Part shown: piece by piece, positions 1-64,000 of the stretch | How the letters are laid out: each line of letters begins with the position of its first letter | Position numbering within the stretch: the stretch's first letter is position 1 | NCBI RefSeq assembly: GCF_002252675.1 | Contig: NZ_NQKY01000007.1 | Location: 62,001 to 126,000, forward strand | From: Synechococcus sp. BO 8801 | GTDB lineage: Bacteria; Cyanobacteriota; Cyanobacteriia; PCC-6307; Cyanobiaceae | Direction: 5' to 3' | Length of the DNA: 64,000 nucleotides | The notes under the pieces: generated by a model | Databases searched by the model: none | Seen by the model: the letters and a program-made list of their open reading frames with translations, nothing else | What the model was told of the DNA's origin: nothing | Translations under genes and position numbers: made by a program

Positions 1-258
1 GCACTGGAAATCCGGGAAGAACACGATGTATCCCTCAGCCGCCAGGGCCAGCAGGTGGCTCTCGTAGAACGAGGGCATGCACAGGGCGAAGCCGTGCAGG
101 TAGAGCACCGCCCGCAGGGGCTGCTCCGCTCTTGCGGCGGCATCCGGCACATACACCCGCAGGTAGTTGCCCTGCTCGTGGCAGCCCCGTTGCCAGATGG
201 TGCAGGCGTGCCCTTCCACGTGGACGCAGCGCCAGTCGGTCGTGGTGGGCTCGCTCAT
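1..258 (-). CDS. Alpha/beta hydrolase fold protein, N-terminal part (cut by window edge)
   Basis: The reading frame begins at an ATG (complement of 256-258) and stays open to base 1, so only the first 86 residues are present. Around residue 50 a hydrophobic strand leads into LYLHGF, then a helix and a second strand ending EGYIVFFPDF. This is the oxyanion-hole strand-turn of alpha/beta hydrolases such as lipases, esterases and dienelactone hydrolases. The nucleophile elbow and the rest of the triad lie outside the window, so substrate and family cannot be given. It lies 55 bp downstream of the sigma factor on the same strand and could be its last operon member. Confidence 0.6.
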   Translation of the reverse strand, partial: MSEPTTTDWRCVHVEGHACTIWQRGCHEQGNYLRVYVPDAAARAEQPLRAVLYLHGFALCMPSFYESHLLALAAEGYIVFFPDFQC

Positions 259-313
259 CGGATCAGGCGCAGCGGCGACGCACTGGCCGCGATCGGCCCG
301 GGGGACCGGCGCG

Positions 314-1591
314 TCAGGGACGCCCAGCATGACGACCCTGGCCGGGATCGTCAGGGAACGGCGCCGGGAAGCCCGCCCTGGCCCGCTGGCCCAGGAACGC
401 CCGCACCGCCGGATCGTCCGCCAGGGCGATGGCGCGCCGGTAGGCCAGCTGGGCCTGGCTGGCCTGGCCGGTGCACTGCAGCAGGTGGGCCCGCAGCGCC
501 CACCAGGGCTGGTGCTCCTTCAGGGCCGGCTCGGCGGCCGCCAGAGCCTCCAGTTCGGCCAGGGCCATGGTGGGGCCCGCCAGCTCCGCCAGCACGGCGA
601 TCCGGCTCACCCGGGCCCCCGCACTCGGGGCCAGGGCCAGCAGGGCGTCGTAGAGCCCCAGCAGGGCCGGCCAGTCGACCCTGCCGCTGACGGCGCGGTG
701 GGCATGGAGCGACTGGATCGCCGCCTCCAGCTGGAAGCGCCCGGGCCGGCCCGCCCGGGAGGCCTGGGTCAGGACCGCCTCGGCTTCGGCGATCAGGCCG
801 GCGTCCCACAGGGCAGGCTCCTGCTCCAGCAGCGGCACGTAGCTGCCGTCGGCGGCCCGGCGGGCCCCGTGGCGCGCCTCGCCGTGCAGCAGCAGGGCCA
901 GCAGGCCGCGGGCCTCCGGCTCCTCGGGCAGCAGGGCGGCGCACAGCCGCGCCAGCAGCAGCGCCTCCTGGGTCAGCCCCCGGTCGCGGCCGTCGTCGCC
1001 CTGACCATCCCAGCCGGTGGTGTAGGCCGCGTAGATCGCCTGCAGCACCGCCGCCGAGCGGACGGGCAGGGCCTCGGCACCCGGCAGCACGAACGGAATG
1101 CGGGCCTCACGGATCTTGGCCTTGGCCCGCACCAGCCGCTGGCCCATGGTGGCCGGCGCCACCAGGAAGGCTGCGGCGATCCGGGAGGCGTTGAGCCCCA
1201 GGACGGTCTGGAGCATCAGCGGCGCCTGGATCCCCGGATCGATCGCCGGGTGGGCGCAGAGGAACAGCAGCCGCAGCCGCTCGTCGGGGAACTCCATGGG
1301 CGGTTCAGGGGTGTCGGGATCCGTGGCGACGGCGTCCAGCTCCGGCAGCAGCATCTCCAGGGTCCGGTCGCGGCGGGCCCGGTCGATCAGACGCCGGCGG
1401 GCCACCACCAGCAGCCAGGCTTCGGGGGCCCGGGGCACACCCTCGACGGGCCAGCGCCGCAGGGCGGCGAGGAAGGCATCGCCGAGGGCATCCTCCGCCG
1501 CCGCCACATCGCCGCAGCGGGCGGTGAGCCAGGCCACCAGCTTGCCGAAGGACTGCCGTGCCGCCAGCTCCGCCGCCCGCCGCCCCTCCAT
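314..1591 (-). CDS. ECF-type RNA polymerase sigma factor with large C-terminal helical domain (ECF42-like)
   Basis: 425 residues, about twice the length of an ordinary ECF sigma factor. The first 180 residues carry region 2 (the helix around ALGDAFLAALRRWP and the APEAWLLVVARRRLIDRARR stretch) and region 4 (around LNASRIAAAFLVAPATMGQRLVRAKAKIR). The remaining 240 residues are Ala/Leu-rich helices with a TPR-like look (DUF6596). This architecture, directly downstream of a YCII/DGPF protein, matches the ECF42 group, whose long C-terminal extension is thought to replace a separate anti-sigma factor (family knowledge). The start is the ATG one base past the stop of the YCII gene, so translation is probably coupled. 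Target promoters are unknown. Confidence 0.85.
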   Translation of the reverse strand: MEGRRAAELAARQSFGKLVAWLTARCGDVAAAEDALGDAFLAALRRWPVEGVPRAPEAWLLVVARRRLIDRARRDRTLEMLLPELDAVATDPDTPEPPMEFPDERLRLLFLCAHPAIDPGIQAPLMLQTVLGLNASRIAAAFLVAPATMGQRLVRAKAKIREARIPFVLPGAEALPVRSAAVLQAIYAAYTTGWDGQGDDGRDRGLTQEALLLARLCAALLPEEPEARGLLALLLHGEARHGARRAADGSYVPLLEQEPALWDAGLIAEAEAVLTQASRAGRPGRFQLEAAIQSLHAHRAVSGRVDWPALLGLYDALLALAPSAGARVSRIAVLAELAGPTMALAELEALAAAEPALKEHQPWWALRAHLLQCTGQASQAQLAYRRAIALADDPAVRAFLGQRARAGFPAPFPDDPGQGRHAGRP

Positions 1592-1592
1592 C

Positions 1593-1934
1593 TCAGGAGG
1601 CGGCCATGGCGAGCACCGGCCGCACCTCCACGGCGCAGCGCTCCGCCGCCGGGCAGCGGGCGGCCCAGATGAGGGCGGCGTCGAGGTCGGGCACGTCGAT
1701 CAGGAAGAAGCCGCCCAGCTGCTCCTTGCTGTCGGGGAAGGGCCCGTCCTGCACCTGCCGCTCGCCGTGGCGCAGGCGCACGGTGGTGGCGGTGTGGGGA
1801 GACTGCAGGGCCTCGCCGCCGGCCATGTGGCCGGCCTCGGCCAGGGCCTGGGAGTAGGCGGCGTAGGCCGGCATCAGGCCAGGACGGTCAGCGAAGTCCT
1901 GCTCGCTTTCGAAGATCAGAACGGCGTACTGCAT
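1593..1934 (-). CDS. YCII/DGPF-domain protein paired with the sigma factor
   Basis: 113 residues from the ATG at 1934, which gives the typical family start MQYAVLIFESE. Longer in-frame starts would add a Pro/Arg-rich segment without family resemblance. The motif DGPF (residues 59-62, in QVQDGPFPDSKEQLGGFF) names the DGPF subgroup of YCII proteins, small ferredoxin-like-fold proteins. Genes of this subgroup are habitually encoded beside ECF42 sigma factors, as here. The biochemical role is unknown; a sensor or enzyme feeding the sigma factor is inference. It shares a 122-bp divergent promoter region with the glutaredoxin gene. Confidence 0.85.
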   Translation of the reverse strand: MQYAVLIFESEQDFADRPGLMPAYAAYSQALAEAGHMAGGEALQSPHTATTVRLRHGERQVQDGPFPDSKEQLGGFFLIDVPDLDAALIWAARCPAAERCAVEVRPVLAMAAS

Positions 1935-2056
1935 GGGGGGCACTCGAAAGGTTGGTGGGGGACACACTCCCGAAGGGCGTGCGTCATCTCCATGACGGAC
2001 GGCAGGCCGCCATTTCGACAGAATCAACCCGTTCCGCCCAACCCCGTGTGCCCTCC

Positions 2057-2323
2057 ATGCCCAAGGTCGAGATCTACACCTGGCGCTTCTGCCCCTTCTG
2101 CATCCGGGCCAAGCAGCTGCTGGACCGCAAGGGTGTGGCCTACGAGGAATACGTGATCGACGGCGACGAGGACGCCCGCGACGCGATGGTGGCCCGGGGC
2201 AGCGACGGCCGGCGCTCGGTGCCCCAGGTCTTCATTGATGGGGCCCATGTGGGCGGCTGCGACGACCTCTACGCCCTCGAGCGCCAGGGCCGCCTGGATG
2301 CCCTGCTGGCCGTCGCCAGCTAG
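2057..2323 (+). CDS. grxC: Glutaredoxin (dithiol, GrxC type)
   Basis: 88 residues, the normal size of a cytosolic class I glutaredoxin. The start is the ATG giving MPKVEIYTWR; upstream in-frame codons code an Arg/Ser-rich segment that is not conserved. The redox motif is Cys12-Pro-Phe-Cys15, followed by the cis-proline segment RSVPQVFIDG and the GG-C-D motif (HVGGCDDL) that binds glutathione. It reduces protein disulfides and mixed glutathione disulfides using glutathione. The stop codon TAG overlaps the stop of the convergent VOC gene. Confidence 0.93.
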   Translation: MPKVEIYTWRFCPFCIRAKQLLDRKGVAYEEYVIDGDEDARDAMVARGSDGRRSVPQVFIDGAHVGGCDDLYALERQGRLDALLAVAS

Positions 2324-2769
2324 GGGGCGGCGCCGCCCTTCCATTCCGCCAGCTCCACGGTGATGCCCTCCGGCCCCCGGAGGAACACCAGCTTGCGGTG
2401 GTGGAACTCCATCACCGCGTTGCGGAGCTCCACACCCCCGGCCTGCAGCCGGGCCACGGTGGCCTCCAGGTCGTCGACGGCAAAGCAGATGTGGTTGAAC
2501 CCCACCCGGGCCAGGTTGTCCATGGCCGGCTCGAGGAGGGGCTCCGGGTGGCGGTAGTGCAGCAACTGCACCTCCAGCCGCGGCGTGGCGCCGGCCAGCA
2601 CGAGCGTCACGTGGTCGGCCTCGATGCCCTCCACCCCCATGTAGTCGGAAAACTGGGGCCCGCTGATCAGCACGGCCTTGTCCTCGACGAAGCCCAGCAG
2701 GCCGAAGAAGTGCCGGGCCGCCGCCAGGTCCCGAACGACGACGGTGACGTGGTCGAAATGCCGGATCAT
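2320..2769 (-). CDS. VOC (glyoxalase/bleomycin-resistance fold) family protein
   Basis: 149 residues with two beta-alpha-beta-beta-beta modules. The N-terminal module begins MIRHFDHVTVVVRDLAAARHF and the second contains GFNHICFAVDDLEATVARL, ending in FLRGPEGITVELAEW. Candidate metal ligands are His7, a mid-chain Glu/Gln, His93 and the C-terminal Glu. The pattern fits methylmalonyl-CoA epimerase or glyoxalase-like enzymes, but the exact reaction cannot be assigned. The gene converges on grxC, the two stop codons sharing bases, and diverges from the molybdopterin oxidoreductase across 123 bp. Confidence 0.8.
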   Translation of the reverse strand: MIRHFDHVTVVVRDLAAARHFFGLLGFVEDKAVLISGPQFSDYMGVEGIEADHVTLVLAGATPRLEVQLLHYRHPEPLLEPAMDNLARVGFNHICFAVDDLEATVARLQAGGVELRNAVMEFHHRKLVFLRGPEGITVELAEWKGGAAP

Positions 2770-2892
2770 GGGCGCCGCCTCGCTCCAACCCTGGCCCGAT
2801 TCTCGCCGGGCCCGGCGCCATCCGGAGGTAGCCCCAGGCCCCCCACCCGGGGCTCCCAGCGGCCAGAGTGAGGGGCAACTCCGGCCGGCCCG

Positions 2893-5175
2893 ATGAGCGA
2901 CAACGCCAGCCCCGCCGATGCCGCCACGCCCGGCCAGGGCGGCGGCTGGCCCCTGATCGACGGCTGGGCCAAGGCCACCCTCTCGCCGCGGGGGCCGAAG
3001 CTCTGGCAGACCCTCAACCACAAGAGCGCCTGCCTCTCCTGCGCCTGGGGCACCGGCGGCCAGCACGGCGGCTTCGTCGACGAGCTGGGGGAGCCGCTGC
3101 AGCGCTGCCTCAAGAGCGTCGAGGCGATCATGGCCGAGCTGCAGCCGGCGGTGAGCGAGGGGGTGTTCGGCACCCGCAGCCTGGCGGACCTCCAGCGGCT
3201 CTCCTCGATGGAGGCCGACCGCCTCGGCCGCCTCAGCCACCCCCTGCTGCTGCGCGAGGGCGGCAGCCACTACGAGCGCATCGGCTGGGACGACGTGTTC
3301 GCCATCGCCGAGGCCGCCTTCCGGCGCCCGCCGGAGCGGGTGGCCTCCTACAGCTCGGGGCGCTCCTCCAACGAGGCCGCCTACCTGCTGCAGCTGCTGC
3401 TGCGGGCCATGGGCTCCAACAACCTGGCCGACTGCTCCGACCTCTGCCACGCCCCCTCCACCGTGGGGCTCAATGCCGTCTTCGGCTCGGGCACCTCGAT
3501 GGTGAGCCTGGAGAGCCTGCAGCAGGCGGATTGTGTGGTGCTGGTGGGCTCCAACGCCCCGGCCAACCACCCGCGGCTGATGAATGAGCTGATCAAGCTG
3601 CGCCAGCGGGGCGGCACGGTGATCGTCATCAACCCGGTGATCGAGGTGGGGCTGCTGAAGTTCGGCTCCCCCGCCTTCCCGATCCGCTCGATGCTGGCGG
3701 GCTCGGAGATCGCCTCCCTGTTCCTCCAGCCCGTGCCGGGCAGCGACACGGCCGTGTTCCTGGGGCTGCAGAAGGCCTTGCTGGAGGCCGGCGCCGTGAA
3801 GCGCGATTTCCTGGCCGCCCATGCCGAGGGCTGGGAGGCGCTGCTGGCGCAGCTGGAGAGCACCTCCTGGGAAGCGATCACCGCCAGCTGCGGTCTGAGC
3901 CGCCAGGAGCTGGAGCACGCCGCCGCCGTGATCGCCGCAGCCCGGGGCGTGGTGTTCGCCTGGGCGATGGGGATCACCCACCACGCCAACGGCATCGACA
4001 ACGTGCAGGCGATCGCCAACACCGCCCTGCTCAGCGGCAACGTGGGCCGGCCCGGCGCCGGCACCATGCCGATCCGGGGCCACTCCAACGTGCAGGGCTT
4101 CGGCTCGATGGGGGTCACCGTCAAGCTGCGGGCGGAGATGCAGCAGGCCCTCGAGCAGCTGCTGGGCCGGCCCCTGAGCCGGGTGCCCGGCTACGACACC
4201 CGCGCCCTGATCGAGGCCGCCGATGCCGGCCGGGTCGACAGCCTGCTGTGCCTGGGGGGCAACCTCTGGGGCGCCAACCCCGACAGCGGCGAGGCGAAGC
4301 GGGCCCTGGGCCGCATCGACACGATCCTGTATCTGGCCACCAAGCCCAACCAGGGCCATTTCCACGGCCTGGCCGCCCGCCAGACCCTGGTGCTGCCGGT
4401 GTTCAACCGCTTCGAGACGCCGCACCGCACCACCACCGAATCGGGCAACAACTACGTGCGCCTCAACGAGCCGGGCACCACCCACCTGCGCGGCGCCGAC
4501 CTGATCAGCGAGGTGGCGTTCCTGGCCGAACTGGCCCGGCGCCGCATGGGCAGCGATCCGATCGACTGGGGGCGGCTGCAGGATCCGTCCTACGTGCGGG
4601 AACTGATCGGCCGCACCGTGCCCGGCTACGGCCCGATCGCCCGCATCGATGCCACCCGGCAGGAGTTCAGCGTCGAGGGGCGCCTGTTCGACTCCCCCCA
4701 CTTCCCCACCCCCAGCGGCCGGGCCCGGGTGGCGCCCACCCCCCTGCCCGAACTCACGCTGCCTGGGGCGGAGCACTTCGGCGGCCTCGGGCCCGGGGAA
4801 ACCGGCCTGGTGCTGGCCCTGATCACGGCCCGCAGCTACGGCCAGCACAACACCGTCGTCTACAAGGCCGGCGACAGCTACCGGGGCATGCCCCATCGCC
4901 ACACGATCCTGATGAACCGGGCCGACCTGCACCGCTGCGGCCTGGCGGCCCACCAGCGGGTAACGGTGCAGGGCGAGGCGGGCGCCCTGGAGGGGGTGGA
5001 GATCATCCCCGGCGAGATCCGGGAGGGCGCCGCGCTGATGTTCTATCCAGAAGTGAACGTGATCATGAAGGCCGTCATCGACCCCCGCTGCGGCACCCCG
5101 GCCTTCAAGCGGGTGCCGGTGCTGGTGCGGGGGGCGGTGGCTGCAGCGTCCGGAGCCGCTCAGCCCCCCAGGTAG
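2893..5175 (+). CDS. FdhF/YdeP-family molybdopterin oxidoreductase
   Basis: 760 residues, the usual size of FdhF/YdeP enzymes. Near the N-terminus Cys47-x2-Cys50 (ACLSCAWG) and Cys72 replace the classical four-Cys [4Fe-4S] motif of formate dehydrogenase. The central domain has the molybdenum-ligand segment DLCHAPST, with Cys185 where E. coli FdhF has selenocysteine. A GHSNVQGFGSMG segment and the C-terminal molybdopterin dinucleotide-binding domain (TARSYGQHNT, SYRGMPHRH) complete the fold. It probably carries bis-MGD in the cytoplasm. Family members act as formate dehydrogenase-like or acid-resistance oxidoreductases, and the substrate here is unknown. It is not NarB. Its 3' end overlaps convergent moaA by 16 bp, placing it beside cofactor genes. 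Confidence 0.88.
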   Translation: MSDNASPADAATPGQGGGWPLIDGWAKATLSPRGPKLWQTLNHKSACLSCAWGTGGQHGGFVDELGEPLQRCLKSVEAIMAELQPAVSEGVFGTRSLADLQRLSSMEADRLGRLSHPLLLREGGSHYERIGWDDVFAIAEAAFRRPPERVASYSSGRSSNEAAYLLQLLLRAMGSNNLADCSDLCHAPSTVGLNAVFGSGTSMVSLESLQQADCVVLVGSNAPANHPRLMNELIKLRQRGGTVIVINPVIEVGLLKFGSPAFPIRSMLAGSEIASLFLQPVPGSDTAVFLGLQKALLEAGAVKRDFLAAHAEGWEALLAQLESTSWEAITASCGLSRQELEHAAAVIAAARGVVFAWAMGITHHANGIDNVQAIANTALLSGNVGRPGAGTMPIRGHSNVQGFGSMGVTVKLRAEMQQALEQLLGRPLSRVPGYDTRALIEAADAGRVDSLLCLGGNLWGANPDSGEAKRALGRIDTILYLATKPNQGHFHGLAARQTLVLPVFNRFETPHRTTTESGNNYVRLNEPGTTHLRGADLISEVAFLAELARRRMGSDPIDWGRLQDPSYVRELIGRTVPGYGPIARIDATRQEFSVEGRLFDSPHFPTPSGRARVAPTPLPELTLPGAEHFGGLGPGETGLVLALITARSYGQHNTVVYKAGDSYRGMPHRHTILMNRADLHRCGLAAHQRVTVQGEAGALEGVEIIPGEIREGAALMFYPEVNVIMKAVIDPRCGTPAFKRVPVLVRGAVAAASGAAQPPR

Positions 5176-6236
5176 GCCATCTCCGCCGGCGCCGGCCGTC
5201 GATCGGCCGCCTCCTGCCGCTCCTCGCTCCAACGATCGCGGCGGGCGCGCCAAAGCCCCTCCAGCGCCTGCCGCAGCCGGCCCGGCTCTGGCTGGGGCCG
5301 CAGCCAGGGCTTGAGGTCGGTGCCGTCGGCGGCGAACAGGCAGCTGTAGGCCACCCCGTCGGCGGTGATCCGCAGCCGGTTGCAGTCGCCGCAGAAGGGC
5401 GCCGTGATCGAGGCCACCACCGCCAGGTGGGCGCCGCCATCGGCTCCGGCAGCGTCAGCGGCGCGGTCGCGGTAGCGCCAGCGGCCTGCTGTGCCGTGGG
5501 GCGCCCGACCCACCGGCTCCAGCGGCCAGGCCGCCCCGATGCGGGCCACCATCTCGGCCGCCGGCAGCACCTGCTCCGGCTCCCAGCCGTTGCGGTTGCC
5601 CACATCCATGAACTCGATCAGGCGCAGCTCCAGCCCCTGCTCCCGGGCCAGGGCCGCCAGGGGCAGCAGCTGGTCGGCGTTGCCGGAGCGGGTGATCACC
5701 GCATTCAGCTTCAAGGCGCCGCGGGCCGGATCGAAGCCGGCCTCCCGCGCGTGCCGGATCGCCGCGAGCACCCTCTGGAGCACGGCGTCGCCGGCGGCCG
5801 GGCTCCCCAGGCCGGCCATGCGCGCCACGCTGGCCCCGTCGGTGCCATCGAGGCTGAGGGTGATCCGGTCGAGCCCCGCCGCCTTCAGCTGCCGGGCCCG
5901 CTCGGCGCCCAGCAGCACCCCGTTGCTGGTGAGGGCGATCTCCCGCAGGGCGCCGCGGGGATCGCCGGGGTCCCGCCGCCGCAGCGGCTGCAGGGCGGCG
6001 ATCAGCTCCTCCAGGCGCCGGTGCAGCAGGGGCTCGCCGCCGGTGAGGCGCAGGGTGTGCACCCCCAGGCCCACGGTCGCCTCCACCAGGGCCACCCGTT
6101 CCGCCAGGGTCAGCAGGTCGGGCGGATCCTCGAGATCCGGGCAGCAGTAGGGACAGGCCAGGTTGCAGCGGGCCGTCAGCGACAGCCGCAGCACCCCCAG
6201 GGGCCGGCCATGCAGATCCAGGGGACGCTCCGCCAT
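5160..6236 (-). CDS. moaA: GTP 3',8-cyclase MoaA (molybdenum cofactor step 1)
   Basis: 358 residues from the ATG at 6236, 10 bp after the mobA stop. Upstream residues in this frame read through mobA and are not conserved. The radical-SAM motif is Cys24-x3-Cys28-x2-Cys31 (RCNLACPYC). The second cluster lies in FCGDCNRLR with a further Cys in AYSCLF. The protein ends in the Gly-Gly tail (AYLGG) that MoaA inserts into its own active site. The enzyme rearranges GTP to (8S)-3',8-cyclo-7,8-dihydroguanosine 5'-triphosphate, later converted to cPMP. It is the last gene of narM-mobA-moaA. Confidence 0.95.
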   Translation of the reverse strand: MAERPLDLHGRPLGVLRLSLTARCNLACPYCCPDLEDPPDLLTLAERVALVEATVGLGVHTLRLTGGEPLLHRRLEELIAALQPLRRRDPGDPRGALREIALTSNGVLLGAERARQLKAAGLDRITLSLDGTDGASVARMAGLGSPAAGDAVLQRVLAAIRHAREAGFDPARGALKLNAVITRSGNADQLLPLAALAREQGLELRLIEFMDVGNRNGWEPEQVLPAAEMVARIGAAWPLEPVGRAPHGTAGRWRYRDRAADAAGADGGAHLAVVASITAPFCGDCNRLRITADGVAYSCLFAADGTDLKPWLRPQPEPGRLRQALEGLWRARRDRWSEERQEAADRRPAPAEMAYLGG

Positions 6237-6246
6237 GGCAGGAAAG

Positions 6247-6855
6247 CTAGGGCCACAGGCCGGTGGCGTCGTCGGGGGTGTTGGCATTGCGCAGGCCCGC
6301 GGCCGGCAGGGCCACCGGCACCACCACCTCCCCCGCCAGCCAGTCCTGCAGCCGCCGGCCCCCCGCCGCCGTGAAGGCACCCAGCCGCTCCCGCCGCCCG
6401 GGATGGGCCGGATAGACCCCCAGCAGCGGCTGCAGCCGCCGGCCGTCGTGGGCCAGGTGGATGGCGGCGGCACCGGGGGCGGCCTGGACGGCGGCGGCCG
6501 CCAGCAGGGCCTCGAGGGTGGCGGCCTCCAGCCAAGGCATGTCCACCGGGCAGAGCAGCAGGCCCTGGCCGGGGTGGCGCGCCATCAGCCGCTCCAGGGC
6601 CAGCAGCGGCCCCTCCCGGGGTGGCGGCTCCTCCAGGACCGTGATCGGCTGGCCTTGCCCGTCCCGCAGGGGCAGCGCCAGATCATGGTGGGCCCGGTGG
6701 TGGCTGAGCAGGGTGATCGGCAGCGGCAGCGCCGCCAGCCGAGCCAGGCTGAACTCCAGCCAGGTGCCCCCGGCGGGGTGGGGCAGCAGGGCCTTGTCCG
6801 TGCCCATGCGGCGGCTGGCGCCGCCGCTGAGCAGGCAGGCCCGCAGGCCGCTCAT
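6247..6855 (-). CDS. mobA: Molybdenum cofactor guanylyltransferase MobA
   Basis: 202 residues. The nucleotide-binding signature LSGGASRRMGTDKALL (residues 9-24) is followed by the metal-binding CPVDMPWL segment, the hallmark of MobA-type nucleotidyltransferases. It attaches GMP to Mo-molybdopterin, a step leading to the bis-MGD used by NarB and FdhF-type enzymes. The ATG overlaps the stop of narM (ATGA), so the two are translationally coupled, and moaA follows after 10 bp. The product is somewhat Ala/Pro-rich, as is common at this GC content. Confidence 0.92.
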   Translation of the reverse strand: MSGLRACLLSGGASRRMGTDKALLPHPAGGTWLEFSLARLAALPLPITLLSHHRAHHDLALPLRDGQGQPITVLEEPPPREGPLLALERLMARHPGQGLLLCPVDMPWLEAATLEALLAAAAVQAAPGAAAIHLAHDGRRLQPLLGVYPAHPGRRERLGAFTAAGGRRLQDWLAGEVVVPVALPAAGLRNANTPDDATGLWP

Positions 6856-7313
6856 GCCAGCAGGGCGAATTCCGCCAGGGCCAGCGGCAGGTTGCGGTGC
6901 TCATGGCCCGGATGGCTGAGCTTCACCAGGGCGAAGCGCTGCAGCTCATCGAGCTGCCCCCAGGCGTGGGGGGGCAGGGTCAGGCCCAGCTGGCGACAGG
7001 AGGCAAGCAACACCTCCGGGGGCTCGTCGCCCTGCTGCCACGGGGCGCCGCAAGCAGGCTCCAGCCGCCCGGCGGCGCCGGCGGCCATGGTGGCCGTGCG
7101 CTGGACGAGCCAGAGATCCAGCGCCGCCAAGGCCTCGGGATCGTCGGGCCAGTCCAGCAGCCGCTGCCGTTCCCCCTCGTCGAGGTCACTCCAGTGCACC
7201 AGCTTCAACTTGACGCCCACCAGGTCGAGCTTGCGCCGCACCGCCATGGGGATGCAGCGCAGGTCGTCGACGAAGTCGGCCTCGAAGCCGAAACAGTGGT
7301 CGTGGCGGCCCAT
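6852..7313 (-). CDS. narM: Nitrate reductase-associated protein NarM
   Basis: 153 residues. The ATG at 7313 gives MGRHDHCFGFEADFVDDLRCIPMAVRRKLD in two adjoining conserved blocks: FxFExDFVxxLRCIP and the following VRxKLDxxGxKLKL. These define the cyanobacterial nitrate reductase-associated family. The family member NarM is required for active NarB in Synechococcus (established knowledge), probably for maturation or cofactor insertion. The first gene of a three-gene operon with mobA and moaA, it ties Moco synthesis to nitrate assimilation. NarB itself is not in this window. No convincing NtcA box was found upstream. Confidence 0.88.
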   Translation of the reverse strand: MGRHDHCFGFEADFVDDLRCIPMAVRRKLDLVGVKLKLVHWSDLDEGERQRLLDWPDDPEALAALDLWLVQRTATMAAGAAGRLEPACGAPWQQGDEPPEVLLASCRQLGLTLPPHAWGQLDELQRFALVKLSHPGHEHRNLPLALAEFALLA

Positions 7314-7463
7314 GGGTCCGGGGCGCAGGAGGCCCACCCTAGGCAGCACCACCACCGGAACTGGCCCAGGCCCCACGGCCTTTCGTAGCCGATCTCACCG
7401 TGGGACCCCACCAGGATTAGGTTCACTGAAGAGACCGCAGAGGCTTCTCACGGAGTCGCTCCC

Positions 7464-8021
7464 ATGACCGCCACCGTCCCGTCGAGAGACGAGCTGCAGG
7501 ATCACCGACCCTCCGGGGCCAGCCAGGGTCCCCGGCCCGCTCCGATGTTCGAGCTGATCCCCTACGAGAAGTTCCGCGACACGCCGTCGGTGCGGTTCTT
7601 CGACATCACCGTGCCCACCTCGAACAAGCGGGATCTGGTGGTCCATTCGGGTCCGGCGGTGAGCCCGCCCGACTGCCCGGAGACCGGCAGCTGGCAGTTC
7701 TATCTGCACCCCCACCAGGAGGACAACCTGCTCGCCATGCATGGCGGCCGCACCTTCTTCCTGGTCAATCTCGGCTGGAACTACCCGTATCACATCGTTC
7801 GCCTCGACTGCGGCGGCGACATCCTGCGCATTCCCCCCGGCACGTTCCACCGCTCCGTCTCCGATCCCGATGGCTCCCTGGTGCTCAACCAGGCCGTGCG
7901 CGAGGAGGGCGCCAGCGTGGTGCGCGAGTTCCGGGTGTACAACAGCCACCGCATCCCCCGGTTGTTCGCCGTGACCTCCAAGACCGCCCCCCTGCCCAAG
8001 CTGCACGGGGTGAGCTGGTAG
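7464..8021 (+). CDS. Cupin-like beta-barrel protein, function unknown
   Basis: 185 residues. A GGAG about 10 bases before the ATG at 7464 supports this start; a second ATG at 7545 (MFELIPYEKF) lacks an upstream site but begins the more structured part. The central region WQFYLHPHQEDNLL ... GGRTFFLVNL ... GGDILRIPPGTFHRSV is a cupin pattern: two His near residue 77, a Gly-x-Pro-x-x-x-H turn and a strand repeat. The C-terminus (VYNSHRIPRLFAV) is not recognised. Metal binding is plausible but no enzyme can be named. It converges on the GGDEF-EAL gene, with 9 bp between them. Confidence 0.72.
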   Translation: MTATVPSRDELQDHRPSGASQGPRPAPMFELIPYEKFRDTPSVRFFDITVPTSNKRDLVVHSGPAVSPPDCPETGSWQFYLHPHQEDNLLAMHGGRTFFLVNLGWNYPYHIVRLDCGGDILRIPPGTFHRSVSDPDGSLVLNQAVREEGASVVREFRVYNSHRIPRLFAVTSKTAPLPKLHGVSW

Positions 8022-8030
8022 GCCGGGTCC

Positions 8031-10169
8031 TCAGGCCACCGCCGCCGCGCCGGCCAGCAGGCTTTCAAAGGCCTCGGCGGGCATCGGCCTTCCCAGCAGG
8101 AACCCCTGAAACTGATCGCAGCCGAGGTTCTGCAGCATCCGCAGCTGTTCGGCGGTTTCCACCCCTTCGGCCAGGGTCATCAGCCCCAGTTCCTTGGCCA
8201 TCACGATCGTGGCCTTGACGATGGCCAGGTCGGCATCGTCGTTGCCGAGCCGTTCCACGAAGAACCGGTCGATCTTGAGTTTGTCGAGGGGCAGGGAGTG
8301 GAGCATGGCCAACGAGGAGTAGCCCGTGCCGAAGTCGTCGATGGCCAGGCTGAAGCCGCTCTCGGCGAGCTGCCGCAGCTGCTCGCCGGCCCGGTCGGGA
8401 TCGTTCAGCAGGGCTGTTTCCGTGATCTCCAGCTCGAGGTTCTCCGGCACCAGGTCGTAGGTGTTCAGCGCCCCGGCCAGCAGCTCGGAGAGGGAGGGAT
8501 GGTCGGCCCCCAGCTGCAGGGCCGAGATGTTGATCGCCAGCTTTCCCGGCCGCAGCCCCTGGCGATGCCAGGCGTGCAGCTGCCGGCAGGCCTCCTCGAT
8601 CACCCAGAGGCCGATGGTGTGGATCTGGCCGGTCTTTTCCGCCAGCGGGATGAAGACGTTGGGGGACACCATCCGACCGTTCTGATCACGCCAGCGCAGC
8701 AGGGCCTCGGCCCCGGCGATCCGGCTGCCACCCCGATCGATCTGGGGCTGGTAGAAGAGGCGCAGCTGTTCCCGATCGATCGCCCGGCCCAGGCTCAGCT
8801 CCAGCTCGAGGCGCTCCCGCAGCTGCAGGCTGATCTCCGGGGTGTAGAAGCGCAGCTGGTTCTTGCCGTGCTGCTTGGCCTCCATCAGGGCCGTGTTGGC
8901 GCAGCGCAGCAGGGTGTCCGGGTCGGTGCCGTGGTCGGGGGCCAGGGCCACCCCGAGGGAGGCGCTGGGCTGGACCGCCAGACCGGTGCCCATCCCGGGG
9001 GTGTTGCCGAGGCTGCGGCGGATCTCCTCCGCCCACTGCAGGGCCTCAAGCCGGTCGGCCATGGCCACGGGCCGCAGCAGGATGAACTCGTCACTGCCCA
9101 CCCGGGCCAGCCAGTCGTCGGGGCGCATCAGGTGCCGCAGGCAGCTGCCGCTGGCCTGGAGCACCTGGTTGCCGATCTCATGGCCGAGGCTGTTGTTGAT
9201 CGACTGGAAGTTGTCGAGGTCGAGGTTGATCAGGACGATGCCGTGCTCCCTGCCGGCCGTGCGCAGCAGGCGGGCCAGCTGCCGGACGGTGGCGGCCTTG
9301 TTGGGAAGCCGGGTGAGGGGATCGACGAAGGCGATGCGCTCCAGCCGCTGCTGGATCTCGTGCTGTTCGCTGATGTCCTGGACCGTGCCCAGCGTGGTGA
9401 GCGGCGCACCGTCGTCGCCGAGGACGGTGCGCCCCCGCTCCAGCACCACCTTGAGGCGGCCATCGTCGAGCAGCAGCCGGTACTCGATCCTGTAGGGCCG
9501 GCCGGAGCGGGTCGCGTCCTGGAAGGTGGCATCCACCAGGGCGCGATCGTCCGGATGCACCTTGCCGAGAAACAGCGCATAGGTCAGGGCCCCCACGTCC
9601 GGGGGGATGCCCAGGATGCTGTAGGTCTCCCTCGACAGGAGCAGCTCGCCCGTGAGGTGGTTCAGCTCCCAGCTGCCCACATGGGTGAGCCGTTCGGCCT
9701 CCTGCAGCAGCGAGCCCAGCCGGGTGCTTTCCCGCAGGGCCGTGTCCAGTTCGGTGCGGTCACGGTGGCTCACCAGGGCCACGAGCCGGCCGCAGAGATT
9801 GAGCACCTGGTAGCTCACGGACACATCCCGGCAGGCGCCGGAGCGGGCCCGGTGGCGCGTGGCGAAGCTGCCCCTGGGCTGCTGTCGCATCGCCCGCAGC
9901 TGGTCGCGCATCAGGTCGTCGGCCAGCTCCCCATCCGCCTGAATCGCCGCCGGATTCAGGGTGAGGAAGTGCTCGCGGGCGTAGCCGAGCCGCTCATGGG
10001 CGGAACGGTTGCAGTCGATGAAATGACCACTGGCCAGATCAAGCACGACAAGATCATCACTGCCCAGGTCGGCAGCAAAACGCAGTGCATCGCCGACGCT
10101 GTCGACGCAAGGAATCAGCCCCTGTTCCGCCGGGGTGCTGAACCAGAAGGATTGCACTGACGGTTCCAT
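8031..10169 (-). CDS. PAS-PAS-GGDEF-EAL signalling protein (c-di-GMP turnover)
   Basis: 712 residues. A PAS domain (about 25-140), a second PAS with PAC tail (about 155-270, WELNHLTGELLLSRETYSILG), a GGDEF domain (about 280-440) and an EAL domain (about 455-705) are in order. The GGDEF signature reads GSDEF (358-362), a Gly-to-Ser change at its second position. The EAL core is intact (Glu488-Ala-Leu in AGAEALLRW), with DFGTGYSSL and KIDRFFVE downstream. A working phosphodiesterase with a reduced or regulatory cyclase domain is likely but inferred. No membrane segment is evident, so it is a cytosolic sensor. Confidence 0.92.
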   Translation of the reverse strand: MEPSVQSFWFSTPAEQGLIPCVDSVGDALRFAADLGSDDLVVLDLASGHFIDCNRSAHERLGYAREHFLTLNPAAIQADGELADDLMRDQLRAMRQQPRGSFATRHRARSGACRDVSVSYQVLNLCGRLVALVSHRDRTELDTALRESTRLGSLLQEAERLTHVGSWELNHLTGELLLSRETYSILGIPPDVGALTYALFLGKVHPDDRALVDATFQDATRSGRPYRIEYRLLLDDGRLKVVLERGRTVLGDDGAPLTTLGTVQDISEQHEIQQRLERIAFVDPLTRLPNKAATVRQLARLLRTAGREHGIVLINLDLDNFQSINNSLGHEIGNQVLQASGSCLRHLMRPDDWLARVGSDEFILLRPVAMADRLEALQWAEEIRRSLGNTPGMGTGLAVQPSASLGVALAPDHGTDPDTLLRCANTALMEAKQHGKNQLRFYTPEISLQLRERLELELSLGRAIDREQLRLFYQPQIDRGGSRIAGAEALLRWRDQNGRMVSPNVFIPLAEKTGQIHTIGLWVIEEACRQLHAWHRQGLRPGKLAINISALQLGADHPSLSELLAGALNTYDLVPENLELEITETALLNDPDRAGEQLRQLAESGFSLAIDDFGTGYSSLAMLHSLPLDKLKIDRFFVERLGNDDADLAIVKATIVMAKELGLMTLAEGVETAEQLRMLQNLGCDQFQGFLLGRPMPAEAFESLLAGAAAVA

Positions 10170-10279
10170 TCACGGCAGATCTTAGGCAGCGTTTTCATTG
10201 CTGACCAGACTGGGGAAGAAAAGCCCCTGCCAGGCTGAAGGACGGCGGGATGACGGCCTTGCTCCTGAAGATTTCACTG

Positions 10280-10303
10280 GAGGCCTGGGAAGCCCAGGGC
10301 CTC
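10280..10303 (-). terminator. Candidate hairpin downstream of the DUF2126 gene
   Basis: The arms GGCCTGGG and CCCAGGGCC with a 3-base loop, extended by flanking GA/TC pairs and one bulged base, form a roughly 10-bp hairpin. It lies 24 bp past the DUF2126 stop on the minus strand. No clear U tract follows it in that direction, so termination is uncertain. Confidence 0.35.
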
Positions 10304-10326
10304 AAAAGTGAGGAAAAGAGAAGAAT

Positions 10327-12453
10327 TCAACGCCCCTGATCGCCCGTCCGCACTTGGTTTTCGTCAATCCGCAGATCGATGGTGAGATCCGTCGGGCGCT
10401 GGCGTCCCTGCCAGGGGGGAGCCTCGGGCACCGGCTCGGCCACAGGTGACGGAGCGGCATCAAAGCGGTGGCCGTCCGGGTGCAGCTGGAAGGCCCGATC
10501 GCCGCCGGGGGTGCGCACGATCAGCTCCAGGGGCATGTGGGGCTCGATCGCCGGATGCAGGCACGGGTAGAGACGCTGGAAGCGGAAGCGGACCGCCAAG
10601 GGCCGGTCGGCTCCGTCGGCCGCGGGCTCCAGCGGCAGGGACCGGCCGTTGATGAACAGCCCGCAGTCGCGGCGGAACGCCCCATTGGCCACCACCTCGA
10701 AGCGGCGCAGGGAGCCGTCGATGAACCGGCTGGTGAACCCACCCTGCACCGGGGTGTCGCAGATCAGGGGCCAGGGCTCGGGGGCCGGCCGCAGCTCCAG
10801 GGCGGGTGCCGCGCCGGTGGCGCCGGCCTCCCCCTGCCAGCGCAGCAGGGGCGGGAAGCGCCACTCCCAGATGGCCCGGAACGGCGCCGGATCGAGGGCC
10901 AGGCCGTCGGCCGCCAGGTCGGCCAGGATGGCCTCCAGATCGGCCCACAGCTGGCTGGGCAGCAGCTGGCGGTCGTGGAGGGCCGATCCCCAGTCGTACA
11001 GCCGGTCGGGCCGGTGGCCGGGCTCAAGCAGGTGAGCCGCCAGGGCGCTCCACAGCAGGGCGATGGTGCTGCTCCACTCCATGCGGGGCAGGCTCTCCAG
11101 GGCCCGGAACTCCACCAGGCCCAGGCAGCCGGCCGGGGCTCCGGGGTTCCAGAACTTGTCGAAGCTGATCTCGCTGCGGTGGTTGTTGCCGCTGCGGTCG
11201 GCGTGGAGGTGGCGCAGCGTCTCGCCGATCAGACCCCGGACATCGCCGAAGGGTTCGTCCGATGGCTGGCCCTCCGACTGCTCGATGGCCCGGTAGGCCA
11301 GCTCCAGGTCGAAGCATTCGCCGATCGCCTCGTCCGGCCTGGGCGACTGGGAGGCCGGCCCCACCCCCGGACCGCAGAACAGATACGCCAAAGACGGATG
11401 CCGTTGCCAGTAGCGCAGGATCCCCGTCAGCCAGGCCGGCCGGGAGAAGAAGGGATGGTGGGCCAGGTCGGGGCCGCCCCAGAGCAGGTGGTTGCCGCCG
11501 CCGGTGCCCTCCTGGCGGCCATCGCCCAGGTCCTTCCAGCTGCGCAGTCCGACGCGCGCGCCGACCTCCTCCAGCCGCTGCAGCCACTGGTGGTACTCCA
11601 GCCAGCTGTGGCAGACGGGCAGGTTGATCTCCAGCACGCCGGGGTCGGCCGTCAGGCCCAGCACCTGCCAGCGCTCGCCGGCATCGAGGGGCAGTACCCC
11701 GCTCAGCCGGGGCGCCGCCAGCGGGCCGAGGCTGTCGGCCACCGCCTGCAGAAGCAGGCGCAGGGGTTCCCGCTCCAGGGGGGGAAGGAACAGCTCCCAG
11801 CCCTCGGGGTCCACCTCCAGGGTGAGCACCTGGCGGGGCACGTCCTCGGGCAGATGCTCCAGGGGCAGGCGCAGGCCGGCGGGACCGGGGGCACCGGTGA
11901 GTTCCCGCAGGGCCTCCTCCAGCGGCCAGGGCGCCACCGCCCAGGCCACCGCCGCCGCCGGGTCGTCCGCCTCGGGCGGCGCCACGCTCAGGGGGGCGGC
12001 CCAGGCCCGGCGCTCGGGATCGAAGGGGTCCCGCAGCAGCACGGGCTGCAGGCGGATGCCCAGCCGGGCGCCCAGCTGCTCCAGCCAGGCCGGGCCGGCC
12101 TCGGCCGTCAGCGGTGCCCCCTCCAGGCCGGGCTGGCAGAGGCCGGGCCAGCGCACCGGCGCCGTGCCGTCGTCCCCCAGGAACAGCCGCAGGGCCCAGC
12201 GGGGATTGACTTCGCCGTCGTAACGCTTGCCGGGGCAGTACAGGAGGGTGCTGCCGGGCCAGACCTGCTGCTGCAGATCCCGTGCCATGGCCCGGGCGAT
12301 CGGGAGCTTGGTGGGTCCATCGGCGGTGACGCTCCACTCCGGCCCCTCCGGCTCGAGGGGCACCAGGGTGGGCTCACCGCCGAGGGTGAGCTGGATGCCG
12401 GCGGCCCTCAGGCGGGACTCGGCCGCCTCGGCCACCCTCTCCATCCAGCTCAT
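10327..12453 (-). CDS. DUF2126 (COG4196) protein of the ATP-grasp/alpha-E/transglutaminase cluster
   Basis: 708 residues. The N-terminal block (about 15-90) contains LTLGGEPTLV, GPTKLPIARAMA and PGKRYDGEVNPRWAL, the conserved opening of COG4196/DUF2126. In many bacteria this domain is fused to a transglutaminase, while here it stands alone. Later conserved-looking blocks are GTGGGNHLLWGG, NNHRSEISFDKFWNP and FRALESLPRMEW. The catalytic role is unknown. Its partners (ATP-grasp, alpha-E, transglutaminase) lie upstream on the same strand, separated by glgP. The family is predicted to take part in making or trimming a peptide-like or amide-linked product. Confidence 0.85.
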   Translation of the reverse strand: MSWMERVAEAAESRLRAAGIQLTLGGEPTLVPLEPEGPEWSVTADGPTKLPIARAMARDLQQQVWPGSTLLYCPGKRYDGEVNPRWALRLFLGDDGTAPVRWPGLCQPGLEGAPLTAEAGPAWLEQLGARLGIRLQPVLLRDPFDPERRAWAAPLSVAPPEADDPAAAVAWAVAPWPLEEALRELTGAPGPAGLRLPLEHLPEDVPRQVLTLEVDPEGWELFLPPLEREPLRLLLQAVADSLGPLAAPRLSGVLPLDAGERWQVLGLTADPGVLEINLPVCHSWLEYHQWLQRLEEVGARVGLRSWKDLGDGRQEGTGGGNHLLWGGPDLAHHPFFSRPAWLTGILRYWQRHPSLAYLFCGPGVGPASQSPRPDEAIGECFDLELAYRAIEQSEGQPSDEPFGDVRGLIGETLRHLHADRSGNNHRSEISFDKFWNPGAPAGCLGLVEFRALESLPRMEWSSTIALLWSALAAHLLEPGHRPDRLYDWGSALHDRQLLPSQLWADLEAILADLAADGLALDPAPFRAIWEWRFPPLLRWQGEAGATGAAPALELRPAPEPWPLICDTPVQGGFTSRFIDGSLRRFEVVANGAFRRDCGLFINGRSLPLEPAADGADRPLAVRFRFQRLYPCLHPAIEPHMPLELIVRTPGGDRAFQLHPDGHRFDAAPSPVAEPVPEAPPWQGRQRPTDLTIDLRIDENQVRTGDQGR

Positions 12454-12483
12454 GCGGGCCAGCTCATGCGGGTTGCGGGAGGC

Positions 12484-14910
<2,427 letters not shown>

Positions 14911-15015
14911 GGGGATGGGCGGCGAGCGACGAAGTGGCACCAGTCCTGGCCTGGGGAGTGCCGCCGCCGCTGATGCATCGGCTACCAGCGGGCGCACCTT
15001 AAGAGTGGCTTCGCT

Positions 15016-15915
15016 TCAGCCGTGCAGCACCTCGTGCCAGGCGGAGCCCATCGGCGTGGGCTCCAGCAGCTCCGCCTCGATGGCCCATTCCAGCTCGCTG
15101 TCCACCCCCGTGGGGCCCGAGAAGCTGCCATTCACCGCCGCGGTGAGGGTGGGCTTGGAGGAGGTGGCCAGGGTGATGTAGCGGTCGTCGACGCTGCCCA
15201 TGCCGCTGGGGTCGAACCCTCGCCAGCCCGCCCCGGGCAGGTAGACCTCCGCCCAGGCGTGCAGGTCGTACTGCTTCGGCTGCGGTTCCACCAGGTGGTA
15301 GCCGCTCACGAACCGGGACGGCAGACCGACGCAGCGGCAGGTCTCGACCATCAGCATCGCCAGGTCGCGGCAGGAACCCACCCGCTCCTTGAGGGTGCGC
15401 CCCGCCGGCCAGGCCGGCCCCACGTGCCGCTGGGTGTACTTGACCCGGTCCTTGATGATCTCCACCAGCTGCTCGAGGAACATCAGCCCCCGCTGGTCAC
15501 TGCCCATCAGGGCCTCCTGGGCCAGGTCCACGGCGGCGGGGTCGTGCTGGCCGTTGGGCAGCCAGCCCTCCAGGGAGCCCAGCAGATCGCCGTTGAGGTG
15601 GCCCACCGGATAGGGCAGCAGCGGCTCCTGGTCCTCCAGGCAGGTCGCCAGGGACGGGGGCTGCTGGGTCTCCACATCGCTGATCGCCTGCACCCGGAAG
15701 TGCTCGGTGCTGCCCGTGAAGCGGGCCCGCAGGATCTCATCGCCGCTGGCGGCCAGCAATGGGTAGAAGCAGGACGGCTCCGGCGTGACCGCCAGGTGGA
15801 AGTGCAGCAGGCGCTGGAAGCCGTGGCCCCGGGGCTTGAGGCAGAACCGGTGGGGACCCAGGAAGACCGGAGCGCTGTAGCGGTAGTCGAAGGTGTGGGT
15901 TATGCGGGCTCGCAT
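15016..15915 (-). CDS. Transglutaminase-like cysteine protease/amidase (COG1305)
   Basis: 299 residues. The N-terminal beta-sandwich (RITHTFDYRYSAPVFLGPHR) is the transglutaminase-associated domain. The papain-like core carries Cys182 (VGSCRDLAMLMVE), His219 (YDLHAWAEVYLP) and Asp235 (GFDPSG), a complete Cys-His-Asp triad. No signal peptide is visible, so it should act in the cytoplasm as a protease or amide-bond enzyme. Its start lies inside the last 16 bases of the alpha-E gene, indicating tight coupling with that gene and the ATP-grasp gene before it. Confidence 0.9.
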   Translation of the reverse strand: MRARITHTFDYRYSAPVFLGPHRFCLKPRGHGFQRLLHFHLAVTPEPSCFYPLLAASGDEILRARFTGSTEHFRVQAISDVETQQPPSLATCLEDQEPLLPYPVGHLNGDLLGSLEGWLPNGQHDPAAVDLAQEALMGSDQRGLMFLEQLVEIIKDRVKYTQRHVGPAWPAGRTLKERVGSCRDLAMLMVETCRCVGLPSRFVSGYHLVEPQPKQYDLHAWAEVYLPGAGWRGFDPSGMGSVDDRYITLATSSKPTLTAAVNGSFSGPTGVDSELEWAIEAELLEPTPMGSAWHEVLHG

Positions 15916-16880
15916 GCCGCCTCCTGACTGGCGGTGGTGCCGGCGGGGGCGATGAAGTAGCGCGCTTCGATCAGCTCATGCAGGCGATTGAGATCGGACT
16001 GGAAGTTGTCGATGGCTTCATGGAGCCCGGTGGCCACCAGTTCGTCGATCCTGGTGAAGCTCCAGTGGGCCAGGGTGAGCCCGATCAGGCACTCCAGATC
16101 GTCGGCGGGGCGGGGAACGGAGCTGCCGCGGATGATCCGCAGCGTGTCGCTGATCCGCTCCAGGCAGTAGCGCACCGAGCGGGGAAAGATCGGATCCAGC
16201 AACAGGAAGGCGGCCACGGCCTTGGGTTCGATGGCCTGCTGGCTGGACTGGCGGAACATCTGGTAGGCGCCGGCCGAGCGCAGCAGGGAGATCCACTGCA
16301 GCTCGTCGAGCACCCCACCCACCTCCTCGGGGGACGGCAGCAGCAGGAAGTATTTGACGTCCAGGATCCGGGTGGTCTTGTCGGCCCGCTCCAGCAGCCG
16401 CCCCAGCCGGCTGAACTGCCAGGAGAGGTCGCGGCTGAGGGTGGCGTCGGTGATGCCGTAGAAGAGCTGGCAGGCGCGGCGGATCTCCCGCAGCTGCTCC
16501 TGGGGCGGCTGCCGCCAGAAGGCCTCCTCCTGCAACGTCCAGTAGATGTCGTTGATCTGCTCCCACATCTCCGTGGTCATCACCTCCCGGATCTGACGGG
16601 CGTTCTCACGGGCATTGGCAATGCAGTTGAGAACGCTGCTGGGGTTCTTCGCCTCCCGCACCAGGAAATGGATCACCGCGTCAGGCGTGACCACCGGATA
16701 GAGCTCATCGAAGAGCTTGCGGTCACCGCTGGCCTCGATCAGGGGCAGCCAGGGCTCGGCGCTGCCGGGGGGACAGTCGAGGGCCATGGCTTCACTCACC
16801 TCCACGAACCGGGAGATGTTCTCGGCCCGCTCGACGTTGCGGTTGATCCAGTAGAGGGAGTCGGCGACGCGGCTCAGCAT
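15900..16880 (-). CDS. Alpha-E domain protein (DUF403, COG2307)
   Basis: 326 residues, almost wholly helical, beginning MLSRVADSLYWINRNVERAENISRF. The family-defining SLYWxxRxxERAEN block is followed by LSWQFSRLGRLLERADKTTRILDVKY about 150 residues later. Alpha-E proteins almost always accompany a circularly permuted ATP-grasp enzyme and are thought to act with it; no reaction is known. The start overlaps the end of the ATP-grasp gene by 7 bp and the stop overlaps the transglutaminase start, giving the usual order ATP-grasp, alpha-E, transglutaminase. Confidence 0.92.
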   Translation of the reverse strand: MLSRVADSLYWINRNVERAENISRFVEVSEAMALDCPPGSAEPWLPLIEASGDRKLFDELYPVVTPDAVIHFLVREAKNPSSVLNCIANARENARQIREVMTTEMWEQINDIYWTLQEEAFWRQPPQEQLREIRRACQLFYGITDATLSRDLSWQFSRLGRLLERADKTTRILDVKYFLLLPSPEEVGGVLDELQWISLLRSAGAYQMFRQSSQQAIEPKAVAAFLLLDPIFPRSVRYCLERISDTLRIIRGSSVPRPADDLECLIGLTLAHWSFTRIDELVATGLHEAIDNFQSDLNRLHELIEARYFIAPAGTTASQEAACEPA

Positions 16881-18313
16881 GGGGCTTCATCCACGATCCA
16901 GGTGTCCTTGCAGCCGCCGCCCTGGGAGGAGTTGACCACCAGGGAGCCGCGACGCAGCGCCACGCGGGTGAGGCCGCCGGGGCTCACCCAGGCCTCCTTG
17001 CCGCGCAGCACGTAGGGCCGCAGATCCACGTGGCAGGGATAGAGCTCCCCTTCGCTCAGGGAGGGCACGGTGGAGAGCTCCAGGGTCGGCTGGGCAATGT
17101 AGTTGCGGGGGTTGGCCTGGATCTTGACGGCGAATTCGTCGATGTCCACCTGGCTCGCATGGGGGCCGATCAGCATCCCGTAGCCGCCGGCCTCCGCCAC
17201 GGCCTTCACCACCAGCTCCCCGAGGTGCGCCAGCACGTAGGCCTGGTCGTCGGGGCGGGAGCAGATGTAGGTGGGGACGTTCTCGATGATCGGCTCCTCG
17301 CCCAGGTAGTAACGGATCATCTCGCCCACGTAGGCGTAAATCAGCTTGTCATCGGCCACGCCGGTGCCGGGGGCATTGGCGATCGCCACCCGACCGGCGG
17401 CATAGGCCCCCATCAGCCCCCGGACACCCAGCAGCGAATCGCTGCGGAACACGGCCGGGTCGAGGAAGTCGTCATCGATGCGGCGGTAGATCACGTCGAC
17501 CGTCTCCAGGCCGGCGGTGCTGCGCATCCAGACCCGATCCCCCTCGCAGACCAGGTCGCGTCCCTCCACCAGCTGGATGCCCATCTGCTGGGCGAGGTAG
17601 CTGTGCTCGAAGTAGGCGCTGTTGAACACTCCCGGAGTGAGCAGCACCACCTTGGGGGTGTCGGTCCAGGGGGCCAGCTCCCGCAGGGTCTGCAGGAGGT
17701 GGGAGGGGTAGTCGTCGATGGGCTGCACCGTGCGGCCGGCGAACAGGCTCGGGAACATGCGCTTCATGACGCGCCGGTTCTCGAGGAAGTAGGCCACCCC
17801 GGAAGGGCAGCGCAGGTTGTCCTCCAGCACCCGCCAGGTGCCGTCGCCGTCGCGCACCAGATCGAGGCCGGAGATGTGGCACCAGCGGCCGAGGGGCGGC
17901 TTGAACCCCTGCATCTGGGGCCGCCAGCCCTGGGAGCTTTCGACGTCGGCCCTGGGCACCACCCCGTCGGCAAGGATCTTCTGGTCGCCGTAGACGTCGG
18001 CCAGGAAGCGGTCGATCGCCTCCAGGCGCTGGAACAGGCCCCGCTCCAGCCGCTCCCAGTCCCGGGCTCCGATCAGGCGGGGGAGGGGATCAAAGGGGAG
18101 GATCCGCTCGACGCCTTTGCTATCGGAATCGTTGAGCCGGAAGGTGGCGCCGAGCCGCTTGAGCAGCATGCCGGCGGCCGCGTGGTTGCGGTTCAGCTGG
18201 TCGAGCCCCATCTGGCCCAGGGAGGACAGCAGGGGGGTCAGGGTCGCCCGCGGCTGGTCGGTGGCGGTGAAGTACTCGTCGTACCCCTGGTTCGGCTTGT
18301 ATTGACTGAACAT
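16874..18313 (-). CDS. Circularly permuted type-2 ATP-grasp protein (COG2308)
   Basis: 479 residues, the family length. Typical blocks are YDEYF near the N-terminus, FDPLPRLI, then VLEDNLRCPSGVAYFLENR and DVIYRRIDDDFLDP. The stretch GLMGAYAAGRVAIANAPGTGVADDK and the C-terminal VDLRPYVLRG ... ALRRGSLVVNSSQGGGCKDTWI complete the fold. Acidic residues in LEDN and RRIDDDF are candidate Mg-ATP ligands. The fold predicts ATP-dependent carboxylate-amine ligation, but acceptor and donor are unknown. It is the first gene of the block and faces the PilZ gene across a shared promoter region. Confidence 0.92.
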   Translation of the reverse strand: MFSQYKPNQGYDEYFTATDQPRATLTPLLSSLGQMGLDQLNRNHAAAGMLLKRLGATFRLNDSDSKGVERILPFDPLPRLIGARDWERLERGLFQRLEAIDRFLADVYGDQKILADGVVPRADVESSQGWRPQMQGFKPPLGRWCHISGLDLVRDGDGTWRVLEDNLRCPSGVAYFLENRRVMKRMFPSLFAGRTVQPIDDYPSHLLQTLRELAPWTDTPKVVLLTPGVFNSAYFEHSYLAQQMGIQLVEGRDLVCEGDRVWMRSTAGLETVDVIYRRIDDDFLDPAVFRSDSLLGVRGLMGAYAAGRVAIANAPGTGVADDKLIYAYVGEMIRYYLGEEPIIENVPTYICSRPDDQAYVLAHLGELVVKAVAEAGGYGMLIGPHASQVDIDEFAVKIQANPRNYIAQPTLELSTVPSLSEGELYPCHVDLRPYVLRGKEAWVSPGGLTRVALRRGSLVVNSSQGGGCKDTWIVDEAPC

Positions 18314-18501
18314 TCCACACCCGTCCGCGCGCCTGGATCCTGCAGTGCCGCCGGGGTGGCCACCCGTTGCCGTTGCTACGAAACCCGGGGTGACCTGGGC
18401 CTCTGCGGGGCTAGCGCTTCATACGAATAGCGTTTTTATAAGCAAGGGCCGCTGTGGGATACGCAGGGTTCAGGATGGACACACCAGCAGGGACGAGGGC
18501 C
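18314..18501. promoter_or_regulatory. Divergent promoter region between the ATP-grasp and PilZ genes
   Basis: About 190 bp with no gene; it feeds the ATP-grasp operon leftwards and the PilZ gene rightwards. The stretch CGTTTTTATAAG near 18431-18442 is strikingly AT-rich for this genome and contains TATAAG, a possible -10 element for the PilZ gene. No good -35 match is seen 16-18 bp before it. Confidence 0.4.
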
Positions 18502-19005
18502 ATGCTGACCAGTCAGAGCGGATCCCAGGCCCCCATGGCCCCCCGCGCTACGGGCGCCCTGCTGCACGAGCGGGAAAGAACCGCCACCCGTCGCGAGAAG
18601 CGCGCCTTCGCCCGGCACTCGATCGAGAGTTGCCGCACCATCGCCGTCCGGCGTCTCGACGCCGATGGCCAGCCCTTCGGCCGCTGGTTCATCGCCGACA
18701 TCGCCGACGTGGCCGAGGGCGGGATGTGCCTGATCGCCAACGAGGACCAGGCGCTGGAGGCGGGGCAGTGGCTGCTGCTGGATGTGCGCTCCCATCCCGG
18801 CTTCGGCCAGCTGCGCCTGCGGGCCCAGTTGCGCTGGTTCACCCGGGCCCACTTCGCCCTCAGCTTCGGTGTGGCCTTCGCCACCCCCCTCAAGGAGGTG
18901 CCGGTCCTTTCGGTGGAGCGGCGCGGCACACGCCGGGACCCCAACCAGGAGGAATGGGCCCTAGAGGAGGCGCGGATGGGTGGCGCAGCGGCGCAAACTC
19001 CGTAG
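18502..19005 (+). CDS. PilZ-domain protein (probable c-di-GMP receptor)
   Basis: About 167 residues from the ATG at 18502, chosen for the GAGGG just upstream; a GTG at 18454 and an ATG at 18475 are in frame. The c-di-GMP signature is present: Arg-rich TRREKRAFARHS followed about 40 residues on by ADIADVAEGGM, corresponding to RxxxR and (D/N)xSxxG with Ala-Glu in place of the usual Ser region. A beta-barrel follows (WLLLDVRS, LRLRAQLRWF, FGVAFATPL). It is cytosolic and single-domain, so a c-di-GMP-responsive adaptor is likely. Its partner may be the divergent ATP-grasp system, by position only. Confidence 0.75.
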   Translation: MLTSQSGSQAPMAPRATGALLHERERTATRREKRAFARHSIESCRTIAVRRLDADGQPFGRWFIADIADVAEGGMCLIANEDQALEAGQWLLLDVRSHPGFGQLRLRAQLRWFTRAHFALSFGVAFATPLKEVPVLSVERRGTRRDPNQEEWALEEARMGGAAAQTP

Positions 19006-19041
19006 ATTGCGCTTCAGATTCGTGCACCGAGCAGCGCCGCC

Positions 19042-19793
19042 ATGTCCGCCCTGCCGTTTGCTCGCCCGCTTCTGGGAACCCTCCTCGGCGCAGGGATTGT
19101 CCTGAGTGGTTCGCCGGGGCAGGCCCTCGGCACCACCTTCACCTTCGACCTCGGCAGCGGCACCGCCACCCCCGCCGATCCCCAGGCCTCCTCCACCAAG
19201 ACCTTCAGCGCCCAGGCCGACGGCCGCATGCTCCGGCTGGTGTTCCAGAACGCCCTGCTCCCTGATGACACCGCCAAACCCGTCAGTGCCACCGATGAAG
19301 GGCTCTGCCTCTACAAGGCCGGCGGGCCCGGCCTGAACGACATCGGCCTGACCAACTGCGGACGGGACACCCCCGGCAACGGCACCGGGACGGCCAATCA
19401 GAGCGCCATCGAGCTGGTCTTCGATCAGGCGGTGGAGCTGGTCAGCTACCGCTACGGCAGCCTGCGGGTCGGCCTGGGCAACCCCCTGCTCACCTGGGGT
19501 GAGCCCACCAGTCCGGTGGTCTCCACCGAAACCCTGTTCGACAAACAGGTGGGCACCAGCTACGCCTTCGCCAACCCCTTCGTCGTCGGGGCCAACCAGG
19601 TCATCGCCATCACCGGCGTCGGCGGAGACCGTGACTCGAGCAGCACGGAGGTGCTGCTCAGCCAGCTCGTGGTGCGGGCCATCCCCTCCGAGCCCGCCAC
19701 AGACGTTCCCGGCCCGCTGCCCCTGGCCGGAGCCCTGGCCGCCTTCGGCTGGAGCCGGCGGCTGCGGGACCGCCTGAACCGCCGCGGTGCGCC

Positions 19794-19809
<16 letters not shown>
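19042..19809 (+). CDS. Secreted protein with PEP-CTERM-like C-terminal sorting signal
   Basis: 255 residues. An N-terminal signal peptide (hydrophobic to about residue 29, ending GSPGQALG) is followed by a beta-rich Gly/Thr/Ser domain. The C-terminus is [23 protein letters not shown], given here as its two parts: VPGPLP, then a short hydrophobic helix and an Arg-rich tail. This is the cyanobacterial form of the PEP-CTERM tripartite signal, recognised by an exosortase. Export to the surface or outer layers is therefore expected; the mature function is unknown. The 3' end overlaps the convergent ureC by 16 bp. Confidence 0.75.
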
Positions 19810-21518
<1,709 letters not shown>

Positions 21519-21524
21519 GGGGGT

Positions 21525-21842
21525 TCAGTCGAGGGGGCCGTTCACCAGACCGTTGAAGCCGAAGACGCGGCGGTCGCCGACGTAGGGCACCAGATGCACG
21601 TCCCGCTGGTCGCCGGGCTCGAAGCGGATGGCGGTGCCGGCGGGGATGTCGAGCCGCAGGCCGCGGGCCGCCTCGCGGTCGAATTCGAGGGCGCCGTTGG
21701 CTTCATAGAAGTGGAAGTGGGAACCCACCTGCACGGGCCTATCACCCCGGTTCGCCACCGACAGGGTGGTGACGGGACGGCCGACGTTGAGATCGATCGT
21801 GCCGGGCTCGGGGATCAGTTCGCCGGGGATCAGGGGGGGCAT
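21525..21842 (-). CDS. ureB: Urease subunit beta
   Basis: 105 residues, beginning [19 protein letters not shown], the usual opening of UreB. Conserved [15 protein letters not shown] and the C-terminal [17 protein letters not shown] are present. It is a structural subunit of the (alpha-beta-gamma)3 enzyme and has no catalytic residues of its own. It lies 13 bp after ureA and 6 bp before ureC, so the three are one operon. Confidence 0.97.
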
Positions 21843-21855
21843 GGCGGGGTGGGGG

Positions 21856-22158
21856 TCAGCGGATCGGTTCGTGGAGGGTGACGAGCTTGGTGCCGTCGGG
21901 GAACATCGCCTCGATCTGCACCTCGGGAATCAGCTCGGGCACCCCCTCCATCACCTGATCCCGGCTCAGCCAGGTGGTGCCCTCCCGCATCAGCTCCGCC
22001 ACGCTGCGGCCGTCGCGGGCCCCTTCGATCACCTGGAAGCTGAGCCAGGCCACCGCCTCGGGATGGTTGAGCTTCAGGCCCCGGCCGAGTCGCCGCTCCG
22101 CCAGCAGGGCGGCGGTGACGATCAACAGCTTGTCTTTCTCCTGGGGGGTGAGGTTCAT
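21856..22158 (-). CDS. ureA: Urease subunit gamma
   Basis: 100 residues from the ATG at 22158 ([13 protein letters not shown]), the standard UreA start; the extra upstream ATG would add eight residues. Conserved [47 protein letters not shown] are present. It is the first gene of ureABC. The 78-bp leader before it contains an extended hairpin described separately. Confidence 0.97.
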
Positions 22159-22183
22159 GCAGGCTGCGCTGGCCGGCCCCACT

Positions 22184-22251
22184 CTCGCAGCGCTCCGGCA
22201 CCGGGTCAGGTTCAGAAGGAACGTTCGGTGCCCCGATCAGCGCCGCTGGAG
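22184..22251. other. Rod-like inverted-repeat structure in the ureA leader
   Basis: Nested complementary arms are visible: CTC/GAG with CAG/CTG, CGCT (22191-22194) with AGCG (22239-22242), GGCACCG (22197-22203) with CGGTGCC (22226-22232), and GTTC (22210-22213) with GAAC (22219-22222) around a 5-base loop. The result is a rod of about 68 nt filling most of the space between ureA and the serine hydrolase and reaching into the hydrolase 3' end. The plus-strand loop GGTCAGGTTCAGAAGGAAC resembles SRP RNA domain IV but lacks the AGCAGC side. It may be a leader RNA, a small RNA or a terminator. Confidence 0.4.
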
Positions 22252-23811
22252 CACCCCCTGGCCGTTGAGGTTGAGGTTGTCGATCCGCACCGCCGTGGCC
22301 CGGCCGTCGGCACCCACCGTGAAGCTGACGGCGCTGGGGCCGTAGGCGTTCTCGCCAGCGGGCTGATAGCGGAAGGTGTCGCCGCTCACCGGGGTGAGGG
22401 GGAAGGGGGTGAGGCGGGGTCCCAGCTGCAGCTCAAGGCCATCGCCGCGGCGCACCACGGCGATCGCGCCCACGTAGGCATTGGCGTAGCTGCCGGTGTA
22501 GGCGTCGGCGGGACGGGCCGGCAGGGGCCGGGCCGGGGTGACCACCGTGGGGTAGTCCTGCTGCTCCATGCCCCGGAACAGGGGGCGCAGGGCGGCGAGG
22601 TAGTCGCGTTTCACCGCTCCGGTGGTGGCCAGGTCGAGGAAGCTGAGGCTGAGGGCCTCCGGCACCCCCAGCGGCTGGCTGTTGGAGAGCACGACGATGC
22701 CGAGGGATTCCGCCGGCAGCAGGTAGACGGCCGTGGCGGCGCCGAGGTCGAAGGCGCCCGAATGGCCCAGCTGCACCGTGCCCCTGTCGGTGTAGCTCAC
22801 GTTCCAGCCCAGGCCATAGAAGCCGGCCCGATCCGTGGCCGGATCGCGGGGCGGCTGGCTGACGATCTGGGGCCTGTGGGTCTCGGCCAGGGCAGCGGCG
22901 TCCACCACCGCACGGCCATCGAGGCGGCCGCCGGCCAGCTGCAACCGCAGCCACTGGCCCAGGTCCCGCACGCTGGAGCTCACGCCGCCGGCGGGGGCCT
23001 GGGCATCGGCATCCCGCTGGTAGCGGGCCACCCAGCGGCCCCCCTCCGGCACGTGCAGGGAGGCGCGGTTGGCGGCGCCCGCGAAGTCGGCGTGGCGGGA
23101 GCTGGTGCGGGCCATGCCCAGGGGCCCGTAGAGCCGTTCGCTGGAGAGCTGCTCCCAGGGCCGGCCGACGGCGTTGGCGGCGGCCACGGCACCGGCGGTG
23201 AAGCCGAAGTTGGTGTAGGCGTAGTCGGCGCGGAAGCGGTTGCCGGTGGGCAGCAGCCGCAGCCGCTCCAGGATCGTGGCCCGATCGAAGCCCAGGTCCT
23301 CGAGGTGATCACCGGCGTGGTCCGGCAGGCCGCTGCGGTGGGACAGCAGGTCGCGGATGGTCACCAAGGGGGCGATGGCCGGCGGACCGATCCGGGCCAC
23401 CGGCAGGGTGCGCAGCACCGGGTCGTCCCAGCCCACGCGCCCGTCGCCCACCAGGCCGGCCACCACCGTGGCGGCGATCGGCTTCGAGAGCGACGCCAGC
23501 TGGAAGACGGTGTCGGCATCCACCGCACCGGGCTCGCCCACCCGCCGCACTCCGTAGCCCTTGAGGAACACCACCCGGTCGGCGTGCACCACCACGATCG
23601 CCAGGCCCGGGACACCGGTGCTGCGCTGCATCTCCGTGGCCAGGGCATCGAGCCGGGGCAGGGCGGCCGCCAGGCTTGCCGCCGTCACCTGGCGAGGCGG
23701 CGGCGGCGGGCCCGACGGCGCCTCGGCGCTGCGGGCGGCCCCCGGGAGCTGGAGCGCCAGACCCAGAACCAGGGCGGCCGCCCCTGGGCGGCGCAGGACG
23801 CTTGGGGCCAC
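22237..23811 (-). CDS. Secreted serine hydrolase, class C beta-lactamase / DD-peptidase fold
   Basis: 524 residues. A signal peptide (Leu/Ala-rich to about residue 28, ending ARSAEA) and a Pro-rich linker precede the hydrolase domain. Catalytic motifs are Ser107-x-x-Lys110 (SLSK), Tyr199-Thr-Asn201 (YTN) and GHSG near residue 355, the third box. The last 100 residues form a separate beta domain (YTGSYANAYVGAIAVVRRGDG), as in the DUF3471 tail of penicillin-binding-like esterases. It is probably periplasmic and acts on peptidoglycan peptides, esters or D-amino-acid peptides. True beta-lactamase activity is not implied. Confidence 0.87.
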   Translation of the reverse strand: MAPSVLRRPGAAALVLGLALQLPGAARSAEAPSGPPPPPRQVTAASLAAALPRLDALATEMQRSTGVPGLAIVVVHADRVVFLKGYGVRRVGEPGAVDADTVFQLASLSKPIAATVVAGLVGDGRVGWDDPVLRTLPVARIGPPAIAPLVTIRDLLSHRSGLPDHAGDHLEDLGFDRATILERLRLLPTGNRFRADYAYTNFGFTAGAVAAANAVGRPWEQLSSERLYGPLGMARTSSRHADFAGAANRASLHVPEGGRWVARYQRDADAQAPAGGVSSSVRDLGQWLRLQLAGGRLDGRAVVDAAALAETHRPQIVSQPPRDPATDRAGFYGLGWNVSYTDRGTVQLGHSGAFDLGAATAVYLLPAESLGIVVLSNSQPLGVPEALSLSFLDLATTGAVKRDYLAALRPLFRGMEQQDYPTVVTPARPLPARPADAYTGSYANAYVGAIAVVRRGDGLELQLGPRLTPFPLTPVSGDTFRYQPAGENAYGPSAVSFTVGADGRATAVRIDNLNLNGQGVLQRR

Positions 23812-23867
23812 GGCAGCGCCGGCAACTCGGGGAAAACTAGGCCTTGCCGTGGCGCCTGCCCCGGTGC

Positions 23868-25652
23868 TCAGAAGCCGCCGCCGCCGCCGCCACCATCCCC
23901 GCCGCCGGAGCTGCCGCTGGAGCTGCTGGAGCTGCTCGGTGACGACTGCATGGCGCCGCTGGTGGTGCTGAAGCAGTCCTCGAGGCTGCTGCCGAAATCC
24001 GTCAGATCGAAGTCACCGGTGCTGACGTACCAGCTTGGGGCCACTTCGAGGATCCCCTGGAAGGCTGCCGTCCACTGCCGGGTCAGACCCGCCACCATCG
24101 CGTAGGGCAGGAAGCGCTCGAACAGCTCCGGCGTCAGCACCACCCGCTCCAGCCGCGGCGCCTCCACCCGGCGCAGGAACTCCTGGAAGCCGAGGGTCTG
24201 GCGCAGCACCGCCGTGCCGCGGGTGGTGCGGCTGGGCATGATCCAGGCGAACACGCCCACCAGCACCACCGTCAGCCCCAGGGAGCCGAAGGTCAGCCAC
24301 GGGTGCGCCTCCCCCTGCAGCCGCACGATGTCGTGGGGCAGCAGCGCCGAGGCGAGCACGAACAGACCCGCCGCCAGTCCCAGCCCGCCGAAGAAGGTGA
24401 GGGCCCGCACGGTGCCGGGCCAGCGCCGGAAGAACCGCTCCGCCAGCACCGCCTGCTTCACCAGGCGCTCGAAACCGGGCACATGCACGTAGTAATGGTC
24501 GCGGAGCTGGTCGGTGCTGACCGTGTCCCCCGCCATGCCAAAGGGGAAGAGCGTCTCGATCAGGTAGGCCTCATGGGGCAGCAGCGCCGACCGCTGGTCC
24601 GGCTCGCCCAGCAGGGTGAACACGTAGCGCTTGCCCAGATTCAGGAACAGCAGCTTCCGCTGGTCCTGTTCGATGCGCAGCTGGCCCTTCACCGCCAGCG
24701 CCACCAGGGTGGCCGAAAGGGCGGTTCCGCTCACCTGCTCCGCCACCAGGCTGCCCAGCACCGCCGGCGGCAGCCCCTCAGGGGGTTCGTAGGCCACCGG
24801 CACCGCGCCGACGGCCGGATCCCGTCCGATGCGCCACCAGAGCGGGCCCAGCACGCCGGCGCACAGCAGGGGCAGCAGCAGGGCCAGCCGCCCCTGCCAC
24901 CAGCCGATCAGCTGGGCCAGGGCCGAGGGCGGTGGCACCAGCCCCTTGGCGAAGCCCACCGCCAGGGTGAAGCCCTCGCCGGGCTCCAGCCGCCGGGTCG
25001 TGGTGCTGGCGACCGTGTCGGTGCCGATCGTCAGGCTGGCGTTGCGCTCCTTGGCACCACGGGGCCCGGTGTACACCGCGGCATGCAGCCCGGACACCCC
25101 CGACGGCAGCCGCACCAGGGCCGAGGCCCGCTCGATCGGCACCTCCCAGGCGTTGCCGGTGACGTTCCAGTTGAACTCGTCGTGGTCCGGATAGAAGCGC
25201 AGGCCCCGCTTCAGCCGGTAGCTGATCACGGCCGTGCGGCTGGCGTTCTCGGCGCCCGGGATCCAGATCTTCAGTTTCAGGTCGGAGCCTGGGTGGCTGC
25301 TCTCGTAGCGGTAGGGCCGGCCCTCGGGGTCGGTGACCGCGAGCAGCCGCAGCCCGAGGGGTTCCAGCCCGCCGGGCCGCCTGGCCAGCAGGGGGATCTG
25401 GCGCACCAGGCCGTTCCAGGAGCCGTCGAAGCGGGCGGTGATGGTTTCGCTCACCTGCACGGCGCCGGTGGGCTCCACCACCGCCTGCATCTGGAAATCG
25501 GTGAGCGTCAGCTGGCGCTCGGCGGCGCTGAGCGCAGCGCCGGCCCCCCAGGGGGCCAGGAGCAGCAGCGTCAGGGCCAGGCTGAGCAGCCCCCCCAGCC
25601 CCCAGCGCCAGCGGCGCCGCAACCGCCGGGCGACCGGAGGGCCCTCAGCCAT
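23868..25652 (-). CDS. DUF2207 family membrane protein
   Basis: About 594 residues from the ATG at 25652, whose first bases overlap the lemA stop. After a cytoplasmic Arg-rich start and one membrane segment (LLSLALTLLLLAPWG) comes an extracytoplasmic beta domain (YRLKRGLRFYPDHDEFNWNVTG is its core, in two conserved parts). Further membrane segments follow near residue 270 and residues 430-490, then a cytoplasmic region. The extreme C-terminus is low-complexity Ser then Gly and ends in Phe, typical of this family. The function is unknown; LemA-DUF2207 pairs are common across bacteria. Confidence 0.85.
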   Translation of the reverse strand: MAEGPPVARRLRRRWRWGLGGLLSLALTLLLLAPWGAGAALSAAERQLTLTDFQMQAVVEPTGAVQVSETITARFDGSWNGLVRQIPLLARRPGGLEPLGLRLLAVTDPEGRPYRYESSHPGSDLKLKIWIPGAENASRTAVISYRLKRGLRFYPDHDEFNWNVTGNAWEVPIERASALVRLPSGVSGLHAAVYTGPRGAKERNASLTIGTDTVASTTTRRLEPGEGFTLAVGFAKGLVPPPSALAQLIGWWQGRLALLLPLLCAGVLGPLWWRIGRDPAVGAVPVAYEPPEGLPPAVLGSLVAEQVSGTALSATLVALAVKGQLRIEQDQRKLLFLNLGKRYVFTLLGEPDQRSALLPHEAYLIETLFPFGMAGDTVSTDQLRDHYYVHVPGFERLVKQAVLAERFFRRWPGTVRALTFFGGLGLAAGLFVLASALLPHDIVRLQGEAHPWLTFGSLGLTVVLVGVFAWIMPSRTTRGTAVLRQTLGFQEFLRRVEAPRLERVVLTPELFERFLPYAMVAGLTRQWTAAFQGILEVAPSWYVSTGDFDLTDFGSSLEDCFSTTSGAMQSSPSSSSSSSGSSGGGDGGGGGGGF

Positions 25653-26196
25653 CGAAGCGGACGGCGGGAACCGCCGCTTCGGCCGGGTTCTCCAGCTCGA
25701 AATAGGTGCGCGGGCGGATCGCGAAGCCACCGGCCACCAGGTTGGAGGGGAACTGCACGATCGCCGTGTTCAGGTCCCGCACCACGGCGTTGTAGTAGCG
25801 ACGGGCGCTCTGGAGGGTTTCTTCGATCTGGCTGAGGTTGGTCTGCAGGGTCTGGAAGCTCTCCACCGCCCGCAGGGCCGGGTAGGCCTCCGCCAGGGCG
25901 AACAGCTGGCCGAGCGACACCCCGAGGGCCTGCTCCGCCTGCTGCTGCTCCCGGGGCCCCCGGGCCGCCACGGCAGCGTTACGGGCTTCGATCACGGTCC
26001 GGAAGCTTTCCTTTTCGTGGCTGGCGTAACCCCGCACCGTCTCCACCAGGTTGGGGATCAGGTCGTGGCGCCGCTTGAGCTGCACGTCGATGTCGGCCCA
26101 GGCGTTGTCGGCCAGCACCTGCAGCTGGGCCAGGCGGTTGTACATCAGGATCAACCCGACGGCGGCGACCGCCACCAGGATCAGCAGCAGCAGCAT
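25645..26196 (-). CDS. LemA family membrane-anchored protein
   Basis: 183 residues from the ATG at 26196, giving the classic form: one N-terminal membrane helix (MLLLLILVAVAAVGLILMY) and then a long helical bundle. Conserved NAWADIDVQLKRRHDLIPNL, VRGYASHEKESF and RRYYNAVVRDLN are present. Longer in-frame starts reach back through a duplicated sequence and look unnatural. The role is unknown; it is translationally coupled to the DUF2207 gene (8-bp overlap). Confidence 0.9.
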   Translation of the reverse strand: MLLLLILVAVAAVGLILMYNRLAQLQVLADNAWADIDVQLKRRHDLIPNLVETVRGYASHEKESFRTVIEARNAAVAARGPREQQQAEQALGVSLGQLFALAEAYPALRAVESFQTLQTNLSQIEETLQSARRYYNAVVRDLNTAIVQFPSNLVAGGFAIRPRTYFELENPAEAAVPAVRFDG

Positions 26197-26278
26197 CGGC
26201 CCAGGGGTCGGATGGGTTTCAAGCCTAGGGGCGGTGTCCGGCTGGGCCATCCGCGGGCCTGCGCTCAGGGCTTTCGGC

Positions 26279-26316
26279 AGCTCATGTCCTGAGGAAAGCT
26301 CATGTCCTGAGGACAT
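26279..26316. repeat. 17-bp tandem duplication ending in a perfect dyad
   Basis: AGCTCATGTCCTGAGGA occurs at 26279-26295 and again at 26297-26313, one base apart. The second copy plus three bases forms the dyad ATGTCCT-G-AGGACAT (26302-26316). It spans the stop codon of the TauE-type gene and the space before lemA. It may be a replication-slippage duplication or a small operator. Confidence 0.8.
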
Positions 26317-27076
26317 AGATCAGCGCCACCACAACGCCCACCACCACCACAACGGTGCGCAGCGTGGCGGGCTGGATCCGGGACGCCAGCCGCCCCCCCA
26401 GCGCCCCGCCGAGGATGGCCCCGATGGCCATCACCGCCGCAAGAGCCCAGGCCACCTGGCCGGAGAACAGGAAGAAGGCGGCGGCGGTGAGGTTGGTGGC
26501 GAAGGCCACCGCCTGCTTCAGCCCGTTGAGGCGGGTGAGGCTGTCCTCGAGCGTGAGGGCCAGCACCGCCAGCACGATCACGCTCAGCCCGCCGCCGAAG
26601 AAGCCCCCGTAGATGGCCGCCAGGAACACCGGCGGCACGGCCCAGAGTTCCGAGGGGGGGCGGCCGCGGCGCTCGGAGCGGCGCTGCACCCAGCGGCGCA
26701 CGGGCTCCTGCACCGCCAGCAGCCCGGAGGCGAACAGGATCAGGAACGGCACCAGCTGGGTGAACAGCCGCTCGCCGGTCTGCAGCAGCAGCAGGCCGCC
26801 AAGAAGGCCGCCGGCGGCGCCGGCCGGCAGCAGCAGCCACAGGCGTCGCCGCTGGCCCTCCAGGTCCTGGCGCTGGGCCACGGTGGCACCCAGGTAGCCG
26901 GGCGCCAGGGCCACGGTGTTGGTGATGTTGGCCATCACCGCCGGCAGGCCGATGGCCGTGAGGGCAGGAAAGCTGATCAGCGACCCCCCGCCGGCCAGGG
27001 CGTTGATCAGGCCGGCGGCGATGGCCGCCAGGCCCGCCACGGTCGCCTGGATCACGAAGGGCAGGGGGTCCGTCAT
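26300..27076 (-). CDS. TauE/SafE-family sulfite/organic anion exporter-like permease
   Basis: 258 residues with about eight hydrophobic segments. The two family repeats are visible: [25 protein letters not shown] in the first half (conserved LAGGGSLI and P) and [20 protein letters not shown] in the second, both with Gly-rich turns. Such proteins move sulfite, sulfonates or similar anions across the cytoplasmic membrane. The substrate here is unknown. The stop codon lies in the duplicated sequence before lemA. Confidence 0.88.
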
Positions 27077-27109
27077 CGCGGCTGGGAGGGTGGACGGCCC
27101 CGCGGCCGC

Positions 27110-27793
27110 TCAGGGCTGGTCGATCCCATAGGGCTCCCCATCCGCCGGCAGGGTCACCCCCAGCCGCTGCCGCCACTCCGCCACCGGCAGCTCCCAGCCC
27201 TCCTCCCAGCGGACCGTGGCGAAGGGACGGGCGGTGAAGCCGATCGTGGTGCCGTGGCTGATCGACCGGCTCAGGGTCTGGTAGCCGTCGAGCTTGAAGC
27301 GGAAGCCGGCGATCTGGGCCGCGTGCGTGAGGCTCACGTAGGCGGGGAAGCCGATCTGGGTGGCGGTGATGGCCAGCACGCCGTTCTCCCCCACCGGCGT
27401 CGTGCCGAAACCACTGACCACATGGTGGATGTCATGGGTGGTGGCGATCCGCTGGGTGAGCCAGCGGCCCTCCGTGTCGACGGGGCGGGGGCGGAAGAAC
27501 TCGGGGTCGTAGTTGAAGCGGCGGATCAGGGCGGCGTAGGTGCGGCCCAGGCTCCCCTCCGGCAGCGTCTCGAGCCGCTCCAGATCCGGTTGCAGGGGCG
27601 GATAGCGCTCGTCCATCATCTCTGCCCCGCCCGGCAGGGCCCGGAAACGGGCGATGCAGGCCTCCATCTGGGGCGTGTCCAGGAAGCTGTCCACCAGATC
27701 GGCGATCCGGGCCAGGTCCCCCTGGCTACGGCCCACGGCGATCAGCTGGCGCGCCTGGCCCAGGGCCTGCAAGGAGAGCTGGAAGCGATGCAT
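27110..27793 (-). CDS. Coq4-like protein
   Basis: 227 residues. The metal-site motif HDxxHx11E of COQ4 is complete: HDIHH at about residue 126, then 11 residues and Glu (VVSGFGTTPVGE). Flanking WLTQRIATTHDIHHV and a long helical C-terminal part fit the fold. In eukaryotes and proteobacteria COQ4 acts in ubiquinone synthesis at ring carbon C1. Cyanobacteria make plastoquinone, not ubiquinone, so the substrate must differ or be a related quinone or phenol. It sits between the TauE-type gene and ureD with ordinary spacing. Confidence 0.82.
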   Translation of the reverse strand: MHRFQLSLQALGQARQLIAVGRSQGDLARIADLVDSFLDTPQMEACIARFRALPGGAEMMDERYPPLQPDLERLETLPEGSLGRTYAALIRRFNYDPEFFRPRPVDTEGRWLTQRIATTHDIHHVVSGFGTTPVGENGVLAITATQIGFPAYVSLTHAAQIAGFRFKLDGYQTLSRSISHGTTIGFTARPFATVRWEEGWELPVAEWRQRLGVTLPADGEPYGIDQP

Positions 27794-27846
27794 CGGTGGG
27801 CTGCGCCTGGGCCGAACCTAGGCCCGCTGTTGCGCCTGGCCGGGGG

Positions 27847-28761
27847 TCACCAGCTGCGGGCCGGGAACGGCAGCGGCGGTTCCAGATCGAGCGGCTGCTC
27901 CTGGAACGGCCAGACCCGGGGCAGCACCGGAGCCGCCAGGCCCCGCTCCGCCCGGATCCGGGCCCAGATGCGCGTGAACCAGAAGCGGGCCGCCTGGGTG
28001 GAGCGGCCCCGGTAGCGGGCCACCAGGCCCCGTTCCAGCCGGCCGCAGGCCATCGCCCCCTCCAGACCATGCCGCTCGGCGCGGCAGGCCTCCAGCAGGG
28101 ACTCGCCCACCGGCGCCGGGGCGGCCCACACCAGGCTGGCGAACACCGGCTGGCCCCCCAGGCCGTGGGGGCTCTCCAGGCTGGCGCCGCCCAGCTCCAG
28201 CCGGTCCACCAGCTCCCACTGGCCCTGCCGCCGGATCTCCAGCAGCGAGCGCCAGCGGCCGGATCCGAGCGTCTCGCCATCGGCGCTGCGCCCCAGCCGC
28301 ACCACCTCCGCCCCCAGCCAGCTGGCCCCGTCGGCCAGCTCCACCCGGCAGGTCTGCTGGAACAGGCCATCCCGGAAGACCACCAGCTCCTGGGGCAGCC
28401 ACTCCAGGTCGGCCCCCGCGGCAAGGCGGAAGTCGAGGGTCTGAAAGGTCCAACTGCCGGCGGGGACCCGCCGGGAGCGGCCCACGGTTCCGTAGACCTT
28501 CTGGGCCGCCACGCTGGTGATCAGGGCCCGGCTGCCGGCGCCGAGGTCGGCCTCGATGGCCAGCTCATCCCCCCCCACCAGGCCGCCGCCGGTGTGCAGC
28601 AGGGGCAGTTGACAGCGGCCATCGGCGGCGGCGAAGGCCCGCTGGATCTTCAGCGGCGCCGTCGCTCCGCCTTGGTGCCGGGTGGCACCGTCCGCGCCGC
28701 CGGTGGTCTCGAAGCGAAGCCGGGCCTGGGCTCTCCAGGGGGCGGGAGCGGTGAGCTGCAT
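27847..28761 (-). CDS. ureD: Urease accessory protein UreD
   Basis: 304 residues from the ATG at 28761 (MQLTAPAPWRAQARLRF). Conserved blocks are HTGGGLVGGDELAIEADLG, the segment TSVAAQKVYGTVGR and DLEWLPQELVVFRDG. UreD binds apo-urease and, with UreF and UreG, forms the nickel-insertion complex. It is divergent from ureE across 110 bp, which must carry both promoters. Confidence 0.95.
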   Translation of the reverse strand: MQLTAPAPWRAQARLRFETTGGADGATRHQGGATAPLKIQRAFAAADGRCQLPLLHTGGGLVGGDELAIEADLGAGSRALITSVAAQKVYGTVGRSRRVPAGSWTFQTLDFRLAAGADLEWLPQELVVFRDGLFQQTCRVELADGASWLGAEVVRLGRSADGETLGSGRWRSLLEIRRQGQWELVDRLELGGASLESPHGLGGQPVFASLVWAAPAPVGESLLEACRAERHGLEGAMACGRLERGLVARYRGRSTQAARFWFTRIWARIRAERGLAAPVLPRVWPFQEQPLDLEPPLPFPARSW

Positions 28762-28871
28762 GGCGGTGATCGTGGGACCCCGGGGGCCTGGATTTGGTAG
28801 CGCCCGACACAGGGCCGCCGGCCAACGGCTGGCCAGGCTGCCCGAACCACCCTCCCCCGCTGGCCCGCTCG

Positions 28872-29420
28872 ATGCCCGGCCCCACGGTTCCCCACACCAC
28901 GACTCCAGACGCCACGGCTTCCCTGGTGCTGGTGCGGCACCTGCGTCATGGGGAGGTCCCGGGCCCGGAGCCAGGGCCGGATCCGCCGCTGCGGTTGCCG
29001 CTCCGGGCCGACGAGCGCACGAGCCTGCGGGGCCATCGCCGCAGCGCCTGTGGGCGGGACCTCCTGCTGCAGCTGCCCCGGGGCGCGGCCCTGGAGCCGG
29101 GCGACCGGCTGGCACCGGAGAGCGGTGGGCCCCTGGTGGTGGTGGAGGCCGCCGATGAACCGCTGATGGTGGTGCGGGCCGCCGACCCCCTGGCCCTGCT
29201 GCAGGCGGCCTATCACCTGGGCAACCGCCACGTGGCGATGGAGCTGCACCGGGACGAGCTGCGCCTGGGGGTCGACAGCGTGCTCGAGGATCTGCTGCGG
29301 CATCGGGGGCTGACCGTGGAGCGGATCACCGGGCCGTTTCTGCCCGAAGCCGGGGCCTACGAAGGGTCCGGTCACGCCCACCAGCACGATCATGGCCATC
29401 ACGGCCATTCCCACCCATGA
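28872..29420 (+). CDS. ureE: Urease accessory protein UreE (nickel metallochaperone)
   Basis: About 182 residues from the ATG at 28872; a longer in-frame start would add a Pro-rich leader. Conserved RTSLRGHRRSACGRDLLLQLPRG is the UreE N-terminal domain, here in two adjoining blocks, and HLGNRHVAMEL carries the conserved nickel-binding His. The C-terminal tail HAHQHDHGHHGHSHP is a His-rich nickel store. It delivers nickel to UreG. The stop overlaps the ureF start by 4 bp. Confidence 0.94.
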   Translation: MPGPTVPHTTTPDATASLVLVRHLRHGEVPGPEPGPDPPLRLPLRADERTSLRGHRRSACGRDLLLQLPRGAALEPGDRLAPESGGPLVVVEAADEPLMVVRAADPLALLQAAYHLGNRHVAMELHRDELRLGVDSVLEDLLRHRGLTVERITGPFLPEAGAYEGSGHAHQHDHGHHGHSHP

Positions 29421-30100
29421 GCATCGCCCGGCTGCGACTGTTTCAGCTCGTCAGTCCCGCCTTGCCGGTGGGGGCGTTCAGCTATTCCGAAGGCCTGGAG
29501 GTGCTCGTCCAGGCCGGTGAGCTGGGCGATGCCGAGGACGTGGCCCACTGGCTGGAGGCGGAGCTGGCCCGGGGGGCGCTGGCGATCGAGGCCGCCAGCC
29601 TGAACCGGCTGATGCAGGCGCTCACCCGATGGCGTGAGTTCCCGGAGGGACCGGCCCGCCAGGAGGTGCTGGAGCTGGACGGCTGGCTGCTGGCCCAGCG
29701 GGAGGCGGCCGAGGTGCGGGCCCAGCAGCGCCAGATGGGCCGTTCCCTGCTGCAGCTGCTGGCCGACCTGGCCCTGCCCCTGCCTGGGGACCCATCCCAG
29801 CGCCTGGCCTGGCCAGCCGCCTGGGCCTGGGCCGGGGTGGCCCTGGCCATCGCGCCCGAGGAGGTGGTCGAGGCCTACCTCTACGGCTGGATCGCCACCC
29901 AGCTCAGCGCCGCCGTGCGCCTCGTTCCCCTGGGCCCCACCGAAGCCCAGCGGCTGCAGCTGGCCCTGGCGCCCGCCATCGCCGCCCGGGCGGCGGAGCT
30001 GGTGGCGGCCGATCCCGAGGCCCTCTGGAACGGGGGTGTGGGGGCGGGACTGGCCCAGCTGGGTCATGGTGAGCTGTATTCCCGGTTGTTCCGCAGCTGA
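29417..30100 (+). CDS. ureF: Urease accessory protein UreF
   Basis: 227 residues, opening with LFQLVSPALPVGAFSYSEGLE, the signature of UreF (given here as LVSPALPVGAFSYS). It is mainly helical. Conserved PEEVVEAYLYGWIATQLSAAVRLVPLG spans two blocks. UreF bridges UreD and UreG and gates nickel insertion. Its ATG overlaps the ureE stop (ATGA), and its own stop shares a base with the next ATG (TGATG). Confidence 0.95.
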   Translation: MSIARLRLFQLVSPALPVGAFSYSEGLEVLVQAGELGDAEDVAHWLEAELARGALAIEAASLNRLMQALTRWREFPEGPARQEVLELDGWLLAQREAAEVRAQQRQMGRSLLQLLADLALPLPGDPSQRLAWPAAWAWAGVALAIAPEEVVEAYLYGWIATQLSAAVRLVPLGPTEAQRLQLALAPAIAARAAELVAADPEALWNGGVGAGLAQLGHGELYSRLFRS

Positions 30101-31113
30101 TGGCCACCACCGCAGGGGCCAGCCGGCGGCGGGCGCTGCGCCTGCTGGGCGGTGCCGCCGCCGCCGGTGCCCTGCTGGCCGCCGGATGCCAGGCCCGCCG
30201 CCGGCCCCCGGGCCCGCCGCGGGTGGGCCTGATCCAGTACGTGCGGGGGGCCGCCCCCGATGCCGCCCGCCGTGGATTCGTGCAGGCCCTGGCCAGGGCC
30301 GGCTTCCGGGCGCCGGCCGGCGTGATCCTGCTGGAACGCTTCAGCGAGGGCAGCATGGCCACCTGCCGCGCCCAGGTGAAGGACCTGCTGGAGGCCGGGG
30401 TCGACATGCTGGTGGCCATCGGCACCCCGCCCCTGACGGCGATCCTCGCCATCGCGCCGGCGCGGGTGCCGGTGGTGTTCACCTACTGCTCCAACCCCTG
30501 GGGGGCCGGGGCCGGCACCAGCTACACCCGCCACCGGCCCAACGTGGTGGGCACGGTGAGCACCAGCCCCCTCGCCGAGCAGCTCGACCTCGCCCGCCGG
30601 ATCAGCCCCGGCCTGTCGAGCGTGGGGCTCGTCTTCCATCCCTCCGAAGCCAACGCCAGCTTCGAAGCGGAGCTGCTGCGCCGGGAGGCGAGCCAACGCT
30701 CGATCGCCGTCGTGATCGAGCCGGTGGCGGGGCCGGCGGAGGTGGCCCGTGCCGCCGACGCCCTGGCCGCCCAGCGGGTGGGAGCTCTGGTGCGGGTGGG
30801 TGACTACGCCACCAGCGTGGGCTTCCCCGCCCTGGCGGCGGCCGGCCTGCGCCATCGCCTGCCGGTCTATTCCGTCGATCCCGCCGACATCGCCACGCCG
30901 GGGTGCCTGGCGGTGGTGGGCTGGGATCCAGAGGTCGATGGGGCCCAGGCCGGAGCTCTGGCGGTGCAGGTGCTGCGCGGCCGTTCCCCCGCCACGATGG
31001 CCTTCGAGCCGGTGACCCGGAAGCTGCTGCTGCTGAATCGCCGCACGGCCGGGGCCATCGGGGTGACGTTCCCACCGGAGCTGCTGCGTCAGGCCGACAG
31101 GGTCGAGGGGTGA
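30100..31113 (+). CDS. ABC-type substrate-binding lipoprotein (ABC_sub_bind / TrpX-like family)
   Basis: 337 residues. The N-terminus has a paired-Arg signal (SRRRALRLLGG), a hydrophobic stretch and a lipobox LLAAGC with Cys31, so it is a periplasmic lipoprotein, perhaps Tat-routed. The two-lobe fold is seen as VGLIQYVRGAAPDAARRGF, VDMLVAIGTPPLTAILA, PVVFTYCSNPWGAGAG and VGLVFHPSEANASFE. It belongs to the family of tryptophan/short-peptide-like binding proteins (pfam04392 type). No permease or ATPase gene is adjacent. It is coupled to ureF (TGATG), a puzzling position that hints at a nitrogen-linked ligand, by inference only. Confidence 0.82.
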   Translation: MATTAGASRRRALRLLGGAAAAGALLAAGCQARRRPPGPPRVGLIQYVRGAAPDAARRGFVQALARAGFRAPAGVILLERFSEGSMATCRAQVKDLLEAGVDMLVAIGTPPLTAILAIAPARVPVVFTYCSNPWGAGAGTSYTRHRPNVVGTVSTSPLAEQLDLARRISPGLSSVGLVFHPSEANASFEAELLRREASQRSIAVVIEPVAGPAEVARAADALAAQRVGALVRVGDYATSVGFPALAAAGLRHRLPVYSVDPADIATPGCLAVVGWDPEVDGAQAGALAVQVLRGRSPATMAFEPVTRKLLLLNRRTAGAIGVTFPPELLRQADRVEG

Positions 31114-31137
31114 CGCCGCCGGCGGCCATCCCGGCGA

Positions 31138-32007
31138 TCAGCGGCCGCGCTCACCGCGGGGCTCCCCGGTCCGCTCGATCAGTTCGATCACCCAGCTCTC
31201 GTTGAGCGTCTTCACCAGGCGGTTGGTGGCGCTGGCCATGGTGGAAAGCTCGCGCAGGGTCTGGAGCAGCAGCGGCCGCGTCTGGGTTTCGGTGCTCTCC
31301 AGGCGCCGGATCAGGGCGGACAGGTCGGCGGCGGTGCCGTCGGCGCGGTCCTCCAGCCGCTCGGCCAGGGCGCGGGTGGCCCCCAGGGTGCGGTTGAGCT
31401 CGCTGCTGCTGCGACGGGTGTCGGCCTCCAGGCGCGTCGCCAGGCGGCGGCTGGCTATCAGGGTGCGATCGAGCTCGTCGAGGCTGCGGGGCAGGCGGGT
31501 CTCCGCCAGGCTCAGCCCGCTGCTGACGGCCCGCTGCAGGGGGATGCGGCTGCTGGCCACCTCGGTGAGCAGGTCATCGATGTCGGGGCGGCTGGTGAAC
31601 ACGAGCGTCTCACCATCACCGATCGGGGGCTGGCCGATCGCCGCCGGGTCGGGGGTGATGGCGATGTAGCTGTCGCCCAGGAGCCCCAGCTGGGCCAGTT
31701 CCGCCCGGCTGCGGCGGCCCACCATGGAGCGGTAGGGGTCCCGCAGCTCCAGTTCCACCAGCACCTGGGCGTCGGGCTGCAGAACGATCCGGCGCACCTG
31801 GCCGACGGCGAATCCCGAGATCTTCACCGCCATGCCCGTCTGCAGGCCAGCGGCATCGAGGGTGCGGAACTGCAGGCGGACGCTGGGAGCGAGCCAGTTG
31901 CCGGCGCGGGCGATCCCCAGCACGAACACCCCCAGCAGGGCCACCGCTCCCGCCAGGAAGACCAGGCTCTGGGCGCCGGGGCGCCGCGGCTGGGCGGTGC
32001 TGGACAC
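31138..32007 (-). CDS. MCE-domain protein, MlaD/TGD2-like
   Basis: 289 residues. One N-terminal membrane helix (LVFLAGAVALLGVFVLGIA) is followed by a single MCE domain (about 40-120: FRTLDAAGLQTGMAVKISGFAVGQV ... GLLGDSYIAITP, in two conserved blocks). A long coiled-coil C-terminus rich in Arg/Glu/Leu follows. It resembles the periplasmic ring subunit of lipid-transport systems such as Mla and plant TGD. It starts 2 bp after the permease-like gene; no ATPase (MlaF) is nearby. Confidence 0.9.
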   Translation of the reverse strand: MSSTAQPRRPGAQSLVFLAGAVALLGVFVLGIARAGNWLAPSVRLQFRTLDAAGLQTGMAVKISGFAVGQVRRIVLQPDAQVLVELELRDPYRSMVGRRSRAELAQLGLLGDSYIAITPDPAAIGQPPIGDGETLVFTSRPDIDDLLTEVASSRIPLQRAVSSGLSLAETRLPRSLDELDRTLIASRRLATRLEADTRRSSSELNRTLGATRALAERLEDRADGTAADLSALIRRLESTETQTRPLLLQTLRELSTMASATNRLVKTLNESWVIELIERTGEPRGERGR

Positions 32008-32009
32008 GG

Positions 32010-32630
32010 TCAGTTTCCTCCCATGCGCAGGGGATCGACAGCGATCGTCCAGAGCAGATCAAGGCAGACCATCACCCCGATGCCGAGCCGCAGCGACCGG
32101 GCCATGCGGGACGCCATGCCCACGGCGCCGGAGGAGCCGCGACGGGCCTGGTGCAGGCAGATGGCGGCGCAGATCCCGCCATAGGCGCCCGCCCTGACCA
32201 GGGCGGCCGCGAAGCGGGCCGGCTCCAGCTGGCCGATCAGGAAGCCCACCTCCCCCGCCACATCCCCCTGGTTGAGCGTGAGGCTGGCGGTGATGATCAC
32301 CGCCGCCATGAAGTAGAGCAGCAGCACGACGCTCAGCAGCCCGCTGGCCAGGAGGTCGGGCCCCCAGGAGCCGGGGGGGCGCCGGTCGCCGAGCAGCAGC
32401 GGACCATCCCGGAGCAGCAGCAGCAGGCTGACCAGCAGCGGGGCCAGGAACAGCAGGGCCCGCACCGCCAGCAGTTCGATCGTGAGCCTGGAGAGCTGCT
32501 GCAGGGGGCTGCGCAGCAGCTCGATGAAGCCGAGGCAGACCACCACCCCCGTGCCCAACACGGTGGCGACCAGGCGCCCATCCAGCCGCTCGAAGCGACG
32601 GCTCAGCGTCGGGATCGGTCCGTCACTCAC
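32010..32630 (-). CDS. MlaE-like ABC lipid-transport permease (divergent)
   Basis: About 206 residues from a GTG at 32630, preferred because GAGGG lies 5 bases before it. An ATG at 32666 without such a site would place its start only 14 bp from the divergent ureG start. It has five or so hydrophobic segments. The C-terminal half ([22 protein letters not shown], then [29 protein letters not shown], then VCLDLLWTI) aligns by eye with the last third of MlaE. The characteristic N-terminal MlaE motifs are weak. It is followed by mlaD at 2 bp, supporting a lipid-transport role. Confidence 0.7.
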
Positions 32631-32680
32631 CGCAGCCCTCGGCGCTGGCGTCAGGATGGCACCCATCCTGGATCGGGGCG

Positions 32681-33295
32681 ATGGGCAGCAAACTGAGGGT
32701 CGGTGTGGCCGGGCCGGTGGGATCGGGCAAGACGGCCCTGGTCGACGCCCTCTGCCGCCGGCTGCGGGAGCGTCTGCAGCTGGCTGTGGTCACCAACGAC
32801 ATCTACACCCAGGAGGACGCCCAGTTCCTCACCCGCGCCGGCTCCCTGGCCCCCGAACGGATCCGGGGCGTGGAGACCGGCGGCTGCCCCCACACCGCCA
32901 TCCGGGAGGACTGCTCGATCAACCGGGCGGCGGTGCAGGAGCTGGAGGAGGCCTTCCCGGACCTGGACCTGGTGCTGGTGGAGAGCGGCGGCGACAACCT
33001 GGCGGCCAGCTTCAGCCCGGAGCTGGTGGATCTGTGCATCTATGTGATCGACGTGGCCGCCGGCGACAAGATCCCCCGCAAGGGGGGCCCCGGCATCACC
33101 CGCTCCGACCTGCTGGTGATCAACAAGATCGACCTGGCCCCCATGGTCGGGGCCAGCCTGGCGGTGATGGAGGCCGACACCGAGCGGATGCGCGGCGGCC
33201 GGCCCTGGTGTTTCACGAATCTGCGCAGCGGTGAAGGCCTCGATCGGGTCGAGAGCTTCCTGCTGCGGCAACTGCCCGAACCGCTGGCCGTCTGA
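32681..33295 (+). CDS. ureG: Urease accessory GTPase UreG
   Basis: 204 residues. The P-loop is GPVGSGKT (residues 11-18), with [14 protein letters not shown], the nickel-binding CPH motif in [15 protein letters not shown], and the guanine-specificity NKID. UreG couples GTP hydrolysis to delivery of nickel into urease. It is separated from ureF by the orphan lipoprotein and the mlaDE pair, and is followed by the urea transporter operon. Confidence 0.97.
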
Positions 33296-33517
33296 GACGC
33301 CTGAGCGATCAAGGATTCTGGTATTCGCCTTTCAGGCCTTGATCAGCAAAACCGTAGGTAATGCAACATATCGACAGACCTGCGACGTGCAAATCCTCAC
33401 TCCGGCAGGCCTTCGGCGGCTTTCTGTCTCATTGGATACCGGGTGCAACCACGTCCTTCCTTACCTTTCCCTTTGCCGTCGGTTACGGCGACTACAATTC
33501 ATCTTGAACAGGCTTCA
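33296..33517 (+). promoter_or_regulatory. Control region upstream of urtA
   Basis: About 220 bp without a gene, and noticeably AT-richer than its surroundings. A perfect 8-bp inverted repeat GATCAAGG (33307-33314) / CCTTGATC (33337-33344) just after ureG could be a weak terminator or an operator. A one-mismatch NtcA-type site lies at 33358-33371. Before the urtA ATG the AGG in GAACAGGCTTCA serves as ribosome binding site. Confidence 0.5.
33358..33371 (+). promoter_or_regulatory. Candidate NtcA-like site upstream of urtA
   Basis: GTA-ATGCAACA-TAT matches the GTA-N8-TAC consensus except for the last base. urt operons are typical NtcA targets under nitrogen limitation (established knowledge). 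A well-placed TAN3T -10 box about 22 bp downstream is not clear, so this is only a candidate. Confidence 0.35.
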
Positions 33518-34813
33518 ATGTCTCTGCATCTTTCAAGGCGACTGGCAGCTGCAATTGCCGCAACTGCTGTGAGCGTAACCCTCGTCTCCTGCGGGGGCGA
33601 GTCCGGTTCCGGCGGCAATTTCGACGGTGAAGTGAAGGTTGGCATCCTTCACTCGCTCAGTGGCACCATGGCCATCTCCGAAACGACTTTGAAAGAAGTC
33701 GAGGAGATGGCGATCAAGGAAATCAATGATGCCGGCGGCGTCAAAGTCGGCGGTAAGTCCTACAAGATCGTCGCTGTCTCTGAGGATGGCGCCTCTGACT
33801 GGCCCACCTTCGCCGAGAAGGCCCAGAAACTGATCGACTCCGACAAGGTCGCCGTCGTGTTCGGTGGCTGGACCTCCGCCAGCCGCAAGGCGATGCTGCC
33901 GGTCTTCGAGTCGAAGAACCACATGCTCTTCTACCCGATTCAGTACGAGGGTCAGGAGTGCTCCAGAAACATCTTCTACACCGGCGCCGTTCCGAACCAG
34001 CAGGCTGAGCCCGCGGTTCAGTGGCTGATGGACAAGTTCTCCGACAAGCTCGGCAAGAAGGTCTACCTGGTCGGCTCCGACTACGTGTATCCGCGTACGG
34101 CCAACACGATCATCAAGGAGCAGATGAAGGCCCTTGGCGGTGAGACCGTCGGCGAGGACTACATCCCCCTCGGCAACACCGAGGTGGCTCCGATCATCGC
34201 CAAGATCAAGAAAGCCTTCCCCGATGGCGGGATCATCATCAACACCCTGAACGGCGACTCCAACGTCGCCCTGTTCAAGCAGTTCAAGGCCTCGGGCATC
34301 GATCCGGCCAAGTACCCGATCATGTCCTTCTCCATCGCCGAGGAGGAGATCCGCCAGATCGGTCCCGAGTACACCACCGGCACCTATGCCGCGTGGAACT
34401 TCTTCATGAGCCTGGACACCCCGGCCTCCAAGAAGTTCACCGCCGACTTCCAGGCGATGTATGGCGCCGACCGCGTCACGGGTGACCCGGCGGAATCCGC
34501 CTACAACATGGTCTACCTCTGGAAGAACGCCGTTGAGAAGGCGGGCACCTTCGAAGACCTCGACAAGGTCCGCAAGGACATGATCGGGATCACCTTCGCC
34601 GCTCCCCAGGGCGAAATCAAGATGTTCCCCAACCACCACACCTCCGAGCGGGTGCTCATCGGCGAGGCGGAGCCCACCGGCCAGTTCAAGATCCTCTACG
34701 ACAGCGTCAAGGCCATCCCGCCGCTGCCCTGGAACCAGTTCGTTCCTGAGACCAAGGGCTTCACCTGCGACTGGACCCAGGATCGTCCTGACGCCGGCAA
34801 GTTCAAGATGTGA
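33518..34813 (+). CDS. urtA: Urea ABC transporter substrate-binding lipoprotein
   Basis: 431 residues from the ATG at 33518. The signal peptide has a lipobox LVSCGG with the lipid Cys near residue 25. The mature protein opens VKVGILHSLSGTMAISE, typical of branched-chain-amide binding proteins. Characteristic UrtA stretches are FGGWTSASRKAMLPVFE, YEGQECSRNIFYTGA and LVGSDYVYPRTAN. It captures urea in the periplasm at low concentration. Codons are visibly less GC-saturated than in neighbouring genes, suggesting high expression. Twin hairpins after the stop separate it from urtB. Confidence 0.97.
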   Translation: MSLHLSRRLAAAIAATAVSVTLVSCGGESGSGGNFDGEVKVGILHSLSGTMAISETTLKEVEEMAIKEINDAGGVKVGGKSYKIVAVSEDGASDWPTFAEKAQKLIDSDKVAVVFGGWTSASRKAMLPVFESKNHMLFYPIQYEGQECSRNIFYTGAVPNQQAEPAVQWLMDKFSDKLGKKVYLVGSDYVYPRTANTIIKEQMKALGGETVGEDYIPLGNTEVAPIIAKIKKAFPDGGIIINTLNGDSNVALFKQFKASGIDPAKYPIMSFSIAEEEIRQIGPEYTTGTYAAWNFFMSLDTPASKKFTADFQAMYGADRVTGDPAESAYNMVYLWKNAVEKAGTFEDLDKVRKDMIGITFAAPQGEIKMFPNHHTSERVLIGEAEPTGQFKILYDSVKAIPPLPWNQFVPETKGFTCDWTQDRPDAGKFKM

Positions 34814-34867
34814 TCACGGCCCGGTCCGTGATTCCATGAAAGACAGGTGGCTCCTTCGGGAGCCACC
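34813..34867 (+). terminator. Double hairpin between urtA and urtB (probable attenuator)
   Basis: First hairpin: ATCACGG (34813-34819) / CCGTGAT (34826-34832), loop of six. Second hairpin: GGTGGCTCC (34846-34854) / GGAGCCACC (34859-34867) around a TTCG tetraloop, followed by CCTTT. The second is a very stable 9-bp stem. Partial termination or mRNA stabilisation would give more UrtA than membrane components, as is common for binding-protein genes. Confidence 0.75.
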
Positions 34868-34952
34868 CCTTTCCGGCTCAGCACACCACCACGTTCGACC
34901 CGATCCAGCGTCGCCCAGGCAACGCTGGATCTAACGTTCAACCTTCATTCCG

Positions 34953-36110
34953 TTGGAACTTTTCTTTTCTCAGATCCTCGATGGTCTCAGCATCGGATCT
35001 GTGCTGTTGCTCGCAGCCACAGGTCTGGCCATCGTGTTCGGATTGATGGGTGTCATCAACCTCGCCCACGGCGAATTCATGATGCTAGGGGCCTATGTCA
35101 CCTATGTGGTGCAATCGGCCTTCAAGCCCATGGGTGGTGTGATCTTCGAACTGTATTTCCCGGTCTCGCTGGTGCTCGCGTTCATCGTGACGGGGCTCAT
35201 CGGGGTGCTGCTGGAGAGAACGTTGATCCGGCAGCTCTATGGCCGGCCCCTTGAAACGCTGCTGGCGACCTGGGGAGTCAGCCTGATTCTGATCCAGCTG
35301 ATTCGAAGCGTTTCGACGGCCATGATGCTGGGCATCATCGTGGGTGTCGTTGTCGGTTTCATTATCTCGAAATTACTGGCAGCGAAGTTCTCCGAAAAAC
35401 CATTCTTCACCTATCTCAACGGACTCGGCTGGGCCATCGCCATCGGCATCGGCCTGATCGCCGTCAACCTGTTCGACCAGGTCCGGCCCCTCGCCAAGCC
35501 CTGGTTCGGCCCGCGCAACATCGATGTCACCGCCCCCAAATGGCTCCAGGGAAGCTGGGGGATGATCGGCGGCATCGAACTGCCCGGCCTCCGCATCTTC
35601 ATCATTCTTCTGTCGGCCCTGCTCCTGCTCGCCACCTACTGGTTCCTCAACAAGAGCGTCTGGGGCCTGCGCATCCGTGCGGTCACCCAGAACCGTCAGA
35701 TGAGCAACTGCCTCGGCATTCCCACCGACCGTGTCGACAGCATCACCTTCGGCATCGGCTCCGGACTGGCGGGGGTCGCCGGCTGTGCCATCACCCTGCT
35801 GGGTTCGGTGGGTCCGAACCTCGGGGCGGCCTACATCGTCTCCTGCTTCATGGTGATCGTTCTCGGTGGTGTGGGGAACCTGCTCGGCACCGTGCTGGCC
35901 TCGCTGCTCTTGGGCATCATCCAGTCGGTGATCGGCTCGGGCACCCTGCTGACGATCTTCCCTGACATGCCGTTGGCGGCCAAGGGGGTGATCGAGTTCT
36001 TTGCCACCACAAGCATGTCGCTGGTGCTGGTGTTCATCTTCATCATTGTCTTCCTCCAGTTCCGCCCCAACGGCATGTTCCCCCAGAAGGGTCGCTCGGT
36101 CGATGCCTGA
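34953..36110 (+). CDS. urtB: Urea ABC transporter permease UrtB
   Basis: 385 residues from a TTG start at 34953. An in-frame TAA lies just upstream, and the next Met is inside conserved sequence, so TTG is the best choice and gives the usual short leader before SQILDGLSIGSVLLLAATGL. It is a LivH-type membrane protein with the family motif VFGLMGVINLAHGEFMMLGAY and a later permease loop RAVTQNRQMSNCLGI. It pairs with UrtC to form the membrane channel. Confidence 0.95.
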   Translation: MELFFSQILDGLSIGSVLLLAATGLAIVFGLMGVINLAHGEFMMLGAYVTYVVQSAFKPMGGVIFELYFPVSLVLAFIVTGLIGVLLERTLIRQLYGRPLETLLATWGVSLILIQLIRSVSTAMMLGIIVGVVVGFIISKLLAAKFSEKPFFTYLNGLGWAIAIGIGLIAVNLFDQVRPLAKPWFGPRNIDVTAPKWLQGSWGMIGGIELPGLRIFIILLSALLLLATYWFLNKSVWGLRIRAVTQNRQMSNCLGIPTDRVDSITFGIGSGLAGVAGCAITLLGSVGPNLGAAYIVSCFMVIVLGGVGNLLGTVLASLLLGIIQSVIGSGTLLTIFPDMPLAAKGVIEFFATTSMSLVLVFIFIIVFLQFRPNGMFPQKGRSVDA

Positions 36111-36156
36111 CCCGATCAGTTCCACCCACTGCAGATTCCCGTTCCATCTCCCCACC

Positions 36157-36162
36157 AGGAGG
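36157..36162 (+). promoter_or_regulatory. Strong ribosome binding site of urtC
   Basis: AGGAGG, 8 bases before a GTG. It decides the urtC start at 36171 over later Met codons and is one of the few consensus-quality sites in the window. Confidence 0.85.
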
Positions 36163-36170
36163 CCCTACCT

Positions 36171-37277
36171 GTGAAAATCTTCCAACGACTCGTCCCCTGG
36201 ATTCTCCTGGCGATCGCCCTGTTCATCCTGCCGGCAGCACTGGATGATTTCCGCCTCAACCTGTTCGGCCGCTATTTCTCGCTGGCGATCACGGCACTGG
36301 CGATCGACCTGATCTGGGGATACACCGGTCTGTTGAGCCTGGGCCAGGGCATCTTCTTTGCCCTCGGCGGCTACGCCGTGGCCATGTACCTGATGCTCAA
36401 CACCAAGAGCCTCGCCGGTGGCAACGGGATTCCCAAGTTCTTCGAGAACTACGGCGTCGACCAGCTGCCCTTCTTCTGGCAACCCTTCTGGTCACCGGTG
36501 TTCACCCTGATCGCCCTGTGGGTGATTCCGGCCGTGGTGGCGGGCCTGGTGGGCTGGCTGATCTTCCGAAACCGCATCAAGGGGGTGTACTTCTCGATCA
36601 TCACCCAGGCGGCTCTGATGGTCTTCTTCCACTTCTTCAACGGCCAGCAGAAACTCTTCGACGGCACCAACGGCCTCAAGACCAGCACCAGCGAACTGTT
36701 CGGCCAGCTGGTGGGCTCGCCCGACATGCAGGTGTGGTTCTACCGCCTCACGGTGGTGCTGCTGCCCCTGGCGTTTCTGGTCTGCCGTTACTTCACCAGC
36801 GGTCGCTTCGGTGATGCCCTGATCGCCATCCGCGACGACGAGAGCCGCCTGCGCTTCGCCGGTTTCAACCCCGTCCCCTTCAAGACCATCGTCTTCCTGG
36901 TGGCGGGCGCCCTGTGCGGCATTTCCGGAGCCCTCTACACCGTCCAGTCCGGCATCGTCTCGCCCCAGTACATGTCGATCTCCTTCTCGATCGAGATGGT
37001 GATCTGGGTCGCCGTGGGCGGACGGGGCACCCTGGTGGGGCCGATCATCGGCGCCACCGTGGTCAACTACCTGCGCAGCCTGGTGAGCGAGGCCCTGCCC
37101 GAAGCCTGGCTGTTCGTCCAGGGGGCCCTGTTCATCTTCGTGGTGGTTCTGATGCCCGATGGCATCTACGGCTGGATCACCAAAGGAGGCTTCCGCACCT
37201 TCCTGGCCGCCTTCGGCATCGCCAAACCTGCCAAGACCTACCCCAAGCTCGACAAGGAGGCCGTTCCTGTGGATTAG
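36171..37277 (+). CDS. urtC: Urea ABC transporter permease UrtC
   Basis: 368 residues, GTG start set by the AGGAGG upstream. It is a LivM-type permease with about nine hydrophobic segments. Conserved IDLIWGYTGLLSLGQGIFFALGGY lies near residue 48 (in two blocks) and the coupling loop ALIAIRDDESRLRFAGFN near residue 225, which contacts the ATPases. It forms the transmembrane pathway with UrtB. It starts 60 bp after urtB and is followed by urtD after 70 bp. Confidence 0.96.
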   Translation: MKIFQRLVPWILLAIALFILPAALDDFRLNLFGRYFSLAITALAIDLIWGYTGLLSLGQGIFFALGGYAVAMYLMLNTKSLAGGNGIPKFFENYGVDQLPFFWQPFWSPVFTLIALWVIPAVVAGLVGWLIFRNRIKGVYFSIITQAALMVFFHFFNGQQKLFDGTNGLKTSTSELFGQLVGSPDMQVWFYRLTVVLLPLAFLVCRYFTSGRFGDALIAIRDDESRLRFAGFNPVPFKTIVFLVAGALCGISGALYTVQSGIVSPQYMSISFSIEMVIWVAVGGRGTLVGPIIGATVVNYLRSLVSEALPEAWLFVQGALFIFVVVLMPDGIYGWITKGGFRTFLAAFGIAKPAKTYPKLDKEAVPVD

Positions 37278-37347
37278 CCCTCCAGGAAGTTGCTTCCTGG
37301 CTCATCTGCTGTGACCGCTCTTTTGATTCCGCACCCTTCCGAAGTCC

Positions 37348-38094
37348 ATGTCAGAACCTCTACTCGAGCTCAATGACGTCAGCGTGAGCTTCGATGGCTT
37401 CTATGCCCTCACCGACCTCAGCCTGAAGCTCTACAAGGGAGAGCTGAAGTCCATCATCGGCCCCAACGGTGCCGGCAAAACCACCTTCCTCGATGTCATC
37501 ACCGGCAAGGTGCGGCCCACGAAAGGATCGGTGAGCTTCAAAGGCAAGTCCCTGCTTGGCGTCTCCGAGCAGCAGATCTCGCGCAACGGCATTGGCCGCA
37601 AGTTCCAGACCCCGCGGGTGTTCGAGAATCTCACCGTGCTGCGGAACCTGGAGCTCTCCGCCTCACCGGTCAAGAACGCCTTCAGCCTGCTGGGTTCCGG
37701 CCTGCCCCAGTCCTCCAAGGACGAGGTGCATCGGATCATGAACTACGTGGGTCTGGCGCCGTTCGCCACCGTCAAGGCCGGCTCCCTCTCCCACGGCCAG
37801 AAGCAATGGCTGGCCATTGCCTCCCTGGTGGCCCAAGCCCCCGAGGTGCTGCTGCTGGACGAACCCGTGGCCGGCCTCACCGATGAGGAAACCCTGCGCA
37901 CGGCCGAACTGATCAAGTCCCTCGCCGGTGACCACACCGTGGTGGTGATCGAGCACGACATGGAGTTCATCCGCGACCTGGGCTTCGATGTCACCGTGCT
38001 GCACCAGGGACAGGTGCTGACCGAGGGTCCGCTGGAGAAGGTCAAAGCCGACCCGCGCGTGATCGAGGTCTACCTGGGGCCGCCCGAACACTGA
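37348..38094 (+). CDS. urtD: Urea ABC transporter ATP-binding protein UrtD
   Basis: 248 residues. Walker A is GPNGAGKTT (near residue 38), the ABC signature is LSHGQKQ in place of LSGGQ, Walker B is VLLLDEP, and the switch His is in VVVIEHDMEF. It is a LivG-type ATPase. The Ser-His-Gly-Gln signature is normal for UrtD. It acts with UrtE under the UrtBC channel. Confidence 0.96.
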   Translation: MSEPLLELNDVSVSFDGFYALTDLSLKLYKGELKSIIGPNGAGKTTFLDVITGKVRPTKGSVSFKGKSLLGVSEQQISRNGIGRKFQTPRVFENLTVLRNLELSASPVKNAFSLLGSGLPQSSKDEVHRIMNYVGLAPFATVKAGSLSHGQKQWLAIASLVAQAPEVLLLDEPVAGLTDEETLRTAELIKSLAGDHTVVVIEHDMEFIRDLGFDVTVLHQGQVLTEGPLEKVKADPRVIEVYLGPPEH

Positions 38095-38125
38095 TCGTTT
38101 CCCGACCTTCACCCACCGCGAGCCC

Positions 38126-38851
38126 ATGTCCACCACCAGCGCCCAGCCCCTGCTTCAGGTCTCCGACCTCAATGTGTATTACGGGGAGAGCCACATTCTC
38201 CGCAACGTGGATCTGACGATCCACGAAGGCAAGATGGTCTGCCTGATCGGCCGCAACGGCGTCGGCAAGACCACCTTCCTCAAGACCGTGATCGGCCTGC
38301 TGCAGCAGCGATCCGGGACGATCGCCTACCAGGACGGCCAGCTCACCAACCAGCCCCCCTACAAACGGGCCCGGGCCGGCATCGGGTACGTGTCCCAGGG
38401 CCGGGACATCATTCCCCAGGTGTCGGTCAAGGAGAATCTGCTGCTGGGCATGGAGGCCCTTCCCGGTGGCCTGGAAAAGAACCGCCACATCGACCCACTG
38501 ATCTTCGATCTCTTCCCGATCCTGGAGAAGTTTCTCAAGCGCAAAGGCGGCGACCTCAGTGGTGGCCAGCAGCAGCAGCTCGCCATTGCCCGCGCCCTGC
38601 TGGGCAAGCCCAAGCTGCTGCTCCTCGATGAACCCACCGAAGGCATCCAGCCCTCGATCATCCTCGACATCGAACACGCGGTGCAGCGGATCATGAAGGA
38701 GACCGGCATCAGTGTGCTGCTGGTGGAGCAGCACCTGCACTTCGTGCGCCAGTCCGACTTCTACTACGCCATGCAACGCGGCGGCATCGTCTCCAGCGGC
38801 CAGACCGACCAGCTCTCCGATGACGTGATCAAGGAATTCCTCACCGTCTGA
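38126..38851 (+). CDS. urtE: Urea ABC transporter ATP-binding protein UrtE
   Basis: 241 residues. Walker A is GRNGVGKTT, the signature is LSGGQQQQ, Walker B is LLLLDEP and the switch region is VLLVEQHL. It is a LivF-type ATPase. It is the last gene of the operon, 31 bp after urtD and 18 bp before a strong terminator. Confidence 0.97.
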   Translation: MSTTSAQPLLQVSDLNVYYGESHILRNVDLTIHEGKMVCLIGRNGVGKTTFLKTVIGLLQQRSGTIAYQDGQLTNQPPYKRARAGIGYVSQGRDIIPQVSVKENLLLGMEALPGGLEKNRHIDPLIFDLFPILEKFLKRKGGDLSGGQQQQLAIARALLGKPKLLLLDEPTEGIQPSIILDIEHAVQRIMKETGISVLLVEQHLHFVRQSDFYYAMQRGGIVSSGQTDQLSDDVIKEFLTV

Positions 38852-38869
38852 GGAGTCCGGCCAACAGCC

Positions 38870-38914
38870 AGTCCCGGGTCGATGCCACCAGCGGTGGCGC
38901 GGCCCGGGACTTTT
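38870..38914 (+). terminator. Intrinsic terminator of urtABCDE
   Basis: Outer arms AGTCCCGGG (38870-38878) / CCCGGGACT (38903-38911) and inner arms GCCACC (38884-38889) / GGTGGC (38893-38898) form a long GC-rich hairpin followed by TTTT. It is placed directly after urtE and separates the operon from the convergent fmdB. Confidence 0.9.
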
Positions 38915-38944
38915 GCTTGGGAGGACTTTGGCTTCGCCTGGCGC

Positions 38945-39217
38945 TCAGCAGCCGCGATTGAGCATCCAGGGGCGGGTGCCGCTCTCCTTGAGCCGTGGCT
39001 TGCCGGTGGCTTCCTTGGTTTCCTTGCGGACCAGGCGGGGTTCGGACTGCTCCTGCTTCAGGCGAAACGAACCGCTGAGTGACATCACCGGCGTGAACAC
39101 ACGGACGCCTTCGGCGGTGCAGGTGGGGCAGTTGGTTTCCTTTTGGCGCTCATCGATGCTGCGCCAGACCTCATAGTTTTCGCAGCCGTTGCTGCAGCTG
39201 TATTCGTAGACAGGCAT
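38945..39217 (-). CDS. fmdB: FmdB-family zinc-ribbon protein
   Basis: 90 residues from the ATG at 39217 (MPVYEYSCSN). The zinc ribbon is Cys8-x3-Cys12 ... Cys30-x2-Cys33 (CPTC). The C-terminal half is basic and low in structure. FmdB proteins are named from their location beside formamidase genes and were first thought to regulate them; the role is unproven. Here it follows fmdA on the same strand, but a strong terminator lies between, so expression may be independent or by read-through. Confidence 0.85.
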   Translation of the reverse strand: MPVYEYSCSNGCENYEVWRSIDERQKETNCPTCTAEGVRVFTPVMSLSGSFRLKQEQSEPRLVRKETKEATGKPRLKESGTRPWMLNRGC

Positions 39218-39282
39218 CGCAGGACGAGGGGAACGACAGGGGGAAGGGAGATGGCAGCCAGGAACAGTGGCAGGCCAGAGCA

Positions 39283-39312
39283 GTGGCGGACAAGAACCGT
39301 GGCGGACAAGAA
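39283..39312. repeat. Two tandem copies of a 14-bp sequence
   Basis: GTGGCGGACAAGAA occurs at 39283-39296 and 39299-39312, a 16-bp period, between the fmdA terminator and fmdB. It could be an operator pair or a slippage product; no known binding motif is recognised. Confidence 0.7.
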
Positions 39313-39336
39313 AAAGGGGCCTGGTGTCCAGGCCCC
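39311..39336 (-). terminator. Intrinsic terminator of fmdA
   Basis: Read on the minus strand, GGGGCCTGG / CCAGGCCCC (9 bp, 3-base loop) is followed by TTTTTC. It is 17 bp past the fmdA stop, a textbook Rho-independent terminator. Confidence 0.92.
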
Positions 39337-39353
39337 TCCCTCCAGCCGGCCGA

Positions 39354-40559
39354 TCAGCAGGGAAGAATGTCCTTGTCGAAGATCGAGGTGGGGATGGCGA
39401 GGGTGCAGCAGGCGTTCGGGATGTCGACGATGCCGCTGATCCTGCCCTCCACCGGCGCACAGCTCAGCAGCAGGTAGGCCTGCTCGCCGGTGTAGCCGAA
39501 CTTCTTGAGGTACTCGATGGCGTTGAGGCAGGCACGCCGGTAGGCGATGTGGACGTCCATGTAGTACTGCTTGCCGTCGAATTCATCCACGGAGATGCCT
39601 TCGAACACCAGGTAGTCGGTGTAGTGGGGTTCCACCGGGCTGGTCTTGAACATGGGGTTGACCATCCCATACTTCGCCATGCCGCCCTTGATGATCTCGA
39701 CGTGGAGGTCGAGATAGCCGGACATCTCAATAGCGCCACAGAAGGAGATCTCACCATCCCCCTGGGAGAAGTGGATGTCGCCCATCGAGAGCTTGGCCCC
39801 TTCGACATAGACCGGGAAGTAGATCCGGGTGCCCTTGGTGAGGTTCTTGATGTCGCAGTTGCCGCCGTGCTCCCGGGGGGGCACCGTGCGGGCCGCTTCG
39901 TTGGCCACCCGCTCGAACTCGCTGCCGGGCAGGGTGCCGAGGATGGCGCTGTTGGGATTGGGCAGGGCCGCCAGCACCGGCTCGCTGCCGGAGAGGCCGG
40001 CGCCGTAGGTGCGGCGGTCGGGGGCGGTCTTCACCAGCTCCGTCTCACGACGGTTCCACTCGTTGAGCAGCTCGTGGGAGGGGGCGCAGCCGATCAGGCC
40101 CGGGTGGGTGATGCCGGCGAAACGAACGCCGGGAATGTGGCGGGAGGAGGTGTAGATGCCTTCCAGATCCCAGATGGCCTTGGCAGCCTTGGGGTAGTGA
40201 TCGGTGAGGAAACCACCACCGTTCTCCTTGGCGAAGATGCCCGTGAAGCCCCACTCATCCCCCTGCAGGGCACCGACATCAAGGATGTCCACCACCAGGA
40301 TGTCGCCGGGCTGGGCGCCGTTGACCCAGATCGGGCCGCTGAGAACGTGAACGACCTCGAGATTCACATCCTCGATGTCCTTGGGGTCGTCGTTGTTCTT
40401 GATCTGGCCGTCGGTCCAGTCCTTGCATTCGATCCGGAACACGTCACCAGGATTCACGGAGGCCACGGCAGGGATTTCCGGATGCCAGCGGTTGTGCCCG
40501 GGCATGTCCTGCTGATCCATCGGCTTGGTGAGATCGACGGAGAAGAGTGTTTTGGGCAT
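39354..40559 (-). CDS. fmdA: Formamidase (acetamidase/formamidase family)
   Basis: 401 residues from the ATG at 40559 (MPKTLFSVDL). Conserved features include PGHNRWHPEIP, VHVLSGPIWVNGAQPGDIL, GFTGIFAKENGGGFL, the HPGLIGCAPS block and the Cys-Asp region REHGGNCDIKNL. It hydrolyses formamide (and perhaps acetamide) to ammonia and the acid in the cytoplasm. Its position beside urtABCDE and urease suggests that the island handles urea and short amides together. Codon use resembles urt rather than the GC-saturated neighbours. Confidence 0.95.
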   Translation of the reverse strand: MPKTLFSVDLTKPMDQQDMPGHNRWHPEIPAVASVNPGDVFRIECKDWTDGQIKNNDDPKDIEDVNLEVVHVLSGPIWVNGAQPGDILVVDILDVGALQGDEWGFTGIFAKENGGGFLTDHYPKAAKAIWDLEGIYTSSRHIPGVRFAGITHPGLIGCAPSHELLNEWNRRETELVKTAPDRRTYGAGLSGSEPVLAALPNPNSAILGTLPGSEFERVANEAARTVPPREHGGNCDIKNLTKGTRIYFPVYVEGAKLSMGDIHFSQGDGEISFCGAIEMSGYLDLHVEIIKGGMAKYGMVNPMFKTSPVEPHYTDYLVFEGISVDEFDGKQYYMDVHIAYRRACLNAIEYLKKFGYTGEQAYLLLSCAPVEGRISGIVDIPNACCTLAIPTSIFDKDILPC

Positions 40560-40725
40560 CGAGAAACCGAGGCGCAATTTCCCATCCATCCAAAAGGATG
40601 GCCTGCGGCCCGAAAGTGTCGATTGCTACAAGAAATTGGGGCCCAGGACTCGCCCCCAATGAATGAAATCAAGAATCATTATCAAGCCTGGCGCGGCGGT
40701 TGGCCGTCCCGATGCCGTCGGAGGG
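40560..40725 (-). promoter_or_regulatory. fmdA leader and promoter region with two hairpins
   Basis: AT-richer spacer. Hairpins CCATCC (40586-40591) / GGATGG (40596-40601) with an AAAA loop, and ATTGGGG (40635-40641) / CCCCAAT (40654-40660), lie between the fmdA start and the lipoprotein stop. The second could terminate the lipoprotein transcript; the first lies in the fmdA leader. No known riboswitch is recognised. Confidence 0.4.
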
Positions 40726-41235
40726 TCAGGTGTCGTCGAAATCCCCTTTCCGGCAGAGATTGTCCTTCAACCGCGAGACCCAGACACTGGGATCCAGCTT
40801 GCCGATCTGCTCCGTACGGCCATCAAAATGGAACAGGAACTGCCAGCGATTCTTGACCGGGAATGTTCTCTTGGCGTTGAGATCGCTGATCGGATCTCCG
40901 AAGATATTGTCATAGGTTTGCCAGCCTGGCTCTCCTTTGACGCTGCAGATCGCCGTGACTTCGTACATCTGACCCTTGCCATCGTCGCCCCCTGAGGTGA
41001 CCTTCACGACACCCTTGTGCAGCCCATTGGCAATGCCCGGCTTGAACGCCCGCAACAGCTCCACCCGGTTCCCATCCACCTCCACGAGAAGGTCGCCCGG
41101 TTTGGCGTCCTGAACGGCCACCTCCTTGGGGGTGGCGGTGCAACCGGCCAGGGCGAGCCCCGTACCAGCGAGCAAGCCGGCCAGGAGTCCTGCCAGGTGC
41201 TTCCGGGACCCCAGGCCCCCCACAGCGTCGGACAA
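40726..41235 (-). CDS. Predicted lipoprotein, function unknown
   Basis: Up to 169 residues. The signal peptide LAGLLAGLLAGTGLALAGC ends in a lipobox with the lipid Cys, so it is membrane-anchored. The mature part is a beta-rich domain (LLVEVDGNRVELLRAF, MYEVTAICSVKGEPGWQ). The start is TTG at 41235 or GTG at 41223, and neither has a clear ribosome binding site. No family recognised. It follows pabC by 26 bp on the same strand. Confidence 0.7.
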   Translation of the reverse strand: MSDAVGGLGSRKHLAGLLAGLLAGTGLALAGCTATPKEVAVQDAKPGDLLVEVDGNRVELLRAFKPGIANGLHKGVVKVTSGGDDGKGQMYEVTAICSVKGEPGWQTYDNIFGDPISDLNAKRTFPVKNRWQFLFHFDGRTEQIGKLDPSVWVSRLKDNLCRKGDFDDT

Positions 41236-41261
41236 CGTGATCGATCGATTCTGGGGCCAAC

Positions 41262-42134
41262 CTATGACGACACCAGCAGCCGCTTCCAGAGGTCCAGGGC
41301 CCCGGCGGGCGCGGGCAGGTCGGTGTCGCCGCAGCGCCGGATCGGGCGGCAGCCGAGGCTGTTGATCAGCAGGGCCGCCTCGCTCTCCAGCAGGTCCGCC
41401 ACGGACAACCGCTCCTCCCGCACCAGTCCCAGGGCCAGGCCGCGGCCCCGCATCACCCCCGGCAGGCAGCCGCTCTCCACGGGCGGCGTGATCCAGTCGC
41501 CCCTCCGGCGCAGCAGCAGGTTGGCGCTGGTGCCGCAGCAGAGGTCGCCGCCGCTGCCGAGCAGCAGGGCGTCCTCAGCCCCGGCGGCCCGGGCCTCCCG
41601 CAGGGCCTGGATGGCGCCGGCGTAGGCGAAGGTCTTGCAGCGGCTGACCAGGCTGGCTGCGTTGCGTCGCTCCAGCGCGCTGACGATCACCGTCACCGGG
41701 GTGGAGTTCGGGGTCCAGGGGCTCAGCTGCAGCCAGAAGCGGGGGCGGCCCTGGGGTTCGTCCGGCGCCGGCAGCGCCAGGCCCCGGCCGGCGCCGCTGC
41801 CCCGGCTCCAGTTGAGCCGCAGGGCCCCGCTGCCGGAGAGGCCACTGCGGGCCACGGCCTCGGCCAGCAGCGGCCGCACCCGATCGGCGCCGGGGGGTGG
41901 CGCCATTCCCAGGCTGGCGGCCGAGACGCGCCAGCGCTCCAGGTGCTCCGCCAGCAGCCGGGGCTCCCCTCCCTCGACCAGCACCGTTTCGAACAGGCCG
42001 TCGGCCAGCAGCAGGCCCCGGTCACTCAGGGGCAGGCAAAGCCGATCGGGATCGCCCCAGGTTCCCTCCGGGGACGGCCCGTCGATCCAGGCGATGGCCG
42101 TGCCGGCCGGATGGCTGCCGCCCTCGCCGCTCAT
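41262..42134 (-). CDS. pabC: Class IV aminotransferase, probable aminodeoxychorismate lyase
   Basis: 290 residues. Features of fold-type IV PLP enzymes are SDRGLLLADGLFETV, the PLP lysine in SRCKTFAYAGAI (near residue 180), GSGGDLCCGTSANLLL and a PGVMRGRGLAL block. Overlapping pabB by 4 bp, it most likely releases pyruvate from 4-amino-4-deoxychorismate to give p-aminobenzoate for folate. A D-amino-acid or branched-chain aminotransferase is less likely given the context. Confidence 0.85.
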   Translation of the reverse strand: MSGEGGSHPAGTAIAWIDGPSPEGTWGDPDRLCLPLSDRGLLLADGLFETVLVEGGEPRLLAEHLERWRVSAASLGMAPPPGADRVRPLLAEAVARSGLSGSGALRLNWSRGSGAGRGLALPAPDEPQGRPRFWLQLSPWTPNSTPVTVIVSALERRNAASLVSRCKTFAYAGAIQALREARAAGAEDALLLGSGGDLCCGTSANLLLRRRGDWITPPVESGCLPGVMRGRGLALGLVREERLSVADLLESEAALLINSLGCRPIRRCGDTDLPAPAGALDLWKRLLVSS

Positions 42135-43447
42135 GCCAGGGCCTCCAGCAGCGGTTCGATCTTCCAGCCCATCTCCCGGGCCTCCCCGGCCGGGTCGGAA
42201 TCAGCCACGATGCCACCGCCGGCATGGAGGCGCAGGCGCCGGCCCTTCTGCAGCAGGGTGCGGATGAGGATGCTGCTGTCGAAGCTGCCGTCGGCGCCCA
42301 GGTGGAAGAGGGAGCCGCAGTAGGGCCCCCTCGGCACCGGCTCCAGCTGGTTGAGGCGCTGGCAGGCCCGCACCTTGGGGGCGCCGGTGATGGAGCCCCC
42401 CGGCCAGCAGGCCCGCAGCAGGTCGACCAGGCCGCGGCCGTCGGCGAGCCGCCCCATCACCACCGAAGTGAGGTGGTGCACATGGGCGTAGCTCTCCAGC
42501 CCCAGCAGCTGGGGCACATGCACCGACCCCGGCACGCAGACCCGGCCCAGGTCGTTGCGCAGCAGGTCGACGATCATCACGTTCTCGGCCCGGTCCTTGG
42601 GGTCGCAGATCAGCTCGGCGGCGCTGGCGGCATCGGCGTCGGGGTCGGCCCGGCGGGGCCGGGTGCCCTTGATCGGCCGCGTCTCCACCTGGCCGTTGGG
42701 GTGCAGGCGCAGGAAGCGCTCCGGCGAGGCCGAGATCACCGCCTCGCCGCCGGCGACCGCCAGGCCGGCGAAGGGGGCCGGACCGTGGCTCACCAGGCGG
42801 CCGTACAGCGCCAGCGGGTCGGGCGGCTCGGGCCGCAGGCTCTCGCAGCAGGCGGTGAGGTTGGCCTGGAACAGATCACCGGCGGCGATCCACTCCCGCA
42901 GGATCCCCACCTGGGCGGCATAGGTGTCCGGGGGAGTGTGCCAGTGCCACGCGTCCCGGGCGATGCCGGGCCCATCGGCCGGGCGCTCCCCGGCCCCGGC
43001 CACCGCCGCCCCGGTGGCGGGATCCTGCAGCAGCCGCACCATGGCCGCGAACCGGTCCGGGTCCTGGCCCTCCAGCCACAGCCGCCCCTCCCCCCGGTCG
43101 AAATGGATCAGGGGGTCGTGGCGGGCCGCCCACAGGGTGGCCATGTCGGAGGCCTGCCAGTGCTCGGCCGGCTCCACCCAGGCCCCAGCCTCGTAGCCGA
43201 GCCAGCCCAGCCACGGTCCCCCCTGGCGCTCCAGGTCCGCCAGGACGTCGAAAGGGTCGGCCGCCCCCGGGTCGCCCGGCAGCCCCCGGCAGGACACGGT
43301 GGCCACCGGATCCACCCCGAGCACGCCGCGGCAGCCGAGGGGGCTGCCGTCGCCGTCGAGCAGCACCAGCCCGTCCCGGCCGAAGCGCTCCGCCAGGACC
43401 ACCGCCAGGGCCCGGGGCTCCAGCCAGGGGAGCGGGTCGCTCCTCAA
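42131..43447 (-). CDS. pabB: Aminodeoxychorismate synthase component I
   Basis: 438 residues from a TTG at 43447. It begins within the queC stop (TTGA) with GGAG 7 bases before it. No ATG is available before conserved sequence. Chorismate-binding motifs are [34 protein letters not shown] and [10 protein letters not shown]. It aminates chorismate with ammonia from PabA, which is not seen here. Anthranilate synthase is the alternative, but the pabC partner and the PIKGTRPR form favour PabB. Confidence 0.9.
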
Positions 43448-44295
43448 CGGCTCGCTCCGGCACGCACGGCGGAGCTGGTCAGGTCGGGCCGGCCCGCGGC
43501 CACCAGGGCGGCATCGCGGATACGGCAGCTGTCGCAGCGGCCGCAGGGGAGATCCTCGCCGCTGTAACAGCTCCAGGTGGCCGCGATCGGGACCCCGAGC
43601 CGCAGGGCCTCGCGCACGATGGTGGCCTTGTCCCAGGCCACCAGGGGGGCCCAGAGGCGGGCGCCACGGCCCTCGCGCCCTGCCTTGGTGGCCAGGTCGG
43701 CCAGGCTCTGGAAGGCGGCCAGGTAGTCCGGGCGGCAGTCGGGATAGCCGGAGTAATCCACCGCATTGACCCCGAGCACGAGGCTGGTGGCGCCCCGGGC
43801 TTCGGCCAGGCTCAGCCCCAGGGCGATGAACACCGTGTTGCGGCCGGGGACGTAGGTGGTGGGGATCACCCCCTCGACCACGCCGCCGTCGGGGACGGGG
43901 ATGGCCGGATCGGTGAGGGCCGAGCCGCCCCAGGCCGCCAGGTTCACGGCGATCACGTGATGCTCCTCCAGCGCCAGGGCGCCGGCCACCGCGGCGGCGG
44001 CGTCCAGCTCGCGCCGGTGGCGCTGGCCATAGTCGAAGGAGAGGCCGATCACCCGGTGGCCCGCCTCGATCGCCAGGGCCGCGGCGGTGGCCGAATCCAG
44101 GCCGCCGGAGAGCAGGGCGATGGCCAGCGGCCTGGCTGGAGGGGTGCTGGCTGGAGGGGGCGTGGCAGGGGTGCTCGTGATGGGGCGGGCGGAGGCGACA
44201 GCCCCCCCATTGTGGAAGCGGCCCGGAGGGGACGGAGCGATCGGAGGGTGCCATGGTGGTGGCTCCGGATTCCGGTCCCTACCGAGGTTCCCCAT
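43444..44295 (-). CDS. queC: 7-cyano-7-deazaguanine synthase
   Basis: About 283 residues if it starts at the ATG at 44295. The PP-loop ATPase motif [12 protein letters not shown] begins near residue 65, so there is an unusual Pro-rich N-terminal extension of about 60 residues. No ATG, GTG or TTG exists between the two, so either the extension is real or a rare start codon is used. [19 protein letters not shown] and the zinc cysteines [15 protein letters not shown] are intact. It converts 7-carboxy-7-deazaguanine to preQ0 for queuosine. It overlaps pabB by 4 bp. Confidence 0.9.
43455..43458 (-). promoter_or_regulatory. Ribosome binding site deciding the TTG start of pabB
   Basis: GGAG on the minus strand, inside the 3' end of queC and 7 bases before the TTG at 43447. 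Confidence 0.7.
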
Positions 44296-44842
44296 GGCCC
44301 ATGCCCTGCGCCGTGCCACGGCGGCCGCGGCCACCGCCAGCGTCATCGTCAGCCTGCCGTCCCTGCTGGCGCTCGCGGCGGCGCCGGCCCGGGCCATCCC
44401 CCGGCTGGACCTGACGCCTTACCCCAAGCCCACCGCCGCCCAGACCCGCTGGGTGATCCAGCTCCCCGGGGTGCTGCCCCCCACCGCCGATCCGCGCCTG
44501 TCCCCCAACCCGAGCGACTGGCGGGTGCAGCTGATCGCCGGCCGGGAGGTGGAGGCCGACTGCAACCAGCGGGCCTTCCGGGGCCGCTTCCGCGCCAGCA
44601 AGGTGAAGGGCCTGGGCGTCAGCGTCTACACGGTGAGCGATGTGGGGCCGATGGTGTCGACCCTGATGGCCTGCCCCCCCGGCCAGGCCAAACGCAAGGT
44701 GTTCGTGCCGATGGGCAGCAAGCCCTTCGTGGTGCCCTACGACGCCAGCCGACCGATCGTCGTCTACACCCCGAAGGATCTGCAGCTGCGCTGGCGTCTC
44801 TGGAAGGCGGAGAAGGTGCAGCAGCCGGCCCAGGCCCTCTGA
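44294..44842 (+). CDS. eco: Ecotin-type serine protease inhibitor
   Basis: 182 residues. A signal peptide ([20 protein letters not shown] ... APARA) exports it to the periplasm. The ecotin core is clear: [18 protein letters not shown], the reactive loop VSTLMACP (E. coli VSTMMACP) with P1 Met, and [20 protein letters not shown]. The Cys in EADCN and that in MACP form the loop disulfide. Ecotin blocks trypsin-like proteases such as host or grazer digestive enzymes. Its ATG lies in CCATGG, the same palindrome that gives the queC ATG on the other strand. Confidence 0.92.
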
Positions 44843-44860
44843 GGCCCCGGCGCTGGGGCC

Positions 44861-47186
<2,326 letters not shown>

Positions 47187-47249
47187 CTACCGACCCCTTC
47201 CAGTCCGCCCGCGCCCAGAGGCCTCCCCACCCAGCACCCCCCCTTCCCC

Positions 47250-47346
47250 CACACCCGGCCTCCTGGGGTGTGCGTCAGCGGCGCAGCCGAAGCCGGCCCG
47301 TTGCCCGCAAAGCGGGCTCGGACCGGCGCAGGCCGCGCCCGCTGAC
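47250..47346. other. Nested hairpins between dps and pyrG
   Basis: CACACCC (47250-47256) / GGGTGTG (47266-47272) is adjacent to a three-tier structure: GTCAGCGG (47274-47281) / CCGCTGAC (47339-47346), GCCGG (47292-47296) / CCGGC (47323-47327), and GCCCGC (47303-47308) / GCGGGC (47312-47317) with an AAA loop. It could be the dps terminator, a pyrG leader element or a small RNA. No U tract follows on the minus strand. The other half of this 186-bp spacer shows nothing clear. Confidence 0.6.
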
Positions 47347-47348
47347 AC

Positions 47349-47834
47349 TCACCCCTCCAGGAGACTCCGGAGCATCCAGGCGGTCTTCTCGTGGATCTGC
47401 AACCTCTGGGTCAGCAGGTCGGCGGTGGGCTGGTCGCTGGCCTCATCGGCGGTGGTGAACACCGAGCGGATCGTGCGGGCCACGGCCTCATGGCCCTCCA
47501 CCAGCTCCCGCACCATGGCCAGGGCAGCGGGGACGCCTTCGGCCTCGGGGATCGAGGAGAGGCCGGCATAGAGGGTGCCGCCGTAGGGGGCGGGGAAACC
47601 GAGGGCCCGGATGCGCTCGGCGATCAGGTCGAGGGCGGTCCAGAGCTCGGTGTACTGGTCCATGAACATCAGGTGGAGCGTGTTGAACATCGGTCCGGTC
47701 ACGTTCCAGTGGAAGCCGTGGGTCTTGGCGTAGAGCACGGTGCTGTCGGCCAGCACGCGGCCGAGACCCTCGGCGATCTGCTGGCGCTGGTCCGCCGGGA
47801 TGCCGATGTCGATGGGGGGAGCGGTGATGGCCAT
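47349..47834 (-). CDS. dps: Dps-family DNA-binding/ferritin-like protein
   Basis: 161 residues, four-helix-bundle pattern. The inter-subunit ferroxidase residues are present: [19 protein letters not shown] (first His, then Asp in MDQY) and [10 protein letters not shown] with Glu. It forms a 12-mer that oxidises and stores iron with hydrogen peroxide and protects DNA. A long N-terminal DNA-binding tail is lacking. It is separated from aspS by 89 bp and is probably monocistronic. Confidence 0.93.
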
Positions 47835-47923
47835 GGCGGAGGAGCGGGAGGCACCAGTCTAAGGCGAAGTGACTCCGCTTTATGGCGGCGCCATGGCGGC
47901 AATGGCGCGGCAGCGGCGGCCCC

Positions 47924-49747
47924 TCAGCCCTCCTCCTCCATCCAGGTACTGGCCACGTGCAGCTCCTCCAGCTGCTTGGGCGCCACATCGGCCGGGGCCT
48001 GGGTCATCAGGCAGCGGGCCTGCTGGGTCTTGGGGAAGGCGATCGTGTCGCGGATCGACTCCTCGCCGGCCAGCAGCATCACCAGCCGGTCCATGCCGAA
48101 GGCGATGCCGCCGTGGGGCGGGGCGCCCATGTCGAGGGCCTCCATCAGGAAGCCGAACTGGCGCTCGGCCTCCTCGAGCGGCAGGCCGATGGTCTGCAGC
48201 ACCTGGCGCTGCAGGGCGGAATCGTGGATGCGCAGCGAGCCGCCGCCCAGCTCCAGGCCGTTGAGCACCAGGTCGTAGGCCTGGGCGCGGGCCGTGGGGA
48301 GGGTGGCCGTCCAGGCGGTGGGGTCGCCGCCCAGATCCTCGGCGTTGGGGGCGCAGAAGGGGTGGTGCAGGGCTTCGAGGCGGTTCTCGCCGGCGTTGAA
48401 CTCGAACATCGGGAAGTCCACCACCCAGAGGAAGTTCCACTGGTCGTTGTCCCGCTCGGCCGGCACCAGGCCGAGTTCGCGGGCCAGGTACTGGCGCACC
48501 CGGTCGAGGGCCTTGTTGACGGTGGCGGTGTCGCCGGCACCGAACAGCAGCAGGGTGCCTTCCGTAGCGCCGGTGCGCTCCAGCAGTTCCGCCTTCATCT
48601 CGGCCGTGAGGTTGTCCTTGATGGCGCCGATCGTGTCGATCTCGCCGCCGGCCCGCACCCGGATGAAGGCCAGGCCGCCGGCCCCCGCCTTCTGGGCCTC
48701 GCTGAACACATCACCGCCGGGCTTGATGCGCACGTTGCTGACGGCCTCGTTGCCGCCGGCCACGGCGATACACTTCACCGAGCCCCCGGCCGCCACGGCG
48801 CCGGAGAACACCTTGAAGCCCATGTCCCGGACGATGTCCGAGGCGTCGGTGAGCTCCATGCCGTAGCGGGTGTCGGGCCGGTCGGTGCCGTAGCGCGCCA
48901 TCGCCTCGTGCCAGGTGAGGCGGGGGAACGGCCGCGGCAGCTCGATGCCCTTCACCTGTTTCCAGATGGCGGCGATCAGGCCCTCGTTGAGCGCCAGGAT
49001 CTCCTCCTGGTCCATGAAGCTCATCTCCATGTCCAGCTGGGTGAACTCCGGCTGGCGGTCGGCCCGCAGGTCCTCGTCGCGGAAGCAGCGGGCCACCTGG
49101 TAGTAGCGCTCGATGCCCCCCACCATCAGCAGCTGCTTGAACAGCTGGGGCGACTGGGGCAGGGCGAACCACTCACCGCCGCAGACCCGCGACGGCACCA
49201 GGTAGTCGCGGGCGCCCTCGGGGGTGGAGCGGGTGAGCACCGGGGTCTCCACCTCGATGAAGCCCTCCCCCTCCAGATAGCCGCGGGCGGCCTTCACGGT
49301 GGCGTGGCGCAGCCGCAGGTTGCGGCCCATGCGCTCGCGGCGCAGGTCGAGGTAGCGGTGGCGCAGGCGCAGCTCCTCGCGGGTGTTCTCCTCGTCATGC
49401 ACCGACACCGGGAAGGGGAGGTTGCCGCGCACGTCGTTGAGCACCGTGATGCCGCTCGCCAGCACCTCGATGGCGCCGGTGGCCAGGCGTTCGTTGAGGG
49501 ACTCGGCCGGCCGGGCCCGCACCTTGCCCTCCACCCGCAGGACGGTCTCGTTGCGCAGCCGCTCGGCCACGGCGAAGGCGGCGGGGGCCAGGTCGGGATC
49601 CACCGTGATCTGCACGGTGCCGCTGCGGTCGCGCAGGTCGATGAAGATCACCCCGCCGTGGTCGCGGCGCCGGTCGACCCAGCCGCACAGCTGGGCCTGC
49701 TGGCCGATGGCGTCGTTGCGCAGGTCGCCGCACCCGTGGCTGCGCAT
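47924..49747 (-). CDS. aspS: Aspartyl-tRNA synthetase
   Basis: 607 residues from the ATG at 49747 ([10 protein letters not shown]). An OB-fold anticodon domain ([21 protein letters not shown] in blocks) leads into class II motifs: motif 2 ([20 protein letters not shown], in its FRDEDLR core), the bacterial insertion domain, and motif 3 ([13 protein letters not shown]). It charges tRNA-Asp. Whether it is discriminating or also charges tRNA-Asn cannot be read from sequence by eye. Confidence 0.97.
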
Positions 49748-49832
49748 GGTGGCAAGCAGAACGAATCCGCGAGTTTCCCACAGGGCGCCTGCGGGCAGTT
49801 CTGGAGGGGCCGGACCAGCGCAGAAAGGATGC

Positions 49833-50948
49833 TCAGCCGCGCCGGTAGAACGGCCGTCTGACCACCACGGCCGGCTCGGCCCGCCCGCGGATCTCCACCG
49901 CCAGCTCCGTTCCGGGCTTCGCCGCCGCCGCCGGCACGTAGGCCAGGGCCACCGCTTCCCCCAGGGTGGGGGACCAGGTGCCGCTGGTGACCTCGCCCAC
50001 CGGCTCCCCATCGAGGAGCACCGGGTAGCCATGGCGGGCGATGGCGCGGCCCTGCAGCTTCAGTCCCACCAGCTTGCGGCCCACCCCTTCGGCGGTCTGG
50101 CGGTCCAGGGCGGCGCGGCCGATGAAGTCCGCCGGCATTTCCAGGTGCACCAGCCAGCCCAGGCCCGCCTCCAGCGGCGTGGTGGCCGCGTCCATCTCGT
50201 TGCCGTAGAGGTGCATCGCCGCCTCCAGCCGCAGGGTGTCGCGGGCGCCGAGACCGCAGGGGGTGACGCCGTCGGCCAGCAGCCGCTGCCACAGCGCCAC
50301 GCCGGCCTCGCGGGCCAGCAGCAGCTCGAAGCCGTCTTCACCGGTGTAGCCCGTGCGACCCACGAACACCGGCGCGCCGTCGATGGCCAGCTCCCGGTGG
50401 CCGAAGCGGGGCAGGCCCGCCAGGCTCGTGCCCACCAGGGCCTCGAGGCGGGCGGGGGCCTCCGGGCCCTGCAGGGCCAGCAGCACCCCGTCGCCCTTGC
50501 GGTCGGTGATGGTGATCCCCTCGGGTTCCAGCTGGCTGGCGATCCAGGCGGTGTCGGCCTCGGCACAGGCGGCATTGATCACCAGCACCACTTCATCGCG
50601 CTCCCCCTCGGGCCCAGCGACGCGGCCGCGGTCGTAGACGATCAGGTCGTCAAGGATGCCGCCGGCCTCGTTGAGCAGCACCGTGTAGCAGGCCTCGCCG
50701 GGGCCGATCCGGAACAGGTCGGTGGGCACCAGCCGCTGCAGGGCGTCCTTGGTGCCCTGGCCCCGCAGGGTGAGCACCCCCATGTGGGAGATGTCGAAGA
50801 CGCCGCAGTGCTGGCGCACGGCGTTGTGCTCCTGCACCAGGCCGGCGAACTGGATCGCCATCTGCCAGCCGGCGAAGGGCACCATGCGGGCCCCGGCGGC
50901 GGTGGCGGCGGCGTCCAGGGGTGTGCGGCGCAGGGAGGTGGAATCCAT
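49833..50948 (-). CDS. gcvT: Glycine cleavage system T protein (aminomethyltransferase)
   Basis: 371 residues from the ATG at 50948 ([12 protein letters not shown]). Conserved [62 protein letters not shown] and IGRAALD are present. It passes the methylene group of the lipoyl-bound intermediate to tetrahydrofolate, releasing ammonia, as part of photorespiratory glycine breakdown. gcvH and gcvP are not nearby. 85 bp separate it from aspS on the same strand. Confidence 0.96.
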
Positions 50949-51104
50949 CGGAGGCGACCGGCCGGCCAGGGGGACGCCGGAGCAGGGTGGCGCGATCCTA
51001 TGGACTGAGCGCCGCCAGTACTGGAGGTGGGGCCTCCAATACCGAAGAAAGCCTGTGATTCGGCTTCCACCCCTATCACACCGGCAAGGAAATGCGTACC
51101 TTGA
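50949..51104. promoter_or_regulatory. Divergent region between gcvT and the small Cys-rich gene
   Basis: 156 bp. It contains the palindrome CCAGTACTGG (51015-51024), a 6-bp hairpin TGGAGG (51022-51027) / CCTCCA (51033-51038) and CCGAA/TTCGG arms near 51042-51063. No glycine-riboswitch core was found. These elements may be operators or a leader structure for gcvT. Confidence 0.45.
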
Positions 51105-51365
51105 ATGGCCCAATGGGTCAAGAGGATGGGCAACCGTCCCAACTGCCGCAGCTGCCGCCACTGCACCCCTCCCGCCGGGGTGGAGATGGGATGGTGCCAG
51201 CTGCGTCAGCTCCCCATCCACCCCGAGCTGGTGGCCGAGCTGTGGTGCCACCACTGGACGGCCCGTCCGCCGCGGCTGCCGGTGGTGTCCCCCGAGGCCC
51301 TGCTCAAGCAAGCCCGCCATCCGGTGGCCAGCCAGCAGCTGAGCCTGGCCACCGGCCTCTCCTGA
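51105..51365 (+). CDS. Small Cys-rich protein, function unknown
   Basis: Up to 86 residues. The start is the ATG at 51105 or at 51126 (MGNRPNCRSCRHC); neither site has a well-spaced binding sequence. A Cys-x2-Cys-x2-Cys cluster (CRSCRHC) is followed by two WC dipeptides, suggesting zinc or iron-sulfur binding. The remainder is basic with a PPRLPVVSPEALLKQAR tail. No family recognised. The stop lies in the palindrome CCTGACGTCAGG. Confidence 0.6.
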   Translation: MAQWVKRMGNRPNCRSCRHCTPPAGVEMGWCQLRQLPIHPELVAELWCHHWTARPPRLPVVSPEALLKQARHPVASQQLSLATGLS

Positions 51366-51465
51366 CGTCAGGCGGACGAAAACATGTGTCGGTTGATGCC
51401 TTTTTGGCATTCTTCCGCCGTTTCACCCCGGCTTCTCCTAGCGGAACGCCCCGTTCCGCCCTAGG
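51361..51465 (+). other. Three dyads upstream of the cyclic-nucleotide-domain gene
   Basis: CCTGACGTCAGG (51361-51372) is a perfect 12-bp palindrome. ATGCC (51396-51400) / GGCAT (51406-51410) has a TTTTT loop. CCTAG-CGGAACG (51437-51448) / CGTTCCG-cc-CTAGG (51452-51465) is a strong 12-bp stem with a 3-base loop. They may terminate the upstream gene or fold in the leader of the downstream one. Confidence 0.65.
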
Positions 51466-51506
51466 AAGGCTCAATACGTCCACCCCGACCACGGAGGTCC
51501 CCTGCA

Positions 51507-51905
51507 TTGATCAGAACCGCCACATCCCCATCACCCCTTGAGCTGATGGCCGTTCATGTGGATTGTGAGACCTTCACCCTCCCGACCGGCGCCCACGTCT
51601 TCTCCCGTGGCGCCACTGCCAACGCCATCTATGCCGTGCGTCGCGGCATCGTCGAGCTGGTGGGCGAGCAGGGCGAAAAAACCTGCTACCGCCCCGGTGA
51701 GCTGTTCAGCTACCAGGACATCACCTGGCGCGAATTGAGCCACCGCAGCGACGCCTTCGCCCGCACCCCCGTGGAGGTGCTGCGCCTCGACCGGCTCCGC
51801 TTCCTCAACCTGCTGCACAACCACCCCACCCTGGCCGTGCAGCTGATCGGGCAGCAGCACACCCGCCTGCGGGAGCAGCGCGCCAGCGGCACCTGCTGCT
51901 ACTGA
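51507..51905 (+). CDS. Stand-alone cyclic-nucleotide-binding-domain protein (Crp-like, no HTH)
   Basis: 132 residues from a TTG at 51507, favoured by GGAGG at 51493-51497, 9 bases away; an ATG at 51546 lacks a site. The beta-roll is seen as FTLPTGAHVFSRGATANAIYAVRRGIVELV and YRPGELFSYQD (each the core of a conserved strand pair). There is no room for a C-terminal helix-turn-helix and the chain ends in GTCCY. It is thus a truncated CRP/FNR-type sensor, perhaps acting through partners. The end overlaps speB by 7 bp. Confidence 0.75.
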   Translation: MIRTATSPSPLELMAVHVDCETFTLPTGAHVFSRGATANAIYAVRRGIVELVGEQGEKTCYRPGELFSYQDITWRELSHRSDAFARTPVEVLRLDRLRFLNLLHNHPTLAVQLIGQQHTRLREQRASGTCCY

Positions 51906-52783
51906 GCCGGGGCGCCTGAGGGCACCGGCCGCCCGAGCAGCAGCAGCAGGCTGCGGGTCACCTTGGCGGCCAGCACGGCGCTGACGCCGCTGGGGTCGAG
52001 CTGGGGGGCCAGCTCCACCACGTCGGCGGCCACGAGCCGGTGCTGGCGCAGCTCCTCCACCAGCTCAGCGAACTGGGGCCAGTGGAAGCCTCCGGGTTCG
52101 GGCGTGCCCGTGCCCGGCAGCACCGCCGGATCGAACCAGTCCAGGTCAACGGTGAGATACAGGGGCCGGCCCCGCAGGGGTGCCAGCGCCGCCGCCATGG
52201 CGTCGATCGGCACCAGGCGGCCGGTGACGCGCAGCTCCTGGAACTCCTCGCGGGTGCCGCTGCGGATGGCGATCTGGCGCAGCTCGCCGCTGGGCAGCAC
52301 CTCCAGGCAGCGGCGCATGGCGCAGGCGTGGCTGTGGTGGGCCCCGAGCCACTCCTGGCGCAGGTCGGCGTGGGCATCGAGCTGCACCAGCACCAGATCG
52401 GGATGGCGCCGCGCCACCGCCGCCACCGCCCCGCTGCTGATCGAGTGCTCACCGCCCAGCATCAACGGCGCCAGGCCCAGATCCAGCACCGCCTCAGTCG
52501 CCCGGCCCACGGCCTCCACCACCGGCTCGGGGGCGCCGAAGGGGATCGCCACGGCCCCGAGGTCGGCGAAGGCCAGGTCCTCGAGGTCGCGGTCGAGCTG
52601 GGGGTCGTAGCTCTCCAGGCCGCTGCTCACATCCCGGATCGCCGCCGGGCCGAAGCGGGCGCCGGGACGGAAGGAGGTGGTGCCGTCGTAGGGAACGCCG
52701 AACAGGCCCACGGCGCAGCCGAGGGGGTCGCGGCGGGCGCCCATGTAGATCGCCCCTTCGGTGTCGAACAGCTCCTGGCTCAT
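51899..52783 (-). CDS. speB: Agmatinase / ureohydrolase
   Basis: 294 residues from the ATG at 52783. Manganese-binding motifs of ureohydrolases are [17 protein letters not shown] and TVDLDWFDP, each with its Asp/His ligands. It is expected to release urea from agmatine to give putrescine, overlapping speE by 4 bp, which uses putrescine. The urea so made could feed the urease encoded 20 kb away. Substrates other than agmatine, such as guanidinobutyrate, are possible. Confidence 0.92.
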
Positions 52784-53673
52784 GACTGGCTCGCCGCGTC
52801 GACCAGGGCGCGCTCCACGAAGGCCGGCACCGCCTCGAAGGCCCCCCGCTGCCAGCGGGGCGACCAGATGCTGCAGCCCGGCGCCACCGCCGCGGCCCGC
52901 TCCGGCAGCGGCTCGCGGTAGCGGGGGCCGTCGGGGCAGGCGAAGGTCCAGCTCCACCAGCCGCTCGGGTACATCGGCACCCAGCCGTACATCGGATCGG
53001 CGTGGCCGAACACCTCCCGCAGCAGCCGCACGGTATCGATGTGGACCTGGCGGAAGGCCTCGGGGGATTCGCTCTGGGTGGCGAACACGCCGCCGGGGCG
53101 CAGCAGGCGGCGGCAGTTCTCGAAGAACGTGCGGTTGAACAGGCCCTCGGCCGGCCCGGCGGGATCGGAGCCGTCCACCAGCACCACGTCGTAGCTGGCG
53201 TCAGGGGCGTTGGCCGCCCAGGCGATGCCGTCGCCGACGGTGAGGTGGAAGCGGGGGTCGCTCCAGGCGGCGCCGCCCAGGCTGGGCAGGTGCTTGCGGG
53301 AGAGCTCCACCACCAGCCCGTCGATCTCCACCATGTCGAGGTGGGCGACACCGGGGTGGCGCAGGCACTCGCGGGCGGTGCCGCCGTCACCGCCGCCGAT
53401 CACCAGCACCCGCTCGATGGAGGCGGCGGCGCAGAGAGCCGGATGGACCAGGGGTTCGTGGTAATGCCGTTCCTGCCGTTCCGCTGTCATCCAGCAGCCG
53501 TCGAGCAGCAGCCCCTTGCCGTAGGTGTGGCTGTCGATGATGGTGATGCGCTGGTAGGGGCTGGTGTGCTCCTCCACCACGGTGGCGGCCAGGCCGTAGC
53601 GCACCCCGCCCAGTTCCTCGTCCACCCAGGCGCCCGGGGGGCAGGCGTCGGCCGGTGGCTGTTGCGGTCCCAT
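52780..53673 (-). CDS. speE: Spermidine synthase (polyamine aminopropyltransferase)
   Basis: 297 residues from the ATG at 53673. Key blocks are the tetramerisation/substrate region [19 protein letters not shown], the SAM-binding [30 protein letters not shown], and [19 protein letters not shown] with the catalytic Asp. It transfers aminopropyl from decarboxylated SAM to putrescine. It heads the speE-speB operon (4-bp overlap). The SAM decarboxylase is not in the window. Confidence 0.94.
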
Positions 53674-53730
53674 GCGGTTGGCTCGTGGCTTTCCAGCTAA
53701 ACCTTCGGCAGGACCCCTTGTCACGGCGCC

Positions 53731-54474
53731 ATGGCACATTCCAGACGCCACCTGCTGAGGCTCCTCGCCCTGGCGGGCGCCAGCGTGGCCCTGGAGACCC
53801 TGGCGCCCCGGCCGGCGGCGGCCGCGGCGGCGGACGGCACCCTGACGGAACGGCTCTCGGTGTGCCGCCCCGGCGGCGATCCGCTCCAGGAGCTGCTGCG
53901 CCGCAACCGTGACTTCTGCAAGGCCTGGCAGGGCGCCGAGCGCAGCGCCGATCCCCTGTCGCGGGCCACCCTGCTGCACGAGACCTGGCCCATGCACTGC
54001 CAGGTGCGCCCCGATGCCCTGGCCGCCGGCCAGCGGCCCTGGGCCTCGGTGCTCTGCTGCGCCGATTCGCGGGTGGCGCCGGAGTGGATCTTCGCCTGCG
54101 GGGCCGGGGAACTGTTCGAGGTGCGCAGCGCCGGCAACACGGCCTTCGATGCGGGGGTGGCCTCGCTGGAGTACGCCGTGGCGGAGCTGGCGGTGCCCCT
54201 GATCCTGGTGATGGGCCACAGCGGCTGCGGCGCGGTGACCGCCGCGATGGCCAGCAACCCGCTCACGCCCCTGCTGGAGGAGCTGGTGGCGCCGATCCGG
54301 GCCAGCCTCAAGCCGGGCGCCGACCTGGCCCAGGCGGTGCGCCACAACGCCGCCGCCGCCGCCAGCGCCCTGCCCCGGCGCAGTGCCCTGCTCCGCCAGG
54401 CGGTGACGGAGGGGCGCCTGACCATCCAGGCCGCCTACTTCGACATTGGCAGCGGCGAAGTGAGCCTGGTGTGA
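53731..54474 (+). CDS. Beta-class carbonic anhydrase with Tat signal peptide
   Basis: 247 residues. The N-terminus [18 protein letters not shown] followed by an Ala-rich cleavage region is a twin-arginine signal, so the enzyme should be in the periplasm or thylakoid lumen, not in carboxysomes. Zinc ligands are Cys110, His163 and Cys166, with the Asp112-Arg114 dyad (CADSR) and GHSGCGAV. It interconverts CO2 and bicarbonate. In carbon-limited cyanobacteria an external anhydrase could supply bicarbonate to SbtA, encoded 2 kb away. The stop overlaps the arfB start (GTGA). Confidence 0.92.
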
Positions 54475-54905
54475 GCGGCGATCTGCCCCTGGGGAACGGC
54501 CGGGTGATCCCGGCTGCCGAGCTGGGCTGGCGCTTCTCGCGCGCCTCCGGTCCCGGCGGCCAGGGGGTGAACACCACCGACTCCCGGGTGGAGCTGGTGT
54601 ACGACCTGGCCACCAGCGATGCCCTGCCCCCCGCCCTGCGGGAGCGGGCCCTGCGGCGGCTGGCCGGCCGGCTCACCCCGGCGGGCCTGGTGGTCGTGGC
54701 GGCGGAGCACCGCTCCCAGTGGCAGAACCGTCAGGCGGCCCAGAAGCGCCTGGTGGAGCTGATCCAGGCGGCGATCGCGCCGCCGCCGCCGCCCCGCCGG
54801 CCGACCAAGCCCAGCCGGGGCTCGGTGGAGCGGCGGCTGAAGGCCAAACGCCAGCGGGGATCGATCAAGAACCACCGCCGGCAGGGTCCGCCTGAGGAGG
54901 GGTAG
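54471..54905 (+). CDS. arfB: Ribosome-rescue peptidyl-tRNA hydrolase ArfB (YaeJ)
   Basis: 144 residues from a GTG at 54471 overlapping the carbonic anhydrase stop. The release-factor motif is [17 protein letters not shown], with GGQ near residue 30. The basic C-terminal tail ([20 protein letters not shown] then SIKNHRRQ) is the part that enters the empty mRNA channel. It frees peptides from stalled non-stop ribosomes. The 3' end overlaps convergent mazG by 41 bp. Confidence 0.93.
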
Positions 54906-55755
54906 GGCCAGGACCCTGCTCGGCGCGGATCTGGGCCTTGGCGGCCCGCCAGTGGCCCTCCAGCTCCGCGAGGCCGCGGCCGCCGAGATCCCCGCCCAGG
55001 GCGGCCTCCACCCGGGAGAAGCGGTCGAGGAAGCGGCGGTTGGTGCCCGCCAGGCCCTCCTCCGGGTCGAGGCCGCACCAGCGGGCCACGTTCACCAGGG
55101 TGAAGAGCACATCGCCCAGTTCCTCCTGGGCATGGGCCCGGTCGCCGCTGGCCACGGCCTCCCGCAGCTCGTCCAGCTCCTCCTGCACCTTGGCCCACAC
55201 CCCCTCGATGGCGTCCCACTCGAAGCCGGCGGCGGCGGCCTTGCGGGAGATGGTCATGGCGCCGGCCAGGGCGGGCTGGCCGCGCACCTTCTCCGCCAGG
55301 CGGTCGCTGAGGGGGCTGGCGCTGGCTGGCTGCTGGCGCTCGGCGGCCTTGATCGCCTCCCAGCTGCGGCGCACGGCCTCCGGATCGTCGGCCCGCTCCG
55401 CCGCCGGATCGAACACGTGCGGGTGGCGGCGCACCAGCTTGGCGGCGATGGCGCGGGCGACGGCGGCCAGGTCGAAGCGCCCCGCCTCGCTGGCGATGCG
55501 GGCGTGCAGGACCACCTGCAGCAGCAGGTCCCCCAGCTCCTCGGCCAGGTGATCGTCGTCGCCCTGGCGGATCGCATCGGCCACCTCGTGGGCCTCTTCG
55601 AGCACGTAGGGAATCAGGGTGCTGTGGGTCTGGGCCAGGTCCCAGGGGCAGCCGCCCTGGGGATCCCGCAAGCGGTCCACGATCGCCACCAACTCGGCCA
55701 GGGCCTCCCCGGCCCCATCGGCATCAGAAGCGGGAAGCGGCCGGGAACCGGTCAT
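54865..55755 (-). CDS. mazG: Nucleoside triphosphate pyrophosphohydrolase MazG
   Basis: 296 residues from the ATG at 55755. There are two MazG domains: GGCPWDLAQTHSTL and YVLEEAHEVADAI with EELGDLLLQVV in the first, and EELDELREAV with EELGDVLFTLVNVARW in the second, each carrying the ExxE-12-ExxD magnesium site. It hydrolyses non-canonical or excess NTPs to NMP and pyrophosphate. The C-terminal tail is Pro-rich, overlapping arfB on the other strand. Confidence 0.94.
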   Translation of the reverse strand: MTGSRPLPASDADGAGEALAELVAIVDRLRDPQGGCPWDLAQTHSTLIPYVLEEAHEVADAIRQGDDDHLAEELGDLLLQVVLHARIASEAGRFDLAAVARAIAAKLVRRHPHVFDPAAERADDPEAVRRSWEAIKAAERQQPASASPLSDRLAEKVRGQPALAGAMTISRKAAAAGFEWDAIEGVWAKVQEELDELREAVASGDRAHAQEELGDVLFTLVNVARWCGLDPEEGLAGTNRRFLDRFSRVEAALGGDLGGRGLAELEGHWRAAKAQIRAEQGPGPTPPQADPAGGGS

Positions 55756-56487
55756 CGCAGGGAGGCGCGAACCAAGGGAACCATCCTTGGCGATGGCGTC
55801 ACAGGCGTTGACGGCAGGGCCGGTTGGACCCTTCCGGTGGCTGCGGATACCCATGGCGGTGGCTGCGACTACCTCGGGGATGGGATCGGCGCGGGTCCGA
55901 TCCTCAGGCCCGCCCCAACCTGAGAGCGACACCGACCCCATCCCACCACCACCCGGCGCCGCCGAGGGGTGTCGCCAGGCGCTGGTGGCCGGCGACACCC
56001 GGGCTGGCAGCGGCGACCACAGGACAAGGTTCCGGAGCGATCAATCGCGCTGTGAAGCGATGATCCATCGGCTGGCGGTGGGGCCGCCCACAATCACCCC
56101 AACCGGCGGCATGCGATCACCCTGCCATCATCCGGCTACCGCCGGAGGTCCTGCGGTGCAATGGATTGGGGCGGCAGAAGCCCCATGGGACCAGCGAGAG
56201 ACGATCCATCCGCGAACACAGACAATGCCCCGCTCCAGCCACAGAACAGAACGGATTCTGGAATCACGGAAAGGCTGCCACCTCAAGGCTACTGAATAAC
56301 AGAAGCGGCGCAGAGTTTACGGAGGCTTGATTGCATCAACGGCCGCCGTCTTCCGATACAGCAGAAGCTCAAAAACAGGCAAGCACCACCCGCGAGGGGC
56401 GCGCTTAACACTTTGTTACTTTCGACAGGCCGGCTGTGGCGGCTGCTACCTTTCCCGCCACTCAACCGAAGAGAACACAGACACCAC
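55756..56487 (+). promoter_or_regulatory. Long intergenic control region upstream of sbtA
   Basis: 732 bp with no convincing gene on either strand; the largest gap in the window. The first 450 bp are GC-rich and contain GCGATCAATCGC (56037-56048, a near dyad) and repeated GATCC. The last 200 bp are markedly AT-richer and hold the LysR-type dyad at 56406-56418. Such a region probably carries the inducible sbtA promoter and perhaps an unannotated small RNA. Confidence 0.55.
56406..56418. promoter_or_regulatory. LysR-type T-N11-A dyad upstream of sbtA
   Basis: TAAC-ACTTT-GTTA is a perfect dyad fitting the T-N11-A core of LysR-type regulators, 70 bp before the sbtA start. Carbon-responsive LysR regulators CmpR and CcmR/NdhR control sbtA in other cyanobacteria (established knowledge). 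Assignment to either is inference. Confidence 0.45.
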
Positions 56488-57495
56488 GTGGCATTCATCT
56501 CCGACTTCCTCCCGCTCTTCCTGGAGCAGGTCCAGTCCCCGACCCTGGGATTCCTGATCGGCGGCATCATCGTGGCCGCCCTTGGCAGCCAGCTGGCGAT
56601 CCCCGATTCGATTTACAAGTTCATCAGCTTTTTCCTGCTGATGAAGATCGGCCTGACGGGCGGGATCGCGATTCGCAATTCCAACCCCACCGAGATCTTT
56701 CTGCCGGCGCTGGCAGCGGTGCTGGTTGGCATCGTTATTGTCTTCATCGCCCGCTGGACCCTGGGCAAACTGCCCGGCATCAGCGTGCCTGACGCCGTGG
56801 CCACCGGCGGTCTGTTCGGCGCGGTGAGTGGCTCCACCCTGGCGGCCGTGCTGCCCCAGTTGGACTCCGCCAAGATCCCCTATGAGGCCTGGACGGCGGC
56901 CCTCTACCCCTTCATGGACATTCCGGCGCTGGTGACGGCCATCGTGGTTGCCAGCGTCTACCTCTCCAAGAAGACGGGCAACACCGCCGAGAAGATCGAA
57001 ATCTGGCCGATCATCAAGGAAAGCATCCAGAGTTCGGCCGTCACCTCGCTGCTGCTGGGCGTGGCCCTCGGCATCCTCACCAAGCCCGAGCCCGTCTACG
57101 AGAGCTTCTTCAACCCCCTGTTCCGCGGCTTCCTCGCGATTCTCATGATCATCATGGGAATGGAGGCGGCCCAACGGATGAACGAGCTGCGCAAGGTGGC
57201 CCAATGGTTTGCCATCTATGCCTTCATTTCCCCCATCGTCCATGGCTTCCTGGCCTTCGGCGTCGGCCTGATCATCCACAAGATCACCGGCTTCAGCATC
57301 GGTGGCGCCGTCGTGCTGGCGGTGATCGCCGCCTCCAGCTCGGATATCTCGGGTCCGCCCACCCTGCGTGCCGGCATCCCCTCGGCCAATCCCTCGGCCT
57401 ACATCGGCGCATCCACCGCCATCGGCACCCCCGTCGCGATCGCGATCTGCATCCCCCTGTTCATCGGGATTGCAGAGGTGATGCTCGGCCGTTGA
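56488..57495 (+). CDS. sbtA: Sodium-dependent bicarbonate transporter SbtA
   Basis: 335 residues from a GTG at 56488 (VAFISDFLPLFLEQVQSPTL), chosen because the conserved family start follows at once; the upstream TTG frame is not conserved. Two repeats of about five membrane segments include GFLIGGIIVAALGSQLAIPD, GLFGAVSGSTLAAVLPQLD and AASSSDISGPPTLRAGIPSANPS in separate blocks. It carries Na+ and HCO3- inward at high affinity across the cytoplasmic membrane. sbtB follows after 52 bp. Codons are less GC-biased than in neighbours. Confidence 0.95.
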   Translation: MAFISDFLPLFLEQVQSPTLGFLIGGIIVAALGSQLAIPDSIYKFISFFLLMKIGLTGGIAIRNSNPTEIFLPALAAVLVGIVIVFIARWTLGKLPGISVPDAVATGGLFGAVSGSTLAAVLPQLDSAKIPYEAWTAALYPFMDIPALVTAIVVASVYLSKKTGNTAEKIEIWPIIKESIQSSAVTSLLLGVALGILTKPEPVYESFFNPLFRGFLAILMIIMGMEAAQRMNELRKVAQWFAIYAFISPIVHGFLAFGVGLIIHKITGFSIGGAVVLAVIAASSSDISGPPTLRAGIPSANPSAYIGASTAIGTPVAIAICIPLFIGIAEVMLGR

Positions 57496-57547
57496 TCTCC
57501 ATACCTGATATTCATTTACAATCAACCACTGTCAAGAGGTCAAACCC

Positions 57548-57862
57548 ATGAGTCAACAGGTCTGGAAGCTGGTGATCGTTGGAGAGGAAATCCTCTCCAA
57601 AAAACTCATCAAGCTCATCAAGGCTGCCGGTGCCACCGGTTACACCGTCAACGCCGCCGGCGGTGAGGGGAGCCGCAATGTGCGCTCCACGGGCGAGCCG
57701 AGTGTGTCCCACACCCTCTCCAATGTGAAGATCGAAGTGCTCACCGGCACCCGCGAACTGGCCGACACCATCACCCGTCAGATCGAAGCCAAGTTCTACG
57801 CCGACTACTCGATCATCACCTACATCTACCAGGTGGAAGCCCTGCGCGACCACAAGTTCTGA
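57548..57862 (+). CDS. sbtB: PII-like regulator SbtB
   Basis: 104 residues. PII-type ferredoxin fold: [24 protein letters not shown], a T-loop region [14 protein letters not shown], then [16 protein letters not shown] and [13 protein letters not shown]. SbtB binds cAMP, AMP and ATP/ADP and closes SbtA (established for the family). The chain ends VEALRDHKF and lacks the C-terminal CGPxGC redox hairpin of some SbtB proteins, so redox control by that element is not possible here. Confidence 0.95.
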
Positions 57863-57880
57863 TCCATCGGGTTCCTTAGT

Positions 57881-57916
57881 CCCCACCCGTTCCTGCCCGG
57901 ACGGGTGGGGTTCTTC
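57881..57916 (+). terminator. Intrinsic terminator of sbtAB
   Basis: CCCCACCCGT (57881-57890) / ACGGGTGGGG (57901-57910), a 10-bp stem with a 10-base loop, followed by TTCTT. It is 19 bp after sbtB and separates sbtAB from the antiporter gene. Confidence 0.88.
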
Positions 57917-58057
57917 CAGGCCACCCTGGCTTGGATCAACGCCATCGATCACCAGCGCTGATCGGATCCATCACGGGATCCTTTGGTTTCTGGTGTCGTC
58001 CAGACAACAGTTCAAGCCTCCTTCCCTCTAAAACTGCACCCACCCGTACCCCACCTG

Positions 58058-59398
58058 ATGGATCTGCTGCCCACCTTGCTGATGGAAGTCGGCAGCCACC
58101 AGGTTGAAGTGACGGAGACCCTGATCGGGGTTGGCCGTTTTCTCGTGATTTTCGTGGCGGCCCGCTTCATGGCGGAGCTGATGGTGCGCCTCCAGCTGCC
58201 CACCATCCTCGGCGAACTGGTCGCCGGCGTGATCATCGGCGCCTCCGGCCTGCATCTGGTGGTGCCCCCCGAGGCCCAGGCCCAGCTGAGCGGCGCTCTG
58301 CTCGGGATGCTGAGCTCCCTGGGCGGCATGACCCCGGAGTCCATCAGTTCTCTCTACAGCGAGACCTTTTCCAGCCTCAAGGTGGTGGCCGAGATCGGCC
58401 TCTTCTCCCTGCTGTTCCTGACGGGCCTGGAAAGCGAGCTGGATGAACTGGTGGCCGTGGGCATCCAGGCCGGCACCGTGGCCTTCACCGGCGTGGTGCT
58501 GCCCTTCGCCGCCGGCACCGCCGGGCTCTACTACCTCTTCCATGTGCCGTTCATCCCGGCCGTGTTCGCCGGCGCCGCCATGACGGCCACCTCGATCGGC
58601 ATCACGGCGAGCGTGTTCGGTGAGCTGCAGTGGCTGAAGCGCAAGGAGGGCCAGATCGTCATCGGTGCCGCCGTGCTCGATGACATCCTCGGCATCGTGA
58701 TCCTGGCGGTGGTGGTCTCCCTGGCCGGTGGCGGTTCCTTCACCCTCGGGCCGGTCGTGCAGCTGTGCGTTGCGGCGGTGGTCTTCGTGGCCGTCGCCCT
58801 AGTGCTCAGCCGTTTCGCCGCCCCCGGCTTCGACTGGGTGGTGGATCAGCTCAAGGCCCCCGGCGATGTGGCGGTGGCCAGCTTCGTGGTGCTCACCCTC
58901 TGCTGCTTCGCCGCCCAGGCCATCGGCCTGGAGGCCGCCCTGGGGGCCTTCGCCGCCGGCCTGATCCTCAGCGCCTCCAAGCACACCCACGACATCGAAG
59001 CCGCCGTCAAACCCCTGGTGGCCCTGTTCGCCACGGTCTTCTTCGTGCTGATCGGCACCGGCATGGACCTCTCGGTGCTCAACCCCTTCGATCCCGCCAA
59101 CCGCGAGGGGCTGGTGGTGGCCCTGTTCCTGCTGGTGGTGGCCGTGGCCGGCAAGGTGGCCGCCGGCTGGACCTACACCAGCAAGGACCCCACCAACCGC
59201 CTGGTGGTGGGTCTGGGGATGATGCCCCGCGGCGAGGTGGGACTGATCTTCCTGGGTCTGGGAACCCAGGCCAACATCCTCACTCCGGCCCTGGAAGCCG
59301 CCATCCTGTTGATGGTGATCGGCACCACCTTCCTCGCCCCGATTCTGCTGAGGCTTGTGATCGGAGGTCAGAAGGAGGCGGCACCCCAGCCCAGCTGA
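58058..59398 (+). CDS. CPA2-family Na+(K+)/H+ antiporter
   Basis: About 446 residues from the ATG at 58058 (MDLLPTLLMEVG). It has some twelve hydrophobic segments. Diagnostic sequences are LQLPTILGELVAGVIIGASGL near the N-terminus, the ion-binding Asp-Asp in AAVLDDILGIVI, and the late GLGMMPRGEVGLIF. It swaps sodium (or potassium) for protons. After sbtAB it plausibly re-exports the sodium brought in with bicarbonate. It is likely a NapA/NhaS-type protein; the exact paralogue is not assigned. Confidence 0.9.
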   Translation: MDLLPTLLMEVGSHQVEVTETLIGVGRFLVIFVAARFMAELMVRLQLPTILGELVAGVIIGASGLHLVVPPEAQAQLSGALLGMLSSLGGMTPESISSLYSETFSSLKVVAEIGLFSLLFLTGLESELDELVAVGIQAGTVAFTGVVLPFAAGTAGLYYLFHVPFIPAVFAGAAMTATSIGITASVFGELQWLKRKEGQIVIGAAVLDDILGIVILAVVVSLAGGGSFTLGPVVQLCVAAVVFVAVALVLSRFAAPGFDWVVDQLKAPGDVAVASFVVLTLCCFAAQAIGLEAALGAFAAGLILSASKHTHDIEAAVKPLVALFATVFFVLIGTGMDLSVLNPFDPANREGLVVALFLLVVAVAGKVAAGWTYTSKDPTNRLVVGLGMMPRGEVGLIFLGLGTQANILTPALEAAILLMVIGTTFLAPILLRLVIGGQKEAAPQPS

Positions 59399-59462
59399 GC
59401 TGCCGCCAGGCCCATCCGATTCGCCGCCCGGCCGGTACCTCCGGTAGCCATCCCCTCCATCC

Positions 59463-60434
59463 ATGGGCGTTGCCGATCCGAACGGCCCCACCACCACCCT
59501 GGCGCCGCCGTTCCCGGCCCTCCGCCGCAGCCGGCTCGACACCCTGCAGGTGAACCTGGGCTACCGCTGCAACCAGAGCTGCAGCCACTGCCATGTGAAC
59601 GCCGGCCCCAGCCGCACCGAGATGATGGAGGCGGCCACCATCGCCCTGGTGCCGGCGGTGCTGCGGGCCCGGGCGATCGCCAGCCTGGATCTCACCGGCG
59701 GCGCCCCGGAGCTGCACCCCGGCTTCCGCGAGCTGGTGCGCCAGGCCCGGGAGCTGGGGGTGGCGGTGATCGACCGCTGCAACCTCACCATCCTCAGTGA
59801 GCCCGGCCAGGAGGACCTGGCCGTCTTCCTGGCCCGGCAGGGGGTGAAGGTGGTGGCCTCCCTGCCCTGCTACCTCGCCGACAATGTCGACCGGCAGCGG
59901 GGCGATGGCGTGTTCGAGCGCAGCCTCGCGGGCCTGCGCCAGCTCAACGCCCTCGGCTACGGCGATCCGGACGCAGGCCTGGAGCTGGATCTGGTGTACA
60001 ACCCCCAGGGTCCCAGTCTGCCGCCGCCCCAGGAGGCCCTGGAGGCCGACTACCGGCGGGAGCTGGCCGATCGCTTCGGGCTGCGCTTCAACCGCCTGTT
60101 CACGATCACCAACATGCCCATCCAGCGCTTCGCGGCGGTGCTGCGGCAGCAGGGGCAGCTGGAGGGCTACATGGCGCTGCTGCGCCAGCACCACAATCCG
60201 GCCAACCTGGCCCAGGTGATGTGCCGCAGCACCCTCAGCGTCGACTGGCAGGGCTTCCTGTACGACTGCGACTTCAACCAGATGCTCGGCCTGCCCATCG
60301 GCCAGGGCAGCCCCCGGGCCCACCTGCGCCAGCTGCTGGAGCAGGACCCTGATGGGGAGCCGATCGCCGTGGCCGACCACTGCTTCGGCTGCACCGCCGG
60401 CGCCGGCTCCAGCTGCGGCGGGGCTTTGAGCTGA
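59463..60434 (+). CDS. arsS: Radical SAM protein ArsS (arsenosugar biosynthesis)
   Basis: 323 residues. The radical-SAM cluster is Cys36-x3-Cys40-x2-Cys43 (CNQSCSHC), and DLTGGAPELHP follows. The C-terminal DUF3641 region has YDCDFNQMLGLP and DHCFGCTAGAGSSCGG with more Cys. ArsS adds the 5'-deoxyadenosyl group to dimethylated arsenic, the route to oxo-arsenosugars. The neighbouring ArsC supports an arsenic-detoxification role. The methyltransferase ArsM is not in the window. Confidence 0.9.
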   Translation: MGVADPNGPTTTLAPPFPALRRSRLDTLQVNLGYRCNQSCSHCHVNAGPSRTEMMEAATIALVPAVLRARAIASLDLTGGAPELHPGFRELVRQARELGVAVIDRCNLTILSEPGQEDLAVFLARQGVKVVASLPCYLADNVDRQRGDGVFERSLAGLRQLNALGYGDPDAGLELDLVYNPQGPSLPPPQEALEADYRRELADRFGLRFNRLFTITNMPIQRFAAVLRQQGQLEGYMALLRQHHNPANLAQVMCRSTLSVDWQGFLYDCDFNQMLGLPIGQGSPRAHLRQLLEQDPDGEPIAVADHCFGCTAGAGSSCGGALS

Positions 60435-60501
60435 GGCCCCACGGGCCGCTCTGAAGCCCCCGGTCGAGCCAGCGAGTGACAGGAATCCCCCTTTCCCAAC
60501 C

Positions 60502-60969
60502 ATGACCATTCCAATGCCATCCACCCGCCCCGGCGGGGCCGCCCAACGGCGGGTGCTCGTGGTCTGCACCGGCAACTCGGCGCGCAGCATCATGGCCGAA
60601 GCCCTCTTCCAGACCCTGGGAGCGGGGGCGATCGAGGTCGTCAGCGCCGGCAGTGCCCCGACGGGTCAGGTCCATCCCATGGCCCTGGAGCAGATCGGCC
60701 GTCTTCCCGTGGACCCGTCCCGGTACGCCAGTAAAAGCCTGGCGTCGGTGCTGGAGGCGGCGACGACACCGTTCGATCTGGTGGTCACGGTCTGCGACCA
60801 TGCGGCCGAAAGCTGCGGCACGTTCCCGGGGGACCCGGCCAGGGTGCACTGGGGCCTGGCCGATCCAGCCGCCCACCGGGAGCCTCAGCAGGCCCGACGG
60901 GCCTTCTCCGCCTGCTTCGATGAGCTGGCCGAACGCATCGGTGCCCTGCTGAACGAGCCGGTGGCCTGA
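60502..60969 (+). CDS. arsC: Arsenate reductase, low-molecular-weight phosphatase type
   Basis: 155 residues. The catalytic P-loop is Cys22-Thr-Gly-Asn-Ser-Ala-Arg28 (VVCTGNSARS). Two further Cys, Cys98 and Cys105 (VTVCDHAAESCG), match the redox relay of thioredoxin-type ArsC. It reduces arsenate to arsenite. The start may be the ATG at 60502 or 60514. It follows arsS by 67 bp. A protein tyrosine phosphatase is the alternative but the Cys relay favours ArsC. Confidence 0.88.
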   Translation: MTIPMPSTRPGGAAQRRVLVVCTGNSARSIMAEALFQTLGAGAIEVVSAGSAPTGQVHPMALEQIGRLPVDPSRYASKSLASVLEAATTPFDLVVTVCDHAAESCGTFPGDPARVHWGLADPAAHREPQQARRAFSACFDELAERIGALLNEPVA

Positions 60970-61012
60970 GCGACAGCCAGCACGTCGCCAGGGCCTTGAG
61001 AGGGGTCAGGCC

Positions 61013-61879
61013 TCAGGGGCTCTGGCGATTCAGGTCCCAGTTGTAGGGGAGGTAGGCGAAGCGGTAGTCGCCGCCCAGGATCAGGGCGCGCTCGGCGGCG
61101 GGGCGGTAGCGGGCGATGAAGCGCAGAACGGCGCTCTGCTTCTCGTGGCCCGGCACAGGCTCCGCCTGCGGATCGGCCCGCAGCCAGTCCTCGGCGAACC
61201 ACTGGAAGATCGCGGAGATCCCCACCGTGCCGGCGGCCCGGTCGATCGCCAGGCCCACGGGGCTGGCCAGCCAGCGGGTCGTCTGATCCTCCAGCTGCCG
61301 CTCCAGCGCCGCCCCCGTGAAGGCCTCCTGCCGCAGGGGCGGGCAGCTGATGGCGGCGCACACCAGGGCCGCGTGGATGCGGGGTTCGTTGTACTCGCGC
61401 CGCAGGATCTCGTGCTCGATCGCATCGAGGGTGAGGCCGCGGCCCATCAACTCGTGGCGGCGGAACTTCCAGACGCCGGGAATGTCCCTGATGCTGGGCC
61501 GGATCGGATCGTTGTCGATGATCGCGCGCAGGGTGAAGGCGTTGTAGGCGTTGATCAGCAGGGCGATCTGCTCGGCCTCCGACCAGGAGGCGAAGCGCTC
61601 GGGGGCCAGGGCGCCCAGCGCCTTGATGTAGCGATCGAGCTGGGCCGGATCCCGCTGCAGGGCGGCGTAATCCACCAGACCCCGGCCATCCACCACCGAC
61701 CGCAGCACCGCGTTGTAGGGGCCGGGATCAAGGGGCGGCTGGGGGGCGGTGGCCACCGGGGACGGGCGGCCGGCCTCGGCGGACGTCCACGGGGCCGGCC
61801 CGCCGCCGCAGCCCGTGGCGGTGATCAGCACCAGGCCGCAGGCCAGCAGCAGCGGGGTGCGGGAGCGGACACGGACCAT
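61013..61879 (-). CDS. DUF547 domain lipoprotein
   Basis: 288 residues from the ATG at 61879; a GTG at 61900 is in frame but less likely. The signal peptide ends in lipobox LITATGC, so it is anchored to a membrane. DUF547 features are YAAL(x)~10YIKAL, EQIALLINAYNAFTLRAI, GVWKFRRHELMG, LTLDAIEHEILRREYNEPRIHAALVCAAISCPPL in successive blocks. The conserved Cys and His may form an active site; the biochemical function is unknown. It converges with arsC. Confidence 0.85.
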   Translation of the reverse strand: MVRVRSRTPLLLACGLVLITATGCGGGPAPWTSAEAGRPSPVATAPQPPLDPGPYNAVLRSVVDGRGLVDYAALQRDPAQLDRYIKALGALAPERFASWSEAEQIALLINAYNAFTLRAIIDNDPIRPSIRDIPGVWKFRRHELMGRGLTLDAIEHEILRREYNEPRIHAALVCAAISCPPLRQEAFTGAALERQLEDQTTRWLASPVGLAIDRAAGTVGISAIFQWFAEDWLRADPQAEPVPGHEKQSAVLRFIARYRPAAERALILGGDYRFAYLPYNWDLNRQSP

Positions 61880-61904
61880 GGCGAAGCGGAGGAACACCAC
61901 GGGT

Positions 61905-63197
61905 TTACCGGCTAGGGGCCGATTCGGTTCGATCCCGGGCGCTGAGCAGCAGCCCCAGCAGCAGGGGCAGCCACAGCAGCAGCCGCTCAGCGGTGGTGAG
62001 CTGCCAGTCCGGCAGGCGTGAGGGGAGCACGAAGTAGACGAACGCCGAAAGGCTCACCAGCCGCGCCCCCCAGTTCTGGCTGGGCACGGCGAAGGGCATC
62101 AGCCAGATGAAGTACCAGGCGTGCACCACCGGCGAGAGCAGCAGCAGGGCCAGCAGGTAGCGCCAGGCGAAGACCCCCAGCCGGGCGCTGGTGGCCAGCA
62201 GCACCAGGAGCACCAGCAACAGCAGCAACCCATGCACCGCATTGGTCTGCAGGGTCCAGGGCCAGAGCTGGCCGATCCAGTGCGGCAGCCACTCGGCGCT
62301 GCGGCCGTGGCGAATGAAGCTGGAGCCGGTGGGCAGCAGCGGACAGCTGCGCAGACCGCAGAAGAGGGACGCCCCCAGCAGCAGTGGCGCCAGCCCCAGC
62401 AGCAGGGTGGCGAGCACCGGGGCAGGCCGCCGGAACCGGCGCCAGCGGCTCCAGGCCCTCTGCAGCAGCAGCGGCAGGGTGATCCACTTGATGGCCACGC
62501 TCAGGCCCAGCAGCAGGTCGATGCAGGCCTGGGGGCGTTGGCCCTGGGGCGGGGGATTGCGCTCGGCCAGCAGCCAGCCGGCCACCAGCGGCAGCAGGAA
62601 CCAGCTGTCGTAGTGCCCGCCGCCGCTGAGGCCATAGATCACCAGCGGGTTCCAGGCGTAGAGCGCCGCCCGCGCCGCGCCGAAGCGGGCGGCAAGCAGG
62701 CCGGCGATCGCCAGGTCGGCGGCCGTGAACGACAGCTTGAACAGCAGCACCTGCTGGGCCACGGCGGCATGGAGCCGGAACAGCAGCTGCGCCAGGGGCG
62801 GGTATATGGCGGTGGTATCGGGGTGGTTGATCGACGACCACCAGGGGGTGCGCAACCCCTCCAGCGCCGCGGCGTCCGGGGGCAGCGCATAGGGGCTGAA
62901 CCCATGCAGCTGGATCCCCCCCTCCCAGAGGTACCGCCAGATGTCGTCGCCGGGCTCCATGGCCAGCAGGGCCAGCCGCGTCAGCACCGCCACGGCCCAG
63001 AACAGGGCGCGGGGGATGGTGGGCAACGACCAGGAGAGGGCGAAACCCAGGCCCATCACCGCGGCCGCCCGCCAGAACGGCAGCAGCTGGGCGGCATCGA
63101 ACAGGTCGCCGTGGGGGCGCATCAGCAACGCCCCGCCGATCAGCAGCAGGGCACTGGCCGGCAGTTGCAGGCGCCGCAGCCGGGCCGTCAGCGCCAT
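61905..63197 (-). CDS. GT-C-fold polyprenyl-phosphate-dependent glycosyltransferase
   Basis: 430 residues, about ten membrane segments. The first periplasmic loop has the GT-C Asp signature in GDDIWRYLWEGGIQLHGFSPY. Further on are WNPLVIYGLSGGGHYDSWF, AIKWITLPLLL and VHAWYFIWLMPF. It probably moves a hexose from a polyprenyl-phosphate donor to a lipid or polymer on the outer face. It is coupled to the GT2 gene (ATGA overlap), which would make that donor. Confidence 0.82.
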   Translation of the reverse strand: MALTARLRRLQLPASALLLIGGALLMRPHGDLFDAAQLLPFWRAAAVMGLGFALSWSLPTIPRALFWAVAVLTRLALLAMEPGDDIWRYLWEGGIQLHGFSPYALPPDAAALEGLRTPWWSSINHPDTTAIYPPLAQLLFRLHAAVAQQVLLFKLSFTAADLAIAGLLAARFGAARAALYAWNPLVIYGLSGGGHYDSWFLLPLVAGWLLAERNPPPQGQRPQACIDLLLGLSVAIKWITLPLLLQRAWSRWRRFRRPAPVLATLLLGLAPLLLGASLFCGLRSCPLLPTGSSFIRHGRSAEWLPHWIGQLWPWTLQTNAVHGLLLLLVLLVLLATSARLGVFAWRYLLALLLLSPVVHAWYFIWLMPFAVPSQNWGARLVSLSAFVYFVLPSRLPDWQLTTAERLLLWLPLLLGLLLSARDRTESAPSR

Positions 63198-63928
63198 CAC
63201 CGCTGGCCTCGCTGCAGGGGTCGCCGCAGCCAGAGGCCGCCCAGGGTGGTGAGGATCACCCATCCGGCCCGGAGGCTGGCGCCCCAGCGCCCGGAAATCT
63301 TCGAGGCGCCGGCCAGGCGCGGGCGATGGGAGATCGGCACCTCGCGGATGCGCAGGCCCAGCTCGATGGCCCGCACCTGCATCTCCAGGGTCCAGCCATA
63401 GCCCCGGTCGCGCAGGGCCATCGCCGCGAAGGCCTCGCGCCGCACCAGCCGCAGCGGCCCCATGTCGCGGTAGCGGAACCCCCAGCCCAGGCCGATCAGC
63501 GTCGTGGCCAGCCGGTTGCCGCCCCGCTGCAGGGGGGTGAGCGAGGCGCGGCCCACGGCGGTGGCGGTGCGGTCGCCGAGCAGCAGGTCGTGGTCGTCGA
63601 TGAGCTCCAGGAAGCGGGGCAGTTCCTCGAGCGGGTCGCCGCCATCGCCATCGCAGAACAGCAGCCAGTCCACGTCGGGGGCGAGATCGAGGCACCCCCG
63701 CCAGCAGGCCCGGCCGTAGCCGGGACGGGGTTCGCTGAGCACCTCAGCCCCCAGCTGGCGGGCGATGGCGGCGGTGCCATCGCTGCTGCCGTTGTCGACC
63801 ACCCGGATGCGGTCGAGTCCCTGGCGGCGCAGCTGGCCGATGACGTGGCCGATCGTCTGGCGTTCGTCACGCGCCGGAATCACCACCTGGATGGCCCCCA
63901 TCGCCATGGCCGATCCCGGATTGGGCAT
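63197..63928 (-). CDS. Glycosyltransferase family 2 (polyprenyl-phosphate sugar synthase-like)
   Basis: 243 residues if it starts at the ATG at 63928, which has AGGGGA 6 bases before it; other ATGs lie at 63907, 63901 and 64000. The GT2 core is VVIPARDERQTIGHVI, VDNGSSDGTAAIAR and the metal-binding DGDGGDP. RPRLAGASKISGRWG near the C-terminus resembles dolichyl-phosphate mannose/glucose synthases. It likely loads a sugar onto a lipid carrier at the membrane for the GT-C partner. The last 72 bases of the window, upstream of this start, hold no separate gene I can support. Confidence 0.85.
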   Translation of the reverse strand: MPNPGSAMAMGAIQVVIPARDERQTIGHVIGQLRRQGLDRIRVVDNGSSDGTAAIARQLGAEVLSEPRPGYGRACWRGCLDLAPDVDWLLFCDGDGGDPLEELPRFLELIDDHDLLLGDRTATAVGRASLTPLQRGGNRLATTLIGLGWGFRYRDMGPLRLVRREAFAAMALRDRGYGWTLEMQVRAIELGLRIREVPISHRPRLAGASKISGRWGASLRAGWVILTTLGGLWLRRPLQRGQR

Positions 63929-64000
63929 GGAATTCCCCTGCTGATGAACGTACCGGCGAAGGGAGCGAATGGATGGCCGCCCGCCCGGGGCCGGGGCCAT

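Follow-up and report, generated by a model that had tools for sequence, protein, structure and literature searches.

A TrpX-like binding lipoprotein overlapping ureF in Synechococcus: a candidate accessory receptor that may have outlived its parent importer

What does a substrate-binding lipoprotein do when its start codon shares a base with the ureF stop codon and no ABC importer is encoded beside it? The question is raised by a gene of Synechococcus sp. BO 8801, found in a stretch of 64,000 nucleotides (the window). The features of the locus are as follows.

29417-30100, + strand: ureF, urease accessory protein (PF01730, 121.6 bits)
30098-30102, + strand: TGATG, overlap of the ureF stop and the binding-protein start (sequence reading)
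30100-31113, + strand: orphan TrpX-like substrate-binding lipoprotein, subfamily A (PF04392, predicted fold)
30121-30189, + strand: Tat-like lipoprotein signal, residues 8-30 (SRRRALRLL...LLAAGC, Cys30; motif read by eye)
31138-32007, - strand: MlaD (MCE domain), convergent (PF02470, 55.2 bits)
32010-32666, - strand: divergent MlaE-like membrane protein (weak Pfam MlaE match, E 0.003, below cut-off)
32681-33295, + strand: ureG, parted from ureEF by the cassette (TIGR00101, 326.7 bits)
33443-34813, + strand: urtA, urea-binding protein of the adjacent urea importer (TIGR03407, 572.2 bits)
34953-37277, + strand: urtB-urtC, PF02653-type permeases (PF02653)

An orphan binding protein within a urease cluster

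The 337-residue product of the subfamily A gene (hereafter A) matches PF04392 (ABC_sub_bind) with 127.8 bits (gathering cut-off 25.9) over profile positions 2-292 of 293, and residues 8-30 (SRRRALRLLGGAAAAGALLAAGC) form a twin-arginine and lipobox-like stretch. The earlier note's description of an ABC-type binding lipoprotein is thus borne out; the start of A reads SRR...LLAAGC. The Tat/lipobox assignment was made by reading the motif by eye and from conservation in the alignment, where Cys30 is shared by all 24 relatives and R9 and R10 are kept in at least 90%. UrtA family TIGR03407 does not match A; it matches the protein encoded at 33443.

The AlphaFold model of A (pLDDT 87.1, pTM 0.81) has the predicted fold of TrpX, the binding protein of the TrpXYZ importer, and of its solved relatives SP1069 (PDB 3lft), VC_1101 (3lkv) and CD0873 (6hni), which belong to the same Pfam family. 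Over 293-296 aligned residues the model superposes on these structures at 1.6-1.8 Å, with Z scores of 39.4 for 3lkv (the best), 37.8 for 6hni and 37.4 for 3lft; the open form of the 6hni protein (6hnj) gives 32.8. The next protein after the TrpX-type structures, LivK, scores far lower (Z 21.7). Against this likeness, A shares only 23-25% identity with the TrpX relatives and falls far under the NCBIfam cut-off for the TrpX equivalog NF041285 (115.7 versus 390 bits). Four PDB entries (8wxm, 6k1w, 8wgk and 5z6v) contain chains of 164-189 residues that match one part of the family profile only and are possibly stand-alone, half-size relatives.

Base 30100 belongs both to the TGA of ureF (30098-30100) and to the ATG of A. 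The one-base overlap, the coordinates, the strand and the start had all been given correctly in the earlier note, and the synteny check it proposed finds the ureF linkage conserved in 15 loci of the genus and in G429, a genome of another genus of the same family. The TGATG junction is present in 15 of 15 ureF-linked loci of the genus (G015 included); in G429 the start of A is a TTG inside a 4-base TTGA overlap with ureF. Because the linkage is conserved, translational coupling of A to ureF is a credible reading of the junction. The start of ureF in turn overlaps an upstream ureE-like ORF (ATGA at 29417-29420). The exact pattern GTAN8TAC, which we take to be the NtcA consensus, has 0 matches in the window versus 0.28 expected by chance.

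The convergent MlaD gene lies 24 bases past the A stop. Together A, MlaD and the MlaE-like gene make up a 2.5-kb cassette that divides ureEF from ureG-urt. According to the available portion of PMC6737895, cyanobacteria often have ureE, ureF and ureG side by side, and their urease genes often form a cluster with urt. Our literature search found no description of this gene arrangement. The order SBP, MlaD, MlaE-like, ureG, urtA is kept in 16 of 16 ureF-linked loci (15 of the genus plus G429); MlaD is matched in all 16 and is frameshifted in G002 and G022. The MlaE-like protein reaches 17.6 bits against PF02405 (cut-off 22.5), in its C-terminal half, and weak MlaE matches recur in 12 of 15 aligned members (best E 4.8e-5, others up to E 5); its AlphaFold model is poor (pLDDT 52.6). 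The product of 32010-32666 is likely to be related to MlaE. Its ATG and that of ureG diverge and lie only 14 bases apart (32666-32681), so that a promoter of ureG's own would sit inside the MlaE-like gene.

Elsewhere in the window's genome, contig C11 yields one more MlaD match and C36 an MlaE match. Similar MlaE-MlaD pairs with no adjacent SBP occur elsewhere in the genus (L190 4658-6363, L193 4330-6095, L191 5062-6641), those of L190 and L193 adjoining a gene that we take to be CTP-synthase-like; loci L187-L189, L192 and L194-L198 were left out of the analysis.

In TrpXYZ systems the cognate permease and ATPase are encoded with the binding protein. Neither stands beside A: ORFs and profiles at the locus gave no adjoining ABC importer permease or ATPase. 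The claim that A has no permease beside it therefore stands for ABC importer permeases; it had overlooked the MlaD/MlaE-like pair 24 bases downstream.

The parent importer and the binding pocket

The nearest relatives of A in our tree form subfamily B (e.g. L062 6992-8026), which in picocyanobacteria is encoded by the last of three genes in an operon of PF02653 permease, ATPase and SBP. A and B are 41-50% identical; carB is present in nine of the 12 fetched B loci that were checked for it. The tree covers 12 A proteins and 13 B proteins together with five further PF04392 proteins of cyanobacteria. A forms one clade (99/96), the G429 copy included, and A and B together are set apart from the five others (100/99). 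The branch leading to A is long and the tree carried a long-branch warning; our claims are limited to A and B being one group and A one clade. In this fuller tree the branch that splits B from everything else has a support of only 73/86; in a first tree, without the G429 copy, A lay beside the B protein of G012 and B was paraphyletic. To judge from the sequences, A is an old, diverged paralogue of the binding protein of the B importer.

The pocket of A was mapped by sequence alignment with PDB chains. In the accessible part of PMC9382623, the contacts T108, A127, T129, D152 and N233 (S. suis numbering) are common to the proteins compared. A has T109, Y129, S131, S154 and Y236 at these positions and thus keeps one of the five, the first Thr. 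None of the A proteins (12) or B proteins (13) departs from T109, S131, N132, W134, T155, Y236 and W275. Three of the five distant proteins have retained A, T, D and N in positions 129/131/154/236, and two deviate. Two ligand-selectivity sites are named in the portion of PMC6816091 at hand. The second corresponds to position 277, which is occupied by Pro in 10 and by Ala in two of the 12 A proteins (P277 in that of the window), and by Tyr in every one of the 13 B proteins. Asp260 of A aligns with the Ala246/Ala268/Glu263 selectivity site of the same excerpt; we rejected it as a change of specificity since Asp is found in three of the five distant proteins too.

In A and B alike, other residues stand in for most of the contacts to aromatic amino acids, which makes a canonical aromatic amino acid an improbable ligand for A. 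The ligand class would be common to A and B and distinct from that of TrpX; given Pro or Ala for Tyr at 277, the ligand of A may yet differ from that of B. B also has a similar twin-arginine lipoprotein start. It differs from A in having a permease and an ATPase in its operon and in its strong constraint, whereas A lies behind ureF, evolves faster and carries Pro or Ala at 277.

The window's genome is 99.7% complete in 47 contigs. A search of the whole genome at E 1e-10 gave no match to the B permease, and A was the one PF04392 gene found. PF02653 was found only in urtB and urtC and, on contig C1, in a Liv-type pair, which has its own Peripla_BP_6 binding protein. A partner permease elsewhere in the genome was thus sought with PF02653 and with the B permease, and only the urt and Liv-type systems came up. 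The label 'orphan' holds genome-wide in the sense that no permease of A's own class was found.

Across the genus, 12 of 42 genomes have a match to the B permease, nine of them without A; 18 of the 42, some incomplete, match neither A nor the B permease. Twelve of the 15 genomes that carry A, the window's genome among them, have no match to it. Within the genus only G012 combines an intact A with a complete three-gene B operon; in the other genus, G429 likewise has A and a full B operon. In G040 (L073 6495-7769) the permease frame runs into pieces of the SBP and the ATPase is missing, as in a decayed importer, and G015 has B importer fragments only.

Losses, broken copies and constraint

A copy of A lies behind ureF in 15 of 42 genus genomes (G000, which is the window's genome, G002, G004, G007, G008, G012, G013, G015, G017, G022, G024, G025, G038, G040 and G041); none was found in the other 27, which include some incomplete assemblies. 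In one of these, G011, a cassette-type MlaD is cut by a contig end and ureF has no match; G011 may carry the cassette too. ureF is matched in 36 of the 42 genomes, 21 of which have it without A. In the 14 of these 21 that we inspected, ureF and ureG are ∼40-228 bases apart with neither Mla gene between them. A wider search of 386 genomes of the phylum (cut-off E 1e-15) gave 16 matches in 14 genomes. Five had already been seen, and ten of the other 11 (nine genomes) were inspected, the eleventh being a second match of G128: one is linked to ureF (G429), six proved to be B operons and the remaining three come from distant relatives.

A tree of UreF, UreG, UrtA and UrtB places two genomes lacking A, G003 and G027, among the carriers (G027 with G013 at 0.99; G003 at 0.23, a weak placement). 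The ureF-ureG spacer of G003 (L121) holds colinear remnants of the start and the interior of the SBP gene, a weak match of 21 bases to mlaE, and the boundary between mlaE and ureG, and that of G027, read by eye, resembles the ureG-proximal start of mlaE. From these stubs it follows that both genomes have lost a cassette, rather than merely never having gained one. Both still keep ureF, ureG and urtA. Compared with G038, gaps disrupt the frames of A, MlaD and the MlaE-like gene in G002, one of these gaps being of 50 bases, whereas ureF and ureG are gap-free; the single-base gaps could be draft-assembly errors. In G015 the mature part of A apparently lies in another frame than its signal peptide. 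With G002 and G015 read in this way, 13 of the 15 genus copies are intact reading frames, and the G429 copy is open too. In G022 (L048) a one-base deletion breaks MlaD and the adjacent A frame is open. The deletions in G003 and G027 and the broken cassette of G002, with ureF and ureG retained, indicate that A is dispensable in nature.

That A is lost in G003 and G027 while ureF, ureG and urtA are kept bears on the proposal that it is a nickel, urea or amide receptor serving urease, to which its location behind ureF is the only pointer. Scans with Pfam and NCBIfam profiles matched A to no nickel- or urea-binding family, UrtA is already encoded next door, and the closest solved structures bind Trp, Phe and Tyr, as stated in the available text of PMC6816091. 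The pocket and the history of cassette loss argue against this ligand class as well; we therefore set aside the nickel or urea ligand entertained in the earlier note and regard such a receptor as highly improbable.

The joint fate of the three genes raises the alternative that A is the periplasmic partner of an MCE-type transporter formed with the convergent MlaD/MlaE-like pair. The three are linked in 16 of 16 loci in two genera, are all frame-broken in G002 beside gap-free ureF and ureG, and are all gone from G003 and G027. However, a single deletion would remove contiguous genes anyway, the genes converge and do not form one operon, similar MlaE-MlaD pairs elsewhere do without an SBP, MlaD is frameshifted beside an intact A in G022, and the modelled fold of A is that of a small-ligand binder. 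We consider such a partnership improbable. Slighter still is the chance that the whole cassette is a functional unit, in which A would have left its ABC importer, joined an MlaE-like/MlaD complex and come to be dosed through ureF translation.

Estimates of dN/dS (NG86) gave a median of 0.326 for A (range 0.126-0.438, 78 pairs of 13 sequences) and 0.321 for ureF (65 pairs of 12), with 0.218 for MlaD (n = 9), 0.043 for urtA (n = 9) and 0.086 for B (n = 8). In five B genomes the medians are 0.255 for ureF, 0.0995 for urtA and 0.0675 for B. The value for B is thus about a quarter of that for ureF, and that for A about equal to it. Relative to ureF, A appears about four times less constrained than B, a comparison that is indicative because the gene sets span different genomes, yet selection on it is purifying in every pair.

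A could therefore be drifting, given its long branch, a dN/dS equal to that of ureF and its broken copies: a paralogue captured behind ureF that lost its partner permease and retains little function, the overlap reflecting compact gene packing. The relaxed dN/dS compared with B, the copies that are broken (G002) or apparently so (G015), the deletion remnants in G003 and G027 and the failure to find A in 27 of 42 genus genomes (some incomplete, as G011 with its MlaD at a contig end) are all in keeping with this. Thirteen of the 15 genus copies and that of G429 are nevertheless open reading frames, dN/dS is below 0.44 in all 78 pairs, the pocket residues, Cys30 and the twin Arg are conserved, and the cassette occurs in two genera. 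We judge drift a possibility to be taken seriously, though on balance unlikely.

A receptor beyond its importer

Our tentative preference, held with less than even confidence, is that A is an accessory receptor that has outlived its parent importer and hands its ligand to another PF02653-type permease. We regard an accessory receptor that lost its parent importer as the likeliest reading, with drift close behind. A would have started out as an additional receptor serving the B permease. It would be exported by the Tat route, anchored via Cys30 and close on a small ligand of the B class that is not a canonical aromatic amino acid. Where the B permease was lost, A would persist by passing the ligand to another PF02653-type permease, the candidates in the window's genome being UrtBC or the Liv-type pair, and the overlap with ureF would tie the dose of A to the urease accessory genes. 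E. coli LivJ and LivK share LivHMGF, two receptors thus using one permease. We propose permease sharing for A by analogy with this model. The sole reason to name UrtBC as a candidate is that it is among the two PF02653 systems found in the window's genome; no computed result singles it out over the Liv-type pair, and nearness to urtA-urtB is equally seen in the 14 inspected loci without A.

A may instead report its ligand to a membrane receptor or buffer it in the periplasm, with no transport at all. The lack of an adjoining ABC partner fits such a role, and receptor activation is described for SBPs from several families in the part of PMC9602780 available to us. The eight locus proteins that were scanned include no receptor, however, and we think a sensor or buffer doubtful.

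Orphan urtA genes of marine Synechococcus offer a parallel: they too are picocyanobacterial genes for binding proteins without transporter genes, and are suggested in the accessible portion of PMC8786288 to use other ABC machinery. They differ from A in belonging to another SBP family and in lying, according to the same portion, near phage-associated genes, whereas A is fixed in the urease cluster.

Binding proteins that lack a transporter are a frequent observation, but one that seldom receives an explanation. The genomes compared here present a series, with importer and orphan together (G012, G429), a decaying importer (G040, G015), an importer not found (12 of 15 genus carriers), a broken A (G002), and the cassette deleted with stubs remaining (G003, G027). 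Such a natural series lends itself to the question of whether binding proteins can outlive their importers by borrowing another permease. The altered pocket shared by A and B also suggests that the B importer, itself a weak match to the TrpX model, takes up a substrate other than an aromatic amino acid.
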